Of a stretch of 55,049 bases of DNA, positions 1 to 55,049 are shown piece after piece. Both the position numbers and the translations under genes were made by a program. How positions within the stretch are numbered: position 1 is the stretch's first letter; the number at the start of each line of letters is the position of its first letter. The DNA is taken from NCBI GenBank assembly GCA_002683655.1, contig NYTS01000058.1, forward strand, positions 2,524-57,572. Reading direction: 5' to 3'. The notes under the pieces were generated by a model. The model was given only the letters and a program-made list of their open reading frames with translations, had not been told where the DNA came from and did not search any database. Source of the DNA: Deltaproteobacteria bacterium. GTDB lineage: Bacteria; SAR324; NAC60-12.

Positions 1-964
1 TTTGTCCAATTCGCTCACCGTATGGGGGATCACAAAGCAACAGGCCTTTATCCTGATTCGGCTCCCATAAAGCTAGTTCCTTGGGTTCCAATAGAACGTG
101 ATCAAGAATGCCAAGTTTTTGCAGGTTGTATTTCGTTTGTTCGATTGCTTGGTCAGCATGGTCTCCCCCAATAATTGGCGGTAAGTTATCAAGCCCGTCA
201 GCCCTTCGCTCAATCGCTTCTTGTCGTAACCTTTTCCATGTACCAGCGTCAAATCCTGACCAAGACTGAAAGCCAAAATTTTTTCGGATCAGTCCAGGTG
301 CCCAGTCAGCGGCCATTAAAAGTCCTTCCGCCAGGATTGTACCTGATCCACACATCGGATCCAAAAGCGCAGCACCATTCTGGGCTTTCTTCGGCCATCC
401 ACATTGCCAAAGTAGTGCGGCTGCTAAATTCTCTTTAAGTGAGGTAGAGCCCTGCTGTTGCCGGTAACCGCGTTGATGTAGACTCACTCCAGAAAAATCT
501 AATGAAAGCTTTAATTGATCGGCCTCCATATGGGCCCAGAAACTCACATCGGGATTTTTGGAGTCAACATTGGGCCGAATCCCTGTTGAGTCCCGAAAAT
601 GATCTACTAAAGCGTCCTTCAGGCGTTGCGATCCGTAATGGGGATGACGAATATGTAGATTGGTCCCGTGAAAACTGATTGCAAACGTTTGATTGGGTTG
701 TAGATGATCATGCCAAGGGAATTCACGGGCATTCTGATAGATCGAATCTCCATCTTTTCCATCCCATTCCCCAAGTTGAAGCAGCACTCGATTTGCCAGT
801 CGAGACCATAAACAGATACGAAAACCTGCTTCTAAGGGAGCTTCAAGTGAGATTTTGCCAGCAGAAGGCTTCATATCCTTGTAGCCAAGACTTCGTAACT
901 CTTGGTCTAATAATTTTTCTATGTGTAATGGGCAGGTGATGACCCAACGCAGAGCAGAACTCAT
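1..964 (-). CDS. rlmL: RlmL-like 23S rRNA guanine-N2 methyltransferase, C-terminally cut by window edge
   Basis: Methylates a 23S rRNA guanine (G2445 in E. coli RlmL) using S-adenosylmethionine. I translated the minus strand from the ATG at 964-962. About 321 residues are present and the gene continues past base 1. A THUMP-type RNA-binding region (about residues 40-155) is followed by the SAM motif DPMCGSGTILAEG near residue 195 and ends at the catalytic DPPYGER motif; E. coli has NPPYGER, so Asn is replaced by Asp, which other N-methyltransferases also carry. Segments such as RPNVD and LHQRGYR match E. coli RlmL closely. The start overlaps the tag stop (ATGA), with no clear Shine-Dalgarno, so translation is probably coupled. 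Whether a C-terminal RlmK domain follows cannot be seen. Confidence 0.85.
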   Translation of the reverse strand, partial: MSSALRWVITCPLHIEKLLDQELRSLGYKDMKPSAGKISLEAPLEAGFRICLWSRLANRVLLQLGEWDGKDGDSIYQNAREFPWHDHLQPNQTFAISFHGTNLHIRHPHYGSQRLKDALVDHFRDSTGIRPNVDSKNPDVSFWAHMEADQLKLSLDFSGVSLHQRGYRQQQGSTSLKENLAAALLWQCGWPKKAQNGAALLDPMCGSGTILAEGLLMAADWAPGLIRKNFGFQSWSGFDAGTWKRLRQEAIERRADGLDNLPPIIGGDHADQAIEQTKYNLQKLGILDHVLLEPKELALWEPNQDKGLLLCDPPYGERIGQ

Positions 965-1497
965 TGTTGCATCATCCAAGGAGGGCGAAGTGCTAGTTGC
1001 TTTTTAAAAATGGAACAATTTTCATCATGAGGCGGACGGAGATAGCCAATACTCATCAAGAATTCTCCAACAATTTCTTCGCCTACAAATTGAAATCCTG
1101 ATTTCTTGAAGGTAGCAACCCATTCAGGCTTTAAGAGTGGGTGTTGTTGTTCAATCCAATGGGCGAATCCACCGTACTCTCGCATCGACCTAATGATGTT
1201 CCCATTATGTCGAATTGCTCGAATTTTCAGTTTATTGCGGATGATTTTTGGATTTTCGAGAAGGGATTCAATTTCTGAGGTTTGAAGATCAGCTATACGG
1301 TCAATATCAAAGTTAAACAAAGCTTCGTTGATTGCTTCTCTCTTTTTCAGGACAGTAAGCCAACTTAGCCCAGCCTGAAAAATCTCCAAAGATAGTCGCT
1401 CAAAAAGTTTTGCTTCCTCTTTGATAGGGAAGCCGTATTCGAGATCATGGTAGGGGCCGTGATATGAATGTCCATGAGCTAATTGGCAATAGCTCAT
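961..1497 (-). CDS. tag: DNA-3-methyladenine glycosylase I
   Basis: Removes 3-methyladenine from alkylated DNA, the first step of base excision repair. The 178 residues match the Tag family in length (about 187 in E. coli). The zinc 'snap' ligands are visible: C4 and H17 at the N-terminus and H157 and C161 at the C-terminus (HDENC). The family motifs YHDLEYG, QAGLSW and VLKKRE are present near residues 16-53. It sits in the argS-moaE-tag-rlmL unit and overlaps both neighbours by 4 bases, so its repair function is unrelated to its operon partners. A second alkylation-repair gene, alkB-like, lies at 6530. Confidence 0.93.
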   Translation of the reverse strand: MSYCQLAHGHSYHGPYHDLEYGFPIKEEAKLFERLSLEIFQAGLSWLTVLKKREAINEALFNFDIDRIADLQTSEIESLLENPKIIRNKLKIRAIRHNGNIIRSMREYGGFAHWIEQQHPLLKPEWVATFKKSGFQFVGEEIVGEFLMSIGYLRPPHDENCSIFKKQLALRPPWMMQQ

Positions 1498-1958
1498 GTT
1501 GCCGCAGAACTCTTGTTCAATTCTGCAACAGAGGATGCCTCACAACCTTCAACCCAGATCGCCTGTCCATTTGTGAAGTGTTCTTTCTTCCAAATTGGAA
1601 CAGACTTTTTAACCGTATCAATAATGAATCTACTGGCTGCATAGGCGTCTTTTCGATGTGAACTCGCTACCACAACACCAATAGAACAGTCGGAGATCCG
1701 CATCTTGCCAAATCTATGAATGACTTCCACATAATGCAGTTCCCAGCGGCTTTTTGCCTCCCCAACAATTTCAGCTATCTGCTTTTGCGCCATGCTTTCG
1801 TGAGTTTCATATTCCAAAAAATCTACTACCCTGCCTTCACTATGGTCACGAACATCGCCAGAAAATAGTAACACGGCACCAGCAGCAGCATTTTTTGCCC
1901 TAGCCAGTAAGCCGTTTAAATCAATTGTCTCTCTAGTAACTTGAGAAGCCATTCTCAC
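1494..1958 (-). CDS. moaE: Molybdopterin synthase catalytic subunit
   Basis: Large subunit of molybdopterin synthase. It transfers sulfur from MoaD thiocarboxylate to cyclic pyranopterin monophosphate to make molybdopterin. The 154-residue length fits. Diagnostic segments are FSGDVRDHSEGR near residue 33, the SSHRKDAY stretch near 105 and PIWKKEHF near 121, which carries the conserved lysines. The start is either the GTG at 1958-1956, overlapping the argS stop, or the ATG two codons later; neither has a convincing Shine-Dalgarno, so coupling to argS is likely. No moaD is adjacent. Other Mo-cofactor genes lie far away (modABC near 31 kb, moeA near 43 kb, fdhD near 24 kb). Confidence 0.93.
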   Translation of the reverse strand: MRMASQVTRETIDLNGLLARAKNAAAGAVLLFSGDVRDHSEGRVVDFLEYETHESMAQKQIAEIVGEAKSRWELHYVEVIHRFGKMRISDCSIGVVVASSHRKDAYAASRFIIDTVKKSVPIWKKEHFTNGQAIWVEGCEASSVAELNKSSAAT

Positions 1959-3712
1959 ATCCGTTCAGGGGGCTCAATTCCCAACAAATTTAATCCAGTT
2001 AATAACGTAACCGCTACAGCAGAAAACAGGTTTAGTCGAGCCAGCTTAAGTTCCGTAGATTCAGCGTGCTTAACAGAACAACTACTGTAACATCGACTAA
2101 AATCCTTGCATAATTCAAAGAGAGTCCGAGTAAGTAAGGATGGACGATATTGTTCTGCAGCTTGATAAACAATATCATTGAAATCAAACAATTTACGTAT
2201 CAAAGCCTTTTCATGGGAATGCTTCAAAAGTTCAAAATCTATTTCAGCTTGTGGATCAAAATTCTCAAATTTGCGCACAATGCTCTGTATTCGAACATAT
2301 GCATAGATTAAATAAACTCCTGTATCTCCCTCTGAAACTAGCCAGTCCTTCAATGAGAAAGTGATCTGCTTGTTCGGATCTTGGTTGAGCATTCCATATT
2401 TGATTGCAGCAACCGCCACCTTACGAGTAGTAGATTCGATTTCACCATCAGACCAACTTTCTCTATGTGACTCGAGGTAGTTGATTCGCACAAAATCGCA
2501 CATCTCCCGCTGTAGTTTCGAAAACAGAATTACGTTTCCTGCCCTTGAGCTCATCTTGCCTTCTGGCATTACTACTAAGGCATATGGGAGATGAAAACAA
2601 TTGCTAGCCTGTTCATACCCCATTTTCTTTAATGTAGCAAAGACTTGTTGAAAATGAAGAGTTTGTTCAGCACCAACTACATAGATCGAACGTTCTATCC
2701 CAAATTCTTCAAACTTCCGCTTGGCAAGGGCCAGATCTTTGGTTGAATAGAGCGTATTGCCATCTGATTTCAGCAAAAGGAAAAAACCCAGCTTTTTATC
2801 GTTTAAATCAACACCAATCGCCCCATCAGATTTTTGAAAAAGACCGTCCTCAGCCCCTTGGATAACCAACTGCTTACCCTCTTCATCAACTTCAGATTCA
2901 TAAAATACATGATCGAACTCTGTTCCCAGCCATTTGTAGATCTGCTCAAAATCCTCCAAGGACCAGTTTCTTGTCTCCTCCCAGATCTGAGTTATCTGAG
3001 GCTCTTTCTCTTCTAATTTAGCTAGTAAAGCACTAATTTTCTTTTGAGTTTCTTCCTTCTCTGATCCAGTTAGCCCTTCCAAGGCCAAGGTTGATGCGGT
3101 GTAAAGTTCACCCAGCCATTCACCCTTATGGATACATGGAGGACTTTCGTTATTTTTTTCTTGGTAGAACCAGAGGCATTTAGCGATGTGAGTTCCAACA
3201 TCACCTATGTAGTTTGCCGCGATAACTTGATAGCCATTATAGCGGAATAGCCGAACCAGACTATCTCCAAGGGCAACATTTCTACAATGGCCGACATGAA
3301 AACCCTTGTGGGTATTAGGCTGGGAAAACTCAATCATCACCTGAGTTTTCTGCTCTAAGGAGTTCTTTGAAAACCAATTCCCTTTATGAATTTCAGGTAA
3401 AACCTGCTTGGCCATTTCGGATGAGTTGACTTTTACATTCAGATAGGGCCCAAGCGAAGAAAAACTCTCAAAAAGTGAGGATTCGGAGAGATTTGCTTGA
3501 AGATCCAAAATTAATTCATCAGCAATTTGCACTGGGGCTTTTCTAAAAACTTTTGCAAGAGTAAAGCATGGAAAAGCGTAGTCACCCATTTCCTGCTGTG
3601 GAGGAGTCTCAATGAGCCCAACCAATGATTCCAAAGTACATTCATAATCGGGTTGAAGTTTGAGCAGGGTTTGGTGGATACCCACTCCAAAACTTCGTAC
3701 AAAAATATTCAT
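1955..3712 (-). CDS. argS: Arginyl-tRNA synthetase
   Basis: Class I aminoacyl-tRNA synthetase that charges tRNA-Arg. I chose the ATG at 3712-3710 (585 residues; E. coli 577) rather than a longer frame starting at 3778, because the 22 extra codons look unrelated and homologs begin about here. The HIGH signature is HVGH (in HKGFHVGHCRN, about residue 140), and the KMSK-equivalent loop reads KMSSRAGNV. The C-terminal DALR anticodon-binding domain ends the protein. It is the first gene of the argS-moaE-tag-rlmL unit. The start has only a weak Shine-Dalgarno. A strongly structured region lies about 90-260 bases upstream and could be its leader. Confidence 0.95.
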   Translation of the reverse strand: MNIFVRSFGVGIHQTLLKLQPDYECTLESLVGLIETPPQQEMGDYAFPCFTLAKVFRKAPVQIADELILDLQANLSESSLFESFSSLGPYLNVKVNSSEMAKQVLPEIHKGNWFSKNSLEQKTQVMIEFSQPNTHKGFHVGHCRNVALGDSLVRLFRYNGYQVIAANYIGDVGTHIAKCLWFYQEKNNESPPCIHKGEWLGELYTASTLALEGLTGSEKEETQKKISALLAKLEEKEPQITQIWEETRNWSLEDFEQIYKWLGTEFDHVFYESEVDEEGKQLVIQGAEDGLFQKSDGAIGVDLNDKKLGFFLLLKSDGNTLYSTKDLALAKRKFEEFGIERSIYVVGAEQTLHFQQVFATLKKMGYEQASNCFHLPYALVVMPEGKMSSRAGNVILFSKLQREMCDFVRINYLESHRESWSDGEIESTTRKVAVAAIKYGMLNQDPNKQITFSLKDWLVSEGDTGVYLIYAYVRIQSIVRKFENFDPQAEIDFELLKHSHEKALIRKLFDFNDIVYQAAEQYRPSLLTRTLFELCKDFSRCYSSCSVKHAESTELKLARLNLFSAVAVTLLTGLNLLGIEPPERM

Positions 3713-3799
3713 GATGGATCGAGATAGTAAGCAGAAAAAACAACATTGATGATCTAAAAAATCGCAGGAAAAAGGCAAGTTTGATCAATAGGAGACAAG

Positions 3800-3980
3800 G
3801 CAAAGAGGGGGGGCGGATTGCGCACGTCCAAGAGGCACCCCTCCCCTTTTCCGAGGCAATCCGCTAGAGGTCACCAACCATGGGATTGGTGACCAGAGAG
3901 CAGGTCAATTTCCCGAGGAGCACCCCTCTCCTCAACTGGTCGACCCGCCCATAACCGCCCAAGCAGGCGGCTTTATTAAA
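3800..3980. ncRNA. Candidate structured RNA with twin identical-loop hairpins
   Basis: Four strong stems lie here. Stem A pairs 3813-3821 with 3856-3864 (9 perfect pairs) and encloses a smaller hairpin, 3830-3835 with 3843-3848. Stem B pairs 3869-3877 with 3886-3894 (9 perfect pairs). A third hairpin pairs 3915-3920 with 3928-3933 (6 perfect pairs). The first and third small hairpins have the identical 7-base loop CACCCCT (AGGGGTG on the minus strand). The one imperfect pair, 3833/3845, is A-C on plus but U-G on minus, which favours a minus-strand transcript, namely the argS leader. A terminator-like hairpin at 3955-3974 instead favours plus. Runs of GGCGG/CCGCC at 3811-3816, 3945-3950, 3955-3959 and 3966-3970 allow alternative pairings. 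It does not match RNase P, tmRNA, SRP RNA, 6S RNA or a T-box as I know them. Confidence 0.5.
3955..3974 (+). terminator. Possible plus-strand intrinsic terminator
   Basis: CCGCC (3955-3959) pairs with GGCGG (3966-3970) across a 6-base loop, followed by CTTTATT. It would end a plus-strand RNA from the preceding structured element. The U-tract is short and interrupted. On the minus strand the same hairpin would sit at the 5' end of an argS leader. Confidence 0.4.
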
Positions 3981-4253
3981 ATTAAATCACAAAAATTTTT
4001 CCAGTAATACTTGACTTTCGTTGATAATAGCAAGCTAGTTAGGAGTAATTAAATTCGATCTTCTTTTGTCACGCATAAATTGTTCATGTCAATACATTTT
4101 TTGAAGCTTTTCGATGTCTGAGGTGCTTTACATCACATTTATTATGAGCACAGAGACCTGAATTTTTGAGAATTTTCAATAAATTTATGCGAAATTTAAA
4201 TTGAATTCTTTTCGATAGCCTCACAAGCTCAGCTGCTCAATTGGGAGATTAAA
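3976..4253. other. AT-rich spacer before the VOC gene
   Basis: I found no convincing open reading frame on either strand. TTGACT at 4011-4016 could be a -35 box for the downstream plus-strand genes, with TAGTTA at 4036-4041 as a poor -10 (19-base spacing). The minus-strand sequence around 3975-3990 is AT-rich and could hold a -10 for the argS transcript. Neither is strong enough to call as a promoter. Confidence 0.3.
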
Positions 4254-4742
4254 ATAACTTTAGATAATTTCGAACCTGAACAACTTCCTGGTTTCCAATT
4301 TATTGATCATGTAGCAATTGCTGTACTGCAAGGAACCTTAGATGCTCAAGTGAATGCCTATCGAAAGATGGGTTTTCGGGAAGTGCACAGAGAGGAGGTT
4401 CTAGGGAATGACCAAGTGAGGGAGGTTCTTTTGCAAATAGGTAAGAGCCAGAACCTGATTCAGTTGCTGGAACCTCTAAATGATAGTTCACCAGTGCAGA
4501 AGATGATTGATCGGCAAAATGGCAAAGGTGGCCTAGCCCATGTGGGATTGAGAGTCAAAAGTGCTGAAGAGGCTTATCATTATATGTCTAAAAACGGATT
4601 TCGTTTGATTGATCCGGTTCCCCGGCCTGGATCCAGAGGTACAACGGTCTTTTTCGTACACCCAAAATCAAGAGATGATCAGCCTTTTGGAGTCCTTTAC
4701 GAAATTGTCGAAGATCCGAATGATAATCTAGAACAAAATTGA
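4254..4742 (+). CDS. Methylmalonyl-CoA epimerase-like VOC protein, non-standard start
   Basis: Vicinal-oxygen-chelate fold protein that resembles methylmalonyl-CoA epimerase, which interconverts the (R) and (S) forms in propionate metabolism. Family features are IDHVAIAV at the N-terminus, LLEPL followed by DSSP, GLAHVGLRV, PRPGSRGTTVFFVHP and the terminal YEIVED; these supply the His/His/Glu metal ligands. The first GTG in frame (4350) lies inside the domain, after DHVAIAV, so it cannot be the true start. Frame 0 is open back to a stop at 4197 but contains no ATG, GTG or TTG. GGGAG at 4243-4247 sits 6 bases before an ATA codon at 4254, so I use that as a provisional start. A rare ATA/ATT start, a mutated start or a sequence error are all possible. 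galE follows after 4 bases. Confidence 0.7.
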   Translation: MTLDNFEPEQLPGFQFIDHVAIAVLQGTLDAQVNAYRKMGFREVHREEVLGNDQVREVLLQIGKSQNLIQLLEPLNDSSPVQKMIDRQNGKGGLAHVGLRVKSAEEAYHYMSKNGFRLIDPVPRPGSRGTTVFFVHPKSRDDQPFGVLYEIVEDPNDNLEQN

Positions 4743-4746
4743 ATTT

Positions 4747-5715
4747 ATGAGAATTATCGTTGTAGGTGGAGCTGGTTACATTGGCAGTCACGTAACAAAA
4801 TCTTTGTTGGAAGCTGGCCACCAGCCAGTAGTTGTCGACAATCTGCAAAGTGGTAAAGCAGAAAATCTATTACCTGGAGTCCCCTTCGTACATGCTGATT
4901 TGAGAATTCCAGAAACTCTGCAGGGAGTCCTGAATGGATGTGAGGGATTAGTGCATCTTGCTGCATTGAAAGCAGCTGGAGATTCAATGACACAACCTGA
5001 AAAATACGTTAATCACAATATCTCTGGAACAATACAGCTTCTCAATGCGGCTACCGAATCAGGCGTTCGTTTTGTTATTTTTTCCTCAACCGCTGCAGTT
5101 TATGGGGATCCTCAATACATTCCAATGGACGAAGAACATCCCACAAAACCTAGCAACTTTTATGGCTACACAAAACTGGCAATTGAAGAACTGTTGAGTT
5201 GGTATGCTCAATTGAAAGGGGTGAGGTTTGCCTCACTCCGCTATTTCAATGCTGCTGGCTACGATCTTGACGGGAAGATCAAGGGATTGGAAAGCGAACC
5301 AAATAATTTATTACCTATCGTGATGGAGGCTGTCATCGGCAAAAGATCATTTGTTGAAGTCTTTGGGACTGACTACGAAACTCAAGATGGGAGTTGTATT
5401 AGAGATTACATTCACGTCGACGATTTGGCTGACGGACACGTCAGGGCTCTGGAATATTTGACTAGAGAAACTGATAATCCCATTCTGAATCTCGGAACGT
5501 CAAATGGGATGAGTGTGCTTGAGATTCTTGAGCACACCAAAAACCTTTCTCATACAAACTTTGATGTTAGGTTTGGTCCCAGAAGACCAGGAGATCCCGC
5601 AATCGTCCTTGCCAAGGCTACTAGAGCGAAAACTCTGCTGGGGTGGGAAGCAAAACGAAGCGACCCAAATACCTTAATAAACTCTATGCTGAATGCTTAC
5701 AGGGCAACTCGCTAG
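4747..5715 (+). CDS. galE: UDP-glucose 4-epimerase
   Basis: NAD-dependent extended SDR that interconverts UDP-glucose and UDP-galactose, supplying surface polysaccharide precursors. The 322 residues start with the Rossmann motif GGAGYIGSH (residues 7-15). The catalytic set is the Ser/Thr of FSSTAAVYG near 115 and the YxxxK of FYGYTK near 140. RYFNAAGYD and the RDYIHVDDLADGH motif are typical of GalE. It follows the VOC gene closely and probably shares its transcript. Immediately after the stop lies a perfect 22-base palindrome. GalE is favoured over related epimerases by overall match and length; substrate range (UDP-GlcNAc) cannot be read from sequence. Confidence 0.9.
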   Translation: MRIIVVGGAGYIGSHVTKSLLEAGHQPVVVDNLQSGKAENLLPGVPFVHADLRIPETLQGVLNGCEGLVHLAALKAAGDSMTQPEKYVNHNISGTIQLLNAATESGVRFVIFSSTAAVYGDPQYIPMDEEHPTKPSNFYGYTKLAIEELLSWYAQLKGVRFASLRYFNAAGYDLDGKIKGLESEPNNLLPIVMEAVIGKRSFVEVFGTDYETQDGSCIRDYIHVDDLADGHVRALEYLTRETDNPILNLGTSNGMSVLEILEHTKNLSHTNFDVRFGPRRPGDPAIVLAKATRAKTLLGWEAKRSDPNTLINSMLNAYRATR

Positions 5716-5716
5716 G

Positions 5717-5738
5717 TTTATTGTCAATTGACAATAAA
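5717..5738. repeat. Perfect 22-base palindrome between convergent genes
   Basis: TTTATTGTCAATTGACAATA followed by AA is its own reverse complement. It starts two bases after the galE stop and lies 50 bases beyond the 3' end of the convergent repressor gene. As RNA it folds into a 9-bp stem with an AATT loop. It is AT-rich and lacks a good U-tract, so it could be a weak bidirectional terminator or a protein-binding site. Confidence 0.7.
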
Positions 5739-5787
5739 TCACAGAATAAATAATTTCGAAATTTCAGTATTCAGTTTATAGAATTTT

Positions 5788-6447
5788 CTAGAAAACTCGG
5801 CCAAACCAGATAGCTTTGCCAAGAATATCGAACGATTCACCACAATCACCTGAAAGTGTGATGGGTGGATAGTTGAGGTTATCACTGATGATTTGAATCA
5901 AGCCCTTTGGTTGACGCTGTAAACGTTTCACCATCAACATGTCATCCAAACGAATCACGTAGATCCCTTCACGAGCAAACACTGTCTGCTGTCGGTCGAT
6001 CAGCAATAAGTCATTTTCCTCAAGGGTCGGTTCCATACTATCTCCTTCCACAGAAACCAATATCATCTGATCTGCGGATCTCCCAAGTTGCTGCCTTAAC
6101 CAACGATCCTGAAAAGGCATTTGCTCCACAATAGTTTGATCCACTGTCCAACTTCCTCCCCCAGCACTGACTTTGACGTCATACCTTGGAATATGTACAA
6201 CCTCAGTTCCAAAGTCTTTCTTTGTCGAATCCAAGTACATTTTTCCAATTCCTCGTAGTAACCAGTCTAAACTGATAGAATATTTCTCAGAAAGTTGAAT
6301 TAGGTAAGGAATGGTTGGTAGAATTCTGCCTTTGCAGACATCCGTTGCGAAGGATGGAGCCTTACCAGTCTCTCTGGAAAACAAACTGCGGTTTCCGGCT
6401 GCCACTTCTTCAATAACTTTTTGAAAACGAAATACTAAACCTTCCAT
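5788..6447 (-). CDS. CI/LexA-like repressor with S24 self-cleavage domain
   Basis: XRE-type helix-turn-helix (about residues 20-65) fused to a LexA/CI S24 peptidase domain. The catalytic Ser-Lys dyad is visible: S137 in VEGDSMEPTL and K174 in DDMLMVKRL. An Ala-Gly pair, A95-G96 in KVSAGGGSW, is positioned as the self-cleavage site of this family. Length (219) is typical. The start codon has a strong GGAGG Shine-Dalgarno. Known relatives are inactivated by RecA-stimulated autocleavage after DNA damage. It is divergent from an AlkB-type gene with 82 bases between them, so it may control that repair gene and itself; this is inference. A phage origin is possible but no phage genes are near. Confidence 0.88.
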   Translation of the reverse strand: MEGLVFRFQKVIEEVAAGNRSLFSRETGKAPSFATDVCKGRILPTIPYLIQLSEKYSISLDWLLRGIGKMYLDSTKKDFGTEVVHIPRYDVKVSAGGGSWTVDQTIVEQMPFQDRWLRQQLGRSADQMILVSVEGDSMEPTLEENDLLLIDRQQTVFAREGIYVIRLDDMLMVKRLQRQPKGLIQIISDNLNYPPITLSGDCGESFDILGKAIWFGRVF

Positions 6448-6529
6448 AATTCCTCCATGTAAATTGAGAAAAAATTCGCATGATATGGAAAATTCATAAA
6501 ATGAAAAGAAATTTTACTAAAATCTCGAA
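6448..6529. promoter_or_regulatory. Divergent promoter region of repressor and alkB-like gene
   Basis: This 82-base AT-rich spacer must hold both start regions. ATTTTACTAAAAT (6511-6523) is a perfect 13-base inverted repeat about the central C, placed just before the alkB start where a ribosome site would be; the alkB gene lacks a clear Shine-Dalgarno. Two copies of GAATTTT occur on the minus strand. Any of these could be operators, but AT-rich chance repeats cannot be excluded. Confidence 0.4.
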
Positions 6530-7120
6530 ATGAGTTTTGAAATCATCGATATACCAGATGGGGATTTGACCTTTTCAAGAACTTGGCGAGAATCCGATTC
6601 AGTGAATTGGATAGAGCGCTTGAAAAAAGAGATTGAATGGGAGCAACATCGAATCAAAATCTTTGGCAAATGGGTTGATTGTCCAAGATTATCAGCTTGG
6701 TATGGTGATCCTGGGGCTGTGTACAGTTATTCAAATCTAAGTTTGAATCCTAAAGCTTGGACGCCCACACTACTGGAAGTCCGTAATCAGTTGGCTGAAA
6801 CGATTGAGAGGCAATTCAACAGCGTACTGTTAAACTTATATAGGAATGGGAATGATAGCATGGGGTGGCACAGTGATGATGAATGGGAAATGGGCTTAAA
6901 TCCTGTGATTGCATCAATAAGTCTTGGAGGTTCACGGATGATGAAATTTCAACATCGCTCTGATTCTGAAGTGTCCAACTTTGCACTTGAACTCTCAACC
7001 GGATCACTACTGATCATGGCGGGAACTACGCAAAAATTCTGGCAACATGAAATTCCTAAAACAAAAAAAGCAGTCGGTGAACGGTTGAATTTAACATTTC
7101 GGTTTATTCAAGGCCGATAA
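6530..7120 (+). CDS. AlkB-family 2-oxoglutarate/Fe(II) dioxygenase
   Basis: Predicted oxidative demethylase for alkylated DNA or RNA bases (1-methyladenine, 3-methylcytosine), of the ALKBH2/3-like bacterial subgroup. The iron ligands H114 and D116 (WHSDDEW) and H173 (WQHEIP) are in place, and R185/R191 form the RxxxxxR 2-oxoglutarate and substrate motif (ERLNLTFR). PRLSAWYGD near residue 52 and NLYRNGNDSMGWH near 102 are hallmarks of the subgroup. Length (196) is normal. The divergent repressor suggests damage-inducible expression. E. coli AlkB itself is more distant, so I give no symbol. With Tag in the first operon, the window carries two routes for alkylation repair. Confidence 0.92.
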   Translation: MSFEIIDIPDGDLTFSRTWRESDSVNWIERLKKEIEWEQHRIKIFGKWVDCPRLSAWYGDPGAVYSYSNLSLNPKAWTPTLLEVRNQLAETIERQFNSVLLNLYRNGNDSMGWHSDDEWEMGLNPVIASISLGGSRMMKFQHRSDSEVSNFALELSTGSLLIMAGTTQKFWQHEIPKTKKAVGERLNLTFRFIQGR

Positions 7121-7138
7121 ATCATTTTAATTTGATTG

Positions 7139-7709
7139 ATGCCCAGCCTAAGTGATCCACGACTAATTGAGCCTCAATGTAATGATCTGCAACCCATTGA
7201 GATCCTCCATCAGAATCCATGTTTCTCTCTCAAACAAAGAGTAGACTTCTTTGTGATTGAACCAAGCTTTGGTGTGGTAATGATTCTGTCGGTTGTTGAG
7301 GGCCGCTAAATTGTGCTGTTTGAAGTGAAGCGATCCATTTTAATGATATGCATTCCATGGAAATTCTGGCCGGTGGTATTGAAAAAGGTGAGTCTCCGCA
7401 GGAAGGAGCCCTGAGAAAATTATATGAGGAGACAGGAATCAAAATTTCTGCAGATCGGCTGAAACAGCAGAGTCCATTTGCTCTTTCTCCTCGGGATTCC
7501 TGTTTAGCTAACATCTATGAAGCAGAAATCAGTATGGATGAATTTTTGGCGAGAGCCCACCATGATGAAGAAATCAGTCGGTAAGACTCTTTCATTTTAA
7601 AGAAGTTCAAAGACTGCTGGTAAGTGATGAAATATCTCTGGCTGGGGCCATAGGGCTGCTGAGTCGCATCTTGTTGAAAAATCTCTCTGCTCTCAACAAT
7701 TCGACCTGA
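7139..7709 (+). pseudogene. Decayed NUDIX (ADP-ribose pyrophosphatase-like) gene
   Basis: Three reading frames together spell one NUDIX hydrolase of about 190 residues. Frame A starts at ATG 7139 and reads through SLKQRVDFFVIEP and VVMILSVVEGR, then hits TAA at 7307-7309, after which the same frame continues IVLFEVKRS. Near 7340 the homology shifts to the frame of 7348-7584 (MEILAGGIEKGES, then ALRKLYEETG), which ends at TAA 7582. It then shifts again to VRLFHFKEVQRLLVSDEIS, ending at TGA 7707. There are thus at least one nonsense mutation and two frameshifts. The NUDIX box also has Lys where the family has Glu (RKLYEE instead of REUxEE). The middle piece could be taken for a 78-residue gene but cannot fold as a NUDIX domain alone. 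Confidence 0.85.
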
Positions 7710-7819
7710 AATAATCTTTTAAAAAATTTTGTATTTTCATTGCACCAATTCCCTGTTGGGCAAACTATGAACTTCTTAAATACCTTTACATCTTGAGTTC
7801 CAAATCAAAGGTAAATCTC

Positions 7820-10546
7820 ATGGATAATTTTTCGTTTCTAGGCAACGGAGACATCGGCAATTTTGACCATCTGTTCGAACAGTTCTGTCAGAATCCTGAA
7901 TCAGTAGACGAAAGTTGGCGTCGTTTTTTTGAAGGTTTTGAGTTTTCAAAAGCAAATTACAACCAAGGAGTCATTGACGCATCAATACCTGAGGCTTTCC
8001 AGAAAGAAGTCAATGTACTCAATCTTATTGGAGCATATCGTCAAAGAGGACATCTCTTCGCCAAGACAAATCCTATTCGGCCGAGAAGACTGCATGAACA
8101 ACCAATTCAGTTAGAAAATTTCAACCTCAACGAGGGAGATTTCGAAACCGTTTTTCAAGCTGGTAGCAGGATTGGCTTAGGACCAACAACTTTGCGAGAA
8201 ATTGTAGATTTTCTTGGAAAAACGTATTGTGGGTCAATCGGTGCCGAATATAAATTTGTTCGGACTCCACACGTAGTTGACTGGATTCAGTCTAGGGTTG
8301 AGCAGAATCGTAACCACACCATTTTCAACAAAGAAGAGAAGCAACAAATCTATGAAAAATTGATGAGAGCAGTCGATTTTGAAGCTTTTCTTCACACGAA
8401 GTTCGTAGGACAAAAACGATTCTCGCTTGAGGGTGCAGAAGCGATCATTCCAGCTCTAGAAACAATAGTTGAGGAAGGTGCTGTTCTGGGGGTTAAAGAA
8501 TTTGTAATTGGTATGGCCCATCGTGGACGCCTAAATGTGTTAGCAAATATTCTTAACAAGAGTTATGAGAACATTTTTGCAGAATTTGAAGGGAAATCTT
8601 TTGGAGATTCCCACTTTGAAGGAGATGTGAAATACCACATGGGTTATTCGAGTGACCGAATTGCCCATAATGGTGAGAAAGTCCACTTGAGTCTCGCTCC
8701 AAATCCTTCCCACCTTGAAGCTGTAAACCCCGTTGTTGAGGGAATAGCTAGGGCCAAAATTGAAAAGCGCTACTCTGGAGATGAGAAGAAACTCGTCCCT
8801 ATTCTCATTCATGGGGATGCTTCAATTGCAGGGCAAGGGATCATTTATGAGGTTCTTCAAATGTCCCAATTGGAAGGCTACAAGACAGGTGGAACAGTGC
8901 ATGTTGTACTCAACAACCAGGTAGGCTTTACGACTGACTATATTGAAAGTCGTTCCAGCACTTACTGTACTGATATCGCCAAAACAACGCTATCACCGGT
9001 ATTCCATGTCAATGGAGATGATATTGAGGCTGTAGTCCATACAATCGAAATGGCGCTGGAATTCCGTCAGCAGTTCCATCGGGACGTTTTTGTGGATATC
9101 CTTGCTTATCGCAAACACGGGCACAACGAAGGTGACGAACCGCGCTTTACACAACCAACTCTTTATGAGTTGATTGGTAAGCACCCCAACCCAAAGTTGA
9201 TTTATCGTAATCAGCTGATTGATGAAGGTACTTTCAGTGGAGAAGAATTAGACGAAATTGATCGTAATTTCAGAGAACAAATGAACTCCTCGCTGGAACT
9301 CTCGCACCAAAGAGAACAACTAGAGCCCACCTCTTTCTTCGAAGGAGATTGGCAAGGGCTAAGATTGGCACAACAGGAAGAACACCAGAAATCACCTGAC
9401 ACTGGTGTGGATCGGGCACAACTCCATAAATTAGCAAAAAAACTGACAACACTCCCCGAGGATTGGAAGATTTTTCCGAAAATCCGAAATCTCTACAAAG
9501 ATCGATCAAAGATGGTCAACGAAAGAGAGATTCTTGATTGGGGCATGGGTGAGCAACTAGCCTATGCCTCTCTACTTGAAGAGGGAACTGGAATTAGAAT
9601 CAGTGGTCAGGATGTTCGACGTGGCACATTCTCTCATAGACATGCAGTTGTCGTGGAAGAAGACGACACGAAGCATTTTCCTCTCATGCATCTCAGTAAT
9701 TCCCAAGGATTGCTGAGTATTTATAATTCACATCTTTCCGAATATGGAGTCCTTGGCTTCGAGTATGGTTATGCTGTGTCATCACCTAAAGATCTGGTGA
9801 TTTGGGAAGCGCAATTTGGTGATTTTGCTAATGGCGCTCAAATAATTATTGATCAATTTATTGCTTCTGCAGAAACAAAGTGGCAGCGGATGAATGGTTT
9901 GGTTCTCCAATTACCACATGGCTATGAGGGCCAAGGTCCAGAGCACTCATCAGCAAGAATTGAAAGATTTATGACCTTGTGTGCCGACAACAACATGTAC
10001 ATTTTGAATTGTACAACTCCAGCCAATCTATTTCATGCTCTTCGAAGGCAGACTGCACGTCCATTTCGAAAACCATTGGTGATCTTCACCCCAAAAAGTC
10101 TGCTGCGTCATCCAAAGTGTGTCAGTTCTCTAAATGATTTTGAAAAGGGCACCTGTTTTCAAGAAATTATTGATGATAATTATGCTGATCCAGCAAAGGT
10201 CAAAAGAGTCTTGTTTTGCAACGGAAAAATCTACTATGACCTTTTAGAGAGGCAGCATTTTGAAGAACGCAAAGATGTTGCTGTTGTACGCCTAGAGCAA
10301 CTCTATCCGATGGCAACAGAACAGATCATGGAAATACGAAATCGTTACGTACAGACGCAGGAGTGGTTTTGGGTTCAGGAGGAGCCCGAAAACATGGGTG
10401 CAGCAGGATTCATGATGAGGAAATTTCCTGATCTTGGAAGCTCCTTGAAGTTAATTTCGCGCAAAGAAAGCAGTAGTCCTTCAACCGGATTTTCCGTGAT
10501 GCACAAAAGGCAACAAGAAGAATTAATTCATCTAGCGTTTGCTTAA
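7820..10546 (+). CDS. sucA: 2-oxoglutarate dehydrogenase E1 component
   Basis: Thiamine-diphosphate-dependent E1 of the 2-oxoglutarate dehydrogenase complex (TCA cycle). It decarboxylates 2-oxoglutarate and succinylates the lipoyl arm of E2. I prefer the ATG at 7820 (908 residues; E. coli 933) over a TTG at 7793, because NFSFLGNG begins the family's N-terminal E2-binding segment. Motifs include GMAHRGRLN near residue 230, YHMGYSSDR, HLEAVNPVVEG, and the ThDP region GDASIAGQG with LNNQVGFTT. The C-terminal half has the transketolase-like pyrimidine and C-terminal domains. sucB follows after 37 bases. Neither succinyl-CoA synthetase genes nor lpdA are adjacent. Confidence 0.97.
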   Translation: MDNFSFLGNGDIGNFDHLFEQFCQNPESVDESWRRFFEGFEFSKANYNQGVIDASIPEAFQKEVNVLNLIGAYRQRGHLFAKTNPIRPRRLHEQPIQLENFNLNEGDFETVFQAGSRIGLGPTTLREIVDFLGKTYCGSIGAEYKFVRTPHVVDWIQSRVEQNRNHTIFNKEEKQQIYEKLMRAVDFEAFLHTKFVGQKRFSLEGAEAIIPALETIVEEGAVLGVKEFVIGMAHRGRLNVLANILNKSYENIFAEFEGKSFGDSHFEGDVKYHMGYSSDRIAHNGEKVHLSLAPNPSHLEAVNPVVEGIARAKIEKRYSGDEKKLVPILIHGDASIAGQGIIYEVLQMSQLEGYKTGGTVHVVLNNQVGFTTDYIESRSSTYCTDIAKTTLSPVFHVNGDDIEAVVHTIEMALEFRQQFHRDVFVDILAYRKHGHNEGDEPRFTQPTLYELIGKHPNPKLIYRNQLIDEGTFSGEELDEIDRNFREQMNSSLELSHQREQLEPTSFFEGDWQGLRLAQQEEHQKSPDTGVDRAQLHKLAKKLTTLPEDWKIFPKIRNLYKDRSKMVNEREILDWGMGEQLAYASLLEEGTGIRISGQDVRRGTFSHRHAVVVEEDDTKHFPLMHLSNSQGLLSIYNSHLSEYGVLGFEYGYAVSSPKDLVIWEAQFGDFANGAQIIIDQFIASAETKWQRMNGLVLQLPHGYEGQGPEHSSARIERFMTLCADNNMYILNCTTPANLFHALRRQTARPFRKPLVIFTPKSLLRHPKCVSSLNDFEKGTCFQEIIDDNYADPAKVKRVLFCNGKIYYDLLERQHFEERKDVAVVRLEQLYPMATEQIMEIRNRYVQTQEWFWVQEEPENMGAAGFMMRKFPDLGSSLKLISRKESSSPSTGFSVMHKRQQEELIHLAFA

Positions 10547-10583
10547 AATCCTCAAATTACAATTCTAAGTTCAGAGATAAAGT

Positions 10584-11825
10584 ATGTCCGTCGTTGAGAT
10601 AAAGATCCCTAGCCCCGGAGAATCAATCACAGAGGTTACTATTGAAACCTGGCACAAGGCAGATGGAGAATTCGTTCAGGTTGATGAAATTTTATGCGAG
10701 ATTGAAACTGACAAAGCAACTTTACCTATGCCCGCAGAGGTTGCGGGGACAGTTCAAATCATATTGCAAGAGGGGGCTGACGCAAAAGTAGGAGACGTAC
10801 TTTGTAAAATTGACACGGCTGGAGTATCAAGTGCTGATTCAAGCAGACCAACTACCCAATCATCAAATGCAGCACCCGAGAAGGTAGAACAATCCAGCGT
10901 TGGGTATGCAGCTGGACATCCATCTCCTGCAGCAAAAAAGTTGATGAACGAAGCAGAGATCTCTGCCGAACAGGTTAAAGGTTCTGGCCCTGGCAATCGA
11001 ATTACAAAGCAAGATGTGGAACTAGCTAAAAATCAGCAGCCTCCACCCCCGAAAACTGGGTCCACAGCCGTTGCACCCTCTACCCAATCTAAATCTGATG
11101 GAGAGACCGTTCCTAAGTCCTCCAGCAGGGAGCAGCGACGTGAAAAAATGTCGCGGCTGCGGACCAAACTTTCGGAACGCCTTGTAGCAGTGAAGAACGA
11201 AACCGCCATGCTGACAACCTTTAATGAGGTTGACATGAGCGCGATCTTTGCCATGAGAAAGGATTACAAGGACAGATTTGAAAAAAAATATGGGCAGCGT
11301 CTTGGTTTTATGGGCTTCTTCACCAAAGCTGTGAGTGAGGCTGTTCAAGATTTTCCCGCAGTGAATGCAATGATTGATGGCAATGAGATTGTTTATAGTG
11401 ATTTCGTCGACATCGGCATCGCTGTAAGTGCTCCAAAAGGGTTAGTAGTCCCTGTCGTTCGCAATGCGGAAAGCTTGAGTATTCCACAAATTGAACTGGA
11501 GATTGGAAGGCTTGCTAAGCGAGCAAGGGATAATAAGTTGAGCGTTGAAGAAATGACGGGAGGTACTTTCTCGATCACTAACGGTGGCGTCTTCGGGTCC
11601 ATGCTTTCAACACCGATCATCAACCCTCCTCAAAGCGCCATTCTAGGGATGCATAACGTGGTGGAACGACCAGTAGCTTTAAACGGACAGGTAGTGATTC
11701 GTCCTGTTATGTACTTAGCTCTCAGTTACGATCATCGAATCGTTGATGGGCGTGAATCCGTCAGTTTCCTGTTCAAAGTGAAAGAATATCTCGAGAATCC
11801 TGCGAGGATACTTCTGGGAGTATGA
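10584..11825 (+). CDS. sucB: Dihydrolipoyl succinyltransferase E2 of 2-oxoglutarate dehydrogenase
   Basis: Core of the 2-oxoglutarate dehydrogenase complex; moves the succinyl group from lipoyl-lysine to CoA. Domain order: an N-terminal lipoyl domain with the modified lysine K44 in IETDKATLP; a Pro/Gln/Ser-rich linker; the peripheral subunit-binding domain around residues 112-150 (HPSPAAKKL to [11 protein letters not shown]); a second linker; and the acyltransferase domain ending with the catalytic H384 and D388 in [11 protein letters not shown]. One lipoyl domain and 413 residues are typical of SucB. It is transcribed with sucA. A hairpin at 11856-11885 follows. Confidence 0.97.
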
Positions 11826-11855
11826 AACTAAAGGAGGGATGATTTAGCGAAAAGA

Positions 11856-11885
11856 TAGTCGGTACTTGCTAAGAGGCACCGACTA
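11856..11885. terminator. Hairpin between convergent sucB and SapC-family genes
   Basis: TAGTCGGT (11856-11863) pairs perfectly with ACCGACTA (11878-11885) across a 14-base loop. It lies 30 bases after the sucB stop and just beyond the 3' end of the convergent gene. There is no strong T-tract on either side, so termination efficiency is uncertain; it may instead stabilise the 3' ends. Confidence 0.5.
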
Positions 11886-11894
11886 CTCAATGTG

Positions 11895-12620
11895 TTAATT
11901 TGTTGCGGAAGGCACCTCCTCATCTGTTCGGAATTGAGCTAACCGATCCGCTTGTGGCAGAGAGGCCAAATGGGCATAAATTGCAGGAAGCGAGTTGCTT
12001 CTGCGCAACTTAAGAAAGTCGTTGTCACCGAGCTTGTTAAGATTTTCCTCGTTCACAAGATATAAGCCTCGAATCTGCTGGTTTTGCCCCATGTTTTGGA
12101 AGTTGAGATTCATTGAGGTAAACAGGTTCATGTCTTTCAATTCCTTGCAAACTTGGTGAGTGAACTGCTCCATTTGGTGTAACTCGGTCAGATACTTTCT
12201 GACATGTTCCATTGTCTCACTCAACTCCCCTTCTGCTGTGAACAAGGGGTTCCCTTCCTCGGTTCCAACCAATTCACTTTCCTCATCAACACAAATTAGA
12301 AATTGATTGGGATCCTGGGTAGGTGCAAGGGTAAACGGATACCTGCGAATAGCAGCAGGAACATAGGGAACTAACCATTTTCCCTGATCATCAATATAAA
12401 GATTCTCCCCTTGCTGTAGCCCGAGCAAAGCAACAGGCCTGAATTCCTTTGAACTCGGCTCTTCTAAGAAGATGATTGGATAGTAAGCAGCAGCTCTGAA
12501 AAATTCTTTGAGAGCAATGGGAGCAATATGAAAATCTTTAGCAAAAAGGAAATTGTCTGTTCCCTTGACAAACAGATGGCTGTGATTTTCTTTTGTTACG
12601 GGTACAACTTTCTTAAACAT
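11895..12620 (-). CDS. SapC-family protein
   Basis: Matches the SapC family, named after a Campylobacter S-layer locus protein and found in many proteobacteria; its molecular function is not established. Typical features are the N-terminal VVPVTKENH, the FAKDFHIAPIAL stretch, YPIIFLEE, a GENLYIDDQGKWLVPYVPA segment near residue 80 and the IRRYPF motif. I use the ATG at 12620 (241 residues) instead of one five codons upstream because AGGAG lies 4 bases before it. No signal peptide or membrane segment is visible, so it is probably soluble. It faces sucB tail to tail, and no S-layer gene is nearby. Confidence 0.8.
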   Translation of the reverse strand: MFKKVVPVTKENHSHLFVKGTDNFLFAKDFHIAPIALKEFFRAAAYYPIIFLEEPSSKEFRPVALLGLQQGENLYIDDQGKWLVPYVPAAIRRYPFTLAPTQDPNQFLICVDEESELVGTEEGNPLFTAEGELSETMEHVRKYLTELHQMEQFTHQVCKELKDMNLFTSMNLNFQNMGQNQQIRGLYLVNEENLNKLGDNDFLKLRRSNSLPAIYAHLASLPQADRLAQFRTDEEVPSATN

Positions 12621-12702
12621 GCGACTCCTGTGCATGGTTGGAAATGGGTCAAAGAGACTTAACCTTTCAATGGCTCATCGAATCAAAATTACTAGACTTT
12701 GA

Positions 12703-13251
12703 ATGTTACACTCAAGCCCACAATATAAAATCATTCAGGAATGGGTCAAGTTGACTGCTACTGAGCTAATTTATGTGAAAAATGAAAAGTCATCAATGTG
12801 GAAACGTTCAAGGGGTTGGATTCGCAATGGAAAAGACCCGACCAGTCTTGCAGAACTTGACAAGAATTGTTTTAAGAAAGCTTGGCGAGAAGAGTCATTC
12901 ATCAAATTGATGAACCATTCGTGGTTTCGTGCTTGGACATGGCATACTGAAGCCAATTCAAAGGCTTTAGCATTTTTGATCGTAGAAGATCAGCCTGATT
13001 TGTTCTCAATCCTCAGAGTTGGAGTAGTTCCAGATCACCAGCGGCAAGGAATCGGGAGAGAAATGATGGACTTCTTGATTCAGCTAGCTAGGAATGAGCA
13101 GGTTCCGAAAATTTTACTTGAAGTACATGAGTTCAATCTCGCAGCTCAGCACCTATACTTTGCCTCAGGTTTTCGTCAAATTCATCTAAAGAAAGGCTAT
13201 TACCACGATCCCCCAGGAAATGCTCTGGTATTGAGTAAAGCAATCTCTTAG
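12703..13251 (+). CDS. GNAT-family N-acetyltransferase, RimI-like
   Basis: Acetyl-CoA-dependent acetyltransferase resembling RimI, which acetylates protein N-termini. The acetyl-CoA loop is HQRQGIGREMM (about residues 108-118), preceded by the beta-strand LRVGVVPD. The RimI-like C-terminus contains ILLEVHEFNLAAQHLY, ASGFRQIHLKKGYY and a terminal ALVLSK. The domain proper begins near LAELDKNCF (residue 49). The first ATG gives 182 residues but has no Shine-Dalgarno. The ATG at 12796 would give a 151-residue protein closer to the usual RimI length, so the true start is uncertain. The target is unknown and no ribosomal protein gene is adjacent. Confidence 0.75.
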   Translation: MLHSSPQYKIIQEWVKLTATELIYVKNEKSSMWKRSRGWIRNGKDPTSLAELDKNCFKKAWREESFIKLMNHSWFRAWTWHTEANSKALAFLIVEDQPDLFSILRVGVVPDHQRQGIGREMMDFLIQLARNEQVPKILLEVHEFNLAAQHLYFASGFRQIHLKKGYYHDPPGNALVLSKAIS

Positions 13252-13577
13252 CTGGCTATCGACGTGGCTGGTGCCCACTCAGTTCTCTTATAAAGCATTG
13301 GAGAAACCCAAGTCTTCCTTGAGGCAGAATAACCTATCAAAGCAACCTTTTTGCATTTCCAGAAACTGACAGGAAAACTTTCCAATGTTAACCCTTCCTA
13401 ATCAAAATGAAGGGCACCCACATGAGTACCTCTAATTGAACTGAGAATTAAAATTTAGTTTTTTTACTTTGATTTCCTCAACACATTCTTCGAAGACTTC
13501 GTAATTCGAAAGTTCTTACATTAGCGTAATGTGAAATTTGAGAATTCAGAACCTGACTGAGATATTTGTAGATGGGC
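13252..13577. other. Non-coding spacer, about 325 bases
   Basis: I found no plausible gene; the longest frames with a start are under 20 codons. ACATTA (13518-13523) and TAATGT (13527-13532) form a 6-bp hairpin with a 3-base loop, near the 3' end of the decayed transporter on the minus strand. Several TTCG repeats lie around 13488-13512. Nothing else was recognised. Confidence 0.4.
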
Positions 13578-14492
13578 CTATATTATAGACAGGAGGATTG
13601 TCATGGTAAACACGCCAAGCATTGTTGAGAGCAGAACAGAGGTTGTCACGAAATCAGGAACGAGATCGTTTTCAATTGCGATGATCGCAGCAAGGATTGC
13701 TGTCGCCATAGCTGCTTGCAAAATTCCAATATTTTTTCTCCAGTTCTCCCAATGGAAAAAGGGATGCCAAGCCAAACACCAGCAATGGTGCTAATAGCAA
13801 ACTAAGTCCACAAGCTATCCAAATATCTAGGTTCAACTCTAATTTCTCAACGCTAGATAGATGAACACCAAGGGTGACAATCATTGTTGGGATCATAGCC
13901 TGTCCCAACAAACCTGTAAGCCCATCTACTGAGAGTGGCACTTTTCAACCTGTCGCAGCAAAAATAGCTGCAGGGGGAGGTGCGAGAAGAGCTCGGGTTT
14001 TCAGCACGCTCGTAACTGCCGACAAACTACCTTTGCGAACCCATCCAGCCACCCCAACCCCAATGACAAATGAAGTCACTAGAATTGAAAGAAAATAGAC
14101 AGTTGCTGGGACTTTCGATACTTCACCGAATCAGAAATCCAACAGAGACAGCCCAAAGTTCCCAACATTGCCAAAAATAGAAATCAATACAAAGGCGGCA
14201 ATGATTTCACGTGATCTTCCCAAAATTTTACCAACAAAAACTGCCCCAATTGCTACCATTATATGGGTTAAAACACTATAGCCTACCATCATCAACTTCG
14301 TTGACAGAGGAACCGAAGATTGGCTGATAACATTGAAAACAAAGGCTGGCATTGAAATTAAGTAGGCATATCGAGTCATTGTTTTTGCCTTCATCCCAGC
14401 AATGGGCCTGTGAAATAACCGATGGCCACTAGTGCAAAAACTGGTAGAACAACATTCAAGAAGACTTGGAAAGTACCCAAGAACCAAATCAT
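13578..14492 (-). pseudogene. Decayed AEC (auxin efflux carrier-type) transporter
   Basis: Fragments in two frames together make one ten-helix AEC permease of about 305 residues. The N-terminus reads MIWFLGTFQVFLNVVLPVFA in one frame. Near 14400 the homology moves to another frame (MKAKTMTRYAYLISMPAFVF). That frame is interrupted by TGA at 14131-14133 (after FGLSLLDF) and by TGA at 13945-13947 (between AIFAATG and KVPLSVDGL), with coding sense continuing in frame after both. Near 13750 it moves back to the first frame for the end (AIIAIENDLVPDF, then TILLSII). Two frameshifts and two nonsense codons make it inactive. AEC proteins export organic acids or amino acids; the substrate cannot be inferred. 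Confidence 0.85.
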
Positions 14493-14682
14493 CTCCAGCA
14501 ACAAGATCAATGCAATGAAAGCCGTGAGGACACTCTTGGAAAAATGAAAAGGTGATTTCGACTGGGGATCTTTCAACATGATTAGTGAAGACTTGAATTG
14601 AGACGATCTTTAATGATTTCAATTTTTCAATGTTTTGCAAAATGCAAAATGAGAGGGCCTTTTCGATAGTTTGCTTACTGGA

Positions 14683-15885
14683 TTAAGAGCACTTTTGAAG
14701 AAGTAAACCCTTCAGGTACTCACATTCTGGAAAAGATAGTAATTGTGGATGATCTTGATCTGCTGAAAAGTTATCAAGAATCGAAAAGTCTTGTCGGGCA
14801 TCCGCTGTACTACTTGCCAAAATCTTTTTGAATAATTCTGGACTGATCGCACTTGAGCAACTAAATGTGGCCAATAATCCTCCTGCATTCAGAAGTTTCA
14901 TAGCGAGCAAATTGATGTCTTTGTAGGCTCGTGAAGCTTTTTCAACATTCTGTTTTGTGGGGGCAAACTTCGGCGGATCAAGAATAATTAAGTCAAAATT
15001 CCGTCCTTGATCTCGAAATTTTCTAAGAGACATAAAGACATCTGCTTCTATCCACTCGGTGTTTTCTTCTGGCAGCCCATTTGTTTTTGTATTCAATTTT
15101 GCCATTTTCAACGCTGGTCTAGAGCTGTCAATGGAAGTTACAAACCTTGCCCCCCCACGTAATGCATTTAGACTGAATCCACCCGTATAACAAAAACAGT
15201 TTAGTACCTCTTTGTTGTTTGAAATTTCTTGAATCTTGGCTCGGTTAGCTCGCTGATCTAGGTAAAATCCTGTTTTTTGGCCATTTTCAACATCAATGTA
15301 ATACTCAAGCCCATGTTCCTGAATCACAAATTTGGGGGGCAACTCTCCCAGAATTGCGCCACACTTTCTTTCAAGTCCTTCTAATCTTCGCACCTCTGTA
15401 TCAGACCTCTCAAAAACACACTCTAATCCTGTCAGATCTATCAATTGTTGAATCAAGATCTCTCTCCAGTATTCCATGCCGACAGATAGGATTTGTAGCA
15501 CCAAGACCTGATCATATTGATCAACGATGAGACCTGGTAAACCATCAGCTTCACCATGTACAAGACGTTTTGCATTACTGGCAAGATTGCTGGAACTACG
15601 ATAAGATAAAGCCTTCTGCAATCGAGAATGGATAAAATTATCATCAATTTTATCCTGTTCATTAAAGCTCCAAAAACGTAATCGAATTTGAGATTTTGGA
15701 CTCCATGCAGCATATCCTAAGAATTTTCCTGATGACGTTTCCACTCTGACGGTTTGACCTGGGAGATTTGCATCTGATTCAGATTCCAAAGCACCGGAGA
15801 ACAACCATGGGTGTCGTCGATGAACAGATTTTTCACGACCTGGGTTCAGACGAATAACAGGAATGGAAGTTGATTTAGGTTTCAT
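14683..15885 (-). CDS. rlmI: 23S rRNA (cytosine-C5) methyltransferase, RlmI type
   Basis: SAM-dependent methyltransferase of the RlmI family (m5C1962 of 23S rRNA in E. coli). The start is set to the ATG at 15885 (400 residues; E. coli 396), since homologs begin shortly before GREKSVHRRHPWLFSGA, the start of the PUA RNA-binding domain; an upstream frame adds 23 unrelated codons. A central EEHG-like domain contains ENGQKTGFYLDQR. The Rossmann methyltransferase has VLNCFCYTGGFSLNAL, then ILDPPKF near residue 310 and the nucleophile cysteine in TFSCSS near 355. No operon partner is evident. With rlmL, this is the second rRNA methyltransferase in the window. Confidence 0.92.
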   Translation of the reverse strand: MKPKSTSIPVIRLNPGREKSVHRRHPWLFSGALESESDANLPGQTVRVETSSGKFLGYAAWSPKSQIRLRFWSFNEQDKIDDNFIHSRLQKALSYRSSSNLASNAKRLVHGEADGLPGLIVDQYDQVLVLQILSVGMEYWREILIQQLIDLTGLECVFERSDTEVRRLEGLERKCGAILGELPPKFVIQEHGLEYYIDVENGQKTGFYLDQRANRAKIQEISNNKEVLNCFCYTGGFSLNALRGGARFVTSIDSSRPALKMAKLNTKTNGLPEENTEWIEADVFMSLRKFRDQGRNFDLIILDPPKFAPTKQNVEKASRAYKDINLLAMKLLNAGGLLATFSCSSAISPELFKKILASSTADARQDFSILDNFSADQDHPQLLSFPECEYLKGLLLQKCS

Positions 15886-16057
15886 GAATTTTTCTGAAAA
15901 GTGATTGTCGTTTGCTTTAATCAGGAACAAATCCCCAAAAATTGCACCAATCAATCAAAAACCTTCAGTCATTGATAGGAATAGTGGCTCAGCGAAGCAA
16001 AAATCTTAGGTGCTTGTATCACCTGAAATCTTCACGCATTGATTACGCAAATTTGGA

Positions 16058-17176
16058 ATGGATCCCCAACGTAAGCGATATTACTGGATTGGAGCAATCC
16101 TACTAACACTGTGGTTAGCAGTATGGCTTACTGCCACTCTGGTCTGGAACCGGCTTGATGCAGACAGATTAATCATACGTCAGATATGGTCATCAGAAAC
16201 AGGATGGTCACTCGGTGATGCGCAGCCTTGGCGTTTCCTCTATGAATTCGGAACGATTCCAGCCTTTGCACTTACCTTTATTAGTCTACTTGCTTGGTAT
16301 CGCTCCCTCCAATCACCAAAATGGATCCGCTTTCGTCGCTATTTTCTGCTCTACAGCTTAACCTCAATTGTTGGGGCAGGCCTAATCGTTAATGCACTTT
16401 TAAAAGAATACACTGGGAGACCTCGTCCTAGAGAGGTCGCAGAATTTGGGGGTAATTGGGAATATCGGGCTGCTTTGGAACTAGGCATACCAGGTCAGGG
16501 TCAGTCCTTTCCATGTGGACACTGCACAATGGGATTCATCTTTGCCTCCGGTGTAATGTTCTGGAACTACTCTCCTCCAGTAGCCATTGGATCTTTGGCA
16601 CTGGGGTTAGGTTATGGCACGCTGATGAGCACAGCCAGACTCCTCCAAGGTGCTCACTATGTAAGTGATGCTTTTTGGTCTTTAGGGGTGATGGGCGCTA
16701 CGTTTATCTGCTTTTACTTTTTCGTCCTTCAACCTCCACTATCTGATAGCGTCCTTGTTAGAAAAATTAGCAATCGAACTAAATGGCGCTTACGAATAGG
16801 TATAACTGCTTGCCTGATTTTGATAACAGTCCTCTATTCGACACGACGCCCTTTTTTTAAGGAACATCAAAGAATTGTAAGTTTGCCCTTGGAAGCTCAG
16901 CACATTGAGCTTGTCACGAATGTTCCGGCTGAAAATTGGGCCGTTGAATTTACAAATATTGATCACCTGATCATGGATCTTCAGGCAAATGGCTTTGCTT
17001 TTCCTGCATCACAACATGATCTTGATGTTGGTACTGAACTGTCTTCTGAAGGAATCATGCAGATCCTCGTGAACAGCAAAACGGTTGGTTACTTTCCTGA
17101 ACTGCACGAAGGAGTTACCTTGAAAGTCCCCGTGCGTTTTCAGCACCGTCTATCTTTGACTCCACTACCCCCTTGA
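16058..17176 (+). CDS. PAP2-family membrane phosphatase
   Basis: Integral membrane lipid phosphatase-like protein of 372 residues. Transmembrane segments lie near residues 8-30, 66-82, 95-115, 157-190, 205-225 and 245-263. The three phosphatase motifs are K116-x6-R123-P124, PCGH (152-155) and R194-x5-H200-xxx-D204. The usual Ser of PSGH is Cys, and the usual Ser before R194 is Ala; the catalytic Arg and His residues are intact. After the last helix there is a roughly 100-residue non-membrane tail (about 272-372), which I do not recognise. The stop overlaps the next gene's start (TGATG), so the two are probably translated together. The substrate could be undecaprenyl diphosphate or a lipid A-type phosphate; unknown. 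Confidence 0.8.
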   Translation: MDPQRKRYYWIGAILLTLWLAVWLTATLVWNRLDADRLIIRQIWSSETGWSLGDAQPWRFLYEFGTIPAFALTFISLLAWYRSLQSPKWIRFRRYFLLYSLTSIVGAGLIVNALLKEYTGRPRPREVAEFGGNWEYRAALELGIPGQGQSFPCGHCTMGFIFASGVMFWNYSPPVAIGSLALGLGYGTLMSTARLLQGAHYVSDAFWSLGVMGATFICFYFFVLQPPLSDSVLVRKISNRTKWRLRIGITACLILITVLYSTRRPFFKEHQRIVSLPLEAQHIELVTNVPAENWAVEFTNIDHLIMDLQANGFAFPASQHDLDVGTELSSEGIMQILVNSKTVGYFPELHEGVTLKVPVRFQHRLSLTPLPP

Positions 17177-18057
17177 TGCATCGACTTATCCAAATCCTGG
17201 TAGTTGATTCGATCCGTGACCTGATTCGCTACAAATCTTTTATTCTGCTGGTGGCTCTTCTATTAATAGCTGATAGAGTCCTGCGCAGTTATGTGAAGAT
17301 TCGTCCGGAAGGTTTTGAATTTCCAAGCTCAAGGGAACTAGGGATTGCTGCCGATTGGCTGTTCCTTCAAGCTCCAAATTTGGTTAGTGAATGGCTTTTG
17401 GACTGGCGAACTCTACTGGTTGGTGGATGCCTGTTTGCTGCCAAACAATTGACTTCAATGTGGCCAACCATGGATATGCGTAAAATGCATCGTTCAGAAG
17501 GAGGACGGTGGCGCATTTTGAAATCACTACAAAGCTTGCGTTGGTCTCAGTTCGTCTGGGATGCTTGTGCCATAGGAATTGTATTTGGTATTGGAGGGGT
17601 TTGGGCTGGAGCTGGCTGGATAATTGGTAGGGAAATTTGGATTCAGAGTAGCTCACCCTTCAGCATTTTGCTCCCAGTAGGAATGGTAGGAGTTGTTTGG
17701 CCCTTAGCAATGGCAGGATTTTCATATTCCTCAAAACTAGCGGTCTTGAGCAATGGCTTTTCAACCAAATTGAAGCTTTTTTCAGAACTTCTGAAGAGTA
17801 GACGAGTTTTTTGGTACTCTTGGCTCTTCTATCTCGCAAGAATCCTAATCTCTTTACTCTTTGTTTTGTTGATTCCAATTCTTTCACTACTGACAGTGGA
17901 AAACTTCTTTCTTCGAATTTTGATTGCCTCCATTTCTGCCACTCCCGCCTACTCCTATGTAAAAATGGCTTCATTCAAATTCTTCCTTGAAGTCTACCGT
18001 CCCTACCCTGAAGTGGCTACAGAATACCAGCGTTACTACTCTCGACAGTTTGGGTGA
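17176..18057 (+). CDS. Integral membrane protein of unknown function, coupled to PAP2
   Basis: I do not recognise this 293-residue protein. Hydrophobic segments occur near residues 20-38, 68-88, 125-150, 163-182 and 215-265, so five or six membrane helices are likely. There are no obvious catalytic motifs. Charged stretches (MRKMHRSEGGRWR near 100) probably face the cytoplasm by the positive-inside rule. A frame one codon upstream begins with TTG, but the ATG at 17176, overlapping the stop of the PAP2 gene, is the better start. The coupling suggests a functional partnership with the phosphatase, for example in lipid carrier handling, but there is no direct evidence. Confidence 0.75.
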   Translation: MHRLIQILVVDSIRDLIRYKSFILLVALLLIADRVLRSYVKIRPEGFEFPSSRELGIAADWLFLQAPNLVSEWLLDWRTLLVGGCLFAAKQLTSMWPTMDMRKMHRSEGGRWRILKSLQSLRWSQFVWDACAIGIVFGIGGVWAGAGWIIGREIWIQSSSPFSILLPVGMVGVVWPLAMAGFSYSSKLAVLSNGFSTKLKLFSELLKSRRVFWYSWLFYLARILISLLFVLLIPILSLLTVENFFLRILIASISATPAYSYVKMASFKFFLEVYRPYPEVATEYQRYYSRQFG

Positions 18058-18074
18058 AGAGCCTCGTGTTCAAA

Positions 18075-18230
18075 TTATTTACCTATCTCGCAAAAACTTC
18101 TTCTATTGAAGAACAGATATCCCATGCTTGTTTGGGTACTTAGATTTTCTGTTAAAAGACCATCATGCCAAACGCGATTTTCTTGTTGAATTTCTATCAA
18201 AGATTCTTTTAGCTTTTCAAATTCAGCCAT
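18075..18230 (-). CDS. Possible small protein, 51 residues
   Basis: An ATG at 18230-18228 opens a 51-codon frame ending at TAA 18077-18075, between two plus-strand genes. The start reads MAEFEKLKESLIEIQQEN, a charged amphipathic helix; the end is rich in aromatic and basic residues. The upstream sequence has no good Shine-Dalgarno. I recognise no family. It may be a chance frame; its protein-like composition is the only support. Confidence 0.25.
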   Translation of the reverse strand: MAEFEKLKESLIEIQQENRVWHDGLLTENLSTQTSMGYLFFNRRSFCEIGK

Positions 18231-18330
18231 CTTGCTGTTTTTTTAGAAAAGGATAAGTTGACAACGCCCAGAAATTAGCTGCTTCTACAGCCTAACAATG
18301 TGCCCTCACTCTTTATCATTAGGATTTTGA

Positions 18331-19695
18331 ATGCTTCACAGTACCACTGAATGGCAAAGTCTTGATTCCCGCCACTTCATGCATCCCTTCACAAACACCA
18401 AGGATCTGGCGCGCAGGGGGACTAGGGTCATAACGAGGGCAGAGGGTGTTTATCTCTTGGATTCAGAAGGGAACCAAATCATTGATGGAATGGCTGGCTT
18501 GTGGTGTGTAAATGTTGGATACGGCCGAGAAGAGCTTGCAAAAGCTGCTTATGAACAATTGCAACAGCTTCCTTACTACAATAGCTTCTTTCAGTGTACC
18601 CACCCTCCAGCTATTGAACTTTCAGAGAAGCTTGCGGAAATCAGCCCCCCTCAGTTCAATCATGTCTTTTTTGTAAACTCCGGATCTGAGGCCAATGACA
18701 CTGTCCTGCGGATGGTTCGCAACTATTGGAAGCTTTTGGGACAGCCCCAGAAGCGAGTTCTGATTAGCAGAATCAATGGTTATCATGGAAGTACCGTCGC
18801 AGGAGCGAGCCTAGGTGGTCAGAAGTTTATTCATGAGATTGATGATCTGCCTATTCCTGACATTGTCCACATCGAACAACCATATTGGTACCAAAACGGT
18901 GGTGAGCACTCTCCATCACAATATGGAATTTTAGCTGCTCAGGAACTTGAGAAGAAAATCAATGAACTCGGTATTGAACGTGTAGCTGCTTTCATTGGGG
19001 AACCAATTCAAGGAGCTGGGGGCGTAATCGTCCCTCCAGAGACATATTGGCCTGAAATACAGCGGATTTGTGACAAGTATGGAATTCTTCTAATAGCGGA
19101 TGAAGTGATCTGTGGCTTCGGCAGAACCGGACATTGGTTTGGTTCAGAATATTTTAATATTAAACCTGACCTGATGCCAATCGCCAAAGGGCTTTCCTCT
19201 GGATATCTTCCGATTGGAGGTGTCATGGTTTCTGACCGAATTGCTGATGTCATCATTGGCAAAGGTAAGGAATTTGCCCACGGCTTTACGTATTCTGGTC
19301 ATCCTGCTGCATGCGTCGTAGCCTCGAGAAATCTTGAAATCATCGAACGAGAGGGTCTGTTAGAAAAAGTCCAAAATGACACTGGGCCCTACCTTCGTCA
19401 ACTTTGGGAGCGGTTCAATGAACACCCCTTGGTTGGAGAAGTGAGGATTGTAGGTTTACTTGGGGCAATCGAGTTAGTTGATGACAAGTCTTCAAGACGT
19501 TTTTTTAAGGAACGTGGGAAAGTGGGTGAACGCTGCAGGGATCTCTGTATACAAAACGGTTTAGTGATGAGGGCAGTGCAAGATACCATGATCCTTTCTC
19601 CACCCCTCGTTGCCACAAGGGGACACCTGGATGAGATTTACGAAAAAGCGTCCAAAACACTAAATCAGTTGGCAGAAGAACTCGGACGCTGCTGA
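18331..19695 (+). CDS. Class III aminotransferase, polyamine:pyruvate type (SpuC-like)
   Basis: PLP-dependent omega-aminotransferase of 454 residues. It most resembles SpuC-like enzymes that transfer the terminal amine of putrescine or related amines to pyruvate. Family marks are the N-terminal HPFTNTKDL, RVITRAEGVYLLDSEGN, DGMAGLWCVN (52-61), SGSEAND (117-123), the PLP-pyridine aspartate D257 in IADEVICGFGRTG, and the Schiff-base lysine K286 in PIAKGLSSGY. It is followed by a complete polyamine ABC importer on the same strand, the same pairing as the spu loci of pseudomonads, which supports a role in polyamine catabolism. Beta-alanine:pyruvate or other amine substrates cannot be excluded. 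Only 119 bases separate it from the binding-protein gene. Confidence 0.85.
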   Translation: MLHSTTEWQSLDSRHFMHPFTNTKDLARRGTRVITRAEGVYLLDSEGNQIIDGMAGLWCVNVGYGREELAKAAYEQLQQLPYYNSFFQCTHPPAIELSEKLAEISPPQFNHVFFVNSGSEANDTVLRMVRNYWKLLGQPQKRVLISRINGYHGSTVAGASLGGQKFIHEIDDLPIPDIVHIEQPYWYQNGGEHSPSQYGILAAQELEKKINELGIERVAAFIGEPIQGAGGVIVPPETYWPEIQRICDKYGILLIADEVICGFGRTGHWFGSEYFNIKPDLMPIAKGLSSGYLPIGGVMVSDRIADVIIGKGKEFAHGFTYSGHPAACVVASRNLEIIEREGLLEKVQNDTGPYLRQLWERFNEHPLVGEVRIVGLLGAIELVDDKSSRRFFKERGKVGERCRDLCIQNGLVMRAVQDTMILSPPLVATRGHLDEIYEKASKTLNQLAEELGRC

Positions 19696-19713
19696 TTATT
19701 TTTTTCCACGGGG

Positions 19714-19736
19714 CTCACTTTGTAATGTGGAGTGAG
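19714..19736 (+). other. Hairpin between aminotransferase and binding-protein genes
   Basis: CTCACT (19714-19719) pairs with AGTGAG (19731-19736) around an 11-base loop. It could be a partial terminator or an RNA-processing stem that sets different levels for the enzyme and the transporter. The following sequence (GTTTAATT) is not a strong U-tract. Confidence 0.3.
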
Positions 19737-19814
19737 GTTTAATTCCATCTGCGCCCCTCTAAAGTTTGCCCCCTTATGGCGCATTTTTGCTGAACCCAAA
19801 GCTGGAGCAGTTAT

Positions 19815-20897
19815 ATGAAAATGAATCCAAAAAATAACTCTCGACCTTCTCGCCGTCATTTCTTGCGAAGACTTGGTGCAGTGGCAGCAGGTTTGACTTT
19901 ATTGCCACGTGAAGGCTGGAGTGCAGAAGAAAAAAAGCTCAACTTTTACAATTGGGATACCTATATCGGCGAAACGACCCTGGATGATTTCCGAAATGAT
20001 AGTGGAATTGCAGTTAGCATGGATCTGTTTGCTGACAATGATGAGTTATTTGCCAAGCTCAAAGAAGGCAATCCTGGTTACGACGTGATTGTACCAACGA
20101 ACGACTTTGTTGAGCGGATGATCCGTGCCAACATGCTGTTCAAACTCGATCACTCCAAAATTCCTAACTTCAAGAACATAGACAAAGCTTTTCGAGACGC
20201 AGCATTTGATCCCAAGCGGGCCTACAGCATGCCTTACATGTGGGGAACGATTGGGATTGGGTACCGCAAATCAAAGGTATCGAAAGTACCAGACAGCTGG
20301 TCCACTCTATTTGCATCCAGTGAATATTCAGGAAGGATCGCTGTGCTCAACAGCCCATCCGAGACAGTTCCTGTTGCCATGAAGTACCTCGGTCATTCAT
20401 TAAACACTACTGATCCCGCAGTCGTTAAGGCTGTGGAAGATTTGATGATCAAGCAAAAGAAACACATTAAGGTTTTTGCTGAGGACAATGGGCAAGACTT
20501 GCTGCTCTCTGGCGAGGTTGATCTAACGATGGAGTACAATGGGGACATCATTCAAGTGCAAGAGGAAGATGATGATATCGCCTATATCGTTCCCAAGGAA
20601 GGAACGCTCCTCTGGGAAGATTGTCTCTGTATTCCCAAAGGGGCCCCACATCCTGAAAACGCTCACGCATTTATGAACTACCTGCTCGATGGAGATGCTG
20701 GAGCACTAATCGCAGATTTCATCCAGTATGCGACACCGAATTCGGTCGCTAAAGCAAAGCTAGGGGATGAATACCGAAATAACCCAGCTATCTTTCCCAC
20801 AGACGATGTCTTAGGACGAAGCGAGTCCTCAAAATACCGTGGAGAAGCTATGCAACGCCTTTTCGACGAGGCTTGGACACGCATCTCCGCCGCTTAA
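19815..20897 (+). CDS. potF: Polyamine ABC transporter substrate-binding protein (PotF/PotD type)
   Basis: Periplasmic binding protein for putrescine or spermidine. The N-terminus has a Tat-type signal: twin Arg in SRRHFLRRLG followed by a hydrophobic stretch, with probable cleavage near WSAEE (about residue 36). The mature part begins with LNFYNWDTYIGE, the family signature, followed by GYDVIVPTNDFV, AYSMPYMWGTIGIGYR and TMEYNGDII. A GGAG Shine-Dalgarno lies 7 bases before the ATG. It is the first of four transporter genes. Tat export is unusual compared with the Sec signals of E. coli PotD/PotF. Which polyamine is preferred cannot be read from the sequence. Confidence 0.9.
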   Translation: MKMNPKNNSRPSRRHFLRRLGAVAAGLTLLPREGWSAEEKKLNFYNWDTYIGETTLDDFRNDSGIAVSMDLFADNDELFAKLKEGNPGYDVIVPTNDFVERMIRANMLFKLDHSKIPNFKNIDKAFRDAAFDPKRAYSMPYMWGTIGIGYRKSKVSKVPDSWSTLFASSEYSGRIAVLNSPSETVPVAMKYLGHSLNTTDPAVVKAVEDLMIKQKKHIKVFAEDNGQDLLLSGEVDLTMEYNGDIIQVQEEDDDIAYIVPKEGTLLWEDCLCIPKGAPHPENAHAFMNYLLDGDAGALIADFIQYATPNSVAKAKLGDEYRNNPAIFPTDDVLGRSESSKYRGEAMQRLFDEAWTRISAA

Positions 20898-20960
20898 ATC
20901 TTCCCAAAGGCTCGGATAAACCTGGGCCTCTTTTTCCCCAACCAACTCTTTTACATTTCA

Positions 20961-21878
20961 GTGGATTACTGGCGGAAATCACCCAAGGTTTTCTGGTCCT
21001 TTGGGATACCCCCCACAATCTGGCTATTTGCCTTATTCCTTGCGCCACTTTTTCTGGTATGGGGACTCAGCTTCGGTGAAAAACAAGGCATCATTGAGGT
21101 GGCCATTACAGGCACGCTCGAAAACTATTCAAGGGCAGTTCAGCCGCTTTACTTGCAGATATTTCTCAAATCTTTCTGGTATGCAGGCCTAACTACTTTC
21201 TTCTGCTTGGTGATTTCTTTTCCAATTGCCTTGGCAATCACCTCTGCATCAGAGCGCTGGAAGCCAATTCTACTGCTTCTTGTGATCCTCCCCTTTTGGA
21301 CCAATCTGCTGATCCGTACGTACGCATTGATTGCAGTCCTCAGAACTAACGGCTACCTAAATGATTTGTTGGAACTTATTTGGCTGTCTGCTGATAGTGG
21401 GCTAAGGATACTTGGATTGGGAGATTGGAATCTCTTTGGAGAGAGATTCCATCGTTTTGAACTTCTTTACAATAACTTCGCAGTTGTCTATGGGCTGGTC
21501 TATGTCCACCTTCCATTCATGGTTTTACCCCTTTACGCAGCTCTAGACCGGATGGATAGAAGTTACATTGAGGCGAGCCTTGACCTTGGTGCTGGGCAAT
21601 GGCGGACCTTCCGTTCCGTGATTGTTCCACTGGCATTGCCTGGAATCATCTCTGGAGTGATTATTACCTTCATTCCCGCTTTAGGTTCATACCTTACTCC
21701 GGACCTATTGGGAGGCACAGACAGTCAAATGATAGCAAATGTGATCGAGCGACAGTTCAAATCCGCCAACGATTGGCCTTTTGGTGCTGCGCTCTCCTTC
21801 TTGCTAATGTATCTAACATTCTTCGCCCTAGCTGTGAGAGCTCTTTTAACCCGTCACAATGAAAAAGGGCTTGCGTGA
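20961..21878 (+). CDS. potH: Polyamine ABC transporter permease (PotH/PotB type)
   Basis: Inner-membrane permease of 305 residues, the first of two in the importer. The start is GTG at 20961. About six membrane helices are visible (for example 16-37, 69-92, 102-125, 172-195, 220-240 and 268-290). The cytoplasmic EAA loop that docks with the ATPase is seen as YIEASLDLGAGQWRTFRSVI near residue 203. The segment LPFWTNLLIRTYA is characteristic of PotB/PotH. Its stop overlaps the start of the second permease by 4 bases. Confidence 0.92.
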   Translation: MDYWRKSPKVFWSFGIPPTIWLFALFLAPLFLVWGLSFGEKQGIIEVAITGTLENYSRAVQPLYLQIFLKSFWYAGLTTFFCLVISFPIALAITSASERWKPILLLLVILPFWTNLLIRTYALIAVLRTNGYLNDLLELIWLSADSGLRILGLGDWNLFGERFHRFELLYNNFAVVYGLVYVHLPFMVLPLYAALDRMDRSYIEASLDLGAGQWRTFRSVIVPLALPGIISGVIITFIPALGSYLTPDLLGGTDSQMIANVIERQFKSANDWPFGAALSFLLMYLTFFALAVRALLTRHNEKGLA

Positions 21879-22726
21879 GTGTTCGTTCAAAGAACCTAAT
21901 TGGACCGCTGGATTATACCCGACGCACATGGATGAGGCTGGTATTGCTTGGAACCTTCGTTTTTCTGTATGCTCCGATAGTCACACTTGTTGCCTTTAGC
22001 TTCAACGATAGCCGTCGCAACATCGTCTGGCGAGGATTCACTTTCAAGTACTATGAAAAGGCCTGGAACAACTCCTCCTTAGTAGAAGCGTTTACCAACT
22101 CCCTGACAATTGCCTTCCTGAGTACCCTAATCAGCGTGGTGCTAGGAACGATGACTGCGATTTTGCTATGGCGCTTCCGTTTTCCAGGAAAAGCAGGGTA
22201 TGAAGGAGCCATGTCCTTGCCGATTGTAATCCCCGAAATTTGTATGGGTGTCGCCATGCTGGCTTTCTTTTCTCGCATTGGCTGGCCGTCCGGTCTTCCA
22301 TGGCCTCTCAATTTGGGCGCGATCACCATTTCTCACATCTCCTTCAGTTTCCCATTTGTGACAGTGGTGGTTAGAGCTCGATTGGCTAGCTTCAATCGTG
22401 AATTAGAAGAGGCTGCGAAGGACCTAGGTGCTGGAGAGTGGCAAGCATTCAAAGACATCCTTATCCCTCATATGCGACCGGGCCTTATTGCTGGGACCCT
22501 ATTGGCATTTACACTCTCACTTGATGATTTTGTCATCACCTTCTTTACCTCTGGTCCAGACACCATTACCTTCCCAATCAAGATTTACTCGATGATCCGC
22601 TTCTCTGTAACACCTGAAGTTAATGCTGCCTCAGCGGTCTTGATTGCCATCACACTCGTAATGACTACCTTTGCATTGTGGTTTCAAAGCCGCAGTGGGG
22701 ACCATGGGGGTGTAGCTCATGGCTGA
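21875..22726 (+). CDS. potI: Polyamine ABC transporter permease (PotI/PotC type)
   Basis: Second inner-membrane permease, 283 residues, beginning with GTG at 21875 and overlapping the end of potH. Features are FLYAPIVTLVAFSFNDS near the N-terminus, SLPIVIPEICMGVAML in mid-protein, the EAA loop LEEAAKDLGAGEWQAFKDI near 177, and LSLDDFVITFFTSGPD near 211, which is nearly diagnostic for PotC/PotI. About six membrane helices are expected. The ATPase start lies 8 bases inside its 3' end, so all three genes are translationally linked. Confidence 0.93.
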   Translation: MSVRSKNLIGPLDYTRRTWMRLVLLGTFVFLYAPIVTLVAFSFNDSRRNIVWRGFTFKYYEKAWNNSSLVEAFTNSLTIAFLSTLISVVLGTMTAILLWRFRFPGKAGYEGAMSLPIVIPEICMGVAMLAFFSRIGWPSGLPWPLNLGAITISHISFSFPFVTVVVRARLASFNRELEEAAKDLGAGEWQAFKDILIPHMRPGLIAGTLLAFTLSLDDFVITFFTSGPDTITFPIKIYSMIRFSVTPEVNAASAVLIAITLVMTTFALWFQSRSGDHGGVAHG

Positions 22727-23807
22727 TCGGCCCGTCATCCTACAGATCAAGCAAGTCGTTAAGAGCTTCGGCAATGTCCACGCTGTCAACGGGGTGAACC
22801 TAAATATTTATGAAGGAGAGTTTTTTGCCCTACTTGGACCATCAGGTTGTGGAAAGACGACACTTTTACGAATGCTGGCAGGCTTCGAATTTCCATCTGA
22901 GGGAAGTATCAAGATTGATGGGAAAGAGACCAGAGACATTCCCCCGAACCAGCGTCCAGTCAATATGGTATTTCAGTCATACGCTGTTTTTCCACACATG
23001 AATGTCTTTGACAATGTGGCTTATGGATTGAAAGTAGCTAAAACACCGCGTGAGGAAGTTAAGGAGCGAGTGCAGGACGCTTTGGCATTAGTGAAATTAG
23101 ATGGCTATGAGTTACGCAAACCCGATCAGTTGTCGGGTGGGCAGCGTCAACGTGTTGCATTAGCCCGTGCATTAGTAAAGCGCCCCAGAGTTCTTTTACT
23201 GGATGAACCTCTCTCTGCACTTGACGCAAAGCTGAGAGAAGCAATGCAACTGGAGTTGGTGAAGTTGCAGAAAGCTGTAGGCATCACATTTTTGATCGTC
23301 ACTCATGATCAGGAGGAAGCTCTGTCGATGGCTGACCGAATTGCCGTAATGGAGAATGGAGTGGTGAGACAGGTCGCACCTCCTGGAGAACTATATGAGT
23401 CTCCTAACTGCAGGTTCGTTGCAGACTTCATTGGCCGGATGAACTTGTTTGCAGGAATTGTTGAAGGTCATGAAGATTGGGGCGGACTAAACGTGAAGAC
23501 CGAGCTTCTTGGCAAATTGACGATTCCTCACTCTGAGAGAGTGAGTAGTAAGCTTCACCTCGCTGTTCGCCCAGAGAAGCTTAGAATCTCAAGCGAGATT
23601 CTTCCGTCTTCTTACTTTTCTTTCCCTGGGGAAGTCGATGCGGTCGTTTACCATGGAAGTGAGAGCCATGTCTACCTGAAGACGGATGCAGGTCCTTTTT
23701 TATGTGCAACACTCACGAACCTCAGCCGAATTTCCGTCCGTCCAAAAAAAGGCGATCGACTTTGGATTGGGTGGGCTCCTGAAGATACTCTAGTTCTATC
23801 AGAGTGA
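22719..23807 (+). CDS. potG: Polyamine ABC transporter ATP-binding protein (PotG/PotA type)
   Basis: ATPase that powers the polyamine importer. Walker A is GPSGCGKTT near residue 39, the signature is LSGGQRQR near 139, Walker B is [12 protein letters not shown] near 158, and the switch His follows in IVTHDQEEA. A C-terminal TOBE-type regulatory domain fills the last 110 residues (AVRPEKLR to the end). The start ATG is inside potI. Next, on the opposite strand and facing it tail to tail, is fdhD. The four-gene importer is complete, and the upstream aminotransferase provides the first catabolic step. Confidence 0.92.
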   Translation: MADRPVILQIKQVVKSFGNVHAVNGVNLNIYEGEFFALLGPSGCGKTTLLRMLAGFEFPSEGSIKIDGKETRDIPPNQRPVNMVFQSYAVFPHMNVFDNVAYGLKVAKTPREEVKERVQDALALVKLDGYELRKPDQLSGGQRQRVALARALVKRPRVLLLDEPLSALDAKLREAMQLELVKLQKAVGITFLIVTHDQEEALSMADRIAVMENGVVRQVAPPGELYESPNCRFVADFIGRMNLFAGIVEGHEDWGGLNVKTELLGKLTIPHSERVSSKLHLAVRPEKLRISSEILPSSYFSFPGEVDAVVYHGSESHVYLKTDAGPFLCATLTNLSRISVRPKKGDRLWIGWAPEDTLVLSE

Positions 23808-23861
23808 GCCTTAGGCAGAGCTAACTCGTTTATCAAATCCATTCCGATTGTTAAGTTACAA

Positions 23862-24686
23862 TCAACTAATGCGCCAGTCACCAGAGTAAACGTTCACAGA
23901 GTTTTCTCGCAGAAATCCAAGCAAGGTCAGATCAAATTCTTCAGCTAATTCTATTGCAAGGGAGCTTGGGGCTCCAATTCCAACTAAGTTTGGGATTCCT
24001 GCTAGAAGTGCCTTCTGCACCAACTCGAAGCTGATTCTGCCGCTCACCAACAAAATCGAATCCTCAGCAGGAACGAATTTCTTATCCAGACTCCAGCCAA
24101 CAACTTTATCAAGTGCGTTGTGCCGACCAACGTCCTCTCTCAAACAAATCAAATTCCCATCGTAATGGAAAAGTCCTGAAGCGTGGACACCTCCAGTACT
24201 TCGAAACATATTTTGTGAGCTGGAGAGCTGCTCCAAAAAAGTCCCTAGAGATAGATCCCTTGGCCAGGGTGCTCCCCTAGGTTGGCTGATTTCAAGATTT
24301 TTGAGGCTTTGAAGAGACTGACGCCCGCAGATTCCACAGCTAGATTGCACATCTTTTCTTCGATTCAGGCGGCTCCAGGCAACTCGAGTTCCTGCAGATA
24401 GTTCTACAACAATTAAATTTTCTGAAACTTCCAGCCTGGGGTCTGTCGATCTTTTCACTGACTGAATCGACTCTATGTCCCTAATTAATCCTTCTGACCA
24501 AAGGAATCCAAGAGCCAATTCTTTGTCATTACCTGGAGTACGCATCGTTGTAGCTATCCGAAGCGTAAAGCCATCAACAGACAACCTGATTTCAAGAGGT
24601 TCTTCAACGGCAACAGCATCAAGAAGGGAGTTTCTAGAGCCATCCTTTTGCAGGACTTTGACTTTGAACTCACGGATCGACTTCAC
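23862..24686 (-). CDS. fdhD: Formate dehydrogenase accessory sulfurtransferase
   Basis: FdhD carries sulfur from the cysteine desulfurase IscS to the molybdenum cofactor of formate dehydrogenase. The functional CxxC is C117-x-x-C120 in SSCGICG, close to C121/C124 of the E. coli protein. Other family segments are VEEPLEIRL, TPGNDKELALGFLWSEG near 50-66, FRSTGGVHASGLF and REDVGRHNALDK near 190. Start is GTG at 24686 with no clear Shine-Dalgarno. No formate dehydrogenase structural gene is in the window, but its presence elsewhere is implied. The nearby modABC (31 kb) and moeA (43 kb) serve the same cofactor. Confidence 0.93.
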   Translation of the reverse strand: MKSIREFKVKVLQKDGSRNSLLDAVAVEEPLEIRLSVDGFTLRIATTMRTPGNDKELALGFLWSEGLIRDIESIQSVKRSTDPRLEVSENLIVVELSAGTRVAWSRLNRRKDVQSSCGICGRQSLQSLKNLEISQPRGAPWPRDLSLGTFLEQLSSSQNMFRSTGGVHASGLFHYDGNLICLREDVGRHNALDKVVGWSLDKKFVPAEDSILLVSGRISFELVQKALLAGIPNLVGIGAPSSLAIELAEEFDLTLLGFLRENSVNVYSGDWRIS

Positions 24687-24738
24687 AGATTTGGAGAGAT
24701 GAATTGAAATGAAAATGAGAGATATGGAATTTCTTAGA

Positions 24739-25305
24739 TCACCAGTTTAGGCGAAGACCAACTGCACCTTGGATTTCACCATAACTAGCCCCTGGAAGAA
24801 ACAACTGGGCGACATCTAAACCAACAAACCATACCAAATTCGTTGGAATTGCCTCCATAGAGCCACTCCAACCCATGTGAAAAATGTTCGTCGAAGCCGG
24901 TTCTCCCTTTTCATTCTCCACTTTGGCAGCCGCATTCCATCTCAAATGCCTGAATGAAATTTGGGCTCCTTTCCCAACAGGGTCCCGCCATTGGTCATGA
25001 AGGACTATCTCCAGACCTTGGCCAGATGATAAAAGGAAATGATCTCCAAGTTTGCTGTCAGTATCCAGACTAGCCTGTGGAACAAACAGCACTAAACTTT
25101 GCAGATATCTTTGTGGACCACCGTCCTCTCGGTCCATCATGTAAATTCCCACACCAGTAGCAACGCTGGTGTAGGAACTGCCACGATTGCCAAACGTTTG
25201 GTAGCTGTAAAACTCAGGTTGGACTGAATTCTGTGCGATAACATTTTTGGGGAGCAACCCCAAAAGGATCAGGCCCCAACAAAATCTTAATAAATTTAAC
25301 TTCAT
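24739..25305 (-). CDS. Small exported, probably outer-membrane beta-barrel protein
   Basis: A Sec signal peptide is clear (residues 1 to about 24, ending near VIAQ). The mature part of about 164 residues alternates polar and hydrophobic residues, is rich in Gly, Trp, Tyr and Phe, and ends in GAVGLRLNW. A C-terminal aromatic residue after an alternating strand is the recognition signal for outer-membrane barrel insertion, so an eight-stranded barrel is plausible. I do not recognise the family. It starts 10 bases after the glgP stop and is probably cotranscribed with it, with no obvious functional link. Confidence 0.65.
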   Translation of the reverse strand: MKLNLLRFCWGLILLGLLPKNVIAQNSVQPEFYSYQTFGNRGSSYTSVATGVGIYMMDREDGGPQRYLQSLVLFVPQASLDTDSKLGDHFLLSSGQGLEIVLHDQWRDPVGKGAQISFRHLRWNAAAKVENEKGEPASTNIFHMGWSGSMEAIPTNLVWFVGLDVAQLFLPGASYGEIQGAVGLRLNW

Positions 25306-25315
25306 TGCCAGTTAA

Positions 25316-27811
25316 TCATCTTCCATGAAGTAAGGGGTGGACATTCCAAATCTGGGTTGCATATTCCCTGATCGTACGATCACTTGAAAATTTGCCAACT
25401 TTGGCGGTATTTGCAATCGACATCTGAGTCCAGGTAGGAACATCTTGATAAGTTTTTCCAACTAACTCTTGACAGGCAGAGTAAGCATCAAAATCTGCAA
25501 GAAGTAAGTAATGATCATTATAAATCAGAGAATCGATAAGATCCCGATAACGTTGAGGCTCTTGGGGATTGAAAAAACCAGATCCAACAAGATCTAGTAC
25601 ATTCTGTACTCGGGGATTTTCATTATAAATCTGCTGAGGATCATATCCATTTGCTCTCAAATGCTGAACATCGTACGCCTTCATCCCAAAGGTAAAAATA
25701 TTCTCTGATCCAACTTCCTCTCCAATTTCGATTGTCGCACCATCGTGGGTCCCAAGTAGGATGCAGCCGTTCAAAGAAAACTTCATGTTACTGGTACCCG
25801 AAGCCTCTGTCCCTGCTGTAGAAATATGTTCTGAGACCTCGCTGGCCGCGATGATCTTTTCCGAGCTGGACACACCATAATTAGTCACAAATAGAACACG
25901 AAGCCTATCTTCAATCTCAACATCCGTATTAACCTTTGCTGCCACGTCATTGATCAAGCGAATAATTTGCTTCGCCATGTAGTAACCCGGAGCAGCCTTT
26001 CCACCAAAAAGAACGGTTCGCTTGGGAGCATTCATTTTTGTTTTTTTTCTCAACTGGTCGTAGAGATGAACCACATGCAGGATATTGAGCAACTGACGCT
26101 TATATTCATGAATCCGTTTGACCTGGACATCAAAGAGAGAATCAACTGCCAGTTCAACTTTGTGAGTTGCTAAGATCCACTCACAAAGTTGTTGTTTTTT
26201 CCGTCTTTTTACCTCTTGCCACTGATGTTGAAAGCTTTCTGTTGAAGCCAAATCCAATAATTTCTTTAGCTTATCCAGATTTGTGATCCAATCACTTCCA
26301 ATATGATCACTAATTAGCTCAGACAACTCAGGATTCGCACAACGTAACCAAAGCCTTGGGGTAATTCCATTAGTCTTGTTTTGAAACCGCTCTGGGAACA
26401 AGCCATAAAAGTCTCTAAAAATTGTCTCTTTAAGCAGTTCTGTATGCAGCGCGGCTACTCCATTTGTTGTGTGGCTGCCAACAATTGATAGAAAAGGCAT
26501 CCGTACTTGCTTTTCCCAACCTTCTTCAATCATAGAGACTCTGGATAGTAAACCTGGGTCTCTGGGATTTCTTTGTCTTACCTGCTGAAGAAATCGATCA
26601 TTGATCTGATAGATCAGTTCCATGTGTCTTGGAAGCAAGTTGTTGAGTAATTCAACAGACCATCGCTCGAGAGCTTCTGGCAGTACCGTATGATTCGTGT
26701 AAGCAAAGGTTTGACAACATATTTGCCAAGATTCATCCCATTCCAACTCCTCCTCATCAATCAACAGTCGCATCAGTTCCGGAATTGCAATCGAAGGATG
26801 CGTATCGTTAAGTTGAATTGCCATATATTCTGGGAAGGCCCCCCAGGGCTGATTGCGATCCTTGAAGCGAACAATCATATCCTGCAAGGAAGCTGACACG
26901 AAAAAATATTGCTGCTTTAGCCTCAGTTCCTTTCCACTGAATGCCTGATCATTCGGATACAAAACCTTGGAGATTGTTTCTACTCGCTGTTTGTCCATCA
27001 CAGCTTGTAAATAATCTCCCCGATTGAAGCTCGCCAAATCAAAATCTCGAACAGCCCTAGCAGACCAAAGCCTTAGAACATTCACGGTCTCATTGGCGTA
27101 GCCGCTGACTGGTACGTCAAAAGCTACTGCCCTCGCTTGTTCAGCTTCCACCCAACGACGCTTTGATCTTCCCAGTTCGTCAGTTTCATCAATCACCCTC
27201 CCATAAAATCGGACTGGGTAGTTGATGTGAGGTCGACGAATTTCCCAAGGATAACCACTTTCTAGCCAACCATCCGGAAATTCGATTTGTTGTCCATTCT
27301 CAAATTTTTGCTGAAAAATCCCATACTCATAGCGAATACCGTAGCCAAAAGCAGGTAACTGCAGGGTTGCCATGGAGTCTAGAAAACAAGCTGCTAAACG
27401 TCCAAGACCTCCATTACCCAAACCTGCATCTCGCTCACACTCCTCTATTTCTGTGAGTTTCACACCCAATTGCTCCATCACTTTCTGGCAAACATCATAG
27501 ATCCCTAGATTGACAAGGTTATTGCGAAGACTTCGTCCGATAAGATATTCAAGGGACAAATAATTGACTTGTTTGGCTTCAGATTTTTCATATCGCTGTT
27601 GGGTTTCATTAAGTTGCCCAATAAGCCTGTCTCGAACAGTTCTAGCCAAAGCTTCAAACAAATCTGTTTTATTTGCTCGCTCTGGAATTTCACAAATCAC
27701 GAATTCAAGATTTTTTACAACAGACTCCAAAATAGTATTGGAGTCCATCTTTTGTTGTGATTGTGCGATATAGTCCAAAAGACTTTGATTTTCAGATGTC
27801 AAATTCAACAC
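25316..27811 (-). CDS. glgP: Glycogen/alpha-glucan phosphorylase
   Basis: PLP enzyme that releases glucose-1-phosphate from glycogen or maltodextrin. The 831-residue length is standard. Motifs are GNGGLGRLAACFLDSMATL near residue 110, GYGIRYEYGIFQQ, NDTHPSIAIPEL near 335 and the PLP region EASGTSNMKFSLNGC near 660, containing the Schiff-base lysine. The start is GTG at 27811 or TTG at 27808; AAGGAG lies 4 and 7 bases before them respectively. No glycogen synthase or branching enzyme gene is adjacent. Maltodextrin phosphorylase activity (MalP) cannot be told apart by eye. Confidence 0.95.
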   Translation of the reverse strand: MLNLTSENQSLLDYIAQSQQKMDSNTILESVVKNLEFVICEIPERANKTDLFEALARTVRDRLIGQLNETQQRYEKSEAKQVNYLSLEYLIGRSLRNNLVNLGIYDVCQKVMEQLGVKLTEIEECERDAGLGNGGLGRLAACFLDSMATLQLPAFGYGIRYEYGIFQQKFENGQQIEFPDGWLESGYPWEIRRPHINYPVRFYGRVIDETDELGRSKRRWVEAEQARAVAFDVPVSGYANETVNVLRLWSARAVRDFDLASFNRGDYLQAVMDKQRVETISKVLYPNDQAFSGKELRLKQQYFFVSASLQDMIVRFKDRNQPWGAFPEYMAIQLNDTHPSIAIPELMRLLIDEEELEWDESWQICCQTFAYTNHTVLPEALERWSVELLNNLLPRHMELIYQINDRFLQQVRQRNPRDPGLLSRVSMIEEGWEKQVRMPFLSIVGSHTTNGVAALHTELLKETIFRDFYGLFPERFQNKTNGITPRLWLRCANPELSELISDHIGSDWITNLDKLKKLLDLASTESFQHQWQEVKRRKKQQLCEWILATHKVELAVDSLFDVQVKRIHEYKRQLLNILHVVHLYDQLRKKTKMNAPKRTVLFGGKAAPGYYMAKQIIRLINDVAAKVNTDVEIEDRLRVLFVTNYGVSSSEKIIAASEVSEHISTAGTEASGTSNMKFSLNGCILLGTHDGATIEIGEEVGSENIFTFGMKAYDVQHLRANGYDPQQIYNENPRVQNVLDLVGSGFFNPQEPQRYRDLIDSLIYNDHYLLLADFDAYSACQELVGKTYQDVPTWTQMSIANTAKVGKFSSDRTIREYATQIWNVHPLLHGR

Positions 27812-27999
27812 TCAACTCCTTCACAGCATTTTTTCATAAGATTTGGTAGGAACCATTGATTCAATTCCATCAGTAAATTTGGTTCATTCCTATCGAGAAG
27901 CCAAAAAATAAGGAGAACTTTTCAGAAAAGCTAAAGATTCTGTTCAAAAAGTCGATAATAACTTCAGAACATAATTTTCAGCATTCACAGGAGAAATTA

Positions 28000-28422
28000 A
28001 TGAAGTTAAAAAATTTAATTTTAGTTACCACAACAATGGTTTTTTTTTCATCCGGGTGCAGCACCATTCAAGAAATTGTCGGAGACGGAAATACTTTGCT
28101 AGCTGGTCCTTGCGCAGATCTGACTATTGATGAGGCGTTCTTTCTGCATGAGGAAGCAAAGAGCGGTTTTGCCAAGTATCTGAACACACGCGAAGATCAT
28201 TTCCTTTTCGATTCTTTTTACACAGCAAGTGATTCAAGATCTGTTGCACAGTCGGTTAGCCAATGCTGGGATCGTAGAGTTTCTCACTACAACGCCATGA
28301 AGAATCTTGAGGAATTGAATAACGATCTTGCAAGAATTCTAGTCAGAAATATGCCAGACGAGGATCCGGGCCAGATGGTCTCAGTGTACCGTGATAAATA
28401 CACTCGCTTGATGCACCGCTAA
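28000..28422 (+). CDS. Putative lipoprotein of unknown function
   Basis: 140-residue protein with an N-terminal hydrophobic signal (residues 5-18) ending in SSGC, where C20 could be the lipidated cysteine. The -3 residue is Ser and not the usual Leu, so lipobox quality is only moderate. The mature part is mostly helical with several conserved-looking aromatic and charged residues and two further cysteines (C38 and C88). A good AGGAG Shine-Dalgarno precedes the ATG. It ends 9 bases before an MlaE-type permease gene and is very likely in the same transcript. That context suggests, without proof, a role at the cell envelope in lipid transport. Confidence 0.65.
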   Translation: MKLKNLILVTTTMVFFSSGCSTIQEIVGDGNTLLAGPCADLTIDEAFFLHEEAKSGFAKYLNTREDHFLFDSFYTASDSRSVAQSVSQCWDRRVSHYNAMKNLEELNNDLARILVRNMPDEDPGQMVSVYRDKYTRLMHR

Positions 28423-28431
28423 CTGGAAAAA

Positions 28432-29217
28432 ATGCCTAGCGCCTCCCCATCGATTTTCTACGAATTCAGGATCCATTTTCAGCAAAGTATAGCTGGCGTA
28501 GGCCGGGCTACTTTGCTGCTTCTGGAAGCCTTATCAGCCCTTTTCTCACCTCCCTTTCGCTTCAAAATTTTTCTCAAACAGATGGAATTCATTGGCAGTA
28601 AGTCGCTCTGGATTACCATTCTTACCGGAACATTTACTGGAATGGTACTTACCATTCAGTCGTACTTTGCTTTAAAAACCTTCGGTTCAGAAAGCATTGT
28701 GGGGGGAATGGTCGCTGTTAGTATGACCAGAGAACTTGGTCCAGTTCTAACAGCCTTAATGGTCAATGCGAGAGCCGGTTCAGCAATTGCGGCTGAACTC
28801 GGCACCATGCGGGTCACAGAGCAGATTGATGCGTTGCAATCTCTAGCAGTCAACCCAGTCCAGTATCTTGTAACTCCCAGAATACTAGCAGGTTTGGTGA
28901 TGCTGCCAAGCCTGACTATGGTAGCCAATTTTACTGGCATACTAGGCTCATATCTTGTTGGAGTCTTGTTACTCGGAGTAGATTCTGGAATTTTTCTCTC
29001 CAAAATCGAATCATTTGTAGAACTGCGAGATATTTGGGGTAGCCTAATTAAGGCAGCTATTTTTGGAGTGGTTCTCACTCATGTAGGTTGCTACAAGGGT
29101 TACTTCACCGAAAACGGGGCTGAAGGAGTTGGTCGGGCCACGACTGAAGCCGTGAGCTTCTCAGCAGTGTTTATTCTTTTCTCAGACTATATCTTCACCT
29201 CCTTTTGGCAGCGTTGA
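28432..29217 (+). CDS. mlaE: MlaE-family lipid ABC permease
   Basis: Inner-membrane permease of the MlaE/YrbE family (retrograde phospholipid transport in E. coli). 261 residues with the family's N-terminal amphipathic region, FIGSKSLWITILTGTFTGMV near residue 51, and the signature ARAGSAIAAELGTMRVTEQIDAL near 113, which docks with the ATPase MlaF. About five or six membrane helices. Normally mlaF precedes and mlaD follows; here neither does. Upstream is a putative lipoprotein and downstream, after 160 bases, an unknown coiled-coil protein. The partner ATPase must be encoded elsewhere if the permease works. Confidence 0.85.
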   Translation: MPSASPSIFYEFRIHFQQSIAGVGRATLLLLEALSALFSPPFRFKIFLKQMEFIGSKSLWITILTGTFTGMVLTIQSYFALKTFGSESIVGGMVAVSMTRELGPVLTALMVNARAGSAIAAELGTMRVTEQIDALQSLAVNPVQYLVTPRILAGLVMLPSLTMVANFTGILGSYLVGVLLLGVDSGIFLSKIESFVELRDIWGSLIKAAIFGVVLTHVGCYKGYFTENGAEGVGRATTEAVSFSAVFILFSDYIFTSFWQR

Positions 29218-29377
29218 GCCAACTTCATTTACGTCCCCATCCTCCGATCCGATGCTTTAACAGCCTAAATCACATCATTTGGAGCTTCTCAAAATATTCT
29301 GATCTGGACGGTTGATTTAAATTCAATATATCCAAATCATTTGAATCAAGAATCCAAATCTCCTAGTTAAGTACGTA

Positions 29378-30817
29378 ATGCCAGATCTCCTACAAGTTTC
29401 GATACCCCAGATCTGGGCAGATAATCTTCGTTCCGAATTGATAAAGCGGATAGAAAATCGACACACTTCTATCGAATTGCTTACGCATGGCCCAGGCCGG
29501 CCACCTGCTCAAAACGCTGCTGTTATCTGGCTTTGGTATAAGGAGGATTTTGGCGCGGAAAAGCGACCTCAGAGTGGTATGAAAATCTATTCCCGATCCC
29601 GGGTCATGAGACTTCCCAAGAAAATGGATTCCGAAGCTGAACTTTGGTTGCAACGTTTGAAACAACTCGAAAAGGATATCCAAACCCAACGGGGTGATCT
29701 GGAGTTTCAGAAATTTTGCTATCAATGCGTAAATTATTTCAGAAGGAATGAACAACACTGGCAACAACAGTTAGTATTACAATCAATCCTCAAGAGATTA
29801 GAACCATTTGAGGATCTTTACATTGAAGGACTAAGACGAGCTCTGGACAAAGCCATTACAGCGGCTACGGGGGTCAGTCTTCTTGAAAATGTTATACGGA
29901 CATTGGTGAATGTGCTAATCATTGATAATCTTGGTTCCAAGTTGCCAAGAAAGCTTGGTGAGCTTGGCTACAACAGCCGGCGTATTAAGACAATGACGCT
30001 CAATCAACTGCAACACTTGCAGAGGAAAATCGATCAAGATGCTCAACAGATCGATCTTCGAAAAATCCCAACAAGTCTTTTTCAACATCCTGATATGAAA
30101 AAGTATGACTTGGTGTTGATTAATCCATGGCAATTTGAAGGAGATAAACTGCCCATTCTGATCTTGGTGCATACAACAAGGGATCTTAGTCGAAAAGAGG
30201 AAAAATCACTCGCGAAACAGCCTCAGAATCAGCAGCGGATTGAGGAAGCTAAGAAGCATCTAAAGAATCTACAAGAACAGATTGATCCGACTCAGGTTGA
30301 ATTAGACCTCATTGAGGCTGATGACTTTAGCAATGAGAATCAACAAGAAGTTGAGCATTATCAGCATCTTCTAAAGTCCAAAAAGCAATTACTTGAAAAA
30401 ATCCTTCAGAAAGAATCATTGATTCAGGAATTGACAAAACCAATTGATCCCAAGAGGAAAACTCATCTGCAACTACTGAATCTTTTGAACTGCTACAGCA
30501 AAGAGGAAGGCATTGCTGGGAAAGCCACTTCCATGCTGAAACGAGTATTCACACTTGAAAGCAAGCAAAGTGAGGATAGTATGCATCAAGATATAAAAAA
30601 ACTACCAGTGTTCCTAAGACAACATGTCAAGATTGTCAATACTCTGGAGCGCATCCAAATTGAGATGAATGTGCTTGAGAGCAACCTCCAGAATTTAATC
30701 ACAGAAAAAGATTTGGATACCCCAACTCCGTGGCGGAGGCCATTCCTAGAAGATCAATTAGACAATTTGGAATATTACATTCTTAAGGAACAACTGACTA
30801 AACTTGCCAAATCTTAA
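29378..30817 (+). CDS. Unknown 479-residue protein with coiled-coil segments
   Basis: I do not recognise this family. No signal peptide or membrane helix is visible, so it is probably cytoplasmic. The N-terminal 240 residues look globular, with THGPGRPPAQNAAVIWLWYK near 36 and a helical region around 90-210. A beta-strand segment DLVLINPWQFEGDKLPILIL lies near 246. From about 270 to the end it is dominated by Glu, Lys, Gln and Leu, consistent with long helices or coiled coils (270-345 and 410-479). It stands 160 bases after the MlaE permease and 126 before modA, so operon membership is unclear. No nuclease, ATPase or other catalytic motif was seen. Confidence 0.75.
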   Translation: MPDLLQVSIPQIWADNLRSELIKRIENRHTSIELLTHGPGRPPAQNAAVIWLWYKEDFGAEKRPQSGMKIYSRSRVMRLPKKMDSEAELWLQRLKQLEKDIQTQRGDLEFQKFCYQCVNYFRRNEQHWQQQLVLQSILKRLEPFEDLYIEGLRRALDKAITAATGVSLLENVIRTLVNVLIIDNLGSKLPRKLGELGYNSRRIKTMTLNQLQHLQRKIDQDAQQIDLRKIPTSLFQHPDMKKYDLVLINPWQFEGDKLPILILVHTTRDLSRKEEKSLAKQPQNQQRIEEAKKHLKNLQEQIDPTQVELDLIEADDFSNENQQEVEHYQHLLKSKKQLLEKILQKESLIQELTKPIDPKRKTHLQLLNLLNCYSKEEGIAGKATSMLKRVFTLESKQSEDSMHQDIKKLPVFLRQHVKIVNTLERIQIEMNVLESNLQNLITEKDLDTPTPWRRPFLEDQLDNLEYYILKEQLTKLAKS

Positions 30818-30943
30818 AAAATTCATTTGTTCTAATTTTTACCCACGGCCATTCTCGTCAGAGAAATCTTCTGTTCCGTCTAGAAATCGTATTCAATTGT
30901 TAAGACAAGTATCCCCAAAGCCAGACTCAAAATAAGCAAAACG

Positions 30944-31687
30944 TTGCTAAAAAAAATTCAGTTTCTGCTCTTATTTCTCTTCTTTAATTTCCACATAGTA
31001 CATGCTGAGAAATTACTTGTCGCCGTAGCATCCAACTTTGTCGCTCCAGCAAAAGAATTGAGTCAGGAATTTTCCCGGATAACTTCTCATAATGTGAGCC
31101 TGAGCTTTGGCTCAACTGGCAAATTATACGCTCAAATCGTCCACGGTGCTCCTTTTCAAGTATTCCTTGCTGCTGACCAAGAACGCCCATTTAAATTAGT
31201 TTCACAAGGTATTGCTGAAAAGGGTAGCCAATTCACTTATGCACTTGGGCGGATTGTGCTCTATTGTCCGAGGGTGGAAACTGATCAACAACCTTTGGAG
31301 ATTTTAAAGTCGAATGAATTTGCTCGAATGGCGATCGCAAATCCAACGACAGCGCCATATGGTAGAGCTGCATTGGAGGTCCTCCAAAACCTAGTGATCT
31401 TGGAAAATCTCAGTACAAGAATTATTCAAGGTGATAACATTGCTCAGACCTTTCAGTTTGTGAGCACTGGCAATGCAGAGTTAGGCTTCATCTCAAGATC
31501 TCAGTTGATCAATATTGACCCAGATCTGTATTGGACTATTCCCGCAGATTTACACTCCCCAATCCAACAAGATGCTGTGCTCATACAGAAAGGTCTGGAT
31601 ACAAAAGCTGCCAGAGAATTTCTAGAATTTCTTAAAAGCGATCTTGCTAGAGAAATAATTCAGTCTTTTGGTTATGATTTGGAATGA
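30944..31687 (+). CDS. modA: Molybdate ABC transporter substrate-binding protein
   Basis: Periplasmic molybdate/tungstate-binding protein. The signal peptide covers residues 1-21 (ending VHA). The mature protein begins LLVAVASNF, then shows SFGSTGKLYAQI near residue 55, GAPFQVFLAADQERP near 69, and NPTTAPYGRAALE near 129, all typical of ModA ligand-binding loops. The start codon is TTG at 30944; no ATG or GTG is available nearby, and the upstream ribosome site is weak. modB and modC follow directly. I could not recognise a Moco riboswitch in the 126 bases upstream. Confidence 0.93.
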   Translation: MLKKIQFLLLFLFFNFHIVHAEKLLVAVASNFVAPAKELSQEFSRITSHNVSLSFGSTGKLYAQIVHGAPFQVFLAADQERPFKLVSQGIAEKGSQFTYALGRIVLYCPRVETDQQPLEILKSNEFARMAIANPTTAPYGRAALEVLQNLVILENLSTRIIQGDNIAQTFQFVSTGNAELGFISRSQLINIDPDLYWTIPADLHSPIQQDAVLIQKGLDTKAAREFLEFLKSDLAREIIQSFGYDLE

Positions 31688-31696
31688 GATTTCCCT

Positions 31697-32389
31697 TTGA
31701 ATGAATGGTTTGATGCTGAGATGTGGGAGGCTACCAAACTCACCCTTAAATTAGCCTTTATCACCACACTCCTTTTACTGATTCTAGGGACTCCAATCGC
31801 TTGGTGGCTTGCCCGTTCAAAGTCATTTATTAAAGAAATTATCGGAACTTTAGTCGCCCTGCCGCTAGTTCTTCCTCCTACAGTCCTAGGACTCTATCTG
31901 CTTTTGCTGCTTAGTCCACAGGGAAATTTTGGTAGCTGGTTATCGGAAGTTTTTGGTTCTCCCTTCCCTTTTTCCTTCAAGGGATTGGTCGTTGGATCAG
32001 TCATCTATTCACTGCCTTTTGTCGTCCAACCTATTCGGAACTCTTTTGAAGCTATTGGAGAGCATTCATTGGAAGCTGCGGCCAGCCTTCGGGCAAGTCC
32101 ATTCGATGTCTTTTTTTCAGTTGCCTTACCTCTCGCTAGGCCAGGCATACTAACCGGATCAGTCTTGGGTTTCGCTCACACCGTTGGTGAGTTTGGTGTG
32201 ATTTTGATGTTAGGTGGAAATATCCCTGGAGAGACCAAAGTTCTTTCAGTAGCGATTTATGATTACGTTGAATCTCTTCAATGGCAAAAAGCCCATGCAC
32301 TGGCTGGAGGTATGATTGGATTTTCCTTTTGCGTGATCTTGGCAACAACTCTTATCGAACGACATTGGCGAAAAAAAAGTAATGAGTAG
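31697..32389 (+). CDS. modB: Molybdate ABC transporter permease
   Basis: Inner-membrane permease of 230 residues with about five helices. Markers are [17 protein letters not shown] near residue 54, [17 protein letters not shown] (the EAA loop) near 124, and [17 protein letters not shown] near 157, all typical of ModB. The start is TTG at 31697; alignment with the E. coli N-terminus (DPEWQAVLLSLK against [13 protein letters not shown]) supports it over the ATG eight codons in. The ATPase gene starts 8 bases before its stop. The modA start is TTG as well, which may keep expression low. Confidence 0.93.
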
Positions 32390-33488
32390 ATTTGAAGCCG
32401 AATTTAAAGGGAGACTTGGAAATTTTGAGGTGGATGTCCTCTTCACTCTACCACAAACAGGAATTACCGCATTATTTGGTCCTTCCGGCTCCGGTAAAAC
32501 CACCATCCTACGCTGCATTGCAGGTTTAACTCGGCTAGAGGGTAACTTAGTTGTTGATGGAAAAAGTTGGCAGAATTCTTCTAATTTTTTGCCAACTCAT
32601 CGCCGCCCAATTGGCTATGTCTTTCAAGATGCGAATCTGTTTCCGCATCTTTCCGTTAGAGGGAACCTTGAATATGGGTTGAGGCGCATTCAAAACACTC
32701 AGAAGACCAAGCTATGGGAGGAGATAACCGAAATGTTAGGCTTGGAGGCCTTACTAGACCGTGAACCTAGCAAGCTTTCAGGTGGAGAAAAACAGCGAGT
32801 TGCCATTGCAAGAGCTTTACTCTCTGCTCCAGAAATTCTCTTGATGGACGAACCGCTCTCTGCACTGGATCCCTTCAGCAGAATGGAGATTCTGCCTTAC
32901 CTACAAAGGCTCCATCTGGATCTAAAAGTACCAATTGTTTACGTAAGCCATGATTTGCACGAGGTCGAACAACTCGCAGATTGGATGATTCTGCTTAAGA
33001 AAGGGCATGTCATTGCCCAAGGCAGTATCTCGGAATTACTAGCTAATCCACAGTTACCATTAGCAAGGTTACCAGAAGCAGCTGTAATTCTGGAGGGAGC
33101 GATGCAAAATTTTGATTCAAAGTATTGTCTTTCAAAAATATCAGTTAATGGCGGATCTCTAACTCTATCCCAGAATTTGGGCGTGGTTGGAAGCCGTCAT
33201 CGTTTAAGAATTTTGGCAAGAGAAGTAGGGATCGCCAAATCATGGCAAGACGGAGATGCTAGCTTCTTGAATGTTCTATCAGCCATAATAGTAGACATTC
33301 AACCTTTTGGGGAGCAACAAGCTACAGTATTTTTATGTCTAGGGAAACAAGCCAATGGGGATGTTCTCTTAGCTAGAATCACAAGAAAATCCTGTGATGT
33401 ACTTCAGTTGAAAGAAGGGGACGAGGTAAAAGCCTTGATCAAAAGTGTGGGGTTGGTGGGTGTTCCAACTGTGGATCAGGCCGGATAG
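32382..33488 (+). CDS. modC: Molybdate ABC transporter ATP-binding protein
   Basis: ATPase of the molybdate importer. Walker A is GPSGSGKTT (residues 33-41), the signature is LSGGEKQR near 129, Walker B is [13 protein letters not shown] near 149, and the H-loop is YVSHDLHE. The C-terminal region from about residue 285 ([11 protein letters not shown] to [15 protein letters not shown]) is the Mop/TOBE domain that senses molybdate in ModC. The last 13 bases overlap the 3' end of the convergent ATPase gene. The operon lacks a ModE-type regulator. Confidence 0.93.
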
Positions 33489-34534
33489 GTTCTGCTGTGT
33501 TGGGGTTTAAGTTGCACTGTGTCTCCCAAGAGCCAACTCTCTCTGGATGGAACACTGACGCGCAGAACCAAGCCATTCTCATGGCGTACATGCAGAATTT
33601 TGTGATCACCACGAAAGGAAATCTCCTGAATCCAACCTGCTTGTGAAGTTGTCTCAGGGACTTTTAAAATTTTGATATCTTCTAGTCGAGACATCCATAA
33701 TTGGTCATGAATTTTTGGAAGTTGAGGTATATTTTCAAGTCCAATAGCTGATCCAACAAGCTCTAGGGGTACCAGATTCGCTTCACCCACGAAGGAAGCG
33801 ACCCAAGCCGTGGCCGGTTCATGGTATATCTCTTCCGGGTTTCCGTTCTGAACAACTTTTCCTCGGGATAGTAAAATCATCCGATCAGCAAATGTGTAAG
33901 CCTCCGTCTGATCATGTGTGACCAGAATTGCGCTCACCTTAGCTTCATGCAGAATATCCCGAATATCCTGCCGAATCTGCACTCTTAGCCGATAATCCAG
34001 ACTATTGAATGGTTCATCCAACAACAACAATCTTGGAGCCGGCGCCAGAGCTCTAGCTATCGCAATCCGTTGTTGTTCTCCACCTGAAAGTTCGTGTGGC
34101 ATTTTCTTTTCAGAGCCAGATAATTCAACAAGTTTCAGCATCCCCTCCACACGTGAACGTTTTTCGTCCTTTGAACCATTTAGCCCATAAGCCACATTTT
34201 TGAACACATTAAGGTGAGGAAAGAGAGCAATATCTTGGAAGACCATCCCTACACGCCTTAACTCAGGGGCTACCATGTGGTGAACGTTACTCATTTCTTC
34301 TCCACCAATAAAAATCTCCCCAGATTGTGGCTCATCCAAGCCTGCAATCAAGTTAAGAAGGGTGGATTTCCCACAGCCAGAGGGCCCAAGTATCGAAAGC
34401 AACTCATGAGGTCGTAGATTCAGACTTACTCCATCCACTGGCTTTATTTTCCCGTAATGCTTGACGAGATCTTTACATTCCAGCAGAAAATCAGATGTAA
34501 CTGGCGCTAGTTTACGGCTTCGAAAAAATGACAT
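33476..34534 (-). CDS. Lone FbpC-like ABC transporter ATP-binding protein
   Basis: 352-residue ATPase of the iron(III)/sulfate/polyamine importer class. Walker A is GPSGCGKST (residues 50-58), then VFQDIALFPHLNV, the signature LSGGEQQR, Walker B LLLLDEPFNSLDYR and H-loop LVTHDQTEA. The NSLDYRLR version of the D-loop and the C-terminal OB-like domain (residues 245-352) are most like FbpC. No permease or binding-protein gene is next to it; recN is upstream and modC faces its tail, overlapping it by 13 bases. It probably serves a transporter encoded elsewhere, or shares permeases. Iron specificity is a guess from family resemblance. Confidence 0.8.
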   Translation of the reverse strand: MSFFRSRKLAPVTSDFLLECKDLVKHYGKIKPVDGVSLNLRPHELLSILGPSGCGKSTLLNLIAGLDEPQSGEIFIGGEEMSNVHHMVAPELRRVGMVFQDIALFPHLNVFKNVAYGLNGSKDEKRSRVEGMLKLVELSGSEKKMPHELSGGEQQRIAIARALAPAPRLLLLDEPFNSLDYRLRVQIRQDIRDILHEAKVSAILVTHDQTEAYTFADRMILLSRGKVVQNGNPEEIYHEPATAWVASFVGEANLVPLELVGSAIGLENIPQLPKIHDQLWMSRLEDIKILKVPETTSQAGWIQEISFRGDHKILHVRHENGLVLRVSVPSRESWLLGDTVQLKPQHSRTYPA

Positions 34535-34557
34535 TTTTGAGGAAGAGTCTTTGTGGC

Positions 34558-36240
34558 TTAGGTCTCAGTTGTTGAATGGGATCGCTTTCGCATCTCACGC
34601 GCCAATTTTAATGCTTGATTTGTGATCTCCGATCCATCAAGGAGTCTAGCGATTTCCATGATCGCATGTTGCTTGTCCAGATTTTCAATGAAAGTGTAGG
34701 TTTGATCCTTTTCTGTAGATTTAGTCACTGCATAATGGTGTTCAGCAAATGCTGCAATTTGCGGAAGATGGGTAATACAAAGTGTCTGTTGGCGTTTTCC
34801 TAGATGTGCCAACTTCCTTCCAACTGTCTCCGCGACACTACCACTTATGCCCGTGTCGACTTCATCAAAGATCAGAGTTTCCACAGTGTCTGTGGTTAGG
34901 ATAGTCTGGATTGCCAACATCACTCTGGATAACTCCCCCCCAGAAGCAATCTTTACGAGGGGACGCAGCGGCTGTCCCGGATTGACAGAGAGCATGAATT
35001 CAACTCGATCAGCACCATTTGAGCTAAATGAATCATCATATTTTTTTTCAAAGGAAGTTTCGAATTTTGCCCGATTCATTCCAAGCTCTGTCAATTCCCT
35101 ACTGATCGCCTCGTCGAGTTTCTTAGCTGCTTTTTTTCTTTCTGACGAAAGATTTGTCGACTGTTCTCTTAAGATTGTGACTAATTCATGAATTTCATTT
35201 TCTAAGGCTGACACATCTTCTTCCAGATTTTGGAGACCTTTTAGCTCCGTTTGATGTCGTTCACAGAGTTCTATTAGTTGAGTTGTGTTGGTTACCCTAT
35301 ACTTGCGCTGCATTGTTTGAAGTAAGCTTAAACGATCATTGACCCAAGCCAAGCGTTCAGGGTTGTCTTCAATTCGGTCCTGTCTGTGTCTTAATGACTG
35401 GCTCAATTCATCAAGCTGAAGAAGTGACTGATCAACATTCTCTAAAAGTGCCGTGCAACCGGGGTCCATTCGTTCAGCATCTTGTAACTGCCTTTTCAAA
35501 CTACTCAGTACTTCCACAATAGATCCATCCTCTTCATAAAGAACGGTCTGCATCCCTACATAGAGGCTCAGAAGTTGTTCCGCATTAGCAAGCATTTTGG
35601 ACTCTGTCTCAAGATCATCCATCTCTTGCCGCTCCAGGTTGAGGCTGGAAAGCTCTTGAAACTGTGCCTCCAGAAGCATCTGTCTATCCGTACGGTTTGC
35701 TAACCGTTCCTGCCACTCTTCCTGCTCACGTCGTTTCCTAGTCCATTTTTTATGAACTTCTCGGAGTGCCCCTCTTGTCGGGAATAGATTGCCAAAGGCA
35801 TCCAAAAAATCTAAATGACGAGAGGAATCAAGAAGTGCTTGGTTATCGTGTTGACCATGGATATGAACAAGTCCTTGCCCAACTTCTGCAAGCAAGCCCT
35901 GAGTGACAGAAGTGTCGTTTAGAAAGCGTTTCTGGCGGTTATTTGTGTTAAGCATTCGGCGAATCAATAGTTCATTTTCATGAGGTATTTCCGATTCACT
36001 AAGCAATCGCTTCAATGCAGTTTGTTTTGAAATATCAAATGTTCCCTCCACTAGCGCTTGAGAAGAACCCTGTCGAATTAGTCCAAAATCAGCTCGATCT
36101 CCCAAAAGTAATTGAAGACCATCAATCATGATCGATTTCCCTGCACCGGTTTCTCCAGTCATGATGGAAAAACCATCGAAAAAATCGATTTCTAGATTTT
36201 CAATTGTCGCTAAATTCTGAATCCGCAAATGCAGCAGCAT
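34558..36240 (-). CDS. recN: DNA repair protein RecN
   Basis: SMC-like ATPase that acts in double-strand break repair and keeps sister DNA together. Length 560 (E. coli 553). The N-terminal ATPase lobe shows LRIQNLATIENLEIDF and Walker A TGETGAGKS near residue 29. A long coiled-coil region spans about 160-360. The C-terminal lobe has the signature LSRVMLAIQ, Walker B TLIFDEVDTGISG near 450 and ITHLPQIAAFA. It starts 17 bases after the stop of the mrp gene and shares its strand with mrp, ubiE, the NadD-PncC fusion and cimA. I saw no LexA box. Confidence 0.95.
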   Translation of the reverse strand: MLLHLRIQNLATIENLEIDFFDGFSIMTGETGAGKSIMIDGLQLLLGDRADFGLIRQGSSQALVEGTFDISKQTALKRLLSESEIPHENELLIRRMLNTNNRQKRFLNDTSVTQGLLAEVGQGLVHIHGQHDNQALLDSSRHLDFLDAFGNLFPTRGALREVHKKWTRKRREQEEWQERLANRTDRQMLLEAQFQELSSLNLERQEMDDLETESKMLANAEQLLSLYVGMQTVLYEEDGSIVEVLSSLKRQLQDAERMDPGCTALLENVDQSLLQLDELSQSLRHRQDRIEDNPERLAWVNDRLSLLQTMQRKYRVTNTTQLIELCERHQTELKGLQNLEEDVSALENEIHELVTILREQSTNLSSERKKAAKKLDEAISRELTELGMNRAKFETSFEKKYDDSFSSNGADRVEFMLSVNPGQPLRPLVKIASGGELSRVMLAIQTILTTDTVETLIFDEVDTGISGSVAETVGRKLAHLGKRQQTLCITHLPQIAAFAEHHYAVTKSTEKDQTYTFIENLDKQHAIMEIARLLDGSEITNQALKLAREMRKRSHSTTET

Positions 36241-36257
36241 AGTTGCTCATTCTTGAT

Positions 36258-37352
36258 TCAGTAGATGTCGTCGAGGGAAGAGATCACATTATCAGCGATT
36301 AGGCGGAAGGCTTCTGCAGCAGGGCTATCAGATGGGGCTTGGTTCATGAGAGGCTTGCCCAGGTCACCCCCTTCACGAATGGCTAGTTCCAAAGGAATAG
36401 CACCAAGAAAAGGCACTTCGTATTTGCGGCAAGCTTCTTCAGCGCCATGTTGGCTGAAGATAGCTGTTTTTTCACCACAATGAGGACATTCAAAGTAGCT
36501 CATATTCTCAACAATGCCAACGATGGGAATATCAACTTTGGAAAACATAGTGATTGCTTTGTAAGCATCCACCAAGGCCATGTCTTGTGGAGTGGAAACC
36601 ACAACGGCACCAGCCAACTCACAGAGCTGTGAAATGCTGAGTTGAACATCCCCAGTTCCTGGAGGCATGTCTATAATCATTATATCACCACCTGGCCAGG
36701 CTGTATCTCGCAAAAGTTGTTCTACTGCCTGATGAACCATCGGCCCTCTCCAGACCATTGCCGCCTCATCATCAATCAGATTACCAATCGACATCGCATG
36801 TAAACCCATCACTTCCAGCGGTATCAAGTTTTCTTCCCTTAGTTCTGGTTTCACTCCTCGGAGACCTGTCATAATGGGGAAACTTGGGCCATAAATATCA
36901 GCGTCAAAAAAACTTACACTAAATCCTTTTTGCTGGAGGGCTAGCGCTAAATTTAGGGATACCGTAGATTTCCCAACTCCCCCCTTGCCACTGGCCACGG
37001 CTAAAACCGCATCATAGTTTTGAAGATAAGCGGTTCTTTGAGGCTGCCGAGCTTTTCTGCTGTTTTCTGATTCGGGTGTCGAAGCAGTATCTTCATCTGA
37101 TTCATCATCAATGGGGGCCTTTTCCAAGACTTCAACAGCCACTCGAGAAATACTTGATAAGTTCCGGATATTCTCCTCAATCTGCGTTGGGAGTATTTGA
37201 CGCAACCTCGACTCTAAAGGTAGAACAATCGTGAATTTGGCGAAGTCATTGTTGACCACACAGCTATGAACAATCTCTGTTTCAGTGAGAGGCCTTCCAT
37301 CAACTTCGATTTCAGCCAGAACAGACGTAAATTGTTGTTCCAATGATTCCAT
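36258..37352 (-). CDS. apbC: Mrp/ApbC iron-sulfur cluster carrier ATPase
   Basis: P-loop ATPase that carries and transfers Fe-S clusters. An N-terminal MIP18-like (DUF59) domain covers about residues 1-90, then a charged linker rich in Glu/Asp/Ser (90-115), then the MinD/ParA-type domain with the deviant Walker A ASGKGGVGKST near 127. DADIYGPSFPIM and IIDMPPGTGDVQL are typical, and the bridging-cysteine pair is CPHC near 295. The 364-residue length is normal. It lies between ubiE and recN on the minus strand with short gaps, so probably one transcript. Confidence 0.94.
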   Translation of the reverse strand: MESLEQQFTSVLAEIEVDGRPLTETEIVHSCVVNNDFAKFTIVLPLESRLRQILPTQIEENIRNLSSISRVAVEVLEKAPIDDESDEDTASTPESENSRKARQPQRTAYLQNYDAVLAVASGKGGVGKSTVSLNLALALQQKGFSVSFFDADIYGPSFPIMTGLRGVKPELREENLIPLEVMGLHAMSIGNLIDDEAAMVWRGPMVHQAVEQLLRDTAWPGGDIMIIDMPPGTGDVQLSISQLCELAGAVVVSTPQDMALVDAYKAITMFSKVDIPIVGIVENMSYFECPHCGEKTAIFSQHGAEEACRKYEVPFLGAIPLELAIREGGDLGKPLMNQAPSDSPAAEAFRLIADNVISSLDDIY

Positions 37353-37363
37353 GATTGCTTTCT

Positions 37364-38083
37364 TCAGGGAGCAGAGGTTTTGTAAGCGACATGAATTGTC
37401 GAGGCACCAAATGCAAAATCGTAGTAGTCAGCCTGTTGAAAACCGACTTCAAGTAGTTTCCGCTTCAGGGTTTCTTGATCAGGATACTTCAAAGAAGACT
37501 GAGGAAGATAGGTGAACATCTCTTGCTCTGGCATTAGCCATTCACCAATCTTTGGGACCACCTTGAAGAAATAGAAACGGCTCAAAACATCTATTAATGG
37601 TAGCCGTACTTTTCCCACATCGAGACTAACCAAGACCCCCCCTGGTTGCAAGATGCGCCTGATCTCCGAGAGTCCCTTCGTGAAATCATCAAGGTTACGC
37701 AGTCCATAACCAATCGTCACCGCAGCAAACCAGTTATCCGGAAAAGGAAGGCGAAGGGCATCCCCTTGAATCCATTGAACCGAATCAAATCGAGTCCGAT
37801 CTGCAGCGATCCCCAACATCGATGCAGCAAAATCAACCCCTGTCACTTCCGCATGAGGATGCTGTTTGATGACAGCCCTAGCAATGTCTCCAGTCCCACA
37901 ACAAAGATCCAAGCAACGTTCTCCTTCCCGAAGTCCCGTCTGACGAGCAACAAAACGCTTCCAATAACGGTGCATTCCAAAGGTAATGAGGTCATTAAAC
38001 CTGTCATACTTCAACGCAATTTCATTGAATTTGTGGCTAACGTATTCAGCTTTATCTGCTGTCGATGGGAGTTGGTAGGTCAA
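37364..38083 (-). CDS. ubiE: UbiE/MenG quinone C-methyltransferase
   Basis: SAM-dependent C-methyltransferase for (demethyl)menaquinone or ubiquinone biosynthesis; which quinone cannot be decided from this gene. The 239 residues contain KYDRFNDLITFGMHRYWKR (family motif, near 25), the SAM site LDLCCGTGDIARAV near 59 and YGLRNLDDFTKGL near 127. Its start overlaps the stop of the upstream NadD-PncC fusion gene (38080-38083), so translation is probably coupled. Downstream on the same strand is apbC. Confidence 0.93.
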   Translation of the reverse strand: MTYQLPSTADKAEYVSHKFNEIALKYDRFNDLITFGMHRYWKRFVARQTGLREGERCLDLCCGTGDIARAVIKQHPHAEVTGVDFAASMLGIAADRTRFDSVQWIQGDALRLPFPDNWFAAVTIGYGLRNLDDFTKGLSEIRRILQPGGVLVSLDVGKVRLPLIDVLSRFYFFKVVPKIGEWLMPEQEMFTYLPQSSLKYPDQETLKRKLLEVGFQQADYYDFAFGASTIHVAYKTSAP

Positions 38084-39435
38084 TGGCTTACTGAGGTAGG
38101 ATACAAATCAAGTTGTCTAGAAAGCAATTTAATAGCAGAAATCGCAAAACGAATCTGGTGTTCCTGTTTGGTGAAGAATGGATTTTCCTGAATTACCTCG
38201 TAGATCTGCTCATGTCGCTGCTCCATCATTTCTGACCTTTGGATAAGCACCAGGTGGCAAACCCCATTCTTATTGCTGCGCAGGTTTCCATCAGGGGGGC
38301 CTGCCATCCCATTTTCAGCCAGCACCACGTCTGCTTCAATATTTTTCATTGCAGCCAAAGCCATCTCCTTTGTCAATTCCTCAGACAGGCTTGATTCGTG
38401 GTCCCCCAGAAATCTCCCGATCAATCGTTCCTTGAAGGAATTGGCATAAGCGACCTGAGAGCCAAGAACGAATTTGGACGAACCGGGTAGCCCAATCAAG
38501 GATCCTGCTATCCGTCCACCAGTGCTTGTTTCCAGAAGATAGATTTTCGGAGGATTTTTTCTCTCAAAAAGCTGGCGAGAGACCTTTCGACTGATTTCTA
38601 GGAGATCTCTCTCTAGTTCCAGAATTCTGGCTTCCCACTCACTGACTTCAGCAATTTTCTTTGAAAGTCTACTCCCAAGATACTCATCAAGATGCTCAAT
38701 TGCATTGTCAGGCAGATAAGCGGGAAGTTGCTGCCCACAGGATACAGCTCGACGAATTATCGTTGAGGAAAGATTTAGATAGCTTTTAAGTGCTATGGGT
38801 AAAAGATCAGGATCTAGAATTTTCTGTTTCAGAGATAGTCCTTCACCAAAACTATCCGCAACCCGCTCACCCGGCCGGGGTACTACCAGCCATTCCGTCA
38901 AGTTTGACATCTCTTTCAAGTCTGCTTCAGAAAATATTTTGGGATCCTGCATTCTGTTGATCAAGTCACTACCGATCAAAACCTGAATCCGCTTACTTTT
39001 AGACTCGCTATCAGACTCGATAGCTGTCCAGATATTTTTGACATTATCCAACAGTCTAACCTGGCCTTCCTTCTTGAATTCACTGATTGAAACGAATAAC
39101 CCTACTTGGCGAAGACGAAGAATTTCTTCAACTTGAGCAACAATGAAATTGAGTCGATTTCCAGAATTTTGATGTAAACTCGCTAGCAGGTCTTGCATCA
39201 GTTGGAGGCGGATATCTTTGGGGAGGGTTACTGATCTTTTGAAAGGATCTGGATGATGACCATTAGAGAGGAGGTAAACGACCTTCGATAATTCAGGTCG
39301 TTGCCTCAAGGCCAGTTCTGCCAATACAAGGTGGTGATAGCCTGCCGGGTTTCCAGTGATGGGAACAAATAGGGTATTTTGGAAATCAGCATTCTCCGGG
39401 CAAGGAGATTCAATAATCCTGGGGTTCACTTGCAA
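38080..39435 (-). CDS. NadD-like adenylyltransferase fused to PncC/CinA-C domain
   Basis: 451-residue two-domain protein. The N-terminal half (about 20-250) is a NadD/NMNAT-type nucleotidyltransferase: FVPITGNPAGYHHLVLAELA aligns with the HxGH region, VLIGSDLI is typical mid-domain, and SSTIIRR (223-229) is the ISSTxxR motif. The C-terminal half (275-440) is a PncC/CinA-C domain (NMN deamidase): TSTGG (303-307) aligns with SCTGG, Y330 and K335 match the catalytic Tyr/Lys spacing, and GMAGP (376-380) is conserved. If active, PncC would turn NMN into NaMN and NadD would adenylate it to NaAD, two consecutive steps of NAD recycling. But HxGH reads GYHH (first His lost) and the PncC serine position reads Thr, so one or both activities may have changed. 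It sits between cimA and ubiE. Confidence 0.8.
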   Translation of the reverse strand: MQVNPRIIESPCPENADFQNTLFVPITGNPAGYHHLVLAELALRQRPELSKVVYLLSNGHHPDPFKRSVTLPKDIRLQLMQDLLASLHQNSGNRLNFIVAQVEEILRLRQVGLFVSISEFKKEGQVRLLDNVKNIWTAIESDSESKSKRIQVLIGSDLINRMQDPKIFSEADLKEMSNLTEWLVVPRPGERVADSFGEGLSLKQKILDPDLLPIALKSYLNLSSTIIRRAVSCGQQLPAYLPDNAIEHLDEYLGSRLSKKIAEVSEWEARILELERDLLEISRKVSRQLFERKNPPKIYLLETSTGGRIAGSLIGLPGSSKFVLGSQVAYANSFKERLIGRFLGDHESSLSEELTKEMALAAMKNIEADVVLAENGMAGPPDGNLRSNKNGVCHLVLIQRSEMMEQRHEQIYEVIQENPFFTKQEHQIRFAISAIKLLSRQLDLYPTSVSH

Positions 39436-39439
39436 AAAA

Positions 39440-40993
39440 TTAGGCTGCTGGTTCAGCCTGTACTTGATTCTGTAGCATCAGCAAATTTAGCATTTTCAAG
39501 GTAGCATTAACTGCTGCCATCACTTGGTCACCATCCACACCAATCGTTTGGAGTCGTCTCTCACCCATCTTCCAGGTGATCACAGCCTCGGTCAACGCAT
39601 CAGTTTTTCCACTCCTAGGAATCCGAATTTCATAGTCCACCAAGTCAGGACAAATGATTTGACGGCGTTTGAGGATTTTCTTGATAGCATTCATAAAAGC
39701 ATCATATCCACCAATGCCTGAACCTGCTTCAGTGTATTCCTTTTCGTCCCAACACAAGCTAACAGAAGCGGTGGACTTAAGATTCAAACCACTCTGGATG
39801 CTGCAACCCTCTAAGCGCAATCGTTGATTAACGTTATCATCCAAGACATCAGTAACAATGAAGGGCAAATCCGCTGGAGTCAGATTTTTCTTTGAGTCCC
39901 CCAGTTGGACGATTCTTTCCAATACTTTTCTTAGATTTTCCTCAGAAAGCTGTAGACCAAGGATCTCAAGATTTTTTACGAGAGATGCTTTGCCACTCAT
40001 TTTTCCCAGTGCATAACTTCGAATTCTGCCAAAACGCTCTGGCTGAATTGGATTGTGATAGAGACCACCTTTCCTGTCCCCATCAGCGTGAATTCCACTT
40101 GTCTGGGTAAAAACATCAGTACCCACGACAGGGGAATTCGTAGCCAATCGCTTACCTGAGAAGGTCTCGATCATCTCGCTCACTGGCACCAAGCTTGTTT
40201 CATCAATGCTGAGGTTAACCCCTAACTTATCACGAAGGACTACTGAAATTTCAGCAAGGGAAACATTTCCAGCTCTTTCACCCAGGCAGTTCATTGTGCA
40301 ATGCAGGTTACGAATTCCGGCTTTGACTGCGTATAGGCAGTTTGCGGTGGCCAAGCCATAGTCGTTGTGAGGATGAAAATCGATTTTAGCCCATGGGAAT
40401 CGCAAGGTCATGTCTTTCAAGCTATCAAATACTTCCTCTGGAGATAGCACTCCGAGAGTGTCTGGCAACATAATGTGCTTAATGTCTAACCTCTCCAAGT
40501 GCCCCATTAGGTTATAAACATACTCTGGCTTATCTCGATAACCATTTGACCAATCCTCGAGATATATATTTACCTGCAAGCCTCTAATCTCGGCGTATTT
40601 GACCGTTAGGCGTATGTCTGCAGCGTGTTCTTCAAGTGTTTTCCGAAGCTGATTCTTGCAGTGATTTTCACTCCCCTTGGTTAGTAAATTCATTACTCTG
40701 GCACCAGAGTCGAAAATCCAGTCAACACTTCTCTTGTAGTCACAAAAACCGAGAACTTCTACACGATCCAGAAACCCTTGGTCACTTGCCCAATCTGCTA
40801 TGTTTTGAACAGCTTCTTGTTCTCCCTGTGAAATTCTCGCTGAAGCAATTTCCAGTCTATCAACCCCAACTCTCTGAAGCAGAGCTTTGGCGATATTCAT
40901 CTTCTCAGAAGGTGTAAACGAGACCCCTTGAGTCTGCTCACCATCACGAAGAGTTGTGTCCATCAAAGAAATATGTTCACCAGCGAGATCCAT
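39440..40993 (-). CDS. cimA: Citramalate synthase, Leptospira type
   Basis: Condenses pyruvate and acetyl-CoA to (R)-citramalate, the entry to threonine-independent isoleucine synthesis. 517 residues, nearly the same length as the Leptospira interrogans enzyme as I recall it, and alike along its whole length: LMDTTLRDGEQTQGVSFT at the start (catalytic Arg and metal Asp), EDWSNGYRDKPEY, FHPHNDYGLA (metal His pair), LGERAGN, SGIHADGDRKGGLYHNPI, and the regulatory C-terminal part GGYDAFMNA with RIPRSGKTDALTE. The C-terminal domain implies feedback control by isoleucine. 2-Isopropylmalate synthase (LeuA) is the main alternative, but the close match favours CimA. No leuBCD genes are adjacent. Confidence 0.88.
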   Translation of the reverse strand: MDLAGEHISLMDTTLRDGEQTQGVSFTPSEKMNIAKALLQRVGVDRLEIASARISQGEQEAVQNIADWASDQGFLDRVEVLGFCDYKRSVDWIFDSGARVMNLLTKGSENHCKNQLRKTLEEHAADIRLTVKYAEIRGLQVNIYLEDWSNGYRDKPEYVYNLMGHLERLDIKHIMLPDTLGVLSPEEVFDSLKDMTLRFPWAKIDFHPHNDYGLATANCLYAVKAGIRNLHCTMNCLGERAGNVSLAEISVVLRDKLGVNLSIDETSLVPVSEMIETFSGKRLATNSPVVGTDVFTQTSGIHADGDRKGGLYHNPIQPERFGRIRSYALGKMSGKASLVKNLEILGLQLSEENLRKVLERIVQLGDSKKNLTPADLPFIVTDVLDDNVNQRLRLEGCSIQSGLNLKSTASVSLCWDEKEYTEAGSGIGGYDAFMNAIKKILKRRQIICPDLVDYEIRIPRSGKTDALTEAVITWKMGERRLQTIGVDGDQVMAAVNATLKMLNLLMLQNQVQAEPAA

Positions 40994-41076
40994 TGCTTCA
41001 TCCTTCTAAGAAATTCTGAAAAATCAGACTTTACCATGCTCTTACCATGTGTGGCAACCGCTCTTTAAAGTTTTAC

Positions 41077-41910
41077 TTAATCTTCCTCTTCTTGCTTGAG
41101 AGTCTGAAATTCCAAGCCCTTTAGTTCCCAATGGGGTGAGGGCTTCTCTACCAAGGCAAGTACGACCTCGAAGATCTGGACCTCCTCATCTTGGTTTACT
41201 CTGAAACGAACTCTGGAATCTTCTGCATCTCCCCTGAAATCAAGATGTAATTCTGGCTCCTCTAATTCAAATCCTGCAGCCCTCAATTCTAGGTATCTTG
41301 AATCCTGTTTGACGACCTCATAGGACACCTGAAAAGCTGAGGTTTTGCGCATGTTTGGTTGCTGCAGACCCAAGGCAATGATGAAAAAACCAAAGAACAA
41401 CAAGTTTGAAAGCAGCAGGCGGCGCATTGGGCGCATCGCATCTGGATTATCAATGACTACCGTTCCTGCTAACCGATCTCCCAAGCGCCTTCCGTAAGGA
41501 TCTCTAAAGATTTCCCAAGCTTCCCAAGGTAGGATGAATAAGCTCAAATTACGTTTGAATAATCGGTCTTTCGGCACTATTTCATTAAGATTTTCAATTT
41601 TACGTAAACACATGCCCAACATGCGTTTCCCAGGGCTGCCGTTTTGTGAAAGATCTCTAAATACTAAAAAGAGCATGGCCCCACCATAGAACCAAGTGAG
41701 GTCTAACCAGCTACGAGCCTGCTGCTTAAGGTCCCAGTTTTCCTGCCGAAAAAGGCTGTCGAGTGTATTAAGGATCAAAATGATGAGAACAATATCTATC
41801 AGGAGACCAAAGAGGCGCTTCCCTTGGGAAGATGCCCTGAGGCGGGAAGGAGCGTCAGAATGAACCACAGAAGCGTGTTCCGAATCAACGGTGGAAGATT
41901 CCTCCATCAT
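41077..41910 (-). CDS. RDD-family membrane protein
   Basis: 277 residues with an RDD domain: [17 protein letters not shown] near residue 30, a second helix near 72-85, [16 protein letters not shown] near 88 and a third helix within 125-140, then [14 protein letters not shown] (the conserved Arg/Asp region). A fourth hydrophobic segment (165-182) is followed by a roughly 90-residue soluble tail rich in Glu. RDD proteins are poorly characterised membrane proteins, some implicated in ion transport. Its start overlaps the lpxD stop by 4 bases. A specific role in lipid A metabolism is not shown by anything in the sequence. Confidence 0.8.
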
Positions 41911-42974
41911 GGCAAGCGAGATTCAACTTTTTTGAGGCGGTCAAAGAGTTCTTCGAGTCGGTGAATCAATGCCTGAGTTTTGCGCCACTGAGAAACTGGT
42001 CTGGAAGGCATTCCACCCACTACCTCCTTATCGGCGATATTGCTCGTGATCACCGAGCGCGCAACCGCTGTCACATGATTACCAACCTGAACATTATCTC
42101 TAATTCCGGTTTGCCCACCCATGATCAGATGATGCCCTATGGTCGCACTTCCACCTATGGCGGATTGGGCAGAGATCAGCGCATGCTCCCCAATCACAAC
42201 ATTGTGGGCAATTTGAACCTGATTATCAATTTTGCTTCCTGCCTTGATGACAGTGTCGGTAAATCGGGCTCGATCCACCGTAGTATTTGCTCCAATTTCA
42301 ACATCATTTTCAACCATCACTCGGCCCACTTGGGGAATTTTCTGATTGACACCCTCTCTCTGAAAATAACCATGTCCATCTGCCCCAATCACAGATCCAC
42401 TTTGGAGGATCACCCGATCACCAATGATGCAGTCTTCCTGCACCACAGCTTTTGGAAAAATTTCACAATTCTCCCCAATCACAGCATCAGTCATCAAAAC
42501 GCAACCAGCATGTATAATGCTGCCTGAGCCAATGCGAACTCCATCATAGAGCACCACTTGTGGGCCTACCCAAACATTTTCTCCAAGTTGAACATTATTG
42601 CCAAAGGTGGCTGTGGGATGTACTTGGCCTTCTGGGTGTTGCTGAGGATGCAACAGTGCTGTTGCTTTGACATGAGTTGCCAGCGGATCATGGGCAAACA
42701 GAAAATTTCGACCCCAAGCGTTGGTACCTGCTGGAACAATCACCGCAATTTCATCACCATTGATTTCTTCTTCATGATGCTGTTTGCGATGAATTCCTCT
42801 CGGAGTAGTGACACTGCTCAACCCACTAGCAGAAGCCAAGTAAGCTACCCCACCAGGTCTCAGTTGATCCAGCCCACAGGCATGAGTTAATTTCAAGGAG
42901 GGTTCACCGCTAAAGGGTAAATCTAGCTGACGAGCCAGTTCTTCAAGCGTAAGTGTTTGCCGAATTCGTTTCAT
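41907..42974 (-). CDS. lpxD: UDP-3-O-acylglucosamine N-acyltransferase
   Basis: Third step of lipid A synthesis: adds the N-linked hydroxyacyl chain from acyl-ACP. 355 residues: an N-terminal uridine-binding domain (1-105), then left-handed beta-helix hexapeptide repeats (about 115-320), and a C-terminal helix. The catalytic His is in QIAHNVVIG near 250; GADGHGYF and [21 protein letters not shown] are typical of LpxD. A short insertion-like stretch rich in His/Lys/Glu (about 58-74, [15 protein letters not shown]) lies in the N-terminal domain. lpxA, lpxB and fabZ are not neighbours. It overlaps moeA by one base (TAATG). Confidence 0.93.
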
Positions 42975-44200
42975 TAACCAAATAAAGCAAAGCGGTGTGC
43001 AAGAGGTCGAACACTGACTGACTGCCCAGATCGTAAAGGTTGGGAATCTTCCGGCATGTGAATCAGCGAGTTAGCCTGAGCTATCGAGGAAATACTGAAG
43101 GAACCTTGTTGAGGTACAGGACGAACCCAATCAGTACCATCTTGATGATACCAATGGGCCCTTAAAAGTTGCAGTCTCTCTGAGGTTTCATCAAAATCCT
43201 CAATGATTTTTGCGGATCGCATTGGCACTTCCAGTTGTTGGTGGCCAAGACATTTACGTAGGTAGGGCCTGACCAGTTCTTCAAAAAGAACGAATGTGGA
43301 AGCTGGATTACCGGGCAAGCCAAAAACCTTGGTGTCTCCAAGCTTTCCAAAGAATAGGGGCTTGCCAGGTTTGATTTTGATCCGCCAGAAAATTTCTTCG
43401 ACTCCTAACTCTTTTAGAGCAGGCTTAACAAAATCTGAGTCACCAACCGAGACCCCACCTGAAATCAACAAAACATCTGCTTTCAGCGCCTCATCAAGAA
43501 CTTTGATTGTACCTTCCAAGTCGTCAACCACTCGGTGCAGTCTCGTTACCTCACAAGCCTCTGTTTGGAGTAGGGCTTCAAGCAAAAAACTGTTTGCCTC
43601 ACGAATCTGACCAGGTCCGGGTTTGATGGTTGGATCAACCAGTTCTGTTCCCGTAGACAAAATATTTATCTTCAGCCTTCTGTACAATGGGACTTCAACC
43701 AGACCTTGGGCTGCCAGCACGACCAGGTGCGTTGGGGCAATCGTTGTTCCGACAGGAAAGAGAGGGTCTCCAATTGACATGTCTCGCCCTCTGCGACGTA
43801 GATTGTTTCCATTCTGAGTGGGATGCGAGAAATAAACTTGGTCATCCTTCCTCACAACTTGTTCTCTCATAACAACAGCATCTGCGCCTAGGGGCATAGG
43901 TGCACCCGTAGCAACTTGAACGCACTCACCTTCCTGAAGTGAAATCGTGTCTAATCGACCAGCGAAAATGTATTCCTGACATCTTAGAACTACTGAATTT
44001 TCTGAGGTAGCTTTGGCAATTTCATTTAATTTTACAGCGTAGCCATCCACTGCTGAATTATCGAAAGGAGGCTGATCTTCTAGCGCGACAAGGGTTTCAG
44101 CCAGGGCTCTTCCAACTGAGTTTCTAAAATCAACTTTTTCTGATTCTTGAGCCTTAGCATGCGCAAGAATGGTGACTTTGGCTTCTTCGTAAGTTAACAT
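42974..44200 (-). CDS. moeA: Molybdopterin molybdenumtransferase
   Basis: Inserts molybdate into adenylylated molybdopterin to complete Mo cofactor. 408 residues. Motifs are [15 protein letters not shown] near residue 39, [18 protein letters not shown] near 90, the MoCF domain segment [24 protein letters not shown] near 245, and KPGKPLFFG with [11 protein letters not shown] near 280-300. It is first in a minus-strand run moeA-lpxD-RDD with overlapping ends. moaE, modABC and fdhD elsewhere in the window serve the same cofactor but are not linked to it. Confidence 0.95.
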
Positions 44201-44272
44201 AATTTAATAAATTTATTGGACAACCAATTTGAAACTTAAGCACTATCCATTCCAAGAAAAATAGGATCAAAC

Positions 44273-44410
44273 ATGGTGGCTTTTTTGAAGAATTACGTAG
44301 AAGTCCTGAAGAATATGCACGAGCATCATCGGCTCTACTTCTTCATTCACGCGTTCATGTTGATCTCAGCTTTTTTGGTGTTTCTAATCGTTATACTCAG
44401 CATTTTTTGA
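44273..44410 (+). CDS. Small membrane protein, 45 residues
   Basis: An ATG at 44273 opens a 45-codon frame ending at TGA 44408-44410, in the gap between two minus-strand genes. AGGA lies 6 bases before the start, a good ribosome site. The first 21 residues are amphipathic and basic (MVAFLKNYVEVLKNMHEHHR), and the rest is one hydrophobic helix from LYFFIH to the end, without a charged residue. This layout (short basic cytoplasmic head and one membrane helix) is typical of bacterial micro-proteins that bind larger membrane complexes. I do not recognise a family. Confidence 0.55.
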   Translation: MVAFLKNYVEVLKNMHEHHRLYFFIHAFMLISAFLVFLIVILSIF

Positions 44411-44479
44411 AAAACTTTTCCCCTTTTATGTTTCTGAATAAATATATATAGATTCATAAGAATTTTTGCGAGCCTCGTT

Positions 44480-45460
44480 TTAGTAGTGCAACCAGTCAAA
44501 AAGGCCTGAATAAAATCTTTGAATCCTCAAGAAACCCCAAGTCATCAGAACAGCTCCGACGGGTGCCAACCCCAGCAAATAGGGAACAGATTGCAGTTGC
44601 ACAGAGCGTAACCCCCAAAACCAGCAGATCAATCCTAGAATCACTAGTAAGCCCCAACCACAAAGCCTCAACTCCCAGAGGCGTGGCATCTCAGGTAACT
44701 TCTTATTCCTGCGGAAGTAAGCCCTCTGTTGGGGAACTTTCAAAAAATCGAAATAGAGCCAATAAGCTATCAATGCCACGGGCCCAAAGATCCCCAGACT
44801 ATCGCTGATCCAATGATGAGCCGTCATTGAGCGAGCTACTGCCATACCCACCGCAAGCAGAATGCAGCCTATTGCCCAACAGATCGCTAACTTTGGCTTT
44901 CGGTACTTAAAGTCTGTCAGCCAAATTAAAGACAGGAGCATCGGCACAAGAACGACGGCAGTGTGCCCACTGGGGAAACTTCCCCTATAGATTCCTTCCG
45001 CAATGTAGTGGGGTCCAAAATCATACCATTCACTAAACGGCCATTGCTTGTCCCAAACAAGATTTGGGCGAGCCCTGCCGATGATCCATTTAAGGCAGTG
45101 AACATAACCCAATCCACCGGCAAGGGTGGTGGTAATGATGTACCCCAAAAAGGGACGCCACTCCTGCAGGCGTTGTGTTGCGTTGGATTTCCAAGCTCTG
45201 AAATAGAGTAAGAAACTAGCTAGGACAAACAGAATGGCGGGATCACTTCCTCCCGGCAAAGAGCCCTCAAAGAGGGTACGGCCCATCCATTCTCCGAAAA
45301 GATCCGACCGATTTTCTCTCAACCACCTAGTCCACTCCTGATCAAACTGACCCAGGTAGCTCAGCCATGTTAGACTGAGCAATGTCAACAGAAGATAAAA
45401 TTTATATTTCTGCCAGAATAGTTCAGCAGAATTAGGTGGTGGAAGAGGAGAGAGTGGCAC
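44480..45460 (-). CDS. PAP2-family membrane phosphatase (second copy)
   Basis: 326-residue integral membrane phosphatase-like protein. Motifs are K124-x6-R131-P132, PSGH (163-166) and R210-x5-H216-xxx-D220. As in the other PAP2 protein of the window, Ala replaces Ser before the Arg of the third motif. Membrane helices are seen near 22-38, 75-88, 103-122, 168-183, 192-210, 222-238 and two more in 265-315, so the C-terminal extension is membrane-embedded, unlike the soluble tail of the 16058 protein. Candidates for the substrate are undecaprenyl diphosphate, phosphatidylglycerophosphate or lipid A phosphates. It starts 12 bases after the stop of the next gene and may share its transcript. Confidence 0.82.
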   Translation of the reverse strand: MPLSPLPPPNSAELFWQKYKFYLLLTLLSLTWLSYLGQFDQEWTRWLRENRSDLFGEWMGRTLFEGSLPGGSDPAILFVLASFLLYFRAWKSNATQRLQEWRPFLGYIITTTLAGGLGYVHCLKWIIGRARPNLVWDKQWPFSEWYDFGPHYIAEGIYRGSFPSGHTAVVLVPMLLSLIWLTDFKYRKPKLAICWAIGCILLAVGMAVARSMTAHHWISDSLGIFGPVALIAYWLYFDFLKVPQQRAYFRRNKKLPEMPRLWELRLCGWGLLVILGLICWFWGLRSVQLQSVPYLLGLAPVGAVLMTWGFLRIQRFYSGLFDWLHY

Positions 45461-45472
45461 GAATCCGGATGA

Positions 45473-46342
45473 TTATTTTGAATCTTGTAACAACTTGATC
45501 AAACTAGACGTATCCCAGCGCCCTCCACCCAATGCTTGAACGCCAGAGTAAAATTGATCGATCATCGCGGTTCCAGGCAACTGAGCACCGTTTTGCCGGG
45601 CCTCATTGAGCACAATTCCAAGATCCTTACGCATCCAATCCACAGCAAAGCCAAATTCGAATTCATCGGCTACCATGGTCTTGTGCCGGTTTTCCATCTG
45701 CCACGATTGTGCGGCTCCTTTTGAAATCACCTCAATCACAGATAAAGGATCTAGTCCGGCTCGTTGGGCAAAATGAATGGCTTCTGCCAAGGACTGAACT
45801 ACCCCCGCAACGCAGATTTGATTGACCATCTTTGTTAGTTGACCAGAGCCAACTTCTCCAAGTCGTTTGACAGAACGAGCGTAGGCTTGAATCACAGGCT
45901 CTGCTCTATCATAGTTTGCCTGATCTCCACCACACATCACAGTCAGAATTCCGTTTTCAGCGCCACTTTGACCCCCAGAAATTGGGGCATCCACAAATCC
46001 GACACCCAAGGAAGCTCCAACACTCGCAAGTTCCCTCGCAACAATTGCTGAAGTGGTCGTGTGATCAACCAGTAAGGTTCCTCTTTCCATACCACGGAAG
46101 GCGCCCTGCTCTCCATTTACGACCTGACGGAGGTCATCGTCATTGCCGACACAGGTAAACACAATTTTAGCACCTTTTGCAGCTTCTGATGGAGTACTAG
46201 CACTAGTTCCACCATGTTGCTGAACCCACTTTGCGGCTTTTTCTGCTGTACGATTATAAACACATACCTCGTGACCAGCTTTTACCAGATAACCAGCCAT
46301 CGGGTAGCCCATCACGCCCAATCCCAAAAAACTTACTTTCAT
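45473..46342 (-). CDS. Beta-hydroxyacid dehydrogenase (HIBADH/GarR family)
   Basis: NAD(P)-dependent dehydrogenase related to 3-hydroxyisobutyrate dehydrogenase and tartronate semialdehyde reductase. I use the ATG at 46342 (289 residues), with GGAG 7 bases before it, instead of a frame starting 21 codons upstream. The N-terminal Rossmann motif is FLGLGVMGYPMA and YNRT follows strand 2. The substrate motif DAPISGGQSGAENG is near residue 118 and the catalytic lysine is in GQLTKMVNQI near 171. Substrate (3-hydroxyisobutyrate, tartronate semialdehyde, succinic semialdehyde or others) cannot be set by eye. It lies between priA and the PAP2 gene. Confidence 0.88.
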   Translation of the reverse strand: MKVSFLGLGVMGYPMAGYLVKAGHEVCVYNRTAEKAAKWVQQHGGTSASTPSEAAKGAKIVFTCVGNDDDLRQVVNGEQGAFRGMERGTLLVDHTTTSAIVARELASVGASLGVGFVDAPISGGQSGAENGILTVMCGGDQANYDRAEPVIQAYARSVKRLGEVGSGQLTKMVNQICVAGVVQSLAEAIHFAQRAGLDPLSVIEVISKGAAQSWQMENRHKTMVADEFEFGFAVDWMRKDLGIVLNEARQNGAQLPGTAMIDQFYSGVQALGGGRWDTSSLIKLLQDSK

Positions 46343-46413
46343 CTCATACTCCGTATTTGTTTGGCAATACTCCCCCACCACGAATGCGAGATGGACCGAA
46401 TTCATTCATCTTG

Positions 46414-48825
46414 TCACATCAACTGTTGTGGGTCGATATCAAGAATAATGTTTTCTTCTCGACTACAGATCAAGGGTTCTGGACCGAGAAGTGACTTTTC
46501 AAAAATTTTTCGAATCAATCCTGCAGAGGAAGCCTTAATCAATACCTGCCATCGGAAGCGATGGTTGATGCGTCGAATCGGGGCTTCAGCTGGTCCCTGA
46601 CAGATTACTTGCCCTTGACCGTTTGATCTTAAATTTTGCCGAAGAGACAAGGCAAGATCCTTTGCTCGATGCTCATCACGAGAAATACAGAGCACACTTG
46701 CCAGGCTCATAAATGGCGGCTGCCTGAATCTTTCTCGTAGTGGTAACTCCTGATTCACAAAAGATTCATAATCTTGAAGTTGAGCAGTTCGCAAACTGTG
46801 ATGATGTGGATTGTTTGTCTGAATCAACACCCGGCCTGGCTTTTCTCCACGCCCAGCTCTGCCAGCAACTTGAGTGAGTAGTTGGAAAGTCCTCTCTGCT
46901 GAGCGAAAATCTGGCAAATTCAACCCCAAATCGGCCAAAAGCACTCCCACCAAAGTTACATTCGGGAAGTCATGTCCCTTGGTAACCAGTTGAGTACCAA
47001 TGACGATGTCGACTTCATGTCTGTGAATCTTCTGCTGCATTTCACTTAAAGCATGCTTTCCGTGGAGTGTATCACGATCCATCCTGAGCAGCCGGGCTTC
47101 AGGGAAAACGACACGAAGATCTTGCTCAATCTGTTCTGTACCTGTTCCCAACAATCGCATGGCCGTCTGCGTTCCACAATTAGGACAGATTTTCAGAAAC
47201 GCTTGAGTGTAATCACATTGGTGGCAGCGAAGTTTTTCGCTGCTCTGATGATACACCAAGCTCAAACTACAGGCATCGCAATTGATAGTATTCTCACATT
47301 CTGGACACTGAACGACTGGAGCATATCCTCTACGATTCAGAAAGATAATTGCCTGTTCTTTTTTCTGAAGGCAGATCCGTAGAGCCTTAACGAGCTCCTT
47401 CGTAAAGAAATAGCAACCAGACTGGCGAGGCTGTTGGCGCAAATCTAGAAGCTCAACCTCAGGAAGCTTTGCTCCAGTCAGTGCTCTGGATGGTAGTTCT
47501 AGCAGATGGTACTTTCCTGTCCTGCTGTTTTGCCATGATTCAATAGACGGAGTCGCCGAACCCAAAATGACTGTTGTTTTTTCCTGGAACGCACGATAAA
47601 CAGCGACATCACGACCTTGATAACGTGGTGACTCACCTTGTTTGTAAGATTGGTCGTGCTCTTCATCGATGACCACTAGCCCAAGTTTCTGCAAAGGCGC
47701 AAAAATCGCGCTACGAGCACCAATTGCGATTTTGGCTTTTCCCAATTGAATACGTGACCATTCATCAAATCGTTCTCCCTCATCCATTCCACTGTGAAGA
47801 ACAGCCACAAGATCTCCGAATCTTTCGCGAAAGCGATTTACCAATTGTGGCGTTAGGGAAATTTCAGGAACAAGCACCAAGGCTGTCTTCTCAAGTTCAA
47901 TGCATTTTCTAACGGCATGGAGGTAGACCTCTGTCTTCCCACTTCCCGTCACACCATGCAGAAGAAAGGCTTTATATTTTTTGGTATCCAGACTTTGTTC
48001 AATCAGTGTCCAAACATTTTGCTGATCCTCAGAAAGTTTTTGAAAGCCCGTAGGTGCTGGAAGACCTTGTGGCAAAAATCTCCTGAAAACTCGTTCTTCA
48101 AAAGTTTCGACAACTTGCTCCTCGACCAGTTGCTTTAATAAAGAAGCTGGAGCTTTGATTTCATCTCGCAGGTTGAGCCAAGATACCGAGTCACACTCTA
48201 GCAATATTTCTAGTAAGCGTTGACGTTTAGTTTTATTACGTCTTGATTTGCCAAGCTTATCAGAAGGAGTGTTTTTCAGCCTGACCCAGCGTTCTGTCTT
48301 AATCTTTGCTCGTTGCTGCACAAGATGACGCTGCACTTTCAGCACTCCGCCATCGAGCCAAGACTGTCGGAGTTCTTCATCGGTTGTGGACGGGTTCATT
48401 TCCTTCCATTCCTGGTCTGTCCAGCGCTCTCTCTGTAGCAGACCAGAAAATTTTTCTGGTAGCTTTGAGTTCTGGTCTGGTCTTGAGGGTCCCCAGGAAT
48501 ATTCACTTTGCAAATGAACTCCTAACCCCCCTGGCAAAGCAGCCTGCAAGACCTCTCCCCACCCACAGAAATAGTATTCTGCAACCCATTTGGTCAGCTC
48601 CAAGAGTTCGCTGTTGATGATCGGATGCTCATCCAGCAACGCTAAGACCTGTCGGACACTGTCAAATTCAGTTTTTTCTTTGATCCCAACAATCAAACCA
48701 CACTTTTTTTGACGTCGAAAAGGGACCAAAACCCGTTGTCCTAACTTGGGCCTATTCCATCCAGCAGGCCACTGATAATCAAAGACTTGGCGAAGAGGAA
48801 TTACGAGAGCAATTTCTACGATCAC
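46414..48825 (-). CDS. priA: Primosomal replication restart helicase
   Basis: Superfamily 2 3'-5' helicase that reloads the replisome at stalled forks. 803 residues. The N-terminal DNA-binding region begins with VEIALVIPLRQVFDY. Walker A is HGVTGSGKTEVYL near 290, VLVPEISLTPQL follows, and the DEAH-type box is VIDEEHDQSYKQ. The zinc module is a row of paired cysteines (CPECENTINCDAC, CHQC, CPNC) near 510-550. GTGTEQIEQDL and QVAGRAGRGEKPGRV follow in the helicase C-terminal lobe. Length and motif order are normal (E. coli 732; longer versions are common). Confidence 0.95.
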   Translation of the reverse strand: MIVEIALVIPLRQVFDYQWPAGWNRPKLGQRVLVPFRRQKKCGLIVGIKEKTEFDSVRQVLALLDEHPIINSELLELTKWVAEYYFCGWGEVLQAALPGGLGVHLQSEYSWGPSRPDQNSKLPEKFSGLLQRERWTDQEWKEMNPSTTDEELRQSWLDGGVLKVQRHLVQQRAKIKTERWVRLKNTPSDKLGKSRRNKTKRQRLLEILLECDSVSWLNLRDEIKAPASLLKQLVEEQVVETFEERVFRRFLPQGLPAPTGFQKLSEDQQNVWTLIEQSLDTKKYKAFLLHGVTGSGKTEVYLHAVRKCIELEKTALVLVPEISLTPQLVNRFRERFGDLVAVLHSGMDEGERFDEWSRIQLGKAKIAIGARSAIFAPLQKLGLVVIDEEHDQSYKQGESPRYQGRDVAVYRAFQEKTTVILGSATPSIESWQNSRTGKYHLLELPSRALTGAKLPEVELLDLRQQPRQSGCYFFTKELVKALRICLQKKEQAIIFLNRRGYAPVVQCPECENTINCDACSLSLVYHQSSEKLRCHQCDYTQAFLKICPNCGTQTAMRLLGTGTEQIEQDLRVVFPEARLLRMDRDTLHGKHALSEMQQKIHRHEVDIVIGTQLVTKGHDFPNVTLVGVLLADLGLNLPDFRSAERTFQLLTQVAGRAGRGEKPGRVLIQTNNPHHHSLRTAQLQDYESFVNQELPLRERFRQPPFMSLASVLCISRDEHRAKDLALSLRQNLRSNGQGQVICQGPAEAPIRRINHRFRWQVLIKASSAGLIRKIFEKSLLGPEPLICSREENIILDIDPQQLM

Positions 48826-48993
48826 GAGGCTAAACTCTCATAAGATTGTGAAATTGGAGATTGAAACTTCCCATGGAATGAACGATTGCAAGCAGTGAAT
48901 GAAAAAATACTACCTATTTTGAGGCTTGAGACTTTCCAAAAGCAAGTGTTCATCCTTACTATCAATTTTTGAAAAGAAGATCAGGAGATACGC

Positions 48994-50439
48994 ATGAGCC
49001 AGCACTTCAACCTACAAATCCCCGGAGCACAAAGCGATGATGGCCAAATTGAGGTTACCGCTCCCTATGATGGAACTTTGATTGCCACCGTAACTGCAGC
49101 TGATGCTGATGCAGTAGAGTTAGCACTTTCCACCGCAGATCGATTGTACCAAGATCGAGATCTTTGGCTGAAGCCCGGCAAACGTATGGAAATACTTAAA
49201 AAAACTGCTTCCATCATGTCTGAAAGAGCAGAGGAATTAGCTTTGGAAGCTGCTCGGGAAGGAGGCAAACCTTTAATTGACTCAAGGGCAGAGGTAACTA
49301 GGGCAATTGATGGTGTGAGAAACTGCATTGAGGTTTTGAGAACTCAGGCAGGGGAGGAAATCCCAATGAATCTCAATCCAGCGTCAGAAGGCAAGTTCGC
49401 TGTAACGAGACACGAACCAATTGGTATCGTCGTAGCAGTCAGTGCCTTCAATCATCCACTGAACTTGATTGTACATCAGGTCGGACCTGCTGTAGCAACA
49501 GGATGTCCAGTGATCATAAAACCTGCAGAGGACACACCCCTTTCCTGCTTCCGTTTCATCAACATCCTTCGGGAGGCAGGGTTACCTGAAGAATGGTGCC
49601 AATCACTGATCGTTAATAATTTAGAAAATGCCACAAAATTGGTCACTGATTCCCGTGTGGCCTTCTTCTCCTTTATTGGTAGCGCCCGTGTAGGCTGGTC
49701 ACTACGATCTCAAGTTGCTCCGGGAACACGTTGCGCTCTTGAACATGGGGGTGCTGCTCCAGTTGTAGTTGCTGCTGATGCAGATTTAGAGCGATTGGTA
49801 CCCTCACTCACAAAGGGAGGGTTCTACCACGCTGGGCAAGTGTGCGTATCAGTACAAAGAGTATTTGCTGATATCAGTATTGCTAGAGAAGTGGCCCAAA
49901 AAATAGCGGAAAAAGCCAAAAATTTGATTGTTGGAGACCCCACAGATGCCTCCACCGAAGTAGGCCCACTGATTCGACATCGAGAGACCGATAGGATAGA
50001 GGCTTGGGTCAAAGAGGCAGTAGCCGCTGGTGCAGAGTTGCTCTGTGGAGGGAAGCGGATTTCAGAATCATGTTTCGAAGCCACGGTCCTGCTGAATCCT
50101 CCAAGTGACTGCAAAGTGAGCCAGGAAGAAATCTTTGGGCCAGTAGTCTGCGTCTACAGCGTTGAGAATGTAAATGCTGCAATCGCTAGGGCTAATGACG
50201 TTCCCTTTTCCTTTCAGGCCTCTGTCTTTACTGGAAGCATTGACATTGCAATGCGTGCCTACAGACGTCTCAATGCATCTGTGGTAATGGTCAATGAGCA
50301 TACCGCATTTCGAGTGGACTGGATGCCATTTGCAGGCTTGAAACAATCTGGCTTGGCAGTCGGGGGGATCCCCTTCACAATGCACGATATGCAGGTGCGC
50401 AAAATGTTAGTACTCCACTCAGAAGAGCTACGTCTGTGA
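48994..50439 (+). CDS. NAD(P)-dependent aldehyde dehydrogenase
   Basis: 481-residue ALDH superfamily enzyme that oxidises an aldehyde to an acid. The cofactor region shows VSAFNHPLNL and IIKPAEDTP; the general base Glu is in ALEHGGAAPV near 250 and the nucleophile Cys in YHAGQVCVSVQR near 284. EEIFGPVV and a C-terminal PFAGLKQSGL complete the fold. It resembles lactaldehyde/phosphonoacetaldehyde-type ALDHs more than betaine or succinic semialdehyde types, but I cannot fix the substrate. GGAG stands 7 bases before the ATG. It heads a plus-strand run with an SDR, larB, larC, larE and an aldo/keto reductase, so the substrate is probably related to a hydroxy-acid or sugar pathway. Confidence 0.9.
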   Translation: MSQHFNLQIPGAQSDDGQIEVTAPYDGTLIATVTAADADAVELALSTADRLYQDRDLWLKPGKRMEILKKTASIMSERAEELALEAAREGGKPLIDSRAEVTRAIDGVRNCIEVLRTQAGEEIPMNLNPASEGKFAVTRHEPIGIVVAVSAFNHPLNLIVHQVGPAVATGCPVIIKPAEDTPLSCFRFINILREAGLPEEWCQSLIVNNLENATKLVTDSRVAFFSFIGSARVGWSLRSQVAPGTRCALEHGGAAPVVVAADADLERLVPSLTKGGFYHAGQVCVSVQRVFADISIAREVAQKIAEKAKNLIVGDPTDASTEVGPLIRHRETDRIEAWVKEAVAAGAELLCGGKRISESCFEATVLLNPPSDCKVSQEEIFGPVVCVYSVENVNAAIARANDVPFSFQASVFTGSIDIAMRAYRRLNASVVMVNEHTAFRVDWMPFAGLKQSGLAVGGIPFTMHDMQVRKMLVLHSEELRL

Positions 50440-50484
50440 CCTTTTTGATTTATTATTATAATTTTTCATAGTTATTGACTGCCT

Positions 50485-51252
50485 ATGAACTCTTCATTGT
50501 TTTCACTTGAAAACCAAATTGTGTTGATTACTGGATCAAGCCGAGGACTTGGTTGGTCGATGGCCAAGGCAGTTGCGGAAGCTGGAGCCAGTGTCCTGCT
50601 GCATGGCCGAGATGAGAACTTGCTCAAGGAACGTCAGCAGCATCTTCAGGAGCTAGGTCATAATGCCGAACACTATATTTTTGATGTCGCCAATGACGAG
50701 GAGGTGCTTGCCGCTTTTGGAAAAATTCGGGAACAGCACGGTAAATTGGACGGCTTGATCAATAATGCCGGCATTCAACATCGCCGCCCACTCACCGAGT
50801 TTGAATTAGAAGATTTTGATCGAGTGTTGGATGTGAACCTTCGGGCGAGCTGGTTACTTTCTCGGGAAGCTGTCCGCTTGATGCAAGGTCAAGGGTCTGG
50901 ATCTATTGTCAATATTGCATCGATCATGGGCCCCCAAGCTCGTAAGACAATCTCCGCCTACACCACCAGCAAAGCTGGAGTGGTCGGCTTGACCAAGGCC
51001 CTAGCCGTTGAATTGGGACCACAGGGCATTCGCTGTAACGGCATCGCCCCAGGCTTCTTTGCCACAGAGATGAATACCGCTCTTGTCAATGATTCCGAAT
51101 TCACAGCCTTTGTTTCTGGAAGAACCCCAATGCAGCGCTGGGGTGATCCCGATGAACTCGGTGGAGCCGCTGTCTTCCTGCTCTCCAAGGCGGCTTCTTA
51201 TGTAAATGGGAATGTGATCTTTGTAGATGGAGGATTGGCTTGCCAAGTCTAA
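50485..51252 (+). CDS. Short-chain dehydrogenase/reductase, gluconate 5-dehydrogenase-like
   Basis: Classical SDR of 255 residues. The cofactor motif is TGSSRGLGWSMA near residue 16 and the NNAG motif is LINNAGIQHRRP near 90. The catalytic Ser is in IVNIASIMGP and Tyr/Lys in SAYTTSKAG near 155. LALSKAASYVNG-type ending and VDGGLA are standard. The NNAGIQ-HRRPL segment is seen in gluconate 5-dehydrogenases (IdnO) and 2-deoxygluconate dehydrogenases, so a sugar-acid substrate is plausible. It lies 45 bases after the ALDH gene and 37 before larB. Confidence 0.88.
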   Translation: MNSSLFSLENQIVLITGSSRGLGWSMAKAVAEAGASVLLHGRDENLLKERQQHLQELGHNAEHYIFDVANDEEVLAAFGKIREQHGKLDGLINNAGIQHRRPLTEFELEDFDRVLDVNLRASWLLSREAVRLMQGQGSGSIVNIASIMGPQARKTISAYTTSKAGVVGLTKALAVELGPQGIRCNGIAPGFFATEMNTALVNDSEFTAFVSGRTPMQRWGDPDELGGAAVFLLSKAASYVNGNVIFVDGGLACQV

Positions 51253-51289
51253 GAGATCTTGCAGAAAAAAACTTTTCGAAGAGTTCAGA

Positions 51290-52042
51290 ATGAATTCTTC
51301 ACAACTACTACAACTGCTTGAATCTATTGCAGAGGGAAGCCAATCTCCGGACTCTGCCCTGGAAAAACTAAGAACCTTTCAGGTGGAGAATTTGGGCTTT
51401 GCAGAAGTGGACCATCATCGACAACTCCGCAATGATTTTTCTGAAGTTGTTTATTGTGAAGGCAAAACCCCCGAACAAGTTGCTGAGATCTTTACTGCAC
51501 TGAATCGTGAAACACCAAATGCCACACTGCTCGGAACCAGGGCTAACGATGCTCATTACAAAGCTGTTAAAAAAAGTCTCGAGGAATGTGGCTATTGTGA
51601 AGCCTCCAAGTGTCTGTATCTCGACCAAACTGAGGAGCATAAACTCAAGGGTGATATCTTGTTGGTCAGTGCGGGAACCACAGATCGTCCAGTCTTGCTA
51701 GAGGCCGCTCACACGGCCAGACTCACCGGAAGCAGAATCGAGGTGATGGAAGACTTGGGTGTTGCGGGTTTGCAGCGGATTGTGTCTAGACATGAGCGTT
51801 TGATGAAGGCTCGGGTGATTGTCGTTGCTGCAGGGATGGAAGCTGCTCTGCCAACAGTGGTAGCTGGACTAGTTTCCTGCCCAGTAATCGGAATTCCCAC
51901 CTCAGTTGGCTATGGAACCTCTTTTGGTGGCGTTACGGCTTTGTTGGGCATGCTCAACAGCTGTGCTTCTAACCTTTGCTGCGTAAATATTGATGCTGGC
52001 TTCCGGGCAGGATATCTAGCTAGTTTGATCAACAGGAACTGA
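51290..52042 (+). CDS. larB: Nickel-pincer nucleotide biosynthesis carboxylase/hydrolase LarB
   Basis: LarB carboxylates nicotinic acid adenine dinucleotide and hydrolyses the phosphoanhydride, starting the nickel-pincer nucleotide (NPN) cofactor of lactate racemase. I use the ATG at 51290 (250 residues); an in-frame start 21 codons upstream lies inside the SDR gene. The C-terminal PurE-like domain shows SAGTTDRPVLLEAAHTA near 125, VMEDLGVAGLQR, VVAAGMEAALPTVVAGL near 175 and TSVGYGTSFGGVTALLGMLN, then SCASN and VNIDAGF. The stop overlaps the larC start (TGATG). Confidence 0.92.
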   Translation: MNSSQLLQLLESIAEGSQSPDSALEKLRTFQVENLGFAEVDHHRQLRNDFSEVVYCEGKTPEQVAEIFTALNRETPNATLLGTRANDAHYKAVKKSLEECGYCEASKCLYLDQTEEHKLKGDILLVSAGTTDRPVLLEAAHTARLTGSRIEVMEDLGVAGLQRIVSRHERLMKARVIVVAAGMEAALPTVVAGLVSCPVIGIPTSVGYGTSFGGVTALLGMLNSCASNLCCVNIDAGFRAGYLASLINRN

Positions 52043-53220
52043 TGCATCTTCATCTTCACTCCACTTCAGGGATCAGCGGGGATATGCTCGTTGGGGGCTT
52101 CTTGGGATTGGGATTGCCCTTGGATTTCCTCCAGAAACAACTGGTAAAGTTGAATCTCGAAGGATGGGAAATTTCTCAGAAAAGTGTTGAAAAACTTGGG
52201 GTTTCAGCCATTCAGTTTGAGGTTGCATACGAGGAACAAAACCATCATCGACACCTGACAGACATTCTTGAAATTCTTGGCAAGTCGAAGCTTTCTCCAA
52301 AAGCCAAGTCCATCGCAGAAGATTTATTCCAATCATTGGGTCGCGCAGAATCATTTGTCCATCAAGTGCCAATTGAGGAGGTTCACTTTCACGAAGTTGG
52401 CGCTATCGATACCATCATTGACATTGTTGCTATCGCTATCGCCTTGGAATATTTTGAGATTGAGAGCGTCTCATCTAGTACTATTGTGGAAGGAGTGGGG
52501 AAAGTTAGATTTTCTCATGGAGAATGCGATCTCCCCGTTCCCGCTGTCAGGGAACTGTTAGGAGATATTCCCCTGCAAAGAATTCCTGTCTCGTCGGAGC
52601 TTGTTACTCCAACCGGTGCCGTTTTTCTCCAAAGATTTGTAGAATGTTTTTCAGATCTCTCTCCAATTCTGCAATCCAGAAAAGGAGTTGGCTGTGGAAC
52701 CAAGGATCTAACTCATCCCAATGTGTTGGAATTACAGCTAAGCAAGCAAAAGCTAATAGCCGAGGAGATCATAAGATTGGAAGCAAACGTTGATGACCTA
52801 AGTCCTCAACTTTTAGCTTCCTGTATAGAGAAAGCCCTAAGTGCTGGAGCGTTGGATGGTTGGGCTAGCCCAGTTTTTGGTAAAAAGGGTCGGATTGGAC
52901 AGCAATTGGTGCTGCTTTGCTTGGAGAAAGATCGAGATTTACTGCTGGAAATTCTTTTTAAAGAGTCGGGTAGTTTTGGGGTCCGTGTTCAACCTGTAAA
53001 ACGACTCAAGTTGGATTCAAAGCATGAAAACTTCTCCACAGAATGGGGAGATATTTCAATGAGATCAGGGTTTGTTGGTGAAAGGTGCTGGCAATGGAAA
53101 CCGGAGCATCGTGATATTATCAATGCCGCAGATCGGACTGGCCAACCTCCAGTGCTGATCGAGGCCCAGGTTCGTCAAGCCTGGGGGGCAAAGTTGTTGG
53201 CTTCTGGGGAACCAGAATGA
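52042..53220 (+). CDS. larC: Nickel insertion protein LarC (single reading frame)
   Basis: LarC inserts nickel into the pincer nucleotide in a CTP-dependent reaction. 392 residues in one uninterrupted frame; in Lactobacillus plantarum larC is split into larC1/larC2 joined by frameshifting, which is not needed here. The N-terminus has the family's SGISGDMLVGGFLGLG, then PIEEVHFHEVGAIDTIIDIV near 113 and ELVTPTGAVFLQRF. The LarC2 half has RLEANVDDLSPQLLA near 247 and VFGKKGRIGQQLVLLC near 275. His-rich sites early in the protein (MHLHLHS and NHHRHLTD) could bind metal. The stop overlaps the larE start (ATGA). Confidence 0.92.
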   Translation: MHLHLHSTSGISGDMLVGGFLGLGLPLDFLQKQLVKLNLEGWEISQKSVEKLGVSAIQFEVAYEEQNHHRHLTDILEILGKSKLSPKAKSIAEDLFQSLGRAESFVHQVPIEEVHFHEVGAIDTIIDIVAIAIALEYFEIESVSSSTIVEGVGKVRFSHGECDLPVPAVRELLGDIPLQRIPVSSELVTPTGAVFLQRFVECFSDLSPILQSRKGVGCGTKDLTHPNVLELQLSKQKLIAEEIIRLEANVDDLSPQLLASCIEKALSAGALDGWASPVFGKKGRIGQQLVLLCLEKDRDLLLEILFKESGSFGVRVQPVKRLKLDSKHENFSTEWGDISMRSGFVGERCWQWKPEHRDIINAADRTGQPPVLIEAQVRQAWGAKLLASGEPE

Positions 53221-54062
53221 CAGTGTTCCATGATTTGCAGCGACTCAATGCAGTCTTGGAAGTTACCACTCCTCGCCTGGTGGCTTGTAGCGGGGGAGTC
53301 GATAGTATGTTACTAGCGACACTGGCTCATCGGCAAAAACCTGATGAGACCATTGTTGTGCATGCTGTTGGACCCGCTGTACCTTCCGCAGCTTCTAAAC
53401 GAGTCAAACGTTGGGCACATCACGAGAAATGGCAACTTCAACTGGTCAATGCAGGTGAATTCGATGATCCCGAATACTTGGCAAATCCAGTGAACCGTTG
53501 CTTTCACTGCAAGAAAAATCTTTACCGCACATTGAGAGATATTCGAGAGCAGTTGGATTTATCCAGAGTTTTGCTTAGTGGTACCAATCTCGATGATCTC
53601 GATGATTTTCGACCCGGTTTAGAGGCTGCAAGACAGGCAGGAGTAAGACATCCCTTCGTGGAAGCATCCATCACAAAACCTCAACTTCGTGAAATCGCAC
53701 GTCAATCAGCACTACCATTCGCAGATTTACCTGCCGCCCCGTGTCTTGCGAGCCGGCTCTACACCGGAACAAGAGTTCAAGCAGACTTGCTTCAACTGAT
53801 TGATCAAACTGAAGAATGGATTCGGGAACAAACTGGCCTAGCTGTCGTTCGCTGTCGAGTCCACCAACAGGAAATGCTTGTGGAAGTTGAGAATCCGAGC
53901 CTTGTGGAGAAGCATCATAAGCTTGTCCACTACTTAAGAGCCAGAGTCCTGAAGGCTTCAAACCTAATCAATTCCGTAGTGATTGATCCAAAACCTTATC
54001 AACCAGGTCGAGCTTTTGTGAGAGGGCATCTCGCAGAAGATACCAATTCAACAGTAATCTAA
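53217..54062 (+). CDS. larE: Pincer nucleotide sulfurtransferase LarE
   Basis: ATP-dependent PP-loop enzyme that adds sulfur to make the pyridinium bis-thiocarboxylate of NPN. 281 residues. The PP-loop is CSGGVDSML (residues 24-32). A CxxC pair is C95-x-x-C98 in NRCFHCKK. C176 in PCLASR is at the position of the sacrificial cysteine of the L. plantarum enzyme (also numbered C176 as I recall). Another Cys is C213 (VVRCRVH). Some LarE proteins use a [4Fe-4S] cluster held by three cysteines in this part; only two are present here, so the sacrificial type seems more likely, though this is not certain. With larB and larC it completes cofactor synthesis. Confidence 0.92.
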
Positions 54063-54075
54063 TGATGGAGGCATC

Positions 54076-54942
54076 ATGACTATTGAGAGAAGAAGATTCG
54101 GTAGGACTGAAAATCAGAGTAGCGCTGTTCTGTTTGGTGGCGCCGCATTGGGGTCCGTTGACCAAGGCATCGCTGACAAAGTTTTGGACTTGCTGCTCGA
54201 ATACGGGGTCAACCACATTGACACCGCTGCTAGCTATGGCGATTCAGAATTACGAATTGGACCTTGGATGAAGAGATATAGAAAGCAATTTTTTCTCGCT
54301 ACCAAGACAGGTGTCCGTGACTATGCAGGAGCCAAAGAGGAGATACATCGTTCGCTGGACAGACTCTGTACAGATCATGTTGATTTGATCCAACTTCATG
54401 CACTCTTTCACCCAGATGAATGGGAGCAAGCCTTATCAGCTGGGGGAGCTTTGGAGGCTTGCATCGAAGCTCGTGAGGCAGGACTAGTCAAGTTCATCGG
54501 GGTGACTGGACACAGTTGGAGCGTTGCCACCATGCACAAACGGAGTCTAGGGCGCTTCAATTTTGACTCGGTGTTAATGCCCTGGAACTATTTCGCCTCT
54601 CAACACGAGCCCTATGCGAGCGACTTCAGAGACACCTGGGATCTTTGCAAGGAACGAGACATAGCCGTTCAAACCATCAAGAGTATTGCTCGTGGGCCTT
54701 GGGCAGCTGGGGTCGATAAAACCCACAACACCTGGTACCAACCACTCCAAGATGAAAAGGATATACAGCGGGCCATTCATTGGTTGTTGTCCCACGATGG
54801 ACTCTTTTTGAACTCTGTAGGTGATGTGGAACTCTTACCACTGGTTCTGAGAGCAGCAGAAAATAGAGGAAAGCCCCCGAGTCGAAAGCAAATGGACGAC
54901 TTTAAGGAGAGAGCGGGGCTTGTTTCAATCTTTGGGATCTGA
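54076..54942 (+). CDS. Aldo/keto reductase
   Basis: NADPH-dependent (beta/alpha)8-barrel oxidoreductase of 288 residues. The catalytic Asp/Tyr are in [12 protein letters not shown] near 48-54, the Lys in FLATKTG near 76 and the His in DLIQLHAL near 108. The C-terminus is shorter than in typical 320-residue members. The segment KFIGVTGHS is common to the aldo/keto reductases of heterogeneous function (COG1453-like). It starts 13 bases after larE, as the last gene of the ALDH-SDR-larBCE run, so it probably acts in the same pathway. The substrate is unknown. Confidence 0.85.
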
Positions 54943-54983
54943 AATCTGAAAAAAGAGGAGTTGGAGCTTAAGGGTTGTTTAGT

Positions 54984-55049
54984 TTATGGATGAGCAGTTT
55001 CAAAGAAACTTCCAACATCGTTTTTGATTTGCTGTAGCAAAGCGTTTTC
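54984..55049 (-). CDS. 3' end of an unidentified minus-strand gene, cut by window edge
   Basis: The minus strand is open from the right edge to TAA at 54986-54984, giving 21 residues (LLQQIKNDVGSFFETAHP at the end). The composition looks like a helical protein C-terminus. It is convergent with the aldo/keto reductase gene. It is too short to identify, and it could be non-coding. Confidence 0.35.
   Translation of the reverse strand, partial: ENALLQQIKNDVGSFFETAHP

What the first reader, a model, noticed from the sequence alone, without database searches (positions are those of the whole stretch)
38080..39435. NadD-type adenylyltransferase fused to a PncC/CinA-C domain, both with altered catalytic motifs
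Seen: the N-terminal half carries SSTIIRR and VLIGSDLI like NadD, and the C-terminal half carries GMAGP and the Y330/K335 spacing of PncC. Known: PncC (NMN to NaMN) and NadD (NaMN to NaAD) are successive steps of the pyridine nucleotide cycle, so the fusion makes metabolic sense. Odd: the HxGH motif reads GYHH (residues 32-35) and the SCTGG motif reads TSTGG (303-307), so the first His and the nucleophile Ser are both changed. Either the enzyme uses Thr303 or Ser304, or it has moved to another nucleotide substrate. I do not know this fusion as a described NAD enzyme.
Basis: partly seen in the sequence, partly recalled or inferred. Interest (0 to 1): 0.65.

Follow-up and report, generated by a model that had tools for sequence, protein, structure and literature searches.

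The report
NAD-making enzyme fused to NMN-deamidase relic
One order of uncultured bacteria carries a single protein that joins an NAD-assembling enzyme to a mostly worn-out NMN-deamidase domain, and in three of its genera that protein is the only recognisable enzyme left for the adenylylation step of NAD synthesis.

Summary
The ORF is real: minus strand, 39435..38080, 451 aa. Both domain calls hold by profile search. The N-terminal half is an NMN/NaMN adenylyltransferase (best PDB matches: 9iw1, human NMNAT1). The C-terminal half is a PncC/CinA-C domain. The fusion is fixed in one order of a small phylum (39 of 41 genomes; 0 of 11 from other families of the class). In 36 members the adenylyltransferase motifs are invariant, including Gly in place of the first His and a kept second His. 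The deamidase Ser is Thr in 31, Ser in 4, Ala in 1; the catalytic Lys is Lys in 18, Gln in 18. Only two members keep all four PncC residues checked. The window's genome has a separate NadD but no separate PncC. Three genera (20 genomes, 19 with the fusion) have no detectable NadD, NadE, NadC or PnuC; one encodes NAMPT, which makes NMN. Best reading: a working adenylyltransferase, in those genera making NAD directly from NMN, carrying a deamidase-derived domain that has mostly lost catalysis but is retained under purifying selection. I found no report of this architecture in the papers searched.

The parts
38080..39435 (-). ORF of the fusion protein, 451 aa, TTG start; starts 4 nt behind the cimA stop, its own stop overlapping the TTG start of ubiE
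38650..39393 (-). N-terminal NMN/NaMN adenylyltransferase domain (residues 15-262): NPAGYHH with invariant G32 and H35, K66, R76, E119, GSDL 155-158, SSTxIR 223-228
   Evidence: profile versus PDB: 9iw1 4e-10, human NMNAT1 1e-9, NadD 1k4k 3e-7; invariance in 36 members
38083..38649 (-). C-terminal PncC/CinA-C-derived domain (residues 263-451): TSTGG 303-307 (PncC Ser31 is Thr), Y330, K335, GMAGP 376-380, TKQEHQ 422-427 where PncC has the phosphate Arg
   Evidence: Pfam CinA 6e-18; profile versus TtCinA 1.6e-15; site table
39440..40993 (-). cimA-like (R)-citramalate synthase, immediate upstream neighbour; same neighbour in genera g3, g7, g8
   Evidence: NCBIfam NF042433 1e-201, below its cut-off; neighbourhoods

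Best explanation
The protein is an NMN/NaMN adenylyltransferase with a C-terminal PncC-derived domain. Shown: homology of both domains, fixation of the fusion in one order, invariance of the adenylyltransferase site, loss or change of the deamidase site in most members, and the pattern of NAD genes. Inferred: the N-terminal half transfers AMP from ATP to a pyridine mononucleotide with the kept second His, Lys66 and the SSTxIR phosphate loop. In the genera without NadD and NadE the substrate must be NMN, giving NAD in one step. In the window's genus it would salvage NMN (for example from DNA ligase or from NAD breakdown) straight to NAD, replacing the missing PncC route. The C-terminal domain, probably once a deamidase, would now serve as a dimerisation or NMN-binding module rather than an amidase in the window protein.
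For: N-domain: a family profile finds NMNATs (9iw1 4e-10; human NMNAT1 1e-9) ahead of bacterial NadD. P30, G32, H35, K66, R76, E119, GxDL and SSTxxR are invariant while the deamidase Ser/Lys are not. In 20 genomes of g3, g7, g8 the fusion is present in 19 but NadD in 0, NadE in 0, NadC in 0. The other adenylyltransferase-fold (PF01467) proteins read there are CoaD, RfaE2 and HldE, and the fusion itself is the weak extra hit. NadE was found in 11/11 and NadD in 10/11 genomes of the other genera of the family, so the searches work. One g7 genome encodes NAMPT (1e-121 to PDB NAMPT), a source of NMN. G000 has no other CinA/PncC. Both domains evolve with dN/dS about 0.2-0.4 in the window's genus.
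Against: Gly instead of His/Thr at the first motif position is unusual for this fold. The source of NMN is unknown in 19 of the 20 genomes: no NAMPT and no PnuC found. The genomes are incomplete metagenome assemblies. The PncB search was near its detection limit (23 bits in genomes that have it). In the window's own genome NadD and NadE are present, so the fusion is not the sole enzyme there.
Confidence: 0.6

Rival explanations
1. A true bifunctional enzyme: the PncC half deamidates NMN to NaMN, possibly with Thr303 or Ser304 as nucleophile and Lys335 as base, and the NadD-like half adenylylates NaMN to NaAD, which NadE finishes.
For: The window protein keeps Y330 and K335. G006 and G033 members keep all four PncC residues checked (Ser, Lys, Thr, Arg). 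G000 lacks any other PncC and has NadE.
Against: Ser31 and Lys63 each kill AtCinA when changed to Ala (PMC5384747). Ser is Thr in 31 of 36 members and Ala in 1, Lys is Gln in 18 of 36; the window's genus also lacks the Thr340 and Arg377 equivalents (Asn375, Gln424). Genera without NadE would make a dead-end product.
Confidence: 0.2
2. The N-terminal half acts on another nucleotide or nucleotide-like substrate and the fusion is outside NAD metabolism, for example a repair or damage-control enzyme.
For: The first His is Gly and the loop reads [ST][GA][ND]P rather than GxF[DN]P. Neighbours are cimA, ubiE or trpD, not NAD genes. Several genera keep NadD beside it.
Against: Closest profile matches are NMNATs. 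Genera without any other detected adenylyltransferase for pyridine nucleotides keep it.
Confidence: 0.15
3. A non-catalytic regulatory protein: both halves bind pyridine nucleotides and sense NMN or NAD.
For: The deamidase site is degenerate; one motif of the adenylyltransferase site is altered.
Against: Strict invariance of the remaining adenylyltransferase residues across about 30% identity is what catalysis would maintain; sole-copy status in 19 genomes.
Confidence: 0.05

Closest known systems
NMNAT/NadD family (human NMNAT1-3; E. coli NadD; TIGR00482)
   Same: Fold family by profile; P-x-x-x-x-H, conserved Lys and Arg, GxDL and SSTxIR motifs
   Different: Gly at the first HxGH/TxxH position; extra C-terminal PncC-like domain; scores below the NadD equivalog cut-off
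PncC / CinA C-terminal domain (PF02464; AtCinA, TtCinA)
   Same: Whole-domain homology above the Pfam cut-off; GG, GxS, Tyr58 and G[MI]AGP conserved
   Different: Catalytic Ser mostly Thr, catalytic Lys half Gln, Arg145 site Lys or Arg in most genera but Gln in the window's genus; never with a COG1058 partner here
NadM-Nudix and COG1058-PncC fusions (PMC3680494)
   Same: NAD-recycling enzymes joined to an adenylyltransferase or to PncC
   Different: Neither joins an NMN/NaMN adenylyltransferase to PncC
Plant FADS1: adenylyltransferase fused to an inactivated CinA-N pyrophosphatase (PMC9678776)
   Same: Active adenylyltransferase carrying an inactivated CinA-derived domain
   Different: Different CinA domain, different cofactor
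Plant At2g01220-like proteins (from memory, unverified)
   Same: A sequence written from memory gives PF01467 5e-9 and a sub-threshold CinA hit (0.02)
   Different: Reverse domain order, canonical HxGH; the recalled sequence was not checked against a database

Membership tests
NMN/NaMN adenylyltransferase (NadD/NMNAT) | Sequence-profile homology to characterised members | tested here: met
   9iw1, human NMNATs, NadD of several bacteria
NMN/NaMN adenylyltransferase (NadD/NMNAT) | (H/T)xxH motif with both positions | tested here: not met
   GxxH in all 36 members; the second His is invariant
NMN/NaMN adenylyltransferase (NadD/NMNAT) | SSTxxR phosphate-binding motif | tested here: met
   invariant in 36 members
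NMN/NaMN adenylyltransferase (NadD/NMNAT) | Curated equivalog cut-off of TIGR00482 (112 bits) | tested here: not met
   36 bits in the window, 74 in G014
NMN/NaMN adenylyltransferase (NadD/NMNAT) | Enzyme activity with NMN or NaMN and ATP | not testable with these tools
   needs assay
PncC NMN deamidase | PF02464 domain | tested here: met
   6e-18, 65 bits against a cut-off of 23.5
PncC NMN deamidase | Catalytic Ser31 (AtCinA numbering) | tested here: not met
   Thr303 in the window; T 31, S 4, A 1 of 36
PncC NMN deamidase | Catalytic Lys63 | tested here: met
   K335 in the window; 18 K and 18 Q across the family
PncC NMN deamidase | Phosphate-binding Arg145 / TtCinA Arg377 | tested here: not met
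   Gln424 in the window by alignment; Lys or Arg in most other genera

The most novel reading that the evidence does not exclude
In genera g3, g7 and g8 this fusion is the sole and essential NMN adenylyltransferase, with NAD made only through NMN because the whole deamido route (NadC, NadD, NadE) has been lost. The deamidase domain has been turned into an NMN-binding regulator of the attached NMNAT, which would be a new architecture and a new, NMN-only bacterial NAD economy.
Probability: 0.35. Interest if true: 0.7.

Novelty: new variant of a known kind. Interest (0 to 1): 0.5.

Why it matters
It would add an undescribed NMNAT architecture to a central, drug-relevant pathway. It would also name the enzyme for the last NAD step in uncultured bacteria that otherwise appear unable to make NAD, and it shows a deamidase domain drifting out of catalysis while fused to the enzyme that uses the same substrate.

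Tried and rejected
AlphaFold on the full protein and on the N-terminal domain, using only the two sequences the tool permits: mean pLDDT 33 and 37, unusable, so no fold search was run. I considered a link between loss of the catalytic Lys and loss of NadE and rejected it: G009 has Gln with NadE, G012 has Lys without. A genome-contig scan found only one near relative. A plasmid scan found only ordinary CinA domains. Literature: no paper on an NMNAT-PncC fusion and none on SAR324 NAD synthesis. The first alignment attempt read minus-strand loci on the wrong strand and was redone.

Full report
Observation. The ORF lies on the minus strand, 39435..38080, 451 aa with a TTG start. Pfam finds CinA in residues 282-405 at 6e-18 and no adenylyltransferase domain in this particular protein. 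NCBIfam finds the NadD model at 6.5e-9 and the PncC model at 2e-12, both below curated cut-offs. The gene starts just after the stop of a cimA-like gene and its own stop overlaps the start of ubiE.

A real, fixed fusion. A search of related whole genomes finds full-length orthologues at 85-90% identity in the genus and 32-38% in other genera. With an N-terminal-domain profile, 39 of 41 genomes of the order (families f1 and f2) carry it and 0 of 11 genomes of families f3 and f4 do. The whole phylum is represented by only 52 genomes, which is compatible with a candidate phylum such as SAR324, but that identification is my guess. The two misses in the order are G029 (54% complete) and G039 (89%). 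The only named relative fetched is labelled 'uncultured proteobacterium'.

N-terminal half. A profile of the family matches solved NMNATs: 9iw1 4e-10, human NMNAT1 1e-9, E. coli NadD 3e-7. The printed alignments match GaDLi, the segment after it, and SST.iRra....LP....i....LY. In 36 members P30, G32, H35, K66, R76, E119, GxDL and SSTxxR are invariant. The first motif position is always Gly. From my own knowledge, human NMNATs carry Thr there, so this position is not strictly His in the superfamily, but Gly is unusual. H35, the second His, is kept everywhere.

C-terminal half. A family profile matches TtCinA at 1.6e-15. AtCinA needs Ser31, Lys63 and Arg145 (PMC5384747); in the TtCinA mechanism Lys301 and Thr340 act and Arg377 binds phosphate (PMC4246079). 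In the family the Ser is Thr in 31, Ser in 4, Ala in 1; the Lys is Lys in 18, Gln in 18. In the window's genus the Thr is Asn and the Arg position is Gln. Only G006 and G033 keep the full set. Whether Ser or Thr is ancestral cannot be told from this tree. The domain is not junk: dN/dS in the genus is about 0.17-0.28 in the C-domain and 0.24-0.38 in the N-domain, and E302, GG, GxS, Y330, GMA, S387, K389 and H426 are conserved in the 24-member alignment.

Genome context of NAD synthesis. G000 has a canonical NadD (GGSFNPVHQGH, 233 aa) on another contig, NadE, a probable PncB and no other CinA. In the family, NadD is found in 10 of 11 and NadE in 11 of 11 genomes of g1, g2, g4, g5 and g6, and in none of 20 genomes of g3, g7 and g8. 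These 20 include G011 (92% complete) and G025 (five contigs), and 19 of them have the fusion. NadC is found only in g4, g5 and g6 and PnuC in none above cut-off. At 80% average completeness, 20 independent random misses of one gene would have a chance of about 1e-14. The PF01467 proteins read in g3/g7 genomes are CoaD, RfaE2 and HldE; the fusion itself can supply the remaining weak hit in G011 and G025. Weak PF02540 hits in g7 (under 36 bits, short, mostly in frames of about 600 aa) are taken as other ATP-pyrophosphatases such as asparagine synthetase; this is inference. G015 (g7) encodes a 462-aa NAMPT (1e-121 to PDB NAMPT); NCBIfam calls it nicotinate phosphoribosyltransferase, but the PDB matches are all of the NAMPT kind. 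By contrast g2 has PncB beside PncA.

Mechanism. The simplest account is that the N-terminal half is a working adenylyltransferase. Where NadE is gone, NaMN and NaAD would be dead ends, so NMN to NAD is the only useful reaction. Where NadD and NadE remain, it can salvage NMN without PncC. The C-terminal domain came from a deamidase and in most members has lost one or both catalytic residues. A role in dimerisation or NMN binding is inferred by analogy with plant FADS1, whose CinA-derived pyrophosphatase domain is inactivated and proposed to bind FAD (PMC9678776).

What is not shown. No activity, no structure, no NMN source in 19 of 20 genomes, and no exhaustive test outside the phylum (six other-phylum genomes, a plasmid scan and one insensitive pattern scan). 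The PncB absence is weakly tested. The plant comparison rests on a sequence recalled from memory.

Novelty. Fusions of PncC with COG1058 and of NadM with Nudix are described (PMC3680494), and a 2013 classification of NMN deamidases listed no NMNAT partner in the passages read (PMC3855486). I rate this a new variant of a known kind.

Noticed in passing
genomes G007, G011-G013, G015-G030 (genera g3, g7, g8): No NadC, NadD, NadE or PnuC detected in any of 20 genomes and NAMPT in only one; how they obtain NMN or NAD is unexplained.
   Followed up: partly
window 39442-39459, minus strand: Terminator-like hairpin with a T run at the cimA stop, just before the fusion's TTG start; such matches are at chance level in this region.
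   Followed up: no
L035 870-1358, L038 555-1073, L043 129-638: CoaD of these genera reads YPTSANPPTxGH instead of the usual YPGTFDPxTxGH, another altered nucleotidyltransferase loop in the same lineage.
   Followed up: no
L093, L094, L097: Stand-alone CinA-like proteins of family f2 keep AESSTGG or AESSAGG but have Arg in place of the catalytic Lys63, a second altered PncC-like group.
   Followed up: partly
L037 7768-10137, L040 7484-9801: In genus g7 the fusion lies between cimA and a trpD gene whose start overlaps the fusion's stop in G011.
   Followed up: no
L019 (G020): The fusion ORF of G020 contains one in-frame TGA; not resolved whether sequencing error or pseudogene.
   Followed up: no
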